A stretch of DNA of 42,695 bases. Origin: an uncultured Fretibacterium sp. (GTDB lineage: Bacteria; Synergistota; Synergistia; Synergistales; Aminobacteriaceae). The stretch lies in the NCBI GenBank assembly GCA_937892105.1, contig CALAUZ010000218.1, forward strand, positions 1 through 42,695. Reading direction: 5' to 3'. The notes under the pieces were generated by a model, which had not been told where the DNA came from, ran no database searches, and saw only the letters and a list, made by a program, of their open reading frames with translations. The position numbers were made by a program, and so were the translations under genes. Every line of letters begins with the position of its first letter. Within the stretch, counting starts at the first letter, position 1. Shown here in pieces: positions 1-42,695 of this stretch.

Positions 1-1
1 G

Positions 2-331
2 GGGGTAGCATATGCTCTTGAAGGAGGATACTTCAAGGATAATTCACTCGTACTTGAGGGATTAGTCGGCGTAAACTTCTACACTACAGCAGATACCGCT
101 ATACACAGCATAAAGTTTGAGGTTGACGGCAGAACTGACGACAAGGCCGTGCAGTTACAGGAAGCCTCAGAAAGCATAAAGAATGGGGACGAGTACAAGT
201 TCACATGTTACGTTGCAGCCCCCTAAATGGCAAACACAATCACTGCAACACTCTATGATACAGACGGCAATACTCTTCAGACAAAGACCTACTCGGTTCA
301 GGAATATATCACGAATTTTAGGGTAGTGTAG
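2..331 (+). pseudogene. 5'-truncated, nonsense-disrupted surface-protein fragment (upstream half)
   Basis: Frame 2 is open from the window edge to TAA at 224-226 and resumes in the same frame to TAG at 329-331. The translation on both sides of the TAA reads as one domain (…GDEYKFTCYVAAP, stop, MANTITATLYDTDGNTL…). From memory this resembles a C-terminal module of large secreted or leucine-rich-repeat proteins of anaerobes, in which YKFTCYV is followed by a MADTITA-like strand. The codon before ATG is probably a former sense codon (CAA to TAA is one change). The remainder of the same domain is found at 1,046-1,382, so this is one gene interrupted by an insertion. No function beyond 'cell-surface or secreted protein' can be given. 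Confidence 0.6.
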
Positions 332-411
332 CAAAAGTGTTGTTAGCTTCCAATTTAACCTTATGCTGACTGCAATGATATGACATAAACAACTATTTCG
401 AGCCACTACCC
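321..411. repeat. 91-bp element with imperfect terminal inverted repeats
   Basis: GGGTAGTG at 321-328 is mirrored by CACTACCC at 404-411. Extending inward, the two ends match at 18 of 25 positions (GGGTAGTG, then C, AAA and GTTGTT at the same spacing). A third copy of the core, GGTAGTGGC, lies at 1,046-1,054 in direct orientation. The arrangement resembles the end of an insertion sequence or a small MITE, but no transposase is present. Confidence 0.4.
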
Positions 412-1045
412 AAAAATTTCATGTTGTTTTCTGAACGCTGATTAATGCCAGCCAATAGATGAGAGGCTGACCCATTGATTTTCCTTGAAAACGCTGTTGC
501 CAAAGAGATTCATGCCGTTGCTGTCCCTAAGGACGCTCACCATGATTGTGTTGTTCGGCTTCCTCCAGTTCATCTCAACAAGCATTTCGTGCTTCCTCCA
601 CCAACCTTGATAGTACATCTTTACTCTTGCCCGTACTGTTCCGGGTTCTTTCTCGAACGGGTTTTCGTCATATTCCGCGACGGCTTTTGAGGGGTTTGCT
701 GTGGGGTGAAAGTTGGTGAGTACTTTTTCTTTTGCGAATGACACAAAGTCAAAATTTACTGATTCTGCTGCTTCTGCCGATATTGCTATACAGGACAAAA
801 TTCCCATCACGATAAGCAGCGACATTAATACCAGAGCTGTCTTTTTCATTTCACATTACCACCACAGCTAATAATGGGTATAATAACTTACACTAAAATT
901 TTGTTGCTTTACTGACCTCTTTCTATATTTATCAAAGTATACTCAGCAATTTATCTCTGCATATTATTACACTATTAGAAGATAGATATACCCTCATTTG
1001 TGTATGATTTTGTGAAACGCATTTTATCAAAAAGCGGCGTAAAAC
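329..1045. mobile_element. ~717-bp insertion flanked by 7-bp direct repeat GGTAGTG
   Basis: GGTAGTG occurs at 322-328, at the end of the upstream surface-protein fragment, and again at 1,046-1,052, where the downstream fragment begins. In both copies GTA GTG is read in the same codon phase as valine-valine. Deleting the insert plus one repeat copy therefore restores a continuous frame (…EYITNFRVV, then AQSPDKYPEY…). This is what a target-site duplication looks like. The insert carries the minus-strand secreted-protein gene at 442-849 and the inverted repeat at 321-411, but no transposase. The class of element is unknown. Confidence 0.45.
442..849 (-). CDS. Small secreted protein of unknown function (paralogue of the gene at 3,911-4,372)
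   Basis: This 135-residue protein has a clear signal peptide: MKK, a hydrophobic stretch to about residue 23, and cleavage near AISAEA. The mature part shares an ordered set of motifs with the 153-residue protein at 3,911-4,372: FDF.SFA.E.VL..FHPT, a DE.PF.K segment, a Y.GW.R.H.MLVEM strand, a VLRDSNGMNL-like segment and an ending of .WVSL..IGW. I do not recognise a named family. Its ribosome-binding site is weak (GGTGGTAATGTGAA), unlike the AGGAGG of the paralogue. It lies inside the insertion that splits a surface-protein gene, so it may have arrived as a duplicated or mobile copy. Export to the envelope or outside is inferred only from the signal peptide. Confidence 0.75.
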   Translation of the reverse strand: MKKTALVLMSLLIVMGILSCIAISAEAAESVNFDFVSFAKEKVLTNFHPTANPSKAVAEYDENPFEKEPGTVRARVKMYYQGWWRKHEMLVEMNWRKPNNTIMVSVLRDSNGMNLFGNSVFKENQWVSLSSIGWH

Positions 1046-1382
1046 GGTAGTGGCACAATCGCCCGATAAATACCCAGAATACACGGTAAACGCTATCGAG
1101 GCCATAGCGGATTACGGTCATTACGCGCTGGCATACCTTGCGGAGGTTCACGGCTGGATCGCTGCCGAGGGAGGCAGAATGAACGGGATATTCGAGCCGA
1201 TTAACGCTGTTCATACATTCACGGCTGAAGACTTGCAGACGGTGAAAGAGGCTGTGTCATGGAATACAATCACGAAAAACCCTGACCTTATGGGAAATCC
1301 AGTTTTCACCAGCATGGGAATAAAGGACGCAGACATTTCCCTGAACCTTGACTTTGAGACATCAATATATTTCTACCTTTAA
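1046..1382 (+). pseudogene. Surface-protein fragment (downstream half of the gene at 2-331)
   Basis: From GTA GTG at 1,047 the frame reads VVAQSPDKYPEYTVNAIEA and continues with IADYGHYALAYLAEVHGW. It then reaches an IKDADISLNLDFETSIYFYL strand that stops at TAA 1,380-1,382. The ADYGHYA..YLAE..GW and SL.LD.ETSIY..L segments are ones I associate with the C-terminal module of large surface proteins, directly downstream of the MANTITA strand found at 227. After the stop, another frame continues with plausible coding (FNVYRFKTDGIPAHKYELP) until about 1,490, which suggests a further frameshift near 1,375. No start codon with a ribosome-binding site is convincing. The fragment is most likely not expressed as a functional protein. 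Confidence 0.6.
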
Positions 1383-1491
1383 CGTTTACCGCTTCAAGAC
1401 TGACGGCATACCAGCTCACAAATATGAACTTCCCCGAAGCAATAGCGCAATTTGGGAGGGTTTTTTCCCACTGCCGTAATATAATTACTCC

Positions 1492-2562
1492 ATGCAGAAC
1501 ATTATCACTTCCGACAACATCATAAGACTGCTTCTTGACGGGCACGAGACTTTTTCCGCGATGAAACGCGCACTTACACACGCGGAACACTGCATAAACC
1601 TCGAATACTTCTCCTTCCATGATGACGAGACAGGCAGGGCAGTTGCCGGTATTCTCATGAAACGCGCATTGCACGGCGTAAAGGTTAGAATGATACTTGA
1701 CGCTGCGGGAAGCTGGAGGCTCGGCAGAAAGTTTATCCGAAAACTTGAAGGTTCAGGCGTTGAGTTCCGAAGGTTCAGCCCGTTCACGTTCCATAGAGAC
1801 CACAGAAAGATTATCACTGTTGACGGTGTTACGGGATTTCTCGGAGGCTTCAACATAGGCGATATATACCTCAGACAGTGGCGGGATACCCACCTTCAAA
1901 TTGAGGGTGATGCGGTTCGTGAGCTTGACGATATATTTGCCGGAATGTGGAAGAAGTCGGGCGGCAATTATGATGTGCAGTGTACGTGGAAGGATATTGA
2001 GTGTTCGGGCGAGTGTGTGCCTGTGAAGATTTCTGCGAGCGGTGAGGGTGGAAATTTCAGGGCTGTAGCTGACGAGTATATACGTGTGATTTTGTCCGCG
2101 CATAAGAGAATATGGATAACAACCCCGTATTTTGCCCCCGATAAGAAGTTCATGAATGCCCTGTGCAATGCCGCAAAAAATGGTGTTGACGCAAGGATAA
2201 TCATACCGTCATGGTCAAATCACCCGTTAGTGTCTTGGGCCTCACAGTCATATATTGAAGCACTTATAGCCGGAGGAGTTAGGGTGTTCACTTACAGAGA
2301 GGGTTTCATACACGCAAAGACTATGATTGCTGATTATCATGTTGCTTCTGTTGGAACGGCAAACCTTGACGCTTTAAGTTCTGGAATAAATTATGAGGTT
2401 CAGGCGTTTGTATATTCTACGAGGTTAGTGCGTGAACTGGAGAGAGTTTTTGTCGACGACATGGGGAATTGTACGGAGGAGACTGCGTTTGCGAGGAAGA
2501 AACGCCCGGTCATTATGAGAATGAAGGAAGTTGCCGGACGCTTATTATCTCCGATATTATGA
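1492..2562 (+). CDS. Phospholipase D-family protein, cardiolipin synthase-like
   Basis: The 356-residue protein has two HKD signatures: HRKIITVDG (H104, K106, D111) and HAKTMIAD (H274, K276, D281), each followed by the usual glycine/serine-asparagine element (GGFNIGD; GTANLD). This two-motif layout is that of bacterial cardiolipin synthases and related phosphatidyltransferases. They join two phospholipids, or a phospholipid and an alcohol, through a covalent histidine intermediate at the membrane. Unlike classical ClsA it has no N-terminal transmembrane helices, so it is closer to the shorter ClsB-like or soluble PLD group. The substrate is therefore uncertain. The start is the first ATG before INLEYFSF; there is no strong ribosome-binding site at normal spacing. 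It converges with, and overlaps by 6 bp, the membrane-protein gene on the other strand. Confidence 0.85.
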   Translation: MQNIITSDNIIRLLLDGHETFSAMKRALTHAEHCINLEYFSFHDDETGRAVAGILMKRALHGVKVRMILDAAGSWRLGRKFIRKLEGSGVEFRRFSPFTFHRDHRKIITVDGVTGFLGGFNIGDIYLRQWRDTHLQIEGDAVRELDDIFAGMWKKSGGNYDVQCTWKDIECSGECVPVKISASGEGGNFRAVADEYIRVILSAHKRIWITTPYFAPDKKFMNALCNAAKNGVDARIIIPSWSNHPLVSWASQSYIEALIAGGVRVFTYREGFIHAKTMIADYHVASVGTANLDALSSGINYEVQAFVYSTRLVRELERVFVDDMGNCTEETAFARKKRPVIMRMKEVAGRLLSPIL

Positions 2563-3294
2563 CCGCTTAATCTTCAGGAAGTCATATATCCATGCTTCTA
2601 TTATCTCCCAGAACAGCCACAGCACCACCGACAGCACCATCATCACCGCAAACAGCACCTCAACCCACAGCGTCAGCCCGCCTGCAAACCCTGCACCGGT
2701 GAGCGACAATACGGCCATTCCAGGAGCGCGTCCAAAAAGGCATACCAGCGATAACGGAAGTATCTTCAGCTTCGTTAATCCGGCGAGAAAACATACTGCG
2801 TCATCGGGAAGTGCGGGCAGCAAGAATATCATGAAGAATGTCATGTATCCCCCTTCAGATACTACTTTGTCGAAACGCTGTATTACCGTTTCAGGCACTA
2901 TCTTCCTGACAAGCCCAATCCCCAGTAATCTGGCGAGAACCATAGCAATAAGGCTGCCTATGACAAGCCCTAATGTCGTCAATCCCCAGCCCTTCCAGAA
3001 ACCAAAAATAAAACCTCCTGCAAATGCTGCTGCCTGTCCCGGTATTGGTGCTATTACGACCTGCAATACCTGAATTAGTATGAATATCCATTCCGAACCC
3101 TCACCGAGTGCGCGAAGTTCTGAGGGGTTGTGAATGTAGTATGATATTATGGTCTTGATGTCGTCTGGAATGAAGAATTTTGCCGCCCATAGAAGCCCCG
3201 CAATTACGGCCATGATTACGAACGCGGGGATTAATATCATTATGAGGGACGAGAATTTGCGTTTCAGAATATCTATGAAATCTTGTTTTGTCAT
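2557..3294 (-). CDS. VTT-domain (TVP38/TMEM64, SNARE-associated type) membrane protein
   Basis: This is a 245-residue integral membrane protein with about six hydrophobic segments. The central VTT-type signature is visible: an IAPIPGQAAAFAGGFIFG loop (about residues 81-98), then GWGLTTLGLVIGSLIAMVLAR, and a second re-entrant region with FLLPALPDDAVCFLAGLTKL and GRAPGM. In this superfamily (DedA, TMEM41, VMP1, TVP38) such proteins sit in the cytoplasmic membrane and are linked to lipid scrambling or envelope homeostasis; the transported lipid here is unknown. The neighbouring PLD-type synthase suggests a shared role in phospholipid metabolism, but the genes converge and are not co-transcribed. 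Confidence 0.85.
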   Translation of the reverse strand: MTKQDFIDILKRKFSSLIMILIPAFVIMAVIAGLLWAAKFFIPDDIKTIISYYIHNPSELRALGEGSEWIFILIQVLQVVIAPIPGQAAAFAGGFIFGFWKGWGLTTLGLVIGSLIAMVLARLLGIGLVRKIVPETVIQRFDKVVSEGGYMTFFMIFLLPALPDDAVCFLAGLTKLKILPLSLVCLFGRAPGMAVLSLTGAGFAGGLTLWVEVLFAVMMVLSVVLWLFWEIIEAWIYDFLKIKRS

Positions 3295-3296
3295 AA

Positions 3297-3554
3297 TTAT
3301 GCCGGAGTACCTTTCAAATATAATGTATCTGGGCTTATGTCAATATCGCCTGGCCATACAACTGTACCATATTCAACTCTTGCCGAACTGAAAACTTTTG
3401 CAAGATTCTTGTACATTGGGAGATTCAGTAATGGTTTTGCATTATACATTTTGCGCTCTCCATTCCTGAACGTTACAACAAGATTGTAGTCTTCAGCAGT
3501 CTCAACATATGATACTCTCGGCAGCATTTCTTCAGTTCCGTGAATAACGTCCAT
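3297..3554 (-). CDS. DUF2442-type small protein
   Basis: The protein resembles DUF2442: a short beta-rich domain with a V.F.NGE...YNAKPLL strand and a terminal GT.VWPGDIDISPDTLY motif. I place the start at ATG 3,552-3,554 (85 residues). It is preceded by AAGGGAG at a good distance, a site that overlaps the stop codon of the upstream DUF4160 gene. An in-frame ATG at 3,603-3,605 would give 102 residues and overlap that gene by 38 bp, but its ribosome-binding site is weaker. DUF4160 and DUF2442 genes commonly sit side by side as a two-gene unit, which invites comparison with toxin-antitoxin pairs. I know of no settled function. Confidence 0.75.
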   Translation of the reverse strand: MDVIHGTEEMLPRVSYVETAEDYNLVVTFRNGERKMYNAKPLLNLPMYKNLAKVFSSARVEYGTVVWPGDIDISPDTLYLKGTPA

Positions 3555-3567
3555 GTTAATCTCCCTT

Positions 3568-3834
3568 TCAGCGCAATGGGTCAATTCGGAAAGTTTCTTC
3601 GCCATTCAACGCGAGCTTCCAATTTGCTTCCAAGTCTTCCTCATGAAGCAATGCCCAAGCCTTGACCAGTGCTGCCTGCCTTTTAGGGAAATCGCCTGAT
3701 ATGATTTCTCCGTCAAACGCGAATACTGCTTCATAGTCCCCATAATAAGCGTGCATATGAGGCATTTTGTGTTTGTCGTTGTCTCGCCAGAACATTCGGA
3801 TTATTATCCCAAAAAATAAACTTATTGTTGGCAT
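3568..3834 (-). CDS. DUF4160-type small protein
   Basis: This 88-residue protein starts at ATG 3,832-3,834 behind a strong GGAGGG site 5-6 bases upstream. A longer in-frame reading (to 3,933) lacks such a site and runs through a terminator. The sequence opens with MPTISLFFGIIIRMFWRDND and contains HKMPHMHAYYGDYEAVFAFDG, the histidine-rich HxPHxHxxY signature of DUF4160. A helical C-terminus with an ALVKAWALLHEEDL segment follows. The closely spaced downstream gene is DUF2442, its usual partner. The biochemical role is not established. A toxin-antitoxin or nucleic-acid-binding role is only an inference from compact two-gene organisation. Confidence 0.8.
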   Translation of the reverse strand: MPTISLFFGIIIRMFWRDNDKHKMPHMHAYYGDYEAVFAFDGEIISGDFPKRQAALVKAWALLHEEDLEANWKLALNGEETFRIDPLR

Positions 3835-3847
3835 ATTACCCTCCTTC

Positions 3848-3885
3848 AAAAAAACGGACATCAGCAAGAATTTCACCGATGCCCG
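3848..3885 (-). terminator. Rho-independent terminator
   Basis: Read on the minus strand, CGGGCATCGG pairs with CTGATGTCCG (10 bp with two G-U pairs) around an 11-base loop, followed by seven T residues. It lies just after the secreted-protein gene at 3,911-4,372 and before the DUF4160 gene, so it separates two transcripts. Confidence 0.8.
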
Positions 3886-3910
3886 CAATATTATTCCGTT
3901 TTCCTGCTGA

Positions 3911-4372
3911 CTACTTCCAGCCCATCGCCGCAAGACTTACCCATTCGCCTTCCTTGAAGAAACGTGCGCCCTGAAGGTTAAGGCCGTTGGTATCCTTGAG
4001 AATGTTTACACGGACTTTCCTGTCCTCTGCCCGGTAATCCATCTCGATAAGCATTGAGTGCTGTCTCAGCCAACCCTTGTAAAAGATACCAATCTTTGCC
4101 CTCGTGATACCGTCTCCCTTGTCGAAAGGCTTCTCGTCAAAGTCTGCCTGTGCGTCCTCAACCTTCACTGTTGGGTGGAAATCGGGAAGTACTCTTTCCC
4201 TTGCGAAAGCTATGAAGTCAAATTCCCCTGCTTCTGCCCCAGCCGCCGTAGTAGTCTCTGTAACAGCCTCTGCTGCCTCAGTCTCTACGTTTGCTTCTTC
4301 CGCTGACGCTCCAAGTGCGAAAATGCTCATGACGAACACAAGCACAAGAATGGTTAATGCTGTCTTCTTCAT
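3911..4372 (-). CDS. Small secreted protein of unknown function (paralogue of 442-849)
   Basis: This 153-residue protein has an N-terminal signal peptide (MKKTALTILVLVFVMSIF, cleavage near ASAEE). A Glu/Ala/Thr-rich spacer of about 25 residues follows, then a domain shared with the 442-849 product: FDFIAFARERVLPDFHPT, a DEKPFDKG segment, YKGWLRQHSMLIEM, ILKDTNGLNL and a terminal WVSLAAMGWK. The shared pattern of aromatic and charged residues suggests a small beta-rich secreted domain, but I recognise no named family. The start has an AGGAGG site, and a strong terminator (3,848-3,885) follows, so it is a single-gene transcript. The low-complexity acidic spacer is absent from its paralogue. Confidence 0.8.
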   Translation of the reverse strand: MKKTALTILVLVFVMSIFALGASAEEANVETEAAEAVTETTTAAGAEAGEFDFIAFARERVLPDFHPTVKVEDAQADFDEKPFDKGDGITRAKIGIFYKGWLRQHSMLIEMDYRAEDRKVRVNILKDTNGLNLQGARFFKEGEWVSLAAMGWK

Positions 4373-4435
4373 TATGATAATGCCTCCTGTGTGAATTTAT
4401 GCGTGAATTGTACCAGTCTCACAGCAAAAAGCAAA

Positions 4436-5065
4436 TCACAGTCTTCTCACAAGTACTAGCAATAAATGCCCTTCCTTCAAGGAAACAACAGCTTCCTCAT
4501 CGGTTGAAAGCACTTCATTGCTTATGCCGTACTGGTATTCGGAGGAAATTTCGCCGTCATTGAGGTTATACTTCGCTCCCGTAATCGTAATTCCTCGTGC
4601 CGTACCTGTGATATTCATCAATGAGAAGTAACGCCACCACCATTGCACCTTCATCGTTTCACCAGCTGACATTATGCTCATTTCGCACCAGTCATCAGCG
4701 ATAACAGCAGGTATTCCTCTGTTCTTCAGCATCAGGAGCGCGTATATGTTCCCCAAAGTCATATCAGAACGTCCGCCGGTAACACCCATCATTATTACCT
4801 TGCTGAAGCCGCGATGAATTGCCTCCTTCACCGCAAATATCGTGTCCGTATCGTCCTTAACGACAGGAAGAGTGATAACGTTGTCAGTATTCTCAGGTTT
4901 CGGGTGTGAGTCGAAGTCGCCGATTATCAAGGAGGGAGGTATTCCTATGCCGTCAGCATGTTTCAGACCGCAGTCGCAGTATATGACGAAATCATCATCA
5001 TGGAAATATGACCGCATAAGCCTGTAATCCCGTATTTCCGCGCCGCCAATAATCACACATCTCAT
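4436..5065 (-). CDS. thiN: Thiamin pyrophosphokinase
   Basis: ThiN transfers pyrophosphate from ATP to thiamin, giving TPP. The family's motifs are in order: CDCGLKHA, the IIGDFDS metal/nucleotide loop, KDDTDT, and GGRSDMTLGN. A small C-terminal beta domain ends the protein. The start is ATG 5,063-5,065, which overlaps the TGA stop of the upstream thiD-tenA gene as ATGA and implies translational coupling; an in-frame upstream codon at 5,077 is less likely. It is the last gene of the riboswitch-led thiamin operon. Its presence together with thiE and a phosphatase, and with no thiL seen in the window, suggests that TPP is formed from free thiamin rather than by phosphorylating TMP. Confidence 0.9.
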   Translation of the reverse strand: MRCVIIGGAEIRDYRLMRSYFHDDDFVIYCDCGLKHADGIGIPPSLIIGDFDSHPKPENTDNVITLPVVKDDTDTIFAVKEAIHRGFSKVIMMGVTGGRSDMTLGNIYALLMLKNRGIPAVIADDWCEMSIMSAGETMKVQWWWRYFSLMNITGTARGITITGAKYNLNDGEISSEYQYGISNEVLSTDEEAVVSLKEGHLLLVLVRRL

Positions 5066-6519
5066 TCTTCGTTCCACCCCATATCCCAGAAGCCCATCTC
5101 ATACTCCGAACATGCCCTGAATATCTCCGCAAGGTGCTTCATCTGTTCATTGCTGTAACCTTCGCAGGCATTCTCAAGGAACGACACAAGAATATCATTG
5201 AGGCCGCAATATTCTTCGCCGGAGTATGTACGTATCCATGTGCCGTAAAGCTCATGATTTACTGAAGCAGGGTTATTCTTCACGATATTCTTTGCGATGT
5301 CCTCATAGCTCAATGCGCAGGACAGTATAGCCGCAAGAATTTCTGCCTCGCCCTCCTCGTAAGCAACCCTCAACATGTAGGAAGTGTAGGACAAATTCGC
5401 CAGTTTCCGGCCCGTAACGTCAATTTCCTCCTGAGTTACACCGAGCCTGCCCATGTAGCCTTTGTGTATGTTCATCTCGACATTAGCTATTGCCTCGATT
5501 ACTGACGTGAAGAGTTTTGCTGTCTCAAGAGATTTCGTCTTTGCTATTCCAAGCGCGAAAACTTTGCTGTACTCGTTGAGATAGTGATAATCCTGAATGA
5601 TATAACGCCTGAACTTCTGAGGATTTAGCGTCCCAGTCTCAAGTCCCTTCACGAAAGAATGATCGTTGTACTCCGGCCATATATCGCTGACTGAAGCCAT
5701 TAGGAACGCTCTTATGTCCCGTTTTTCCGCAAACTTTCCTGTGAGGTTAAAGGCATGTTTCATAGGCCCACAGCCCTTCCCCAAATCCAGCATTGCACCG
5801 AGAGCACCCGAAATATATTCCTTTGCACGGCCGACAGCCTCATTCATGGGAAATCCCTTAGCGAGGTTGGCAGCTATCGCACTTGAAAGTGTACAGCCTG
5901 TTCCGTGAGTGTTGCGGGTGTCTATCCTTTTGCCGTGAAACCACGTGAGATTTTCCCCATCACACAGGATATCATCAGCGTCATTAACAGCATGGCCGCC
6001 CTTCACGAGTACGGCACAGCCGTAAGAAGCACTAATCTTGCGCCCGGCATTCTCCATGTCTTCACGCCCGGCAATCTTCATGCCTGAGAGTATTTCTGCC
6101 TCTGGAATGTTTGGAGTTGCGATGACAGCGAGAGGGAGTAATTCTTCTGCGAGAGAGGATACTGCGTTCTCATTGATGAGCCTTGCACCGCTTGTCGAGA
6201 CCATAACAGGATCTACAACGATATTACGAGCGTCATAGTGTTTTAGTGCTTCAGCAATTTCGTGAATCAGCCCTGAACTGGATACCATTCCGATTTTCAC
6301 AGCGTCAGGGAATATGTCAGAGAATACAGCATCAATCTGCTGTCTGAGAAATTCCGGCGTAACCTCCATAATCCCCGTAACTCCCAGAGTATTCTGTGCC
6401 GTAAGTGCCGTAACCGCGCTCATTGCGAACACTCCATTCATCGTCATGGCCTTAATGTCCGCCTGTATCCCCGCACCTCCCGAACTATCACTGCCTGCAA
6501 TCGTCAATGCTGTATTCAT
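5062..6519 (-). CDS. thiD: ThiD-TenA fusion: HMP/HMP-P kinase with C-terminal thiaminase II domain
   Basis: This 485-residue protein joins two thiamin-salvage enzymes. Residues 1 to about 258 are ThiD: AGSDSSGGAGIQADIK near the start, VVDPVMVSTSGA at about 101-112, and the anion-hole GTGC at 206-209. ThiD phosphorylates 4-amino-5-hydroxymethyl-2-methylpyrimidine and then its monophosphate. Residues 270-485 are TenA/THI-4 type: WPEYNDHSFVKGLETGTL, QDYHYL (D310), a candidate nucleophile C401 in ILSCALSYEDI, a YGTWIRTYSG segment and the final FWDMGW. TenA hydrolyses aminopyrimidines from degraded thiamin. The pair in one chain links recovery of the pyrimidine to its phosphorylation. The start ATG overlaps the upstream HAD stop by 4 bp, as does its own stop with thiN. 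Confidence 0.92.
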   Translation of the reverse strand: MNTALTIAGSDSSGGAGIQADIKAMTMNGVFAMSAVTALTAQNTLGVTGIMEVTPEFLRQQIDAVFSDIFPDAVKIGMVSSSGLIHEIAEALKHYDARNIVVDPVMVSTSGARLINENAVSSLAEELLPLAVIATPNIPEAEILSGMKIAGREDMENAGRKISASYGCAVLVKGGHAVNDADDILCDGENLTWFHGKRIDTRNTHGTGCTLSSAIAANLAKGFPMNEAVGRAKEYISGALGAMLDLGKGCGPMKHAFNLTGKFAEKRDIRAFLMASVSDIWPEYNDHSFVKGLETGTLNPQKFRRYIIQDYHYLNEYSKVFALGIAKTKSLETAKLFTSVIEAIANVEMNIHKGYMGRLGVTQEEIDVTGRKLANLSYTSYMLRVAYEEGEAEILAAILSCALSYEDIAKNIVKNNPASVNHELYGTWIRTYSGEEYCGLNDILVSFLENACEGYSNEQMKHLAEIFRACSEYEMGFWDMGWNEE

Positions 6520-7160
6520 TCCCTGAAACCTCCTGTGAAATCTGTGATGTAGTAGTCTGAAACTTCCCGTATTCTTTCCCTGTCATGAACGGCTGAAGCG
6601 TCCTCAACCCCGAACGTTATGAACCCCGCACGTTTTGCCGTCTCAATCGCGAACAATGCGTCCTCAAACACGCCTATATTCTCAGGCTGCAAACCCATAA
6701 ACTCTGCGCACTCCAGAAAGATTTTTGCCTCATGCTTCGTAGTTCCAAGTTCAGAACACGTGAAGACAGCGGCAAAGCAACTGGCGATATTGTTACGTTC
6801 AAGCGCAGACATGAGCAAATTCCTGTCCCCTGATGTTGCAATGACCATCGGGATATTTCTGTCCTTCATTCCTTCGAGTAAAACTTTAACGCCCGTTTTA
6901 AGCATGACTTCATGTCTGTAGAATTCCTCGATAATGCCAAGTATCCCACGCATAATCCCGTCATGTGAATGCTTCAGTCCGTAATGCTTCTTGAGATATG
7001 CGCAGCCCTGCTCAAGGCTCATTGGGTAAAGTATCCGCGATAACCTTTCCTCCGGCTGTATGTGAATGCTCTCAAGATATCGTGTGCCTAATTCCTGCCA
7101 TATGTGCATGGAGTTCAGCAATGTACCGTCAGCGTCAAAAATTGCTCCTTTAAGCCTCAT
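6516..7160 (-). CDS. HAD-superfamily phosphatase, candidate thiamin-monophosphate phosphatase
   Basis: Starting at ATG 7,158-7,160 (11 bp overlap with thiE), the 214-residue protein opens with GAIFDADGTLL, the DxD nucleophile motif (D9, D11). A beta-phosphoglucomutase-like helical cap follows, then motif II VIATSGD, a lysine in GTTKHEAKIF, and motif III GVFEDALFAIETAKRAG. This is a Cof/PGM-like HAD phosphatase. It lies between thiE, whose product is TMP, and thiN, which needs free thiamin. That position makes TMP dephosphorylation its most economical role. The biochemical activity is inferred from context; related HAD proteins have many substrates. In-frame codons further upstream lie deep inside thiE and look wrong. 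Confidence 0.85.
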   Translation of the reverse strand: MRLKGAIFDADGTLLNSMHIWQELGTRYLESIHIQPEERLSRILYPMSLEQGCAYLKKHYGLKHSHDGIMRGILGIIEEFYRHEVMLKTGVKVLLEGMKDRNIPMVIATSGDRNLLMSALERNNIASCFAAVFTCSELGTTKHEAKIFLECAEFMGLQPENIGVFEDALFAIETAKRAGFITFGVEDASAVHDRERIREVSDYYITDFTGGFRE

Positions 7161-7797
7161 AGCTTGAGTATTTCCCCGACAGTTCCAAAAGTTCGCTTGT
7201 TGCCTTCCTGATGTCCTTAGAGGCAAATATTGCGCTTATAACCGCGACACCTGCAATCCCTGTTCCTTCGAGCATGTGAATATTTCCGGCGTTAATGCCT
7301 CCGATTGCAACAACAGGAATTTTCACGGCACTGCATATCTTCCTCAATTCCTCATGGGTTATGTCAACAGCGTCAGACTTTGAACCTGTGTGAAAGACTG
7401 CGCCTGCTCCGAGATAATCCGCGCCCTGACGTTCTGCCATTATTGCCTCCTCTGCCGTCCTCACTGAGACACCAAGAATTTTTCCGATGCCTATTACTTC
7501 CCTTGCACGTAAAGCGTTCAAATCGTCCTGTCCAACGTGAACACCATCAGCGTTTACATCAATCGCGAGATTAACATCATCATTCACGATGAAGGGGATA
7601 TTAGCTGACCTGCATATTGCCTGAATTTCGAGTGCTTCATACTTCATGGCCTCATAACCCATCGACTTCTCTCGGAGCTGTATCATTGTTGCGCCTCCTG
7701 ACACTGCCTCTTTGACGCATTCACCCAAACTTCTGCCATTGAGCCATGTTCTGTCAGTTACAGCGTATAACTTGAGACTTTCAGCGGATAACTTCAT
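7150..7797 (-). CDS. thiE: Thiamin-phosphate synthase
   Basis: ThiE condenses HMP pyrophosphate with hydroxyethylthiazole phosphate to give thiamin monophosphate. Family motifs along the TIM barrel are clear: MIQLREKSM, FIVNDDVNLAIDVNADGVHV followed by GQDDL, GVSVRTAEEA, GADYLGAGAVFHTGSKSDA and PVVAIGGINAGN. I choose ATG 7,795-7,797 (215 residues) because GGAGG precedes it by eight bases. A TTG at 7,815 would add six residues without a better site. The gene overlaps the thiM stop region by 17 bp and the HAD gene by 11 bp, so the operon is tightly coupled. Confidence 0.92.
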   Translation of the reverse strand: MKLSAESLKLYAVTDRTWLNGRSLGECVKEAVSGGATMIQLREKSMGYEAMKYEALEIQAICRSANIPFIVNDDVNLAIDVNADGVHVGQDDLNALRAREVIGIGKILGVSVRTAEEAIMAERQGADYLGAGAVFHTGSKSDAVDITHEELRKICSAVKIPVVAIGGINAGNIHMLEGTGIAGVAVISAIFASKDIRKATSELLELSGKYSSYEA

Positions 7798-8605
7798 ATT
7801 TTGCGCCTCCGTCAAGAATTTCGCCCGTCATGTTGTAGATAGCGTCAATTATTCTGTTTCTGTATGACGAGTTGCCCTCATGTTCCAGAAGGTTAGAATA
7901 TCCTATTTCACCAGCAAGACCCATCATGCACACTGCTGAAGCTGCGGCCTCAAGTGTATTTTCCGGATTAGCGGCGATGAATGCTGCCATTATTCCCGAA
8001 AGCATACAGCCTGTACCCGTGATTCTTCCCATCTCTGGTCTTCCGTTGCGAATGGCATAACATTTTTCAGCGTCAGCAACGAGATCTATTGCCCCAGTGA
8101 GTGCGATAACTGCCCCTGTACTGCTTGCGAAGTCCTTAACGAACCTGGCCATTTCATCGAGATTATCATCGCTTACCCTGTCCGCAATGTCAGCGTCAAC
8201 ACCGTGTGTTGTGCCTGCTCCAAGTGCAAGCGTCTTAATCTCTGAAGCATTCCCGCGAATAACATCAAACTTCAGCTCTTTCATGAGTTTTACTGCTGTT
8301 TCAGTCCTGAGAGTGCTTGCTCCCGCTCCAACAGGGTCAAGAAGCAAAGAGTGTCCGAGTTCCTGAGCCTTTCTTCCCGCCCTGAACATTGCCTCAATAG
8401 TGCGTGAATTGAGCGTGCCAATGTTGATGTTGAGGGCGTTGCATATTGCGGTGATTTCGTATGCGTCATCGGGTTCATCGGCCATGATGGGGCTTCCGCC
8501 ACAGGCGAGTATTGAATTTGCGACATCGTTGACGGTAACATAGTTAGTGATGTTGTGAACGAGCGGGGATTTTTCCCTGACGTTTTCGAGACATGAACCT
8601 AGCAT
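7781..8605 (-). CDS. thiM: Hydroxyethylthiazole kinase
   Basis: ThiM phosphorylates 4-methyl-5-hydroxyethylthiazole, the thiazole half recovered from thiamin breakdown. The 274-residue length is normal. Seen motifs are SPLVHNITNYVTVNDVANS near the N-terminus, LLLDPVGAGAS, DVIRGNASEI, and the active-site GRITGTGCMLSGIMAAF. The ATG is preceded by AAGGAGAA at a somewhat long distance. It is the first gene of the operon and follows the TPP riboswitch by about 50 bases. The operon has salvage genes only; no thiC, thiG or thiS is visible here, so this locus serves precursor recovery rather than de novo synthesis. Confidence 0.93.
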   Translation of the reverse strand: MLGSCLENVREKSPLVHNITNYVTVNDVANSILACGGSPIMADEPDDAYEITAICNALNINIGTLNSRTIEAMFRAGRKAQELGHSLLLDPVGAGASTLRTETAVKLMKELKFDVIRGNASEIKTLALGAGTTHGVDADIADRVSDDNLDEMARFVKDFASSTGAVIALTGAIDLVADAEKCYAIRNGRPEMGRITGTGCMLSGIMAAFIAANPENTLEAAASAVCMMGLAGEIGYSNLLEHEGNSSYRNRIIDAIYNMTGEILDGGAKYEVIR

Positions 8606-8654
8606 GGTAATAATGAAATTCTCCTTTGCATGTGAGAGCGTGTGAGTGAACAGT

Positions 8655-8755
8655 TCTGTGAAGTTCCCTACGCCGGCATTGCCCGGATCAGGTTATGATG
8701 GTCGGAACACGGAAAAGTTCCCTCTCAGCCTGTTATATTACAAGCTCCCATGAAA
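8655..8755 (-). promoter_or_regulatory. TPP riboswitch (THI element)
   Basis: On the minus strand upstream of thiM the conserved aptamer blocks are visible in order: GGGAGC (P1/P2 side), GGCTGAGAGGGAAC, ACCTGATCCGGGCAATGC and CGGCGTAGGGAA. These are the pyrimidine-sensing CTGAGA element and the pyrophosphate-sensing GCGTAGGGAA element. The start of thiM lies about 50 bases downstream. No clear T-tailed terminator lies between, so control of translation initiation is more likely than premature termination. A short TCTC/GAGA pairing could mask the ribosome-binding site. Boundaries are approximate. Confidence 0.93.
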
Positions 8756-8775
8756 TTTTGTGTATGAACGTGTAT

Positions 8776-8803
8776 ATTATAGCGTGAAAAAAGCAGGTGT
8801 CAT
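8776..8803 (-). promoter_or_regulatory. Sigma-70-type promoter of the thiamin operon
   Basis: On the minus strand, ATGACA (8,798-8,803) and a perfect TATAAT (8,776-8,781) are separated by 16 bases. Transcription would start near 8,769, just upstream of the riboswitch aptamer. Confidence 0.7.
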
Positions 8804-8859
8804 TAAGCATAAATATTTTATTGAGCACAAATACATTATGAGTTAGAATTTTTCTGCAC

Positions 8860-8888
8860 TTGACATTAATTCAGCAAACGGGTAATCT
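8860..8888 (+). promoter_or_regulatory. Possible promoter of the cold-shock gene
   Basis: TTGACA (8,860-8,865) is followed after 17 bases by TAATCT (8,883-8,888), a poor -10. It would give a leader of roughly 60 bases before the cold-shock start codon. The rest of 8,804-8,955 shows nothing else recognisable. Confidence 0.4.
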
Positions 8889-8955
8889 TAACATATAAAA
8901 TGCCTTGTATACGCATCAGGGCTAGAAACAATATTTATCAGGAGGCTTTTTTTTC

Positions 8956-9156
8956 ATGGCACAGGGTACCGTAAAGTGGTTCAACGAGAGCAAAGGGTAC
9001 GGCTTCATCACCGTAGACGACGGAAAGGACGTGTTCGTACACTTCAGCGCAATTCAGGGCGAGGGCTTCAAGACGCTCAACGAAGGCCAGAAGGTAACAT
9101 TCGACATCGTAAACGGCGAGAAAGGCCCGCAGGCTGCTAACGTTGTAAAACAGTAA
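8956..9156 (+). CDS. csp: Cold-shock-domain protein (CspA family)
   Basis: This 66-residue single-domain protein is nearly all cold-shock domain. It has [15 protein letters not shown] containing the RNP1 motif, DVFVHFSAI containing RNP2, and the closing GPQAANV strand. Such proteins bind single-stranded RNA or DNA and melt secondary structure, helping translation in the cold or under stress. A strong GGAGG precedes the ATG. A hairpin terminator lies at 9,221-9,256. The 3' end overlaps by 20 bp the read-through tail of the decayed metallopeptidase gene on the opposite strand. Confidence 0.95.
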
Positions 9157-11610
9157 TATCAAGTCTCCTGCCACGATACCGCGAAAACTTCATATAGCAG
9201 CAGATAATGACATTAACGAGTGAGGACCCCGAAAGTTTGAGGCCCTCATTATTTTTGCCATATAACCTTTTCGCCAGAATGAACGCTACACCAGCCATGA
9301 AGATTATTCCCAGAGTTCCGGAATTACAGCCGCCGCTTGAGCCAGAAGTGTATCCAGCCGCAATGACGGGGTGATACGTTCTTCCCGCCGTTAAGTCCGC
9401 CGGGACGCTTACCCAGTCTGGTGATATCGCAGGGGTGAACCTTACGTTGATATCTTCGGAGTTCGAGAAGAACAGCAGGGGTGTGTCTTCGGGAGGCTGA
9501 TGCTTGCGGGAGGCCGTGAAGGTGTATGTTCCTGACTGCGAGGGGGTGAAGGACGGTAGGGTTGCAAGGATTTCGGTAGTGGAACTTGCACTGACGCTCT
9601 GGCCTGATGTTAAGGCAACGGCAGAGGTTGAAGATGTGTTGATTGAAGGCCAAGTGATACTTACGCCCGAATCGCAAGTAACATTAGATATGTTGAGATT
9701 AGGGCAGTTGCTCAAGTCTAGCGTTGTCAGCTGGTTGTTGTAGCAGTTCAAATATTGCAGAGCCGTGAAATACTCCACGCCCTGAAGTGATGAAATTCCT
9801 GAGTCGGACACGTATATGCCAGTTACCATTGCGATTTCAGCCGCGCTCAATGTACCGTCAGAATTTGTGTCAAACCGCCTCACGTATTCACGGAAAACTG
9901 CGTCAGGGAAGTGGGGTTCATCAATCGGAATGTTATATGACACTATCCGAACTTCAGGTTCTTCTGGATTACCTCCTTCGGACATATAATAATCCCGCCC
10001 CGTAACATTCCTGCTGACAGTTACATTGAACGTTGCAGTATCATATCCGCTCTTTCTCAGTTCGACAGTATAGTATCTGTTGTTCAGAGAAGGGAACGAA
10101 TATTGACCGTTAGCGTCAGTTGATGTGGTCTGAACCACTGAGGCATTCTGCGTGTACCAGCCCGAACGCAAATTCACGGTTACACCCTGAAATGGTGATT
10201 TGTCCCCTGACTTCATGGCTTTACCACTGAGTGAACCGTTTCCCGGTCTGACCAATCTAACGTCTATCTTCACATCGTCCGATGTCATTGACGGTAATGC
10301 TGATAGAGGAACATAGCCCTCTTTTGCAACGAAAACGGTGTATTGCCCTGCTTCAAGCTGGAAGGAGTATCGCCCGCTTATAGGGGTAATTCTCCTCTCT
10401 ATCACATATGGAATGGAAGAACCGTTTGATGTCGATGTGCCGGAGACCGTAACATCAACGCCGAAAAGGAGGAAAGGAATGCGCCTGTGTCATAGTCCGT
10501 TACAGCACCCTTCAGAGTTTCCTTCGTCCCGTAAATACCGACAGAATTAAATGCGTCTCTGATTGCATCAAGTTGCTCGTCATTCAAACGGAGTTCTTTT
10601 GCTGCCCATATGACGCACCTGCGAACGTCCCAGAATGTTGCGGTTGAGTTCAGTCCCATATGGAAGGATTTGTACCATACCTTTGCGGGTTCGTCCCATG
10701 TGAGGCCGTTCGAGGAATTATCTTCGTGCATAAAATAAGCCGGACGAGACACTAAAAAGCTAGCTATATAAGCACCCTAAGTGTATGTTTCATTAGGATT
10801 TGCAATATTACGTATACATTTGCCATTCTCAAAAACGGTTTCTCCTAGTTTCCAGTTTTTATCTTTGATGCAAGCAAAAACATCTGCGAATCCTTCATGA
10901 ATAAAACGCTTAGACCCCTCACCAACTATATCATAGCAGAGAACCCCATGTGTCGTTTCATGTGTCAGAACATCAATAGCAACAGCGAATGTATGTATCA
11001 TTCCGTTGTAAATAGTCAGTGTCATGAGATTACTATTGTTGCTTATTGACATATACCCCTTCCCAGAATCCCAGAAGGCTTGACTAGAACCATCAAGTCC
11101 ACTTAGAAAGAAATTATTGTGGGTAGCAACGTATATCCCGTAACTTTGCCGCCGTTACTCCCGAATGTGAATGCCGTTGTGAACGCTACATCTTTGTACC
11201 AGCCAGCTAAAACATACCCTGTTTTTGTGGAATTGTCAGGCATTGTGACAGTTCCGCCAGAAGATACGTTGACGCTTGCTACAGTACTTCCTCCTTTGCT
11301 GTCGAAAGATACAGTGTACCCCGAAGATGCAGGCGTAGGCACAGGGTCAGGCGAAATTGTAGGTGTCGTAACAGGCGAAGGATTATCCTGTGATTGTGGT
11401 GTTGCATCTGGTTGCGTTGGTATATCCTCAGAATTTGGTGAAGGGATAGGCACAGTATTATCAGGAGAAGTCTTATCCTGACTTATGGGATTACCATCTG
11501 TGTTCGGTAAAATTACCCTCCCCCTCATTCACGCAATTTATGCAAGAAAGGATAAGTATGAACAGCAACATTAGAGCTGTCATAATACGGTGAAAACTTT
11601 TCTCACTCAT
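9137..11610 (-). pseudogene. Decayed secreted M4 (thermolysin-type) metallopeptidase lipoprotein with C-terminal sorting signal
   Basis: Reading the minus strand from ATG 11,608-11,610 (AGGAG upstream) gives a lipoprotein-like signal (LMLLFILILSC). A Pro/Thr-rich linker and one InlB/Flg_new-type repeat (YTVSFDSKGGSTVASV…) follow. Next come an M4 core with VLTHETTHGV (HExxH) and HEGFADVF, the M4 C-terminal helices (SATFWDVRRCV…), carboxypeptidase-regulatory-like repeats, a DTNSDGTLSAAEI/LRR segment, and GGCNSG + membrane helix + KR, as in Synergist-CTERM sorting signals. The frame is broken at least four times: a G5 run at 11,520-11,524 (one G too many), a shift near 11,115 where the usual propeptide is also missing, TAG at 10,777-10,779, and a TTTT run at 10,464-10,467 (one T short). 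The protein cannot be made whole. Confidence 0.8.
9221..9256 (+). terminator. Rho-independent terminator of the cold-shock gene
   Basis: TGAGGACC pairs with GGCCCTCA (one A-C mismatch) across a 12-base loop and is followed by TTATTTTT. It is 65 bases after the cold-shock stop. It lies inside the tail of the opposite-strand reading frame, which supports the view that this tail is not real coding sequence. Confidence 0.7.
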
Positions 11611-11817
11611 GGCATATTCTCCTTTTTCATGTGAATTTTGTGAATGACCAAATTATACTCGTAATAGTGTATTACGTCCGTTTTCCTGTGCTTTTACAAA
11701 ACGTTCAAGATTATACATTTTCACTTTTCATAATCTTTTTTATGAAAGGTGTACTCCCAAATTAAGTGCAAGGGATATATACTATTCATCAAAATTTATA
11801 TGGAGGTGCAGATTTCC

Positions 11818-13008
11818 ATGAAGACAAAAATTTTCACCGCCGCATTAATCCTCGCCGCAATATTATCCGCGTCATGTTCCTACGCCGCAGTTACACCACA
11901 ACAGGCACTGGCAGATCCCAGATTTGCCCCCTACGTTGAGGCAACAAAGCAGAACGGTGCATCGCTTCTTTCAGGACGTTACGCCATAACAACGGAAATT
12001 ACTTCGCGCACAGGAGGCCAAAAGATACTTGCCCCGACAAATATGATTTTCAACATCGGGCACTTCGACACCCAGATAAACGCATATCCCCTGAATGCTG
12101 ACATATACGGGAGTAACATCGTTCCGCTGTATATGACTCTCGATACTCATGCATCAGCACCAATCATCAAAACTTACGGGGCTAACAGGTCAGGCCAGTA
12201 TGATGTTGTTGGAGAGGATTACGCAGTAGTCATCAATCAGGGAGGGAGCAGAGCATGGTTTGTTGCCTCAGTGTCCGACGGCGAAATCAACTACTTTTTC
12301 CCGCTTGATGACGCTTCATTGTTCCCAAAAGGCTGGTATCTGGGTGCATGGAAGTGTTCAGACGGCACACAGTTTACGTTTGAGGGCGATACAATCAGCT
12401 CCAACGGCCAGGCGATCGGGACATTCAAGGTATCTGACAACAGGATAATAGTAACCACATCAGACGGCCAGACTGACGTGATTTATGCCCTGCGCAATCC
12501 TGAGAAGGATACGCTAGTTATGACTTTCACCAGCGGCCCGAACGGTATGGGGATTAATGCCGGAGTGTTTGAACGCATTGCCGAAGCACCCAAAACTACA
12601 GCACCAAGATTTCCCATACCTTCAACGACAACGCCTGAAGCCCCTAAGCCTCCAAAGTTCCCCGTTCCAACTCAGACACACCAGCCATCAGAACCTCAAA
12701 TGCCTACAGAGTTTCCGCCAATGCCGAAAGTTGATTTGCCATCTCCAAGCCTCAATATTGATGGAGTATGGGCTGCAAACGTTAATGGACATCAGTGGAT
12801 TACGCAGTTTCAGGACGGCAGCTATTATGGGTGGATTGACGGCAGACCTTCCGAGATGGGAATAATACGCATTGAGGGAAGCACCATAACAGGCACGAAT
12901 AATCATGGTGTTGACTTCAAGGCAGAGCTTGAACTTGACCCTTCCGGTAATATCTTGGATATGAAGTTCGGAAATGGCAACGCAATACGTTATCAGAAGG
13001 TGCAATAA
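11818..13008 (+). CDS. Secreted protein of unknown function with proline-rich hinge
   Basis: The start is ATG 11,818, ten bases after GGAGG; an upstream in-frame codon at 11,749 lacks a site and would bury the signal peptide. The 396-residue product begins with a signal peptide (MKTKIFTAALILAAILS), with a possible lipobox cysteine or cleavage at SYA. Two halves follow: an N-terminal beta-rich domain that includes a GTFKVSDNRIIVTTSDGQ-like strand pair typical of lipocalin-like or META-type domains, then a Pro/Thr/Lys-rich hinge (about residues 265-315), then a shorter C-terminal domain with the same style of strand (GIIRIEGSTITGTNNHG). It is two bases from kdgK, so the two are probably co-transcribed. 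I assign no function. Confidence 0.85.
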   Translation: MKTKIFTAALILAAILSASCSYAAVTPQQALADPRFAPYVEATKQNGASLLSGRYAITTEITSRTGGQKILAPTNMIFNIGHFDTQINAYPLNADIYGSNIVPLYMTLDTHASAPIIKTYGANRSGQYDVVGEDYAVVINQGGSRAWFVASVSDGEINYFFPLDDASLFPKGWYLGAWKCSDGTQFTFEGDTISSNGQAIGTFKVSDNRIIVTTSDGQTDVIYALRNPEKDTLVMTFTSGPNGMGINAGVFERIAEAPKTTAPRFPIPSTTTPEAPKPPKFPVPTQTHQPSEPQMPTEFPPMPKVDLPSPSLNIDGVWAANVNGHQWITQFQDGSYYGWIDGRPSEMGIIRIEGSTITGTNNHGVDFKAELELDPSGNILDMKFGNGNAIRYQKVQ

Positions 13009-13010
13009 TA

Positions 13011-14063
13011 ATGACGCATAAATTCATCACGGTAGGGGAGATTATGCTCCGTCTTACCCCTCCAAACTATGACAAGATAAGGGCAGCAACGAGTTTCGAG
13101 GCAAGCTACGGTGGAAGCGAGGCAAATATAGCTCTTGCACTGGCAAACTTGGGTATAGACAGTACGTTCTTCTCTGTCGTACCTGATAATTCGCTGGGTA
13201 AGAGCGCGGTTCGTATGTTACGGAGCAATGATGTACACTGTTCACCCGTAATTCTCAGCACCGAGAAGGATACCCCAACTCACAGGCTTGGAACGTACTA
13301 CCTTGAAGCAGGTTACGGAATACGGCCCAGTAAGGTAACGTATGACCGCAAGCACAGCGCATTCACGGAGTACGATTATTCATGTGTTGATACGGGGAAA
13401 CTTCTCGAAAGCTTCACGTGGCTTCACATGAGCGGTATAACTCCTGCATTGTCCAGGTCATGTGCGGATTTCACCCTGAAAATCATGAAGAAGGCTAAGG
13501 AGCTTGGGTTGACAGTCAGTTTTGACGGCAACTTCAGGAGAACTTTATGGAGTTGGAACGAGGCTAGGGACTTCTGCACCCAATGTCTGCCGTATGTTGA
13601 TGTTCTTCTTGGGATTGAACCGTATCATCTCTGGAAGAATGACGATGACCATTCGCAGGGTGATGTTAAGGACGGACTGCCGTTACAGCCTGATTACGAG
13701 GCACAGTCAGCAGTATTTGACGCTTTCGTGAGGGAGTATAAGGGGCTGAAATGTATCGCAAGGCACGTAAGGTATGCTCATTCTGGAAGTGAGAACAGCC
13801 TTAAAGCCTATATGCGTCTTGACGGCAAGACCTACGAGAGCAAGCTGTTCACGTTCAACATTCTGGACAGGGTTGGGGGCGGAGATGCCTTTGCGTCAGG
13901 GCTGATATATGCCATGATGACGGGGTATGAGCCTGATGATATGATAAATTTTGCCGTTGCCAGCAGTGTCATAAAGCACACTATACGTGGAGATGGTAAT
14001 ATCACAGATGATGCTGAGACGATACGCCAGATTATGAGCATGAGTTACGACATAAAGAGATAG
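13011..14063 (+). CDS. kdgK: 2-keto-3-deoxygluconate kinase (PfkB family)
   Basis: This 350-residue ribokinase-fold sugar kinase has the PfkB N-terminal signature GGSEANIALALANLG (about residues 34-48) and the C-terminal DRVGGGDAFASGLIYA with the catalytic aspartate. The LRLTPPNYDKI start and GTYYLEAG segment match KDG kinases, which phosphorylate 2-keto-3-deoxy-D-gluconate from uronate, pectin or alginate breakdown. The kinase precedes a DctPQM transporter, so the locus probably takes up and processes sugar acids. The start ATG is two bases after the stop of the secreted-protein gene. No kdgA aldolase is visible in the window. Substrate assignment within PfkB is good but not certain. Confidence 0.85.
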   Translation: MTHKFITVGEIMLRLTPPNYDKIRAATSFEASYGGSEANIALALANLGIDSTFFSVVPDNSLGKSAVRMLRSNDVHCSPVILSTEKDTPTHRLGTYYLEAGYGIRPSKVTYDRKHSAFTEYDYSCVDTGKLLESFTWLHMSGITPALSRSCADFTLKIMKKAKELGLTVSFDGNFRRTLWSWNEARDFCTQCLPYVDVLLGIEPYHLWKNDDDHSQGDVKDGLPLQPDYEAQSAVFDAFVREYKGLKCIARHVRYAHSGSENSLKAYMRLDGKTYESKLFTFNILDRVGGGDAFASGLIYAMMTGYEPDDMINFAVASSVIKHTIRGDGNITDDAETIRQIMSMSYDIKR

Positions 14064-14382
14064 AGCAATAATGGGAAGGCAGGGGGCATGGGGATTTCAC
14101 ATTGAAGGGGATTTTCCAGAAATAATATATGATACAGGTGTTGAAGTTATCCAACTGTTAAAAGAAATATGATAATGTAATCAACACTGTTGGTATTTTT
14201 TTGAGTAAAACCTTACAATAACTGAATACCTGGATTAAGAAGTTACAATTTTGGTATTCCCTCTTGCGGGATCAGCGTAATTATTTTGCTGTATTGCGGC
14301 TTGATTTTGTAACGTAAGGCATTAGCGGTATCTCTAGCAACTCCAATCCTTAACTATTGACATCATGCGTGAAAATTACTAT
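14064..14382. other. Intergenic region before the TRAP operon
   Basis: About 320 bases, AT-rich. It contains one 33-residue open frame at 14,071-14,172 (plus strand, MGRQGAWGFHIEG…), which lacks a ribosome-binding site of its own but reads like a fragment of real coding sequence. I see no terminator for kdgK and no RNA gene. It may be a residue of a deleted gene. Confidence 0.35.
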
Positions 14383-14412
14383 TTGCCTTGCCGCTTGTTT
14401 ATCGCGTATAAT
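14383..14412 (+). promoter_or_regulatory. Sigma-70-type promoter of the dctPQM operon
   Basis: TTGCCT (14,383-14,388) and a perfect TATAAT (14,407-14,412) are 18 bases apart. The dctP start follows 44 bases later with its own CAGGAGG site. A TTGACA at 14,356-14,361 is a second possible -35 without a good partner. Confidence 0.6.
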
Positions 14413-14455
14413 CTTCATATCCAAAATATAAATCTTTCAGGAGGTTATCATATCC

Positions 14456-15445
14456 ATGAAGAAAGTTGCAGCTCTCGTATTCGTGCTGGTTCTCATGTCA
14501 TTTTCAGTGGCACAGGCCGCCCAGTACACCATCACAGTAACCCACATCGTCGATGAAGCACACTCATGGCACAAAGCCAGCGAGTTCTTCAAGCAGGAAG
14601 TCGAGAAACGTTCGGACGGAAAAATCGAAGTCAAGATTTACCCCAACAGCCAGCTCGGAAATGAAATCGACACGATACAGTCGGCACTCACCGGCGGCGG
14701 CGTTGACATCGTAATCACGGGCGAATCCATGATGACCTACGTCCCCGAACTGGGAATACTCGGAGTTCCCTACCTTATGACCAGCGATGCCCATGTTGAG
14801 GCGGTTGCAGGCGGCCCGATCGGCAAGGAGATAGAGGATTTAATGCTCATGGACGGCGCAGGTTTCAGGTGCCTTGCGTACTTCGTGAGAGGCCCAAGAG
14901 ACGTAACCTCCAACAAGCCCATTCGTACTCCTGACGACATCAAAGGCGTAATTATCCGCACACCTGCTTCAACAATCACGGTCTCAACGTTCGAGGCATT
15001 TGGTGCGAAACCAACACCGATGGCATTCTCAGAGGTCTTCACGAGCCTTCAGAGCGGTACAATTCAGGGACAGGAGAACCCTCTGGCAATGATTAAGTCG
15101 GGCAATTTCTACGAGGTTCAGAAGTACCTGAACAAGACAGAACATCTCCGTACATGGCTGTATTTCGCGATGAGTGAGCAGAGCTTCCAGGCACTCCCTA
15201 AGGACTTGCAGGACATGGTGCTTCAGGTTGGAAAAGAGACGCAGGCATACGAGCATGAACTTTTCCTGAAGGACGAAGCAGAACTTGAAGGCTTCCTGTC
15301 GTCAAAGGGAATGGAAATCATCAATGACGTTGACCAGGCAGCATTTGCGAAACTTGCAGACAGCGCAATGCAGAAGCTCATGGAGGGTGAGTACAAGTAC
15401 CTCAGGCCGCTTTACGACAAGATTAAAGCAGCAGAACCCAAATAG
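14456..15445 (+). CDS. dctP: TRAP transporter solute-binding protein DctP
   Basis: The 329-residue extracytoplasmic receptor has a signal peptide (MKKVAALVFVLVLMSFSVAQ, cut after AQA). It has the DctP-family core: KIEVKIYPNSQLGNE, the substrate-carboxylate arginine in VIIRTPAS (R168), and the PMAFSEVFTSLQSGTIQGQE signature. It binds an organic acid outside the membrane and delivers it to DctQM, driven by a sodium or proton gradient. The ligand cannot be told from sequence. The neighbouring kdgK, dehydrogenase and four-carbon sugar-acid kinase genes favour sugar acids. It has AGGAGG at its start. A terminator-like hairpin after its stop would raise receptor level relative to the membrane subunits. 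Confidence 0.93.
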   Translation: MKKVAALVFVLVLMSFSVAQAAQYTITVTHIVDEAHSWHKASEFFKQEVEKRSDGKIEVKIYPNSQLGNEIDTIQSALTGGGVDIVITGESMMTYVPELGILGVPYLMTSDAHVEAVAGGPIGKEIEDLMLMDGAGFRCLAYFVRGPRDVTSNKPIRTPDDIKGVIIRTPASTITVSTFEAFGAKPTPMAFSEVFTSLQSGTIQGQENPLAMIKSGNFYEVQKYLNKTEHLRTWLYFAMSEQSFQALPKDLQDMVLQVGKETQAYEHELFLKDEAELEGFLSSKGMEIINDVDQAAFAKLADSAMQKLMEGEYKYLRPLYDKIKAAEPK

Positions 15446-15458
15446 CGTAATTTTCATG

Positions 15459-15497
15459 GCCGGTGTGTGAACGAAATCATACATCGGCTGTTTTTTT
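15459..15497 (+). terminator. Intercistronic attenuating hairpin between dctP and dctQ
   Basis: GCCGGTGTGTGA pairs with TCATACATCGGC (12 bp with two G-U pairs) around ACGAAA, followed by TGTTTTTTT. Placed just after dctP and before dctQ, it likely causes partial termination, giving excess binding protein. Confidence 0.8.
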
Positions 15498-15579
15498 GCG
15501 GTGTCAGACTGGACGAAAATTTACTACACCGCGTATAAGGTAGCTGAATGTGTCAAAGCATTCATGAAGCAGTGAAAAC

Positions 15580-16140
15580 ATGAAAGGAAATAGAACTGTG
15601 AAGATACTCACGAAGATATATTACTGGCTTTTGTCGTCGCTGGCAGTTGTCGGAATGCTCGGCTATATCGGGGCTGTAGTAGTTCAGGTATTCAGCAGAA
15701 CATTCCTTCCGTCAGTGCCGTCATGGACGGAAGAGGCGGCGCGTTACCTGTTCATTTACTCAGTGGCGGTAGGCGCGGGAGTTGTCTCAATGAAGGACGA
15801 ATATGCCCGTGTCGATATCCTGACATCAAAGTTTTCTGAAGGGTTCAAGAAAATCTACGAAATAATAGTATGCCTGATACTGATAGCGTTTGACGTGTAC
15901 CTTGCGTGCTATTCCATTCCAAAATTCGTGTTTCTCAAATTCAGAATGGTGTCAACAGCAATGCAGATACCAATGCAGTGGATAAACTTCTCTGTTCTTC
16001 TGTTCGCAGTGTTGCAGGCAGTGTCATACTCTGTGAAGATAATCCTGCTGTTATTTGGGACGGACACAAAAGACCTCCTGAAATCGCCGGAAGAAGAGAC
16101 AATCGGAAATTATGACGTTGAGGAGGTTGTTACAGAATGA
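15580..16140 (+). CDS. dctQ: TRAP transporter small membrane subunit DctQ
   Basis: This 186-residue protein has four membrane helices (about 13-40, 57-76, 89-112, 129-158). The family signature is FSRTFLPSVPSWTEEAARYLF, in which the WTEE..R segment contacts DctM. DctQ pairs with DctM to form the membrane part of the transporter. ATG 15,580 is the conventional start. GTG 15,598 is an alternative, as AAAGGA lies nine bases before it and little but a charged tail is lost. The stop overlaps the dctM start as ATGA, so the two are translationally coupled. Confidence 0.9.
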   Translation: MKGNRTVKILTKIYYWLLSSLAVVGMLGYIGAVVVQVFSRTFLPSVPSWTEEAARYLFIYSVAVGAGVVSMKDEYARVDILTSKFSEGFKKIYEIIVCLILIAFDVYLACYSIPKFVFLKFRMVSTAMQIPMQWINFSVLLFAVLQAVSYSVKIILLLFGTDTKDLLKSPEEETIGNYDVEEVVTE

Positions 16141-17420
16141 GCGTTGCTGTATTATTCCTGAGCTTTCTAGTGTTCCTTTTCGTTGGCTTCCCTGTTGCTT
16201 ACTGTCTGGGAATATCTAGCCTTCTCTATTTTATTCTGGAGAACATGCCCCTCGTAACGTTTGCACAGAGATTTTTCTCCGGCCTCGACAGCTTCACACT
16301 GTTATGCATACCCGGCTTCATGCTTGCAGGAAACCTCATGAACACCGGCGGAATAACGTATCAGATTGTGCGTTTCTGCGACAAGGTTATCGGGCACATA
16401 CGCGGAGGCTTGGGGCTTGCGAACATCGGAGCGTCAATGATATTCGCGGGTGTCTCCGGAACTGCGGCGGCTGATGCTGCTTCACTGGGAGGAATACTCA
16501 TTCCCGCAATGGTGAAGGACGGTTACGACGCTGATTACTCTGTTGCTGTTACGGCGGCAAGCTCATGTATCGGGCCGATTATCCCTCCTTCAGTGCCAAT
16601 GATTATGGCAGGAACTCTGACGGGTATATCGGTGTCAAAGATGTTTGTTGCCGGTATAATTCCTGGAGTGTTGATGGGGCTGGGAATGATGGCTGTTGCG
16701 TGGGTTATCTCTGTGAAACGCAATTACCCGAAGAACGAGAAACGTGCTACATTCCGCGAGATTATTGCTTCTGGACGCGAAGCATTCTGGGCACTGTTGA
16801 TGATGGTGATAATACTTGCCGGAATACTTACGGGCATAGTTACCCCCACTGAGGCTTCAATCATTGCGGTACTTTACGCGCTATTCGTTGGTTTCTTCAT
16901 CTACAAGGAACTCAGCATAAAATCAGCCCTCGCAGTAATACGCGACTCAATGGTAGGTGCGGCGGGAATAATGGTGCTTGTAGGGTTCGCAAACGTATTC
17001 GCCTACGTTCTCACGAAGGAGCAAATACCCACGATGATAGCGAACTGGATACTGTCAGTAACGCGGAACAAGTTTATCATTCTGCTTATCATCAACATAT
17101 TCCTGCTTTTTGTGGGCTGCTTCATGGAGACGATAGCGGCGTTGACGATACTATTCCCTGTGCTTCTGCCTGTCGTAACGTCAATAGGAGTAAGCCCGAT
17201 ACAGTTTGGAGTAATGTGCGTGCTTAATCTCGTTATTGGACTGACGACCCCGCCTGTTGGAGTGTGCCTGTTCATAACGACATCAATCGGGAAAATCTCG
17301 ATAGCTCAGGGAACGAGGGCAATAATCCCGTTCTTAATCTGCAATTTTGCGGTTCTTCTGCTTGTAACATACTTCCCGCCTGTAACATTATGGCTTGTGG
17401 GACTGTTATACGGAATATAG
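16137..17420 (+). CDS. dctM: TRAP transporter large permease subunit DctM
   Basis: The 427-residue protein is almost entirely hydrophobic, as expected for the 12-13-helix DctM (IT superfamily) channel of TRAP transporters. Visible family features include GLDSFTLLCIPGFMLAGNLM, the SGTAAADAASLGGILIPAMV loop, the SSCIGPIIPPSVPMIMAGTL re-entrant motif, TGIVTPTEASIIAVLYALF and a C-terminal GLTTPPVGVCLF. It moves the substrate with cation symport after hand-over from DctP. Its length is standard and the frame is intact. The gene is followed after 14 bases by the broken dehydrogenase gene, probably in one operon. Confidence 0.95.
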   Translation: MSVAVLFLSFLVFLFVGFPVAYCLGISSLLYFILENMPLVTFAQRFFSGLDSFTLLCIPGFMLAGNLMNTGGITYQIVRFCDKVIGHIRGGLGLANIGASMIFAGVSGTAAADAASLGGILIPAMVKDGYDADYSVAVTAASSCIGPIIPPSVPMIMAGTLTGISVSKMFVAGIIPGVLMGLGMMAVAWVISVKRNYPKNEKRATFREIIASGREAFWALLMMVIILAGILTGIVTPTEASIIAVLYALFVGFFIYKELSIKSALAVIRDSMVGAAGIMVLVGFANVFAYVLTKEQIPTMIANWILSVTRNKFIILLIINIFLLFVGCFMETIAALTILFPVLLPVVTSIGVSPIQFGVMCVLNLVIGLTTPPVGVCLFITTSIGKISIAQGTRAIIPFLICNFAVLLLVTYFPPVTLWLVGLLYGI

Positions 17421-17434
17421 GAGCGTGAATAATA

Positions 17435-18440
17435 ATGAAGGCAGTACAAATTGTTAAACCCAATGAGTTACGCATTATCGACATGCCCAAGCCTGAAATC
17501 AACGAGCATGATGACGTTCTCGTGAAGATAAAGGCATCAGGGATATGCGGTTCGGACGTGGGCATATATCACGGCACAAACGCAGCGGCAACATATCCAC
17601 GCGTAATAGGCCATGAAATCGTCGGCGAAATCGTGGAAGTCGGCTCGAACGTCAAAACCCTTGACTATCAGCTGGCACGTTGTTGCCAGCCCATCTACGG
17701 CGACAAAGTCTTTGGTTTTGTACGTCTGCCATAATTTGCAGGTTAGAGGGGTTCACATTGACGGAGGATACAGGGAGTTCATGGCTGTACCGGAGGGAGA
17801 TTGCTACCTTCTGCCTGACTTTCTGGAATACAAGGACGCTGTGATGATTGAGCCTACAACTATAGCGGTTCAGGCATGTTCGAGGGCACAGCTTGAGGCG
17901 GAAGATGATGTTCTGATTATTGGAGCGGGTGCGTTGGGAAGCAGTCTTCTCCGTATCGTGAAACTCTTTAACCCTCACAGCATAACGATGGCGGACATTG
18001 ACGAGGGAAGACTGGACGAAGCCATGAAGAATGGTGCAACGGCGAAAATCAATTCCCGTAATGAAGACCTGGTGAAGCGTGCGAAGGAAATCACAGGAGG
18101 CTACGGGCCGACGGTAACGATTGACGCGGCATGTGTGAAGGGAAGCCTTCTCAGTGCGTGCCAGGCGGCAGGTAACGCAACGAGGGTAATCACTATGGGT
18201 TTCAGCATTGCGCCAGACGAGATTAACCAGTTTGTCATAACGTCAAAGGAGCTTGACATCAGAGGCTCAAGGCTGCAGAACCGCAAGTTCGGTGAAGTGA
18301 TAAGGCTCGTGAACGAACGCAAAGTGAACCTTCAGGGGGCAGTGTCGCATACGTTCCCGTTCATGGAGGCACAGAAAGCGTTTGATTTTGTGGACAGCAG
18401 AGATCCTTCAATCCGCAAAATTTCACTCATATTCGACTAA
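17435..18440 (+). pseudogene. Zinc-dependent MDR dehydrogenase (threonine/idonate/galactonate dehydrogenase-like), frame broken in the structural-zinc lobe
   Basis: The first frame (17,435-17,734) has the catalytic zinc start: GICGSDVGIYHG and YPRVIGHEIVGE. It ends at TAA 17,732. The second frame (open through 18,440) resumes at VCHNLQVRGVHIDGGYREF and carries AVMIEPTTIA, the GAGALGSS Rossmann loop, and a C-terminus ending KISLIFD. Together they make an almost complete medium-chain dehydrogenase of about 335 residues that oxidises a secondary alcohol of a sugar or sugar acid with NAD(P). The missing part is the GDRV…Cys-rich structural-zinc loop; about 61 bases of unusual sequence replace about 80 expected. 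Inverted repeats flank that piece. The gene is probably inactive. Its position after dctPQM suggests it once oxidised the imported compound. Confidence 0.75.
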
Positions 18441-18450
18441 AACATAAATG

Positions 18451-18484
18451 CCCCTCGTGATTGTGCGAGGGGTAATTTTTTTTT
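18451..18484 (+). terminator. Rho-independent terminator ending the TRAP operon
   Basis: CCCCTCG and CGAGGGG form a perfect 7-bp stem with loop TGATTGTG, followed by TAATTTTTTTTT. It is 10 bases after the dehydrogenase stop. Confidence 0.9.
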
Positions 18485-18504
18485 ACGCTGCGGCCTGTGA
18501 ATGA

Positions 18505-18659
18505 TTAGATTATGGGTACACCGATGTTTTCAGCAAGCCCGCGTATAACATCGTCAGATAACATGCTTATTTCAGCAATTAAGGACAACGGAGATTTTTT
18601 CTCAGCATATTAATAGCTACAGTCTTTCTGTTTTCTTTTATGCCTTCTTCAAGACCTAC
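18505..18659 (-). pseudogene. C-terminal remnant of an Rpn-type (PD-(D/E)XK) transposase/nuclease family protein
   Basis: Two short frames joined by a shift read VGLEEGIKENRKTVAINMLR and then PLSLIAEISMLSDDVIRGL before TAA at 18,505-18,507. The EGI…TAINML…LPLSLIAEITGLS-like pattern is the common tail of Rpn-family proteins, which are multicopy in many gut anaerobes. No start codon or catalytic domain is present. It is a fossil only. Confidence 0.4.
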
Positions 18660-18894
18660 TTAGTCTGTTTGTGCTATGTCTCCATCTGCATCAATGTAAA
18701 GACCAGCCGCTGTAAAAAAATCCTGCATTGTCGATACATCGGGAATTTCGTTCTTGTTTGCTTTGGCCTTGTCCATTTCCTGAAACGTACCAAGCACAGC
18801 CTTATTCGATAAGCTGTTCATTCGTATACGTTTTCGTCTTTTGTCCCAAAGCCTGAATATGATCTGTCAGAGCTATATCTGCTTTCGCGCTCAA
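18660..18894 (-). pseudogene. Small phage-associated gene, frameshifted
   Basis: A TTG at 18,892-18,894 is preceded by GGAGGTGATTTGC and reads MSAKADIALTDHIQALG and onward, to a TAA after NEQLIE. Shifting the frame near 18,815 gives NSLSNKAVLGTFQEMDKAKA and IPDVSTMQDFFTAAGLYIDA, ending at TAA 18,660-18,662. That second part alone could be a 53-residue frame from ATG 18,819-18,821. The arrangement directly after the phage structural gene suggests a prophage accessory or tail-assembly gene. I recognise no family. Confidence 0.45.
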
Positions 18895-18964
18895 AGCAAA
18901 TCACCTCCATTAAAATTTAACGGACAGATTTTTGGTCTGCCCGCTATTTCGCTTTATTAATTAA

Positions 18965-19656
18965 TCACCGGACGAAGAAGGGAACATAGCAATCAAGCAG
19001 CTCATTCACATTTGCCGTTGTCGCAAAGCCGTGTCCACTGCTCGCAATTCCGCCCGCCGCTGTCAGAATTGGAACATCGCCCTCTGTCGCATTCTGAACT
19101 TTGTCAACTTTCCCGGAAGTATCAACATGAAGTCCATCGTCCTTAGCTCTGATTGCGTTATTCGGTTCAGACGAGATTTTAATTTCAATCTCGTTGGTTT
19201 CGCTGTTAATTGCAAGGATTTTTGCGCTGTAGCCGGGCTTGATTTTGTAATGATTTTGTAAGTATCAATCAACGCCTCCAGATTCACAAACTTGTATGCC
19301 GTTGTTGTACCTGTTTTGTCTGTACCCTTGATTGCGAGTATCAGCACAGGCTTACCGTCAAGATTCGGGTTTGTGCTTCCCGGATACATTTCATCACTCC
19401 AAGTGAATGAAGCCTCAAAATCGCTTTTAAGCTGGTCAAGCACGAGTTCTTTCGGAAAATCAACCTAAAACGCTACATCGCCCGTTTTATTAGTGGACGT
19501 GTAGAAATTGATTGTTAGGCCGTCTACCGACATTCCGATCGATTTAATGGCCGAAGCTGACACAAGCGACATCTTGTTGAGTTCTGCTTTAAGCCCCTGC
19601 CCAAACTCGGCAAGGCGGCCAAACTGCATTACGCTGTTTACGTCATAACTAGGCAT
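18965..19656 (-). pseudogene. Phage head/tail-fibre-like structural gene with one nonsense codon and one frameshift
   Basis: The start ATG at 19,654-19,656 has an AGGAGG site (MPSYDVNSVMQFGRLAEF…). TAG at 19,465-19,467 interrupts GDVAF|VDFPKELVLDQLKSDFE. A tandem 11-bp duplication at 19,240-19,261 then throws the frame. Removing one copy reads DTYKIKPGYSAKILAIN, with DGLHVDTSGKVDKVQNATEG and ILTAAGGIASSGHGFATT following to TGA 18,965-18,967. The KVDKV..ATEG…GGIA.SGH repeat style is common in phage fibre or head-decoration proteins. With the two phage genes upstream it marks a decaying prophage. Confidence 0.65.
19240..19261. repeat. 11-bp perfect tandem duplication inside a phage gene
   Basis: TGATTTTGTAA occurs at 19,240-19,250 and again immediately at 19,251-19,261. 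The duplication is the exact cause of the frameshift in the phage structural gene; one copy restores the frame. Confidence 0.9.
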
Positions 19657-19761
19657 AATAAAAATACCTCCTAAAAATTTTGATTGGATTTATCATCAAG
19701 CGTCTAAATGAAACAAACGCCTTAATGAACACACGTTAAAAAAGTTCTGACATTAATTCTT

Positions 19762-20082
19762 TTACGTCCGATTGCGAAGAAAAGCTGACTTGCTGATTTC
19801 CGAAAGCGCAAGGGCTATTTCAGCCTGTAAAACGGCTTTGGCTCTCGGAATTATCTCGTAATCAACGTTTTCAAAACTTTCGCACTGATAACTTTTCCTA
19901 AGAGTTATGTCTGTATTGCCTGTTACTTCAGCAATCTCGCAAATCTGACCGCCTAGAACAAACACATCGCCCTCTTTTATTCCATCGCGCAACCACATGG
20001 TATTTATTCCTGTGATTTTTTCACTGCCCTTACGAACTGTTACACGTCCAGTTCCGTACCATTCGTTTTTTTCAAATTCCAT
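19762..20082 (-). CDS. Phage tail/structural-type protein
   Basis: The 106-residue protein starts at ATG 20,080-20,082 after AGGAGGCTTGAAA, two bases beyond the previous stop. It reads WYGTGRVTVRKGSEKITGIN, then DGIKEGDVFVLGGQICEIAE, and later YEIIPRAKAVLQAEIA. This is a small beta-domain pattern (WY.TGTVTV.NGS..VTG….I.PGD.F…) seen at the N-terminus of phage tail or fibre proteins of several bacteria. The end (SAFLRNRT) is abrupt and the protein may be shortened. The gene belongs with the tail-collar-like gene upstream and the broken fibre gene downstream. The virion role is inferred from pattern and context only. Confidence 0.6.
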   Translation of the reverse strand: MEFEKNEWYGTGRVTVRKGSEKITGINTMWLRDGIKEGDVFVLGGQICEIAEVTGNTDITLRKSYQCESFENVDYEIIPRAKAVLQAEIALALSEISKSAFLRNRT

Positions 20083-20084
20083 TT

Positions 20085-20705
20085 TCAAGCCTCCTGACTT
20101 TGCCAATGTTTTTGGCCGATATGTTCAATCGAGTTTTTGATACTTGCTTTAGACAAGCAATCTATCTGGTGTTGTAAAAACGCTTCGCGCTCACGTATAT
20201 ACCTGTAAATTTCATCAACCGATTTATTTAACTGCACATACGTTACGCTTAAAGGATTATCAGAGAATATCGCCGTTACTTCTTTAGCCTGATCTACTAC
20301 AACAGTTAAATCGAACCTGTAATAAACCGCGTCAGGGCCGTCTTGACCCGGCATATAATCCGCTGTATCTCCTGAATTACAATAGCCATATAAAACTTCA
20401 TTTCCCGTATCGGGGTCTTCAGCAAATAATCCTATTTCACGGAAGAAAAAGCACTGAACAAGCTCCTTATTGCTCATTACTACTGAGATTTTTGCTGTGC
20501 CTATGTACGGCGGAATATTTATATCCTCTATCTGCATATCACGATGAGGGCTGATTACGTTTGTTAATGTGCTGATTTCCTGATTTTCAGGCAAATAGCC
20601 ATCTCCGGCCACACCCTTTGTAAATTTCAGAGTTTTACCAGACAGGGCTTTTGCTAATAAATTACGCCCCGCATTGGTTAGTTCCATTCCTCCAAACTGT
20701 GCCAA
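20085..20705 (-). CDS. Phage tail-collar/tail-fibre-type protein
   Basis: Read from TTG 20,703-20,705 (AAAGGA ten bases upstream), the protein begins MAQFGGMELTNAGRNLLAKA, continues into LKFTKGVAGDGYLPE, and reaches SVVMSNKELVQCFFFREIGL and a YVQLNKSVDEIYRYI helix. L.LTN.GR.LLAKA…L.FT….GDG is the standard start of tail-collar-type phage tail-fibre proteins, which join the fibre to the baseplate. A GTG at 20,714 would add three residues but has no site at proper spacing. The gene is intact and abuts the next phage gene. A MITE-like element lies about 20 bases before it and may have replaced its native upstream region. Confidence 0.7.
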   Translation of the reverse strand: MAQFGGMELTNAGRNLLAKALSGKTLKFTKGVAGDGYLPENQEISTLTNVISPHRDMQIEDINIPPYIGTAKISVVMSNKELVQCFFFREIGLFAEDPDTGNEVLYGYCNSGDTADYMPGQDGPDAVYYRFDLTVVVDQAKEVTAIFSDNPLSVTYVQLNKSVDEIYRYIREREAFLQHQIDCLSKASIKNSIEHIGQKHWQSQEA

Positions 20706-20725
20706 TCTTTTCACTTCCTTTCTGA

Positions 20726-20840
20726 GAACCTGTCTTCACAATTTTAATGAACGGGATAATCACTGAAATGACAGTCCATCTTGAAATCACCGTTTATTTA
20801 GGATTTTGCTAGACTCCGCAAACCTTGTGAAGACACGTTC
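20726..20840. mobile_element. 115-bp MITE-like element with near-perfect terminal inverted repeats
   Basis: GAACCTGTCTTCACAA at 20,726-20,741 matches the reverse complement of 20,825-20,840 (GAACGTGTCTTCACAA) at 15 of 16 positions. The flanking pentamers CTGAG and CTTAG resemble the CTNAG-type targets of some IS5-family groups. No transposase is encoded. It probably represents a non-autonomous element or solo IS ends, placed between the phage genes and the downstream kinase gene. Confidence 0.55.
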
Positions 20841-20982
20841 TTAGACAGTGCTATTTTTGTTGCTTTTCAAATGTGGTGAGTATATAAGTGGGAGCCTTTT
20901 TTGCATTAAGGAAACACGGTGATGTGCTAAAAGTGAAATATGGATATGTGATAATATTTTGCCTGAGAGGTGAAGAATTGCC

Positions 20983-21591
20983 ATGAACAAAATTATCACT
21001 ATAGGCCGCGAGTTTGGTTCAGGAGGACGCGAATTAGCCCGCAACCTTGCAGAAATTCTCGGTTTTGCATACTACGACCGCGAGATTATATCCGAAATCG
21101 CCAAGCGTACATCACTGTCCGAAAAGTACGTGCAGAATGTTGCCGAACACAAACCCGTTATTCCCTTCCCCATTCACACAGGCCGGACATTCTGGGCAGT
21201 TATCCCCGACTATGGCCAGGACGTTCAGAAGGAACAGCACAGCATTATTCGTGAGGTGGCGGGAAAGTCTGACTGCGTTATCGTTGGCAGGGGTGCGGAT
21301 TACATTCTGAGGGACGAGAAGCCTTACAGGGTGTTCGTGTATTCGGACGATGACGCGAAAATTGCAAGGTGTCGCGAAAACAACAGCCATGATTACGAGA
21401 AGGGTACGGATATGAGCGATAAGGAGCTTGGCCGGAGAATTGCGCAGATTAACGCTGCCAGAGCCGAGTATTACGAGTTTTACACAGGACAGAAATGGGG
21501 CGACAAAGCCAATTACGACTTGTGCATAAATACATCGTCATGTTCTGACCTGAAGAAGACTGCTAAGGCTATAGCATCAATAATATTTTGA
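20983..21591 (+). CDS. Cytidylate-kinase-like family protein
   Basis: The 202-residue protein starts MNKIITIGREFGSGG, an N-terminal P-loop (GREFGSGGRELARNLAE, about residues 8-24), followed by YYDREIISEIAKRTSLS. It has a VIVGRGADYIL strand, an RVFVYSDDDAKIARC segment and an R-rich LID-like helix (GRRIAQINAARAEYYEFYTG). This matches the 'cytidylate kinase-like' (AAA_26) family common in Firmicutes and Synergistota. These proteins resemble Cmk but are of unproven substrate; a role in nucleotide phosphorylation is likely. GAGAGGTG precedes the ATG. It is a lone gene ending at a strong terminator. Confidence 0.85.
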   Translation: MNKIITIGREFGSGGRELARNLAEILGFAYYDREIISEIAKRTSLSEKYVQNVAEHKPVIPFPIHTGRTFWAVIPDYGQDVQKEQHSIIREVAGKSDCVIVGRGADYILRDEKPYRVFVYSDDDAKIARCRENNSHDYEKGTDMSDKELGRRIAQINAARAEYYEFYTGQKWGDKANYDLCINTSSCSDLKKTAKAIASIIF

Positions 21592-21600
21592 CACAAAATG

Positions 21601-21642
21601 AACAGGACGGCTCACAAAACTTTTCCTGGCTGTCCTGTTTTT
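21601..21642 (+). terminator. Rho-independent terminator
   Basis: AACAGGACGGC pairs with GCTGTCCTGTT (11 bp, one G-U) and is followed by TTTT. It follows the cytidylate-kinase-like gene by 10 bases and may also end the convergent gene at 21,653-21,895. Confidence 0.8.
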
Positions 21643-21652
21643 GCATTCCCTG

Positions 21653-21895
21653 CTATACCTCGTAACGCAGGACGTATTTCGTGTAGAGAGGTATTTTGCT
21701 TATTGTTTTGTCGAGACGGGGGTTTTTGTTCCACATTCTGAAATTCCGTATCTCACTCTCTGACCTTCCTCCCTCGAAGAAATCGTAAACTCCCTTACTG
21801 TATTTCTGTACGAAGAGGAAAAAGCGTTTTTTCCCTATATGAAGGTAGAACGTTATCATGTCGTTGGCTTTGCTTACCGTGATTTTGTTTTTCAA
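21653..21895 (-). CDS. Small hypothetical protein
   Basis: The 80-residue frame begins at TTG 21,893-21,895 with GAGGAGG about 11 bases upstream (MKNKITVSKANDMITFYLHI…). It is rich in basic and aromatic residues, has no signal peptide or membrane helix, and ends KIPLYTKYVLRYEV. I recognise no family. Support is the ribosome-binding site and its placement between a shared terminator and a short intergenic gap. Codon use is similar to neighbours. It may be a small regulatory or nucleic-acid-binding protein, but that is a guess. Confidence 0.5.
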   Translation of the reverse strand: MKNKITVSKANDMITFYLHIGKKRFFLFVQKYSKGVYDFFEGGRSESEIRNFRMWNKNPRLDKTISKIPLYTKYVLRYEV

Positions 21896-22052
21896 GGCTG
21901 CCGGTGCCTCCTCGCTGTTGGGATTTCGCTGGTAATTATATTATCTTCATTCAGTCCTATCAATCGCTGAATAATAAATCTCTATAACGTGTTAAAATTT
22001 CAACAATACATTATCCATATCACAATCAAATATTTATTCGGAGGCAAAAATC

Positions 22053-22961
22053 ATGGGAGTAAAACTCGGATTTATAGGGCTGGGAATTATGGGCAGACCT
22101 ATGGCACTTAACCTTCTGAAGGCAAAAGATGACCCAACGTCAGAACTTCTCGTTTCAGACCTCAACAAGGACGCAGTTAATGCCCTCGTTCAGGCAGGCG
22201 CACGCGAAGCCTCATACGCTGAAATCGGCAGGGAATGCAGCATCATCATCACAATGGTTCCCAACGGCAAGATTGTTCAGGACATTCTGTTCGGGAATGA
22301 CGGCGCAGCTAAGGAGATAAAGCCAGGTTCACTCGTATGCGACATGAGTTCAGTTACACCAGTAGAGTCTAAGTATTGCTACGACAAACTCAAGGCTCAA
22401 GGAGTAGGTTTTGTTGACGCTCCGGTATCAGGCGGAGAACCAGGCGCAGTGAACGCAACTCTCGCAATCATGTGCGGAGGAGATCAGGCAGACTTTGACC
22501 GCATGAAGCCATACTTCGACATTCTCGGAAGCTCTGCACTCCTCATAGGCCCGTCAGGTTCCGGAAGCACTGCAAAACTCGCCAACCAGATGATAGTGAA
22601 CAACACAATCGCAGTAGTGTCTGAAGCATTCGTCTTCGCGGCTAAGGCAGGGGCAGATCCGGCAAAAGTCTATCAGGCAATCAGGGGAGGACTTGCGGGA
22701 AGTGCAGTTCTTGACGCTAAGATACCGATGATTATCGAGCGCAACTTCAAGCCCGGCGGCCCAATACGTATCAACCACAAGGACATCAAAAACTGTGTCG
22801 AATCAGCACATGCCATTGACGTTCCAATACCCTACACAGCGCAGTTGTATGAAATTCTCCAGACCCTCAAGATACACGGACACATGAATGACGATCACGG
22901 CGGAATAGTCCAGTATTTCGAGAAGCTGGCAGACGTTGAGGTGAAGAAACATGAGGCTTAA
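22053..22961 (+). CDS. Beta-hydroxyacid dehydrogenase, tartronate-semialdehyde reductase or L-threonate dehydrogenase-like
   Basis: This 302-residue 3-hydroxyisobutyrate-dehydrogenase-family protein has the GLGIMGRPMALNLL NAD(P) loop near residue 10. It also has the substrate loop FVDAPVSGGEPGA (about 120-132) and the catalytic lysine in GSTAKLANQMIVNN (K175). The family includes GarR (tartronate semialdehyde to glycerate) and LtnD (L-threonate oxidation). The next gene, an OtnK-like four-carbon acid-sugar kinase that overlaps by 11 bp, favours a threonate/erythronate dehydrogenase (LtnD-type) role, though GarR cannot be excluded. GGAGG precedes the ATG. No isomerase (OtnI) or decarboxylase (OtnC) is present in the window. 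Confidence 0.88.
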   Translation: MGVKLGFIGLGIMGRPMALNLLKAKDDPTSELLVSDLNKDAVNALVQAGAREASYAEIGRECSIIITMVPNGKIVQDILFGNDGAAKEIKPGSLVCDMSSVTPVESKYCYDKLKAQGVGFVDAPVSGGEPGAVNATLAIMCGGDQADFDRMKPYFDILGSSALLIGPSGSGSTAKLANQMIVNNTIAVVSEAFVFAAKAGADPAKVYQAIRGGLAGSAVLDAKIPMIIERNFKPGGPIRINHKDIKNCVESAHAIDVPIPYTAQLYEILQTLKIHGHMNDDHGGIVQYFEKLADVEVKKHEA

Positions 22962-24375
22962 TGCGTCAGTACTGTCGTCATATCCCAAGATTGATGAGGC
23001 TCTCGCTGATGAATTGCTGTCGAAAGAAATTGCAGAGAACAACAGGAAGATTGTAGTCCTTGATGATGACCCTACAGGTGTTCAGACGGTTCATGACATT
23101 CACGTTTATACGGGCTGGGGCCATGATGAGATACTTGCCGGCTTCCGTGAGAGCAATAACCTGTTCTACGTTCTGACAAATTCACGCGGTTTCACTCAGG
23201 AACAGACGACGAAGGCTCACAAGGAAATAGCCTCAGTTGTTGACCAGGTTGCGAAAGAAACAGGACGCGAATATATCTTCATCAGCCGCAGTGATAGCAC
23301 ATTGAGGGGACATTATCCTCTTGAGACGAAGATTTTGCGGGACGAATACGAGAAGTACACAGGCAAAATCATAGACGGTGAAATACTCTGCCCGTTCTTC
23401 AAGGAAGGCGGAAGGTTCACCATCAATAATGTGCATTACGTGAAGTATGGTGATGAATTAGTCCCCGCGAACGAGACAGAATTTGCGAAGGATAAGACAT
23501 TCGGTTACACAGCACCCGACATGCCCGGCTACATCGAGGAGAAGACAGCAGGAGAGTACAAGGCACAGAGTGTAACATGTATATCGCTTGATGACATACA
23601 CGCCATGAACATTGACGCTATAGAGGCTCAGTTGATGGCTGTAAAAGGCTTCAACAAAATCATAGTGAACGCAGTGGATTATGTTGATGTAAAGGTATTC
23701 TGCATTGCCCTCTACCGTGCCATGAAGAAGGGTAAAGTATTCATGTTCAGGACGGCGGCGGCAATCGTCAAAGTCATGGGAGGGGTTACGGATATCCCGC
23801 TTCTCACGCGCAAAGACATGGTTACTGCGGGCAACAATAACGGCGGCGTAATAGTCGTAGGTTCTCACACTGACAAGACAACGAGGCAGCTTGAGGCTTT
23901 GAAGTCCCTGAAGAATATTGAGTTCATAGAGCTTGACGCAAGGCTGGTCAGGGACGATACGGCTTTTGCAAAGGAAGTTGAGAGGTGTCTTGACCTTGAG
24001 GAAAAATGCATTGAGGCAGGGAAAACTGTGTGCTGCTACACTACAAGGGCATTAATCACGGCTGATACTGGCGACAAGGAAGATGAATTGAGACTTTCGG
24101 TGAAGATTTCTGACGCTGTACAATCCCTCGTGGGAAGACTTAAGGTTACTCCGTCATTCGTTATAGCTAAGGGCGGAATAACTTCCAGCGATGTCGGCAC
24201 TAAGGCATTAGGGGTGAAACGCGCATTGGTGTTAGGCCAGATACGTCCGGGCATACCTGTGTGGAAGACCGGTGAAGAGAGCAGATTTCCCGGAACACCT
24301 TACGTTATCTTTCCCGGCAATGTCGGCGAGGACTCAACGCTGAAAGAGGCAGCAGAAATATTGATGACGCACTGA
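22951..24375 (+). CDS. Four-carbon acid sugar kinase family protein (OtnK/DUF1537 type)
   Basis: The 474-residue protein has KIVVLDDDPTGVQTVHDI near residue 32, the family's N-terminal DDPTG motif, and FISRSDSTLRGHYPLE. Further on are GGVIVVGSHTDKTTRQLEAL and a C-terminal IAKGGITSSDVGTKAL, with PVWKTGEESRFPGTPYVIFP following. These are the marks of DUF1537 kinases that phosphorylate 2-oxo- or 3-oxo-tetronates in threonate and erythronate catabolism. It is co-transcribed with the upstream dehydrogenase (11 bp overlap) and followed by the CCA-like gene after 15 bases with its own GGAGG. The precise stereoisomer used cannot be told from sequence. Confidence 0.88.
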   Translation: MRLNASVLSSYPKIDEALADELLSKEIAENNRKIVVLDDDPTGVQTVHDIHVYTGWGHDEILAGFRESNNLFYVLTNSRGFTQEQTTKAHKEIASVVDQVAKETGREYIFISRSDSTLRGHYPLETKILRDEYEKYTGKIIDGEILCPFFKEGGRFTINNVHYVKYGDELVPANETEFAKDKTFGYTAPDMPGYIEEKTAGEYKAQSVTCISLDDIHAMNIDAIEAQLMAVKGFNKIIVNAVDYVDVKVFCIALYRAMKKGKVFMFRTAAAIVKVMGGVTDIPLLTRKDMVTAGNNNGGVIVVGSHTDKTTRQLEALKSLKNIEFIELDARLVRDDTAFAKEVERCLDLEEKCIEAGKTVCCYTTRALITADTGDKEDELRLSVKISDAVQSLVGRLKVTPSFVIAKGGITSSDVGTKALGVKRALVLGQIRPGIPVWKTGEESRFPGTPYVIFPGNVGEDSTLKEAAEILMTH

Positions 24376-24390
24376 AGGAGGACATAAAAC

Positions 24391-25677
24391 ATGCGTAACT
24401 ACTTAGACGTTCTCAAGAAGATAGAGGAAACAGGAGCAAGAACATGGATCGTTGGCGATACTGTCCGTATGATGGAAATGGGAATACAGCCCGACACCAT
24501 CACCCTAGCCATAGATTCCGATGACATGTACGCGGTCTCACAGGCAATCGGGACGGGGACAGTTGACGCAAGAGGGCCTTTCCCTGCGTTAAGGGGTGAG
24601 CTTCTGGGAGCTAATTTCCGGGCATTCAGCCTTCGCGGAAAGACGATTGAGGAGGATTTAGCTTTCAGGGATCTCAGCATTGAGGCTATTGCGGTACGTT
24701 CTGACGGGGGAGTTGTTGATCCATTCGGAGGCAGGTTTGATATCAGGAACAAGGTTATACGCCTTACCGGAGACAACGTTGACCTGATAGACGCTGATCC
24801 TTTGAGGATATTGCGTATGCTCAGGTTTGCGGCAGAGTTTGAGATGGATATATTCTGGAAGACGGAGACCGATGTACGCAAATTCCTTGACGTTCACGCA
24901 GACAGAATGAAAGATATTCCGGCTGAACGTTGGGGCCGCGAAATCATGAAGGGGCTTCACAGGAGACCTTACAGGTTCATAGAGCTGTGCGATGATTATG
25001 AACTTCTGCCGTTCTTCCTGAAAGACCTTGAGGACTTGAAGTCAGTCTCAGACGGCAAAGGCTCTACGATTTATGAACATGTGCTTTCAATTCTAAAGGT
25101 CATAGAGGAACGCCTAGATGTCAACAAGATAATTCAGAATGACGCGTTCGTACTTGCCGGACTTTTCGGGCACATCGGAACCCATACTACCGATCTCAGC
25201 GACAGGAACAAGTACACTGACCGTGCAATAACGGAATACATGACGAGCTGGAACATACCATCAGGGACAATTGATGAAGTTCTGGCAATCATCAACAACT
25301 ACAGGAGCTTCTACACGCCGGTTAGCGAGGAGACTTTCTGCCGCAATGTATTAGCCTATTCGCGCGAAGGTATAGAGGTTGCGCTGCAGTTCGCGAGGTG
25401 TGCCGCAATATCTGAGGGCACTATTGATGAGTACCGTGAAGTCCTCGACAATAACCGCTGGAACTTGAAGCAGGTTCTCAGACGCTTTAACACTGTAGAA
25501 CTTCAGACGGAAGGTTCAACGCGTTACATGACGGGAAGGGAAATTATGAGCCTTCTCCACATGAAGCCTGGAAAACGTGTCGGCGAACTTCTTGAAGAAC
25601 TCGACATGGCAGTAGGAACAGGGAAAGTCAGCTCGCGCACAAGGGCAGAAGAATGGCTCAGGGCGCAGAGTGCATGA
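24391..25677 (+). CDS. Degenerate CCA-adding-enzyme/poly(A)-polymerase-like protein (probable pseudoenzyme)
   Basis: Downstream parts are clearly of the class II tRNA nucleotidyltransferase family: EEDLAFRDLSIEAIAV (about 87-102), VDPFGGRFDI, DPLRILRMLRFAAEF (136-150), and a helical C-terminus. The catalytic head is not. The family's GG…RD…DxD block is VGDTVRMMEMGIQPDTITLA here (residues 21-40), with both metal-binding aspartates of DxD replaced by Thr. In the HD-like region the usual LLHDIGK reads GLFGHIGT (257-264). At 428 residues the frame is intact and codon use is normal, so this is a conserved but probably non-catalytic protein, perhaps an RNA-binding or regulatory relative. The start has GGAGG. 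It lies just before mnmE, a tRNA-modification gene. Confidence 0.8.
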   Translation: MRNYLDVLKKIEETGARTWIVGDTVRMMEMGIQPDTITLAIDSDDMYAVSQAIGTGTVDARGPFPALRGELLGANFRAFSLRGKTIEEDLAFRDLSIEAIAVRSDGGVVDPFGGRFDIRNKVIRLTGDNVDLIDADPLRILRMLRFAAEFEMDIFWKTETDVRKFLDVHADRMKDIPAERWGREIMKGLHRRPYRFIELCDDYELLPFFLKDLEDLKSVSDGKGSTIYEHVLSILKVIEERLDVNKIIQNDAFVLAGLFGHIGTHTTDLSDRNKYTDRAITEYMTSWNIPSGTIDEVLAIINNYRSFYTPVSEETFCRNVLAYSREGIEVALQFARCAAISEGTIDEYREVLDNNRWNLKQVLRRFNTVELQTEGSTRYMTGREIMSLLHMKPGKRVGELLEELDMAVGTGKVSSRTRAEEWLRAQSA

Positions 25678-25681
25678 TTTC

Positions 25682-27016
25682 ATGCTGGACACTATAGCAG
25701 CAATATCTACGGCATTGGGTGAAGGTGCAATCTCCATCGTGAGAATATCTGGGCCTGATGCCGTCAATATTTCCCGCAAGATACTGACACGCCGGGAATT
25801 TCCCGAACACTCCAGAATGTATCTTACCAGCCTTCACGATGTGGAAGGGAACATTATCGACAGAGTATTGTGCGTACACTTCATGAAGCCGTCAAGTTAC
25901 ACTGGCGAGGACATAGTAGAGATACACACTCACGGGGGAATTATGGCCGCGAAAACATGCCTTGAGCTTGCGTTGTCGAACGGCGCAAGAATGGCGGAAC
26001 CTGGCGAGTTCACCCGCAGAGCTTTCATCAACGGAAGGATAGATCTCTCACAGGCTGAGGGTGTTTTGTCTGTCATAGAGGCTAGGAGCAATGAGGCACT
26101 TCACGCGGCAGCAAGGACTTTAACGGGGGAATTGTCGCGGTCATTACAGAAGGTTCACGATGATATTCTGGAGATGCAGGGAAATTTTGAGATACAGATT
26201 GACTTTCCGGAAGGTGAAACACTCGATGGCTTTGACGCTCTGTCGGGGATTGACCGTGCGATACGCGGTCTTGAAGGGATATTGTCGCAATGTTCGGCTG
26301 GAATGGTTTTGAGGCGCGGCGTTAATGTCGTCATTTCAGGCCGTCCAAACGCAGGAAAATCTTCACTCCTCAACGCTCTGCTCGGCAGGAACAGGGCAAT
26401 AGTTACGGACATTCCTGGAACAACGCGGGACATCATAGAGGACAGCATAATAATCGGCGGAATACCTGTGAGGCTGTCGGATACTGCCGGACTTAGGGAC
26501 ACCGGCGACATCATAGAGGCTGAAGGCGTAAGGCTTGCACTTGATGCCATGAACGACAGCGATATTTGCCTTTACGTGATTGACGGCTCAGACAGAGTAA
26601 CGCGGGAAGATATGAGTTACATTCGGGAACTTGATGGCAGACAGGCAGCTATAGTGTTCAACAAGTCAGACTTAGGCTGCGCGGCAGAAAACATAGATAC
26701 ATCATGCCGTAAAATCAGTGTGTCCGCGAAAACTGGGGAAGGCATTGACGCTCTGAAGTCCGCAATATATGACATGGCCGCAAAAAATGCTGTACTTAGT
26801 TCGGGGCTTAATGTGTCGGCGTTACAGCTTGAGGAACTGCGCTTGGCATTGTCGGCACTGCGTGAAGGGAGAAATTCCGCCGTAAATGGTGATGGCGAGG
26901 ATATTACAGCGGGTATGCTTGGTTCTGCCAGAATGTCGTTACTGCGCGTCTTGGGAGTTGATGCCGGTGATGAGCTTCTCGACTCCATGTTCAGAAGGTT
27001 CTGTGTCGGGAAGTGA
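25682..27016 (+). CDS. mnmE: tRNA uridine-34 modification GTPase MnmE (TrmE)
   Basis: MnmE with MnmG makes the 5-(carboxymethyl)aminomethyl group of wobble uridine-34. The N-terminal folate-binding domain begins DTIAAISTALGEGAISIVRI. The G domain has GRPNAGKSS (P-loop, about residues 220-228), DIPGTTRD, DTAGLR and FNKSD. The C-terminal hallmark FRRFCVGK, with the catalytic cysteine, is present. I choose ATG 25,680-25,682 so the protein opens MLDTIAAIST; GTG 25,670 would add four residues. It is close behind the CCA-like gene. Its last 78 bases are overlapped by the 3' end of the convergent FAD-protein gene. Confidence 0.95.
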   Translation: MLDTIAAISTALGEGAISIVRISGPDAVNISRKILTRREFPEHSRMYLTSLHDVEGNIIDRVLCVHFMKPSSYTGEDIVEIHTHGGIMAAKTCLELALSNGARMAEPGEFTRRAFINGRIDLSQAEGVLSVIEARSNEALHAAARTLTGELSRSLQKVHDDILEMQGNFEIQIDFPEGETLDGFDALSGIDRAIRGLEGILSQCSAGMVLRRGVNVVISGRPNAGKSSLLNALLGRNRAIVTDIPGTTRDIIEDSIIIGGIPVRLSDTAGLRDTGDIIEAEGVRLALDAMNDSDICLYVIDGSDRVTREDMSYIRELDGRQAAIVFNKSDLGCAAENIDTSCRKISVSAKTGEGIDALKSAIYDMAAKNAVLSSGLNVSALQLEELRLALSALREGRNSAVNGDGEDITAGMLGSARMSLLRVLGVDAGDELLDSMFRRFCVGK

Positions 27017-29662
27017 GGGAGCAGCTTTGTCCATTGCGTTAATGATGAGGCTTACAGCTTCTCCTTTCGTCATTCCATCGTGAAATTCAGGAGCGTTAAT
27101 CTTTCCCTTCATGGCTTCTTCCGCTTTCGTTATAATCCCTGCAAGTTCCTTCTTCGTTATCTTCCTGTCAACTCCAAAACGTCCCTGTACCCTTCTGCTC
27201 TTTGACGGTGAACTAATCCTCTGTTTGGGGTAAACAGGATACTTTTCCGGCTCAATGAGTTTATACAGTGTTGCAATCTGCACAGCACCATAATACTTGT
27301 GGTTCTCCGGAACGTCAGAATACTCCGCAAGTGAAAGCATTACGCCGCAATCTGTCAGCAGCTTCTGTACGTGTATGGGGTGAATATCGCGCGGCTTAAC
27401 GTCCCAGCTTACAGAGAGTGCCGCAAGAGTTCCAACAGCCTGCCCCGTCATCATGCATACGGGCTGAAGCCTTAATGCTCCAGAAGCAAGACGCGACATC
27501 GACAAGTTCTTTTCCGCCGCAAGAAAGTTATCATCACTGGCAGGGATTAGTATTCTCATTGGTGCCTGGAACGCTCCGGCCGGTTCATGTTCGCGTATTG
27601 ATGCCTGATGTTCTCCAAGCTCATGCTCAAAGTCATCATCGTCATCTCCGGCGTGAAGGTCTATTATATAGCCGCCGATTGCGATTGCGTCAGGTAATTC
27701 GCGGTTCTTGCCGTCCCTGTAGCTCTGTGAGTTCTCGTATAATGCCCGCGAATTGTACGTGTATTCACCAACTATCCTCCTGCATTCCCGAACGTATGGG
27801 ATTGGCGGTAAATGTCTAGCTATGTTCTTCCATTCGTCAGGCAAATCTTTGGCGGCCTCTGGCAGCTCATCGTATTCATTCTCGTCAACTGACCATGTTT
27901 CGCCAAGTTCGTTTTGAATATAGTATATGAAATGTAACGTCTTAATGAGTGCTTTGCGGTTTATGTCTTCCCTGAACGCTTTATCCTCAAGGTATGCGAT
28001 GGGAAGGCCGTATTTCTCGTCCCAGCCGTATTGGCCAGGATAGTCATTGCCCCAGTTTACGCCGGTTTTGGTGATACGTTTCCAGTCCTTTCGCGCACCG
28101 GTGTAGCTTCCAGGCAAATATGAATCCGGAACTGCCCTGTAAGCGTTGTGCGCGGAAAATTCTGCGGGCAGCTTGAACGGCGATCTGTCTCCAGCTCCAA
28201 AAGCATTGCGAGATACATAGGCAGTGTAATTCTTGCGTGCTTTCTCGTAATCTGGAAGGGGTGATTTCGGCCTCAGATGTCCAGGTACTCCTTTCGGGTA
28301 TTTGCGGATTACGGCTGTCCATGTTATGTCCTGTATCATTGAGGCTGGGTTCATGTCTGGGGATAGAGAGTTTCCAGAACGGTATTGCAGTCCTGCAAGC
28401 GGGATAACGTCCCCGCATTCTGTTGCGTCAATGAGTATCTTGCAGGTGTAATACTTTGTACCTTCCCGCGTTCTGACAGTTACAGACTTTCCGCCTTCAA
28501 CTGCCTCTACCTTCACTATATCTGCGTGAAAGAGTATATCTGAGCTTACGGCCATGTCTGCCAGTATTTTATGTCCGGCTGACGGCTCAAACGCTTTACC
28601 GTCCGTCTTCCAGTACGATGTTGCAATAGACTTCCTCATTTCCCCGTAATGTTCCCTAACCCTGTCCATGAATTCATGATATATTCCGTTCTCCCTTAGC
28701 CTGCTCATGTCGTCCATCGTGCTTACACCCGCCGCAGTTGCCTGGCCTCCTAGCATTCCTGTCGGTTCGACAACAAGGACTGACGCTCCGAGACGGGCTG
28801 CCTGAATTGCAGCAGATATTCCTCCCATTCCTCCGCCGGCAATAACAATGTCATATGCGTATGCTGATGATGATACGGACATTATGAGACTTGCAAGAAG
28901 AAGCATAGTTTTTCGGAGGCTAATTCGTTTTGGAATGATTACTACAGCAGAAGATACCGCGAAACTTACAACGGCAGTGAACAGGAAATTGCTCATTCCG
29001 GAAAGTTCTAACTGTCTTGCTGCAATGATAATAACCATGAAATGAAGAATATATACTAAATCTGTAACCTTCCGCAAAGTCCTCATTGATGCAGGTGAAT
29101 ATTCCACGTGAACTTTCAGGCCGATAATCAGAAGGAAAAACGCAGGTATCCAGCCGAATATTGTTATGTCATTGTAGATTGGAGGAGTAATGTTTCTGCG
29201 GAGAATTTCTGCTTCAATGAATGACAATGTGAATGCCGCAACCGTAAATATAATTGCTGATGACATTTTCATGTTCACGATTTCCCTGTGCTTGTATAAC
29301 TCTCTCCCTGCAAAAAGCAATAGAAGTATCAGTCCTTCAGCAAGCGCAATCAAATACCACAGATGATTGAACCCGAACACAAGCTGAGGCCATAACGGAG
29401 AGTTTTCTGCGATGTAAACGGAGTAAAGAACACTGGAAATTATGTAGATTGCCAGAATGCGGATAATATACGAACGCTTCTTGCCGCTGTCCATTCCGGA
29501 AAAGAAATATCCCGATGACATGAAGAAGAATGGAACGCAGAACCTGAAGAACCGTTGCCCGTAGAAGTAATTTGCCGTTGTATTGGCGAAGATGTTGCCG
29601 ACGTGAGAAGCTATTATGAGGATACAGCAGAATAATTTGATGATGTCAACAGAATTAACCAT
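26939..29662 (-). CDS. Fusion of an acyltransferase-3-like membrane domain with an FAD-dependent oxidoreductase
   Basis: One 907-residue frame. Residues 1 to about 248 are a polytopic membrane domain of about eight helices resembling Acyltransferase-3/OafA-type proteins (conserved ASH at 18-20; MSSGYFFSG). A short basic stretch and then a signal-like hydrophobic run (TMLLLASLIMSVSSSAYA, 252-269) lead into an FAD domain starting YDIVIAGGGMGGISAAI (Gly-rich loop 276-281), with VLVVEPTGMLGGQATAAG and a LIDATECGDVIPLAG segment typical of FAD-dependent (PF12831-like) oxidoreductases. A C-terminal 90 residues contain two KITKKELAGII/MTKGEAVSLII elements. Acyltransferase and FAD oxidoreductase are normally separate; no internal start with a ribosome-binding site is seen. 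The last 78 bases overlap mnmE antisense. Confidence 0.75.
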   Translation of the reverse strand: MVNSVDIIKLFCCILIIASHVGNIFANTTANYFYGQRFFRFCVPFFFMSSGYFFSGMDSGKKRSYIIRILAIYIISSVLYSVYIAENSPLWPQLVFGFNHLWYLIALAEGLILLLLFAGRELYKHREIVNMKMSSAIIFTVAAFTLSFIEAEILRRNITPPIYNDITIFGWIPAFFLLIIGLKVHVEYSPASMRTLRKVTDLVYILHFMVIIIAARQLELSGMSNFLFTAVVSFAVSSAVVIIPKRISLRKTMLLLASLIMSVSSSAYAYDIVIAGGGMGGISAAIQAARLGASVLVVEPTGMLGGQATAAGVSTMDDMSRLRENGIYHEFMDRVREHYGEMRKSIATSYWKTDGKAFEPSAGHKILADMAVSSDILFHADIVKVEAVEGGKSVTVRTREGTKYYTCKILIDATECGDVIPLAGLQYRSGNSLSPDMNPASMIQDITWTAVIRKYPKGVPGHLRPKSPLPDYEKARKNYTAYVSRNAFGAGDRSPFKLPAEFSAHNAYRAVPDSYLPGSYTGARKDWKRITKTGVNWGNDYPGQYGWDEKYGLPIAYLEDKAFREDINRKALIKTLHFIYYIQNELGETWSVDENEYDELPEAAKDLPDEWKNIARHLPPIPYVRECRRIVGEYTYNSRALYENSQSYRDGKNRELPDAIAIGGYIIDLHAGDDDDDFEHELGEHQASIREHEPAGAFQAPMRILIPASDDNFLAAEKNLSMSRLASGALRLQPVCMMTGQAVGTLAALSVSWDVKPRDIHPIHVQKLLTDCGVMLSLAEYSDVPENHKYYGAVQIATLYKLIEPEKYPVYPKQRISSPSKSRRVQGRFGVDRKITKKELAGIITKAEEAMKGKINAPEFHDGMTKGEAVSLIINAMDKAAPSLPDTEPSEHGVEKLITGINSQDAQ

Positions 29663-29723
29663 GTTATGCGATACGCCTCCTTAATACACATTTTACACTG
29701 GACGCAATATTATTCCATGACTG

Positions 29724-29732
29724 TGCTACAAT
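29724..29732 (+). promoter_or_regulatory. Possible extended -10 promoter of ilvBN
   Basis: TGCTACAAT (TGn-TACAAT) lies 31 bases before the ilvB start, with a weak -35. The leader is too short for a T-box or a leader-peptide attenuator. Confidence 0.35.
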
Positions 29733-29762
29733 TTTACGAAAATTTTTTTACAGAGGGGAATT

Positions 29763-31502
29763 ATGGACAAGACAACAAGAAAACTTAACGGTTCAGAAAT
29801 ATTGATACAGTGTCTTCTTGAGCAGGGAGTTGATACAATATTCGGCTATCCTGGCGGAGCAATCCTCAATGTTTATGACAAGTTATACGATCACCCCGAA
29901 ATCAGGCACATTCTCACCGCACATGAACAGGGAGCATCACATGCCGCAGACGGTTACGCGCGTTCAACGGGGAAAGTCGGGGTATGCTTCGCCACATCAG
30001 GGCCAGGCTCAACAAACCTCACCACAGGAGTTGCTACAGCATACATGGACAGCTCCCCAGTCGTATTCATAACATGCAACGTAAATTCTGACTTAATCGG
30101 CAGGGACTCGTTTCAGGAAGTTGACATAACAGGCGTAACACTTCCCATCACAAAATGCAGCTATATAGTCAGCGATGTGCATAATCTTGCGGACACAGTT
30201 AGAGAGGCTTTTGCTGTTGCACGTTCAGGAAGACCAGGCCCGGTACTCATAGACATACAGAAAAACGCAACGGCTGACGAGTGCGAATATTCACCTGTAA
30301 CACCCGATGAGTTTTTCTACGGCCCTAACGCAAGAATGCAGAGGTTAAGAACTACACATCACCCTTCATTAGGCTGTCCTGAAATCGATATGAAGGCGAT
30401 AGACCAGCTTGCGGAAATGATTGAACGTTCCGAGAAGCCTCTGATGGTATGCGGCGGAGGAGTTGTGCGTTCTGGAGCTTTTAAGGAGTTCAGGACGCTT
30501 GCAAAACGTATAGACTCTCCCATCGCCATAACAGTAATGGGAGGCGGTGCGGTAATGGGCAGAGACCCTCTCGCTACAGGAATGATAGGTATGCATGGTT
30601 CTCAAGCGTCTAACATGGCATGTGATGCGTGTGATTTGCTTATAGCCGTAGGGTGCCGCTTCTCTGACAGGGTAACGTTGAACCCGGCGGGTTTCGCAAA
30701 GAATGCAAAGCTAGTACATATTGACATTGACCCTTCAGAAATCGACAAGAACATAAAGACTAACCTGCACATAATCGGGGACGCAAAGAATATACTTTCG
30801 ATTTTGTTGGGGAAGATTAAGGGCGAAAAGCATAATGACGGCTGGAAGAATTATGTTTTCTCATTCAGGCGCGAGACAGAATACGATGACCCCGCCGACG
30901 GAACGTTGACACCGAAGCAGATACTTTCAGCGGCAGCAGAGATACTTCCTCAAGACACTATCGTAACGACAGATGTAGGACAGCACCAGATGTGGGCGAT
31001 ACAGCACTTCAAGTTCGATTATCCCGGACAGTTGATTACTTCTGGCGGTTTCGGAACGATGGGATTTGGATTGGGAGCGGCAATAGGTGCGCAGGCCGGC
31101 AACCCTGAAAAGACGGTGCTCCATGTTACGGGAGACGGTTCTTTCCGCATGAACTGCAACGAGCTTTCAACGGAGCAATACTACAAGATGCCAATAATAA
31201 CCCTGCTTTTCAACAACGCAACTCTGGGAATGGTCAGGCAGTGGCAGCACTTAATCTACAAGGAGCGTTACTCGCAGACAACTCTGGACAGAGGCCCTGA
31301 CTTTGCGAAACTGGCATACGCATATGGTGTTCACGGCGTGAGTGTAAGGAATGAGGGTGAACTCCGAAGGGCATTGAACGACGCGGTAAGTTCCAGGTCT
31401 GACGGACTTGGCTGGGTGATAGACTGCCGGATTGACATGGACGAGATGGTGAGGCCGATGGTTGGCGGAAACAGTTTCATCACGAATTTCATGCTCTACT
31501 AG
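29763..31502 (+). CDS. ilvB: Acetolactate synthase, large (catalytic) subunit
   Basis: This TPP-dependent enzyme condenses pyruvate with pyruvate or 2-oxobutyrate, the first common step of branched-chain amino-acid synthesis. The 579-residue length is standard. Visible landmarks are GYPGGAILNVYD, the cofactor-activating glutamate in AHEQGASHAADGYAR (E55), ATSGPGSTNLTTGVATAYMD, the SFQEVDI FAD-domain segment, and the TPP/Mg loop GDGSFRMNCNELSTEQYY followed by TLLFNN. A GAGGGG site precedes the ATG. The regulatory subunit gene follows after 13 bases. The biosynthetic ALS (with ilvN) rather than catabolic AlsS is supported by that neighbour. Confidence 0.95.
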   Translation: MDKTTRKLNGSEILIQCLLEQGVDTIFGYPGGAILNVYDKLYDHPEIRHILTAHEQGASHAADGYARSTGKVGVCFATSGPGSTNLTTGVATAYMDSSPVVFITCNVNSDLIGRDSFQEVDITGVTLPITKCSYIVSDVHNLADTVREAFAVARSGRPGPVLIDIQKNATADECEYSPVTPDEFFYGPNARMQRLRTTHHPSLGCPEIDMKAIDQLAEMIERSEKPLMVCGGGVVRSGAFKEFRTLAKRIDSPIAITVMGGGAVMGRDPLATGMIGMHGSQASNMACDACDLLIAVGCRFSDRVTLNPAGFAKNAKLVHIDIDPSEIDKNIKTNLHIIGDAKNILSILLGKIKGEKHNDGWKNYVFSFRRETEYDDPADGTLTPKQILSAAAEILPQDTIVTTDVGQHQMWAIQHFKFDYPGQLITSGGFGTMGFGLGAAIGAQAGNPEKTVLHVTGDGSFRMNCNELSTEQYYKMPIITLLFNNATLGMVRQWQHLIYKERYSQTTLDRGPDFAKLAYAYGVHGVSVRNEGELRRALNDAVSSRSDGLGWVIDCRIDMDEMVRPMVGGNSFITNFMLY

Positions 31503-31515
31503 GGGGGTGAAGGAC

Positions 31516-32028
31516 ATGCAGGCAAAAGAAGACAGCAAGAGCCTAAAGCGATACACGATAATAACGGCGATGGACAATGAAGCGGGAGTGCTATCACAAC
31601 TGGCGCACTTATTCTCACGGAAGGGGTATAACATTGAGACGATCGCGGCAGGGTGGACGGTTGACCAGAATGTTACGCGCTTCACGATAGAGATATATTC
31701 TGACGAGGAGAGAATAAAGCTGCTATGCTCACAGCTCCGTAAACTCGTGCCAATTCATTATGTCGAGATACTTGACCCGTCGAAGTCGATACGAAGGGAG
31801 TTAATGCTTGTTCGTGTGAAAGCTGAGGACAGAGCCTCAAGGAATGAGATTATCCAGATAGGAAACATCTTCAGGGGTAGTGTTGTGGACATTACGCCTG
31901 ACAGTATAACGCTGTCGGTTACGGGAGATGACCAGAAGACGCAGGCATTCGAGGAGCTGTTGAAAGAGTTTGGGATAATTGATCTTGCGAGGACGGGAAT
32001 TGTAGCGATTGAGCGCGGTGAAATGTAG
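31516..32028 (+). CDS. ilvN: Acetolactate synthase, small (regulatory) subunit
   Basis: The 170-residue protein starts at ATG 31,516 (AGGGGGGTGAAGGAC upstream); an in-frame upstream codon lies inside ilvB. The N-terminal ACT domain reads YTIITAMDNEAGVLSQLAHL, with FSRKGYNIETIAAGWT and NVTRFTIEI following; valine binds there to feed-back-inhibit the enzyme. The C-terminal domain ends with SLSVTGDDQKTQAF-type and FGIIDLARTGIVAIERG elements as in other IlvN/IlvH proteins. It joins IlvB to form the holoenzyme. A weak hairpin terminator follows at 32,039. Confidence 0.93.
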   Translation: MQAKEDSKSLKRYTIITAMDNEAGVLSQLAHLFSRKGYNIETIAAGWTVDQNVTRFTIEIYSDEERIKLLCSQLRKLVPIHYVEILDPSKSIRRELMLVRVKAEDRASRNEIIQIGNIFRGSVVDITPDSITLSVTGDDQKTQAFEELLKEFGIIDLARTGIVAIERGEM

Positions 32029-32038
32029 TGTTAAAATA

Positions 32039-32075
32039 CAAGCCTCTGAATGAAACTTTAGGGGCTTGTCTGTTT
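32039..32075 (+). terminator. Weak terminator after ilvBN
   Basis: CAAGCCTCT pairs with AGGGGCTTG (9 bp, one G-U) and is followed by TCTGTTTC, a poor T tract. Read-through into the SGNH/MBOAT operon is possible. Confidence 0.55.
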
Positions 32076-32102
32076 CATCAAAAAATATGCGGGAAAGGAG
32101 TA

Positions 32103-32132
32103 TTGACAAAAGTGAAAAAATCTGCGTATAAT
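32103..32132 (+). promoter_or_regulatory. Consensus sigma-70 promoter overlapping a GTG start and leading into heptamer repeats
   Basis: A perfect TTGACA (32,103-32,108) and perfect TATAAT (32,127-32,132) are 18 bases apart. The start of transcription would fall near 32,139, inside the GTCAGCA repeats. The same stretch includes AAAGGAG (32,094-32,100) and GTG 32,112-32,114, so if the promoter is used the GTG lies upstream of the transcript start. Changes in repeat number cannot change the -35/-10 spacing but would change the 5' leader. Confidence 0.7.
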
Positions 32133-32133
32133 T

Positions 32134-32164
32134 GTCAGCAGTCAGCAGTCAGCAGTCAGCAGTC
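32134..32164 (+). repeat. Heptanucleotide tandem repeat (GTCAGCA)x4 plus GTC
   Basis: Four perfect tandem copies of GTCAGCA at 32,134-32,161 are followed by GTC (32,162-32,164). Seven is not a multiple of three, so each unit gained or lost shifts the frame. In the present state the frame from GTG 32,112 (…MKKSAYNCQQSAVSSQQS) stops at TAG 32,166-32,168. With three or six units it runs straight into the SGNH-protein frame. Confidence 0.95.
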
Positions 32165-32325
32165 CTAGTTGTATTCTAAAATTCCTTACACTTTCACTCA
32201 AAATCAGCATTTCGGGTTTCGTTGCGTTTAGCATTCTTTCTTCTCTGTTCGGATTTTATAATAATACACCTGTCGTTAGCACAGACCCTGATGGGGCAAC
32301 AGATTTCCGTTCGCGACCTGATTAT

Positions 32326-33177
32326 GTGTGGACGCAATGTTTTGAAGGTTTTTCTTACGGCAAGACCAATAATGAGGGATATAATTTTCCTTATGACTAC
32401 AAACGAGGAATGAGCATAGATATTCTTGTTATGGGGTCATCGCACATGCAAGCCCATGAACTACAGACAAAAGAGAATACAGCTAGTCTTCTTAGTACAA
32501 TGTTTAGTTTTAAGGTGTACAACATAGGAGCTGGAGAACATTTTCTGCTTTCGTGTTTATGCAATCTCAAAGCCGCAGCAGAAAAATATCGTCCATCAAA
32601 GTACATAGTCATAGAGACACCAAGTATAAAATTTTCAGATAAAGTACTCAAAATGGCAGAAGCAGGTACGTTACCTGAAGCAGGCGTTGTGAACAGGGGA
32701 ACTCTCAGATTGATATTAAGAGAGAACAAATATTTCTTCCATCTATGGAGACTATGGAGAAATATAAACAAAACTGCTAATACAGAATACAATCAATCAG
32801 AGCAAATCAATGATACATTATTCAACGATTCAGAAATCATGTTAAGGCTCATGATACTGGCTGAGGAAACTGCTTCCTCATGCGGAGCAAAATTAATCAT
32901 TGCCTATCACCCTTCAATTTCTCTCAACAAAGACGGAACACTGAAAATTAATGACGATCCCGAAATCGTGAAGCAGTTTTCGGATTTATGCTCTGAGAAC
33001 GGGATTTATTTCCTCAACATGGCCGAACGTTTCCTCAGTGAGTACGAAAAGAGTTACACGCTGCCTTACGGCTTCATCAACACGTCAGTCGGCACAGGAC
33101 ACATGAACTCAGAGGGACACAGAATGTTTGCAGATGAAATATATGCTCTCATAAAAAGAATCGAGGCAAAATCATGA
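32326..33177 (+). CDS. SGNH-hydrolase-type surface-glycan acetylation partner, N-terminus out of frame in this copy
   Basis: The annotated start (GTG 32,326) gives 283 residues with an SGNH-like block I (DILVMGSSHMQ, S38-S39-H40) and a C-terminal GTGHMNSEGHRMFADEI resembling the DxxH block. Upstream of GTG 32,326 the same frame stays open to at least 32,115 and encodes a membrane anchor (KFLTLSLKISISGFVAF…) but contains no ATG, GTG or TTG. The anchor can be translated only from GTG 32,112 through the heptamer repeats after a change of repeat number. It overlaps the MBOAT gene by 4 bp. Such SGNH/MBOAT pairs O-acetylate cell-surface polysaccharides. Present state: probably OFF. Confidence 0.75.
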   Translation: MWTQCFEGFSYGKTNNEGYNFPYDYKRGMSIDILVMGSSHMQAHELQTKENTASLLSTMFSFKVYNIGAGEHFLLSCLCNLKAAAEKYRPSKYIVIETPSIKFSDKVLKMAEAGTLPEAGVVNRGTLRLILRENKYFFHLWRLWRNINKTANTEYNQSEQINDTLFNDSEIMLRLMILAEETASSCGAKLIIAYHPSISLNKDGTLKINDDPEIVKQFSDLCSENGIYFLNMAERFLSEYEKSYTLPYGFINTSVGTGHMNSEGHRMFADEIYALIKRIEAKS

Positions 33178-34565
33178 TATTCACATCACTGGCATTCATG
33201 ATATTCTTTGCTGTTGTTCTCACGGGAGTATCAGTAATTCAGCAATTTCAATGCGGCGACAGAGTAAAACATTATTTCCTGCTTTTTGCCAGCTTCTTCT
33301 TCTATGGCTGGTGGGATTGGAGATTTTGCTTCCTCCTACTGTTCGTAATCTCATCATCATATATTTCCGCCCTGTACTGCCGTAAAAAGCCCGTATTCAT
33401 TCTCGGTGTCTCAGTGCCATTGATAGTATTGGGAGTGTTCAAGTATTTTAATTTCTTTATGGGTTCACTTGGCCTTCACGCTTTCAGCAGCCTTAAAATC
33501 ATTCTTCCTGTAGGAATATCATTCTATACCTTTCAGGCATTGAGCTATGTTATTGACGTTCACAGAGGGAAAATTCCCGCAGAGAAGGATTTTATACGGC
33601 TCGCTCTGTACATTTCGTTCTTCCCTCAGTTAGTGGCCGGGCCAATCGTTAGAGCTTCTGATTTCCTGCCCCAATTATATGAACCTTCGCGGAAATTGAC
33701 GGCCGTTAATTTCTGTACCGGCGTTCAGATTATGGCGATGGGCTTCTTCAAAAAGGCTGTACTTGCGGATCATCTCTCTGTTTTTGTTGATGATGTTTTC
33801 AGAGTACCTGTTGCGTTTCACTGGGCAGCCATCATTCTTGCGGTAATGTCGTATTCGTTGCAGATATATTTTGACTTCTCAGGCTACTCCGATATTGCGA
33901 CAGGCTGTGCGAAATGTATGGGCTATGACTTCATGACTAACTTTAATCTGCCTTATATATCCCGTAGTGTTTCGGAGTTCTGGCACAGGTGGCATATTTC
34001 ACTTTCCGGCTGGCTGAGAGATTATTTGTATATTCCATTGGGAGGTAACAGGTGCGGGAAGTTCAGACAGCTAATGAACCTTATGATTACGATGCTTCTT
34101 GGAGGGTTATGGCATGGGGCAAATTGGACGTTCGTATTCTGGGGCGGACTTAACGGGCTTGCATTGTGTGCTGAGAAAATATTTCCTTCACGCAAAAACA
34201 TAACTGGCATACTCATGAATACACTGAAGGTTGTTGCCGTGTTCCTGTTTATTTCGTTCACATGGATATTCTTTCGGGCTGAATCTTTTACTGATTCGTG
34301 GCTGATAATCAGAGGGATCTTCACATTTCAGAACGGGATAAGGCAGCCGTTTTTCTGGACATTTGCAGCAATGACAATACTCATAATATCCGAAGCTGTT
34401 GCGTTATTCAGAGCCAAACGCAAAAATCTTTACCCTGTAACCGGCTTCACTCCCATAATGGACTTGAACACTATAACAGGTCTTACTGTATTTTTTGTGT
34501 TCGTAGGATTGATTTTGGGATTGGCGTTTACTGGGGAAAATCCGTTCGTTTACTTCCAGTTCTGA
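33174..34565 (+). CDS. MBOAT-family O-acyltransferase
   Basis: The 463-residue polytopic protein has about ten membrane helices. MBOAT landmarks are GISFYTFQALSYVIDVHRG, FPQLVAGPIVRASDFLPQ, DFSGYSDIATG (235-244), the EFWHRWHISLSGWLRDYLYI stretch, and the catalytic histidine in GGLWHGANWTF (H314). In AlgI/DltB-type systems the MBOAT protein moves an acyl (usually acetyl) group across the membrane to an extracytoplasmic SGNH partner, which transfers it to the glycan. The start ATGA overlaps the SGNH stop, so the two are coupled. A strong terminator follows. The polysaccharide substrate is unknown. Confidence 0.9.
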   Translation: MIFTSLAFMIFFAVVLTGVSVIQQFQCGDRVKHYFLLFASFFFYGWWDWRFCFLLLFVISSSYISALYCRKKPVFILGVSVPLIVLGVFKYFNFFMGSLGLHAFSSLKIILPVGISFYTFQALSYVIDVHRGKIPAEKDFIRLALYISFFPQLVAGPIVRASDFLPQLYEPSRKLTAVNFCTGVQIMAMGFFKKAVLADHLSVFVDDVFRVPVAFHWAAIILAVMSYSLQIYFDFSGYSDIATGCAKCMGYDFMTNFNLPYISRSVSEFWHRWHISLSGWLRDYLYIPLGGNRCGKFRQLMNLMITMLLGGLWHGANWTFVFWGGLNGLALCAEKIFPSRKNITGILMNTLKVVAVFLFISFTWIFFRAESFTDSWLIIRGIFTFQNGIRQPFFWTFAAMTILIISEAVALFRAKRKNLYPVTGFTPIMDLNTITGLTVFFVFVGLILGLAFTGENPFVYFQF

Positions 34566-34577
34566 GATACAAAAATG

Positions 34578-34610
34578 CCCCCAGCCACTTTGAACTGGGG
34601 GTAATATTTT
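34578..34610. terminator. Bidirectional rho-independent terminator
   Basis: CCCCCAG and CTGGGGG form a perfect 7-bp stem with loop CCACTTTGAA. TAATATTTTG follows on the plus strand and CATTTTTG on the minus strand. It separates the MBOAT gene from the convergent protease gene. Confidence 0.85.
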
Positions 34611-34622
34611 GCGTTTTTCGTG

Positions 34623-37600
34623 TTATTCTTCTGCTTTTTCTGCCTTCACTGCTATTACTGGAGCATACGTTACCCCTTCAGTGAGCCATGCGGATACCGT
34701 AACTCTGTGTTTCTCAGGAACAGTCTTTGTGTCAGCCCCTGAGTCGTCATAGAACTCCGCAATTTCATCGTCCTCTGTGGGTTCAGCATTCTTCGGGAAC
34801 GCAAACCAGAATAACTCTGCTCCCACTGGAATATTCTCGCCGATTACCGCCTCAATGTTGTACATTCCCGAAACATTCGCGCTCATCTCAGGAAGTACTG
34901 CCGCAACGATATAATCTCCGCTTTCCAGAACATTAATATCCTCGCTCGAAAGTGATGTTGCTGTTCTTTCTGCCCTGAGTGTAAGCACTGGGTCTGGCTT
35001 TGCTTCACCTTTCTGTTCCTGCTGTACTGTTTCAGGAGTAATGCTTCCGTCAGACTGCGGGTACTCCTGTACCGATGTGTTATTCTCGGTTGTAAGAGTG
35101 TCAGTAAGTGCCGAATTGTTCTTAGCCGCTGGGGCTTCTGCAACAGTTTTGTTGTTCGGGTCTGTTACTGTGAGCGTGAACTCCTTGATGTCACTTCCAA
35201 TGTTATTATAGGCCGTTATGGTTATCGCAAAGTTCCCTGCTTCAGTTGGCTTACCCTTGAATGTCCCATTGCTGAATGTTATACCTCTGGGCAATTTTCC
35301 GCTCAACAACCAGCGAATAGTTTTCGTTCCCGATGCCGTAACCTTACTGCTGTATGTCTTGTTCAATGTTCCGGCAGCGAGTGATGTTGTCGTTATGCTC
35401 GGAGAAGTCAGGGTCTTGATTACCACTTTCTTCGTAACTTTCCCATCAGCATTCGAGGCTGTTATAGTTAGTGTCGTCGTAGTATCTCTTGAAGGTGCTG
35501 TCCCTGTCAGCTTTGCAGTATAATCCCCAGTCTGTACAAAGTTGAAACCGGATACGCTGTTCATACTGAGAACTATATTCTTCGTGCCTGTAACCGTGAA
35601 ATCCATATTTACAGGGCTGTTTACCTCCTGCGTGAGATTTACTGTGCTTGCTGAAGGTGTTACAAACGAAGGCCTCTGACCCGTTATCGTAAGCATTACC
35701 CTGCTTGTTGACGGAACAGATGACACGGAATTTGACGCTATGAAAGTAATGGGAAGATTCCTCAGCGATATTAACGGTGTGCCCGTAATCTGAGCAGTCC
35801 CAGCTGATGGGTTAGCCGTGAAGTTAAGCCCGATATCTCCAAGCCCTGATATTCCGAACCTTGCCTTGTCTGCGTCCGAAATTGAGTACGTTATCGTTAT
35901 CGGTTTCGTTCCTGTGGCGGAAATCCTGCTGCCTGAATACGATACTCCCGCTCTTGCGCTTCCTAGTGAGGCCGTAAGTCTGGGAGCAACTCCCCTGACC
36001 GTAAGTGTTATTGTCCTCTCATCATATCCTGCGACATTTGATGCTTTGACCCTGAGATTGTACGTTCCTGCGACTACGGGTGTTCCTGCTATTGTTGCTG
36101 TAGTTCCTGTACTGTTCTGCGTGAGTTTCAGTGTTCCAGGAAGACCGGAAACTGTCCACGTTATAGGATTATTGCCGGTTGCCTGCAGCCTTGCCGTGTA
36201 TGACTTGTCAGTTGTGGCTGTTGAGAGACTGCGTGTCGTTATTGTCGGCTTCTGAAGCACCGTAAGAGGAACACGCACAGAGGCTTTCCCTCCTGCATTT
36301 GTGGCTGTTACTGTCATGTTGAACCTTCCAGCCCTTGCTGGAGTACCTGAGAATACACCCGCGCTGCTTATCCTCATTCCTGAAGGCTGGCCAGACAATG
36401 ACCACGTTATCGGTGCTGTACCTGAAGATGTCGTGAATGTTACACTGTCGTACGCTTCTCCCATTATTGCATCATTGAGCGTTCCAGGATTGGAGATTAC
36501 AGGAGGCTTGGCTTTCACTGTGAGCCTTATCGTCTTCGTTACCGGCCTGTTTTCCAGCTTTGTGGCTATGTTTTCAGCAATTACCGTAACTGTATAAGTG
36601 CCTGCCTTCTTCGGTGTGCCGCTCAAGTTTACGTTGCTCCCGTTAATAGATAAACCGTCAGGCTGACCCCTCACTGCTATGGTTATCGGTTCTGTTCCTG
36701 TCGCTGTTATGGTCTGTGAGTATGGCGTGTCAACCATTCCTGTTGCAAGGCTCGAAATCCTTATAGTTGGTCTCACAGGGCGCGGATTTATAGTGAATGT
36801 AGCTATGTGCGATGTTGAAGCACCAGATGAGGTTTTCGCCGTGAAATTCACAGTGTATGTTCCAGCCCTTGTCGGTGTCCCGTAAATGAGACCTGTTGAA
36901 GGTGTCAGCCTTAACCCTGCCGGAAGTGCTCCTGACGCTGACCACGTTGCCGAAACGCTGGGTACCAGTGTAAGAGTTTCCCTGAACGCATAGCCAACAT
37001 ACCCAGTGAATGACGCAGGGGGAATGACATAACCGCCTGAAGCGTCAATGGCCTTGATGGTAAATGGCTTTGAGTCTGAGCCGTAGCTGTTATTCGCCGT
37101 AACAGTGAACGTATAATTCCCTGCCGATGTCGGTGTACCAGTAATTGCTCCTGTTGATGCGTTTATTGACAGACCGGCCGGAAGATTGCCGCTTGTTGAC
37201 CATGTTATCGTTGCAGTCCCTGACGCTGTAATCTGTGCGCTGTAAGGCTGGCTTACGTATGCATCGGGCAATGATGACTCTATGATTGACGGTGCTGTCC
37301 CTGATGGCGTTGACGATGTATCGGTAACAGTGAAGGCTTTTATGCAGGCGTTCATACCCTGACTTTTCCCGTTTATCCAGCTTGTTCCGGTTGCGGAAAA
37401 GAAGCTGCCGTCTTCTATTGTTGCGTTGCCTGACCAGCCCGAAACTTTATACTCTATGGGTGCGCTTGCAGTCCCTGTGAACTTTACGACTACAGAGAAA
37501 TATTCACCTTTGGACAATGCCACAGGTTCAGCGAGCGTTATTGTGTGATACCCTGCATATGCCTCATTGCCTGACATCACGGAAGAAGCTCTGCCCCCTG

Positions 37601-38879
37601 AAGGTATAGGGCTGTTCGTTGGCATTGATGACATTCCACGATAAATGCTTATCTCATAACCTACATTGTTATCGGGCGTGAAGAAGCCCACTTCTTTAAG
37701 GGTTTCATTGTCGCGTTCAGACCTGAAGACATTTGCGGCATAAATCTGTGATAATCCGTTGTAACTCCAAGTCCCGCACCAGCCTAACGCATCATAGTAA
37801 TAGGCTTTCATCGCACTGTCTGCTTCTTCGGCAACAAATGCGCTCCCTTCAGTGAGGTACTGTGCATATGACAGCCAGAAATATCCGCTGTCTCCCCATG
37901 AAGCTCCCCACGAGTTCTTTATCAGCCATGCGCCGTCTGTTCCTGGATTAGTCTTGAAGTTATTACGCGAATAATTGTCGTCCCAGCCAACTATCTGTAT
38001 GGCATGATTTACTGTTGAGCTTGTGTTGTAATAGCTTGTTCCAGCTGAAGAATTGTAGTAGTTGCCGCTGCTGCTGAAATAGTTTGCAACTACTGCGCCG
38101 TTCTCCATTATTCTGCGTTTTACCGTGTCTCTTGCTGATGATGAAGCGTTGACGTTAGGTTCATCGGTGAAAGCAAGATAGAATACTTCCCTTAGCCTGA
38201 GCATTCTCTTGTAGTCATCTGGCGAATACTTTGACGGTTTTGTGCCATAAGGTGCTTCCGTCTCGTCTGCCGGACCAGAAAGTCTGGAGAACATAGCCGC
38301 AGGGTAGAATGAGTTTCCTCCATTATCCATTATTGCTGAGAAGCTGGAACCTCCTGGACTAGTAAATGCCGCAGAGCTGTTTGAGTTCGAGAATGTGAAC
38401 CATGCCAGATGGGCTTCCGAGAGATCATAGGTACTCTTTCCCTGCATAAGCATGTTGGACTCCATTGCGCCAAGTGCCGCATGTGCCCAGCATGTTCCAT
38501 ATGGGTTCTGGTTCTTGATTGATGTAACGTAATTTTTCCCGTTCACGTTTCGGAGGTCGTATTTTGTGGGAATACTTACTGCCTTCCTTGTGGGGAATTG
38601 AGAAGCGTTTTCTGCGGGAGGGTTGTTTGCAAGGTGGGATAAATCCACAGGGAAGGGAATATGTCCTGCCTTGAACACTTCGCCATTAAGGGAGTTTTTC
38701 ACCGTTGGCATTGACATTTCAGGGGTATATTCTGCCCGCCACTTCATGAATGCCGGTGAGGGTGCTGCTATGCTTCCGTTTGCTTCAGTGCCTCCTGCAT
38801 CGCCGGCAAAAACAGGCAATACCACAAGGGACATTAGAAGCAACACAGAAATTCCTGCATACTTCAAAAATTTCTGCAT
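34623..38879 (-). CDS. Secreted papain-like (C1A) cysteine peptidase with lectin-like and eight Ig-like repeats
   Basis: This is a 1,418-residue secreted protein. Signal peptide at 1-25. The C1A peptidase (about 100-345) has Q124 and C130 in IKNQNPYGTCWAHAALGAME, H292 in VNHAIQIVGWDD, and N322 in WLIKNSWGASWGDSGYFWLS. A beta-rich lectin-like domain follows (about 355-515; SERDNETLKEVGFFTPDNN, then WINGKSQGMNACIKAFTV). Then come about eight He_PIG/Ig-like repeats of 80-90 residues each, with the usual GLPAGL…TGTP..AGTYTFTVTA pattern. An acidic C-terminal 150 residues ends the protein without a sorting motif. It starts with AAGGAG and ATG. It probably degrades host or dietary protein at the cell surface. 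No neighbour hints at regulation. Confidence 0.92.
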   Translation of the reverse strand: MQKFLKYAGISVLLLMSLVVLPVFAGDAGGTEANGSIAAPSPAFMKWRAEYTPEMSMPTVKNSLNGEVFKAGHIPFPVDLSHLANNPPAENASQFPTRKAVSIPTKYDLRNVNGKNYVTSIKNQNPYGTCWAHAALGAMESNMLMQGKSTYDLSEAHLAWFTFSNSNSSAAFTSPGGSSFSAIMDNGGNSFYPAAMFSRLSGPADETEAPYGTKPSKYSPDDYKRMLRLREVFYLAFTDEPNVNASSSARDTVKRRIMENGAVVANYFSSSGNYYNSSAGTSYYNTSSTVNHAIQIVGWDDNYSRNNFKTNPGTDGAWLIKNSWGASWGDSGYFWLSYAQYLTEGSAFVAEEADSAMKAYYYDALGWCGTWSYNGLSQIYAANVFRSERDNETLKEVGFFTPDNNVGYEISIYRGMSSMPTNSPIPSGGRASSVMSGNEAYAGYHTITLAEPVALSKGEYFSVVVKFTGTASAPIEYKVSGWSGNATIEDGSFFSATGTSWINGKSQGMNACIKAFTVTDTSSTPSGTAPSIIESSLPDAYVSQPYSAQITASGTATITWSTSGNLPAGLSINASTGAITGTPTSAGNYTFTVTANNSYGSDSKPFTIKAIDASGGYVIPPASFTGYVGYAFRETLTLVPSVSATWSASGALPAGLRLTPSTGLIYGTPTRAGTYTVNFTAKTSSGASTSHIATFTINPRPVRPTIRISSLATGMVDTPYSQTITATGTEPITIAVRGQPDGLSINGSNVNLSGTPKKAGTYTVTVIAENIATKLENRPVTKTIRLTVKAKPPVISNPGTLNDAIMGEAYDSVTFTTSSGTAPITWSLSGQPSGMRISSAGVFSGTPARAGRFNMTVTATNAGGKASVRVPLTVLQKPTITTRSLSTATTDKSYTARLQATGNNPITWTVSGLPGTLKLTQNSTGTTATIAGTPVVAGTYNLRVKASNVAGYDERTITLTVRGVAPRLTASLGSARAGVSYSGSRISATGTKPITITYSISDADKARFGISGLGDIGLNFTANPSAGTAQITGTPLISLRNLPITFIASNSVSSVPSTSRVMLTITGQRPSFVTPSASTVNLTQEVNSPVNMDFTVTGTKNIVLSMNSVSGFNFVQTGDYTAKLTGTAPSRDTTTTLTITASNADGKVTKKVVIKTLTSPSITTTSLAAGTLNKTYSSKVTASGTKTIRWLLSGKLPRGITFSNGTFKGKPTEAGNFAITITAYNNIGSDIKEFTLTVTDPNNKTVAEAPAAKNNSALTDTLTTENNTSVQEYPQSDGSITPETVQQEQKGEAKPDPVLTLRAERTATSLSSEDINVLESGDYIVAAVLPEMSANVSGMYNIEAVIGENIPVGAELFWFAFPKNAEPTEDDEIAEFYDDSGADTKTVPEKHRVTVSAWLTEGVTYAPVIAVKAEKAEE

Positions 38880-38967
38880 TATTACTAGCTCCTTTCAACT
38901 GTTATATGAGATTAGTTAAGTTTCGGTGTAAACTCATTAATATTTTATTACATGAGGAGGGATTTAT

Positions 38968-39186
38968 GTGCGTCTGTTCATCACTACACTGTCAATGCTC
39001 TGCGTAATATCTTTCGGCTATGCTCTCGCAGGCTATGGCAGTTCACTTTTCGGCGGAGACATAAGGCTCGATTACGTTCTGGGAGGCTTATGCGCGGGGG
39101 TAATTTTCGGAGGGCTTGCAATGTTCCTGTGGTACAGACACCGCAGGGACTTCTTCGATTATGAAGATGATAGTAATTCGCTATAA
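38968..39186 (+). CDS. Small two-helix membrane protein of unknown function
   Basis: The 72-residue product starts at GTG 38,968-38,970 behind GAGGAGGGATTTAT. It has two hydrophobic helices (about 3-22 and 37-55) separated by a [12 protein letters not shown] loop and a basic-then-acidic tail ([16 protein letters not shown]), consistent with two crossings of the cytoplasmic membrane. I recognise no family. It precedes purC by 53 bases and might be co-transcribed, but a TATAAT at 39,191-39,196 could start purC on its own. Confidence 0.65.
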
Positions 39187-39239
39187 CATGTATAATATTC
39201 ATGCTTCATAACTCAACAATAATAGAAGGGAAACATCAC

Positions 39240-39956
39240 ATGAACATCACGAAGTTAAACCAGATATACGAGGGTAAGGCTAAGAAAGTTTTTGCAACTT
39301 CAGACCCCTCATACTACATTGTCGAATACAAAGATGACGCAACAGCCTTCAACGGTCTCAAACACGGCACAATAACCGGAAAAGGCATCATCAACAACAA
39401 GATGAGCAACATGATGTTTCGTCTTCTGGAGAAACACGGCGTTAAGACCCATTACGTTGAACAGCTCAATGACCGCGAAACAGTAGTACGCGCAGTCAAG
39501 ATAGTACCGCTTGAAATCATCATCAGGAACGTTGCGGCAGGTTCATTCTCGAAACGTTATGGTGTTGAGGAAGGCAGAGAGTTACTTCGCCCAACACTCG
39601 AATTTTCCCTCAAAGATGACGCTCTCAACGATCCTCTCATCAATGACAGCCATATCATCGCACTTGGTGTCGCAACTGAGAAGGAACTCGAAAACATCAG
39701 TACGCTTGCCTATAAAGTTAATGACGTTCTGAAGGAATTTTTTGCTGGCATAGGGGTGAAGCTGGTTGACTTCAAGATTGAGGCAGGAAGATTACCAGAT
39801 GGCACAATAATTCTCGCAGATGAAATTTCGCCTGATACATGCCGTTTCTGGGACGCAAAAACAAACGAAAAACTTGACAAAGACCGTTTCCGAAGGGACA
39901 TGGGCGGTGTCGAAGAAGCCTATCAGGAAATATTCAGGCGTATAGGCAATGTCTGA
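39240..39956 (+). CDS. purC: SAICAR synthase (phosphoribosylaminoimidazole-succinocarboxamide synthase)
   Basis: PurC joins aspartate to CAIR in purine synthesis using ATP. The 238-residue protein opens [10 protein letters not shown] and has the FNGLKHGTI…KG..NN…F..L loop, [20 protein letters not shown], the DPLINDSHI motif, and [11 protein letters not shown] near the C-terminus. I place the start at ATG 39,240-39,242, seven bases after AAGGG, giving the family's usual length; ATG 39,201 would add 13 residues with no site. It overlaps purF by 8 bp. Confidence 0.95.
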
Positions 39957-41337
39957 CGAAATACACGAGGAATGCGGAGTGGTAGGGGTATATTGCAATG
40001 ATGAGGGGACAAACGCATCTCATCTGGTTTATTACGGCCTTTACGCGCTTCAGCACAGGGGACAGGAGAGCGCGGGTATAGCGGCGAACTCAGGCGGAAA
40101 AGTCGAGATACGCAAAGACTTGGGTCTTGCAGGTGAAGTATTCAGGGGTTATGATTTCGGGAAGCTGCCTGGAAATATAGCGATCGGCCATGTCAGATAC
40201 TCTACGGCAGGGGACGGAACTCAAAGGAGCGCACAGCCTTTAGCCGCCTCATGCCGGCTTGGTGAGATAGCCTTAGCCCACAACGGTAATCTCGTGAACG
40301 CCGACAGTCTTCGGGAAATGCTCACAGATGAAGGAGTAATATTCCACACTACCAGCGACTCAGAATCCATACTTAACCTTATATGCCAGCATGGTTCACG
40401 CGGAATTGAGGCAGGGATACGAAACGCAATGAGCCTCATTAAGGGAGCTTATGTTCTTGTAATAACGATTGGCGACAAACTAATCGGTGTAAGGGACAGT
40501 TACGGACTTCACCCTCTGTGTATCGGCAAACTGAAAGGCGAGGGAGGATATGTTCTGGCTTCCGAGACATGCGCACTAGAGGCACTTGACGCTGAATTTG
40601 TGCGTGATGTAAAGCCCGGCGAAATAGTCATAATTGACAAAAGCGGCCTGAGCAGTATTGAGCCTTCACACTGGTGCAGGAAAAATCTATGTGTTTTCGA
40701 GCTTGTGTACTTTGCGAGGCCTGACAGCATAGTTGACGGTGTTAGCGTTTATGAGTTCCGCCGCAAATGCGGAATGAAGCTGGCTGGCCAGAGGAAAATT
40801 GAAGCTGATGTAGTCATGGCCGTACCAGATTCGGGAGTACCTGCTGCGATTGGTTATGCTGAGGCTTCGGGCATTCCATACGGCGAGGGCCTCATAAAGA
40901 ACAAGTACATGGGAAGGACGTTTATACTGCCGGAACAGGCAATGCGTGATGACGCTGTACGCATAAAGCTGGCGACCATAAAGCGGAACATCGAGGGGAA
41001 ACGCCTAATTATTATTGATGACTCCATAGTGAGGGGTACGACATTGAGGCGTATTGTTGGCCATCTGAGGGACGCTGGCGCAAGGGAAATTCATGTCTGT
41101 GCGGCCTCACCGGAAGTCAGGTACTCCTGCTACTTCGGGATTGATACGCCTCACAGGGAGAAGCTGATTGCGGTGCAGAAGTCTCCAGATGAGATATGCG
41201 CGTATCTTGGAGCTGACTCGCTTACGTATCTCAGTGAGGAGAGTTTGCGGGAAGTTTGCGGGGAAGAGGTTTACTGCAAGGCATGTTTTGATGGGAATTA
41301 TCCGATGGAAGTCCCCGCAAAAGGCATGGCATTATAA
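39949..41337 (+). CDS. purF: Amidophosphoribosyltransferase
   Basis: PurF makes phosphoribosylamine from PRPP and glutamine. The N-terminal cysteine nucleophile, C9, follows an eight-residue propeptide (MSDEIHEE) as in the processed B. subtilis-type enzyme. The glutaminase domain has [15 protein letters not shown] and [10 protein letters not shown]. The PRPP-binding motif [14 protein letters not shown] is at about 365. Several cysteines (e.g. VYCKACFDG near the end and others upstream) fit the [4Fe-4S]-binding branch of the family. The gene overlaps purC by 8 bp and is followed 24 bases later by a tRNA gene. Confidence 0.95.
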
Positions 41338-41360
41338 ACGTGGTAAAATAATATAACTCT

Positions 41361-41441
41361 GCGGGGGTGGCGAAACGGCAGACGCGCCAGACTTAGGATC
41401 TGGTGGAGAAATCCGTAGGGGTTCAAGTCCCCTCCTCCGCA
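41361..41441 (+). tRNA. tRNA-Leu(UAG)
   Basis: The acceptor arm GCGGGGG pairs with CCTCCGC (one G-U) plus discriminator A. The D arm, the CTTAGGA anticodon loop with UAG between CCAGA/TCTGG stems, a long variable arm, and the GTTCAAGTC T-loop are all recognisable. The 3' CCA is not encoded (ACCG follows), so it needs post-transcriptional CCA addition. Confidence 0.92.
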
Positions 41442-41475
41442 CCGTAAGTTTTATGTTTTGTTATAGTAAACTTTC

Positions 41476-41619
41476 CTAACGATTGGGGCCTGCGTTAACG
41501 TGGCAATGCTTGCAGGAAAGGCTGCAAATGCTTCCTACATTGACCTGAAGGACACGTAACTTTTCCTCAGACACGGCAAAATCAGAACCATGTATACGGC
41601 TCACAAAAGGTTCAATCAC
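41476..41619 (-). pseudogene. Truncated radical SAM protein, arsenosugar-synthase (ArsS)-like N-terminus
   Basis: Starting at GTG 41,617-41,619 (GAGAGG upstream; GTGA overlap with the peroxidase-like gene), 47 residues read to EEKLRVLQVNVGSICSLSCK, then HCHVNAGPNR and TAG 41,476-41,478. The CSLSCKHC iron-sulfur CX3CX2C motif of radical SAM enzymes is intact. LQVNVG..C…CKHCHV.AGP is the characteristic opening of ArsS-type proteins, which normally run to over 300 residues. Everything after this point is missing; the next feature is tRNA-Leu, 35 bases beyond. The enzyme cannot be functional. Its gene order (Fe-S protein, peroxidase-like, radical SAM) matches arsenosugar-type clusters. Confidence 0.65.
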
Positions 41620-41948
41620 AACGACAAACCTCTCGTAACATTCTTCATCTGCACCCCATGAACGAGGGAAGCTCCTCCCCTGATTGCACATGCAACGTGG
41701 ACAGCTTCAGTCATCTGTTCCTCATTAGCCCCATTCTCCAAGCAGCTCTGAGTGTAAGCATCAATGCAATACGGACACTGGACAGCATGAGCGACAGCTA
41801 AAGCAATCAAAGCCTTCTCGCGTTTCGTTAAAGCACCAGATTCGAATACCCCCTTATAATATGCAAAAAATTTGTCCCACAGTCCTTGTGCAAATTCACC
41901 CATCGTTGAGAATTTTCCCAAGTCTTCAGGGTTGTAGTAAGTCTCCAT
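41616..41948 (-). CDS. Arsenosugar biosynthesis-associated AhpD/CMD-like peroxidase
   Basis: This 110-residue carboxymuconolactone-decarboxylase/AhpD-fold protein reads METYYNPEDLGKFSTMGEFA, then FESGALTKREKALIALAVAH, AVQCPYCIDAYTQSCLENGA, TEAVHVACAIRGGASLVHG. The CxxC pair with the adjacent His (CPYC…) is the redox centre of AhpD-like proteins. The METYY.P.DL.KF start and the neighbours mark the subgroup that accompanies ArsS-type radical SAM proteins. It starts with AGGAGG and is in an operon between the Fe-S protein and the truncated radical SAM gene. Confidence 0.85.
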   Translation of the reverse strand: METYYNPEDLGKFSTMGEFAQGLWDKFFAYYKGVFESGALTKREKALIALAVAHAVQCPYCIDAYTQSCLENGANEEQMTEAVHVACAIRGGASLVHGVQMKNVTRGLSL

Positions 41949-41953
41949 AACGT

Positions 41954-42695
41954 TTATTCCTCCTTTAGTCTGCCTGCCATAAACAGTCTGTTACGCAGGT
42001 TATGTTTCCATTCAGATACTTCACCGTTTCCGAAGATAAGGTCGAGAATGTGAATGCTCCTGTGTATCCCGTCAATACCCATTGCAGATCGGCATGATGC
42101 ACAGTATGACACTATAACGTTGCAAGGTGCTTCGTTGGCTCTCTCCCTCATACATTGATGGCCAAACGATGAACTTCCCGCAATGATTGCCCTGCTTCCG
42201 CCGCAGCACTTCATCTTTGCATCGGAAAACTCTCTCACAGTAACACCAAGATAGTGCAGAATTTCACGTACACTTGCGGCAATCTCTAACGTACTCGTGC
42301 AGGAATCCTGAACAGCAGCCTCAAATCCTGAATATTTCCCCCTTAGCCTTTCGGGAAGCCCGTGTTCCATGATGATGGGCCAGATGGATAATATATTCCT
42401 GCCCTCACTGTACGCCTTGAGTATCCTGTAACAATTCTGACAGGCTGTTGCCACCGTCTTAGCGTTCATCACGTCAAGTTCATGGTTCACGCTTGCAATT
42501 CTGCGCAGGAAAGTCTCCGTATCTCCCATCAGCTTCAATGGTTTTGCACAACACGCGGTTATGATACCGCAATCTCCAATGTTCCCCCTCAGATAATCAC
42601 GTACATTGAACACGTAAGAAGGATTATAGCCCGTAAGACTGCAACCTGGAAAAACACGGTATCCGCTTTTCCTGTTGAACGCCTGAGAAGCCTTG
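41954..42695 (-). CDS. CCG-domain (heterodisulfide-reductase-like) Fe-S binding protein, 5' end beyond the window
   Basis: The frame is open to the window edge (reading …RKSGYRVFPGCSLTGYNPSY at its start), so the usual start near 42,613 is not the true N-terminus. Cysteine motifs are GCSLTGY, TACCAKPLKLMGD, TACQNCYRIL, MKCCGGSRAI and VSYCASCRSAMG. This fits CCG/DUF166-like domains of the heterodisulfide reductase subunit B type, which bind Fe-S clusters and act in electron transfer. It precedes the AhpD-like and radical SAM genes and probably supplies electrons to, or otherwise assists, that pathway. Confidence 0.8.
   Translation of the reverse strand, partial: KASQAFNRKSGYRVFPGCSLTGYNPSYVFNVRDYLRGNIGDCGIITACCAKPLKLMGDTETFLRRIASVNHELDVMNAKTVATACQNCYRILKAYSEGRNILSIWPIIMEHGLPERLRGKYSGFEAAVQDSCTSTLEIAASVREILHYLGVTVREFSDAKMKCCGGSRAIIAGSSSFGHQCMRERANEAPCNVIVSYCASCRSAMGIDGIHRSIHILDLIFGNGEVSEWKHNLRNRLFMAGRLKEE

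What the first reader, a model, noticed from the sequence alone, without database searches (positions are those of the whole stretch)
32094..33177. Heptanucleotide contingency switch at the start of an SGNH/MBOAT surface-acetylation operon
Four perfect GTCAGCA repeats separate a GTG start (32,112; AAAGGAG upstream) from the frame encoding the SGNH protein's membrane anchor. With four repeats the frame from GTG ends at TAG 32,166. Deleting one repeat (or adding two) gives MKKSAYNCQQSAVSS followed in frame by the anchor and the enzyme. The anchor frame has no other ATG, GTG or TTG start before 32,326. This is the classic layout of slipped-strand phase variation, in a cell-surface glycan O-acetylation operon. 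The sequenced state is OFF. Strand slippage at 7-bp repeats with surface-glycan switching is a known strategy elsewhere, but I know of no such locus described for this gene pair in Synergistota. A perfect sigma-70 promoter overlapping the same bases is a complication: if used, its transcript starts inside the repeats and downstream of the GTG.
Basis: partly seen in the sequence, partly recalled or inferred. Interest (0 to 1): 0.9.

Follow-up and report, generated by a model that had tools for sequence, protein, structure and literature searches.

The report
Repeat-count switches for surface-sugar genes
A short DNA repeat at the start of a gene pair that probably modifies surface sugars looks like a random on/off switch, and related gut bacteria carry dozens of similar switches, built to one common plan, in front of other surface-sugar genes.

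Summary
In detail: (GTCAGCA)4.4 lies at 32134-32164 between a GTG start (32112) and the start-less frame of an SGNH/MBOAT pair. With the window I collected 80 elements of one plan, the other 79 from genomes of one Synergistaceae genus: Shine-Dalgarno, TTGACA, start codon, TATAAT, then a tandem array 0-1 nt later (72 of 80), unit 7 nt (70) or 5 nt (10). Glycosyltransferases and MBOAT genes are the commonest targets. All 36 distinct units are stop-free on the sense strand, 24 of 36 on the antisense strand. In 40 of 72 analysable loci the array frame runs into the gene; in 32 it encodes a leader whose stop lies within 9 nt of the gene's own ATG (32 of 32), which implies translational coupling. 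20 of 72 are in the ON phase. Orthologues of this locus have 18.4 units (OFF) and another unit, AGAGCCA x6.6 (ON). Slippage itself was not observed. The consensus promoter overlapping the start codon recurs and is unexplained. New variant of a known kind.

The parts
31516..32028 (+). ilvN, acetolactate synthase small subunit (mechanical ORF from TTG 31462; ATG 31516 more likely); marks synteny with two orthologous loci
   Evidence: Pfam/NCBIfam AHAS small subunit; same neighbour upstream in L001 and L215, by reading their sequence
32009..32037 (+). candidate upstream promoter P1 (TTGAGC-17-TAAAAT, TG before -10) whose transcript would carry the SD and GTG
   Evidence: 9 of 12 consensus match; weak, no experiment
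32038..32069 (+). hairpin, terminator-like, after ilvN
   Evidence: hairpins also seen by eye in L001 and L215
32094..32100 (+). Shine-Dalgarno AAAGGAG
   Evidence: sequence; purine-rich SD in the other elements, partly by search design
32103..32132 (+). promoter-like P2: TTGACA-N18-TATAAT, straddling the start codon
   Evidence: spacer 17-18 in 75 of 80 elements
32112..32114 (+). GTG start codon of the switch ORF
32134..32164 (+). (GTCAGCA)4.4 array, the switch
32166..32179 (+). stops of the two OFF frames (TAG 32166-32168, TAA 32177-32179)
32116..33177 (+). SGNH-fold protein with N-terminal membrane anchor; frame open from 32116, no canonical start before 32326
   Evidence: predicted structure mean pLDDT 75.7, weak matches to esterase/SGNH structures including PatB
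33174..34565 (+). MBOAT O-acyltransferase, ATG overlaps the SGNH stop (ATGA)
   Evidence: PF03062 E 3.4e-31; overlap

Best explanation
A translational phase-variation switch, one of a family of such switches. A transcript that starts upstream carries the SD and GTG. Ribosomes read through the array, and the unit count modulo 3 decides the frame. In one phase translation continues into the SGNH protein (its MBOAT partner following by ATGA coupling); in the other two it stops within 15 nt of the array. Replication slippage changing the 7-nt unit number would switch the pair ON and OFF; here it is OFF. In a little under half of the family the array sits in a leader ORF instead, whose stop overlaps or abuts the gene's own ATG in one frame, so the count gates translational coupling. 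Shown from sequence: layout, stop-free units, frames, coupling geometry, differing arrays in orthologues. Inferred: slippage, expression, glycan O-acetylation. Unexplained: the consensus promoter between SD and array.
For: Same locus downstream of ilvN in two relatives: L001 GTCAGCA x18.4, OFF and L215 AGAGCCA x6.6, ON. 80 elements: 70 heptads, 10 pentads, no other period although 2-12 were allowed; one later element, L241, has an 8-nt unit; none has a multiple of 3. 36 of 36 distinct units stop-free in sense, 24 of 36 in antisense, Fisher p 8e-5; base-shuffled units reach 36 in 33 of 20,000 trials. No unit has ATG in sense, 7 do in antisense. Leader class: one frame ends within 9 nt of the gene's ATG in 32 of 32; within 8 nt in 31 (permutation mean 8.5, max 19); overlapping in 16 (mean 2.0, max 8); the other frames stop at median 4 nt, at most 34 nt, after the array. 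Fusion class (40): the later of the two wrong-frame stops comes at mean 39 nt against 70 nt in control draws inside the same genes, 0 of 5,000 draws as low. ON 20 of 72, p 0.38 against 1/3. OFF fusion genes are not decayed: median 332 aa against 348 for ON. Motif-free scan of 774,801 bases: 13 of 14 distinct 5/7-nt arrays sit in this element (rows merged and judged by eye). G058 contigs C95 and C124 overlap by exactly 141 nt and C95 ends after (GTCGCAG)4GT, where 4- and 5-unit alleles would part. Homologues with array-encoded N-termini: 6 of 27 aligned (by eye) plus P0048, 1 of 12 read.
Against: No repeat-number change was observed directly for this locus: one contig, no reads, no isolates. 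P2 would start transcripts downstream of SD and GTG; if P2 were the only promoter the switch ORF could not be translated. For this locus the upstream promoter is weak and a terminator-like hairpin lies between it and the SD. A P1-like -10 is absent in 21 of 79 loci, this one and L001 included. Starts 15-19 nt after GGAG (17 of 72) are far for an SD. L004, a homologue of the same gene, has no array. Units may share ancestry, so the 36 are not fully independent, and most elements were found by a motif that includes SD and promoter.
Confidence: 0.85

Rival explanations
1. Transcriptional tuning: P2 is the real promoter, transcripts start in the array, and unit number adjusts output by spacing or initial-transcript effects (as proposed for H. 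influenzae hmw1A), without any frame switch.
For: TTGACA in 67 of 80, TATAAT or TACAAT in 76 of 80, spacer 17-18 nt in 75 of 80, array starting 0-1 nt after the -10 in 72 of 80; terminator-like hairpin upstream of the SD in the window.
Against: P2 transcripts of fusion-class genes would lack the start codon upstream of the array, and 30 of 36 units contain no ATG/GTG/TTG. Stop-free sense units, absence of multiples of 3, and leader frames ending at the gene's ATG are unexplained.
Confidence: 0.07
2. For the leader class only, and compatible with the main reading: leader-peptide attenuation. The phase controls whether a ribosome disrupts a terminator before the gene, as in S. gallolyticus pil1, rather than restarting at the ATG.
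For: The leader length changes with phase in 32 loci, like the published system (PMC3894217, abstract and one section read).
Against: The stop clusters on the gene's ATG (11 of 32 at exactly +1, ATGA; 5 at -2), the geometry of coupling. I did not scan leaders for terminators.
Confidence: 0.25
3. Heptad arrays are neutral or mobile intergenic repeats, common in bacteria, that land near promoters, with no switching role.
For: [quoted passage not shown]
Against: Fixed position and orientation, stop-free sense strand, coupling geometry and gene classes.
Confidence: 0.03

Closest known systems
neuO of E. coli K1 (phage-borne capsule O-acetyltransferase)
   Same: Heptanucleotide array in the 5' coding region of a surface O-acetylation gene; full-length translation when the count is divisible by 3; 42 of 64 complete genomes OFF (PMC13001214, passages read)
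   Different: One phage cargo gene, unit AAGACTC, different enzyme; no mention in the passages read of an overlapping promoter, of many differing units, or of a coupling class
H. influenzae SSR contingency loci, including the hmw1A/hmw2A heptads
   Same: Many surface genes of one species under SSR control; the hmw heptads lie in promoters and may act through two alternative transcription starts (PMC2651432, passages read)
   Different: Mostly tetranucleotides; hmw heptads are reported upstream of the gene as promoter elements, not as translated arrays (one intragenic exception in strain PittAA)
S. gallolyticus pil1 leader peptide (GCAGA repeats)
   Same: 5-nt array in a translated leader whose frame gates the downstream gene (PMC3894217, abstract and one section)
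   Different: Acts by disrupting a terminator; a single locus; here the leader stop sits on or near the gene's ATG
TAACTGA heptads of marine Beggiatoaceae
   Same: Genome-wide heptads near gene starts (PMC4679880, passages read)
   Different: One unit, with stops in forward orientation, mostly intergenic, no pattern in gene function reported
PatA/PatB, DltB/DltD, AlgI/AlgJ-type MBOAT plus SGNH pairs (pairing recalled, not searched)
   Same: MBOAT gene next to an SGNH-fold membrane-anchored partner; PatB among the weak fold matches
   Different: The SGNH protein matches no Pfam or NCBIfam family at E 0.001 and no PDB sequence at E 10; substrate unknown

Membership tests
SSR translational contingency locus (slipped-strand phase variation) | Tandem repeat, unit not a multiple of 3, between start codon and gene frame | tested here: met
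   80 of 80 family elements 5 or 7 nt, a later one 8 nt
SSR translational contingency locus (slipped-strand phase variation) | Different copy numbers and frames at the same locus in relatives | tested here: met
   x4.4 OFF, x18.4 OFF, different unit x6.6 ON, between species
SSR translational contingency locus (slipped-strand phase variation) | Copy-number variation within one population | tested here: inconclusive
   Assembly split in G058 at the 4/5-unit divergence point; no reads; not this locus
SSR translational contingency locus (slipped-strand phase variation) | Expression switches reversibly with count | not testable with these tools
   needs isolates or reporters
neuO-type coding heptad O-acetyltransferase | Homologous enzyme and AAGACTC unit | tested here: not met
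   unit GTCAGCA; the pair is MBOAT by Pfam and SGNH-like by fold; no direct alignment to NeuO was made
hmw1A-type promoter heptads | Repeat untranslated, acts on promoter strength | tested here: not met
   untranslated part not met: stop-free units, coupling geometry; a promoter-like motif does abut the array
pil1-type leader attenuation | Leader ORF frame controls a terminator before the gene | not tested
   leaders found in 32 of 72 loci; terminators in leaders not scanned
SGNH/MBOAT O-acylation pair | MBOAT plus SGNH-fold partner | tested here: met
   MBOAT by Pfam; SGNH by weak fold matches only
SGNH/MBOAT O-acylation pair | Acylates a surface glycan | not testable with these tools
   needs glycan analysis

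The most novel reading that the evidence does not exclude
The element is a promoter-anchored repeat generator: P2, conserved although its transcripts could not carry the switch's start codon, opens the DNA where the arrays begin (0-1 nt after the -10 in 72 of 80) and so creates and keeps unstable the 5- and 7-nt repeats that then act as reading-frame switches. That would be a dedicated hypermutation device for a whole surface phasome, driven by transcription initiation.
Probability: 0.2. Interest if true: 0.92.

Novelty: new variant of a known kind. Interest (0 to 1): 0.78.

Why it matters
It would add a lineage of gut Synergistaceae to the bacteria with many phase-variable surface-glycan genes, with a stereotyped module: overlapping promoter, 5- or 7-nt array, and two output modes including count-gated translational coupling. 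It predicts that single populations are mosaics of surface glycans, relevant to phage and host or protozoan pressure in the rumen, and that gene callers truncate or miss these genes. It also makes a mechanistic question testable: why the arrays start next to a consensus -10 element.

Tried and rejected
Whole genome of the window: not held, so I used relatives reached through loci; that the window belongs to their genus is not established. Viral contigs: 68 pattern stretches, no relative confirmed. Phage records: no near match. GTCAGCA as a genome-wide dispersed repeat: rejected; in 6 relatives three tandem copies occur only at the orthologous site of G001. Rfam on 31500-34700: nothing. PDB by sequence: nothing.

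Dropped rows. Of the 118 matches I first fetched 78, from 14 genomes, plus 2 regions (L125, L126) chosen; I left out single matches in other genomes, contig-end matches and odd-looking ones. 70 of those 80 regions entered the element set; the other 10 are one duplicate (L141), L125, which has GCTCACA x6.9 but no SD of the forms I allowed, L170 with a run of N, and 7 with remnants or no clear array. Of the 40 matches left out I later fetched 14: 8 have arrays (L223, L225-L229, L242 heptads; L241 an 8-nt unit x2.4), 6 have none (L230, L236-L240). None of the 14 is in the 80. So 70 of 80 is not an unbiased rate; one search is free of the motif, though its contigs were chosen because they carry elements. 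Of 80 elements 8 had ORFs under 100 aa and were dropped from the frame analysis (72 left). My first start-codon choice gave 22 ON of 72; requiring the start ORF to cross the array gave 20 of 72, used throughout. Start-to--10 distances rest on the first choice. L003, L004 and L215 are outside the 80. The 'stop-after-array' label is a bug and was not used. One search timed out and was rerun mended.

Full report
Observation. The repeat is the strongest tandem repeat in the window, and its dimer is not expected by chance.

The gene pair. The downstream gene is an MBOAT acyltransferase. The upstream protein matches no Pfam or NCBIfam family at E 0.001. Among its homologues one is named SGNH/GDSL hydrolase and several carry PF13472. 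Its AlphaFold model (mean pLDDT 75.7) has 8 PDB matches at E up to 0.001: CgnD (2 chains), an acetyl xylan esterase (2), YxiM, a putative SGNH hydrolase, PatB of C. jejuni and SsfX3; TM-scores are low, 0.36-0.44 by query length. A membrane-anchored SGNH/MBOAT O-acylation pair is therefore likely and its substrate unknown. The MBOAT start overlaps the SGNH stop (ATGA).

The same locus elsewhere. A Synergistaceae MAG from roe deer rumen (L001, 71% identity) has the gene at the same place after ilvN, with (GTCAGCA)18.4. A third genome (G074, L215) has ilvB and ilvN upstream but unit AGAGCCA x6.6, and there the ATG frame runs uninterrupted through the array into the anchor. L002 and both genes of L005 have other units; L003 has about 2.6 GCGTCCA units; L004 has none. 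The records of other bacteria L006-L013 show no array of about 2.9 or more copies, period 5-12, upstream of the gene; L012 has ATTAT x2.8 inside it.

A family of switches. Without reference to the motif, 774,801 bases from two relatives contain, after merging rows split by a gap or mismatch (my reading), 11 heptad, 3 pentad and 3 other arrays (periods 6, 9, 11). Thirteen of the 14 heptad/pentad arrays sit in the same element: purine-rich SD, TTGACA (12 of 13; the other ATGACA), start codon, a -10-like hexamer of varying quality, array. Searching the motif and fetching regions gave, with the above, 80 distinct elements with arrays (selection told under Tried and rejected), 79 of them in genomes of G001's genus and one in the window. 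A strict motif occurs in 18 of 120 genomes sampled across the phylum, 0 for the reversed control. All 18 are among the 31 sampled genomes that belong to G001's genus; 0 of the other 89 have it. In a looser family-wide search 30 of 59 genomes have at least one match, many of them single and unexamined.

Genes. Of 72 downstream ORFs, Pfam finds glycosyltransferase 2 (12), MBOAT (10), glycosyltransferase 1 (8), GT8 (7), methyltransferase (3), bacterial sugar transferase (2), LicD (2), nitroreductase (2) and radical SAM (2) (families overlap, the first 25 of 46 are shown). The window's SGNH ORF, one of four in the set, matches none. Not all are glycan genes: L113 looks like an aminotransferase by eye.

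The arrays are translated. All 36 distinct units are free of stops in sense, 24 of 36 in antisense. None has ATG in sense, 7 do in antisense. Since neither 5 nor 7 is a multiple of 3, a stop-free unit is open in all frames. In 72 of 72 loci some ATG/GTG/TTG 4-19 nt past the SD core starts an ORF that crosses the array.

Two outputs. Fusion class (36, plus 4 with a possible internal start): the gene frame is open into the array, and the 36 have no SD-preceded ATG of their own within 140 nt, as in the window. Leader class (32): the gene has its own SD and ATG 41-127 nt past the array. In all 32 one array frame stops within 9 nt of that ATG, in 11 at +1 (ATGA) and in 5 at -2, while the other frames stop at median 4 nt. 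Only one phase in three leads a ribosome to the gene. ON phases: 11 of 40 and 9 of 32, as expected for random counts.

Population variation. Six contigs end inside arrays (L223, L225, L226, L231, L233, L234). The clearest is G058: C95 ends and C124 begins with the same 141 nt, ending in (GTCGCAG)4GT. The next base is C if a fifth unit follows and A if the array ends. An assembly graph would split there if both lengths were present. Suggestive, not proof; I did not see the reads or the assembler's settings.

Promoters. A TATAAT-like hexamer 16-38 nt upstream of the SD occurs in 58 of 79 loci (shuffled mean 23.9, max 31), and TGNTAYAAT within 110 nt in 34 (shuffled mean 0.9), so many loci have an upstream promoter P1 that can carry the SD and start. 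The window has only a 9-of-12 candidate. P2, across the start codon, has TTGACA in 67 of 80, TATAAT or TACAAT in 76 of 80 and spacer 17-18 in 75 of 80; the array begins 0-1 nt after its -10 in 72 of 80; distances from start codon to -10 vary from 7 to 18 nt. P2 conservation is partly built into the motif search, but TTGACA holds in the motif-free scan (12 of 13), where the -10 is TATAAT or TACAAT in 9 of 13 by eye. P2 transcripts would lack the start codon, so P2 cannot drive the fusion class. I have no tested explanation.

Literature. Searches (open-access full texts only; others listed 20 of 35, 20 of 126 and 15 of 123 papers) listed no paper whose title or opening abstract describes such loci in Synergistota; ('Synergistaceae' with 'phase-variable') found none. 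The two listed papers naming Synergistetes that I opened mention it only in a table or a count. Closest published systems were read in part.

Noticed in passing
window 34623-38879 (-): Large surface-type protein: papain-family protease, lectin-like domain and repeated putative Ig domains (He_PIG), convergent with the MBOAT gene.
   Followed up: no
window 26939-29662 (-): One ORF fusing an acyltransferase-3 domain to an FAD-dependent oxidoreductase.
   Followed up: no
L005 1-2284: Two tandem SGNH paralogues in one genome, each preceded by an array of a different unit (CGAGCCA and CGCTCAA); the first array is cut by the contig start.
   Followed up: partly
L241 (G056:C1): The same motif followed by a unit of 8 nt, GGCTTCAG x2.4, the only unit other than 5 or 7 nt that I saw in this position.
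   Followed up: no
L228, L229, L232, L173 (G052): Four near-identical elements in one genome with CGCACAT x5.4, 3.4, 3.4 and 5.4, apparently before related GT8-type genes: recently duplicated switches.
   Followed up: no
P0001: The database protein for the window's gene is 255 aa and starts downstream of the anchor: gene calling truncates this OFF-state gene.
   Followed up: no
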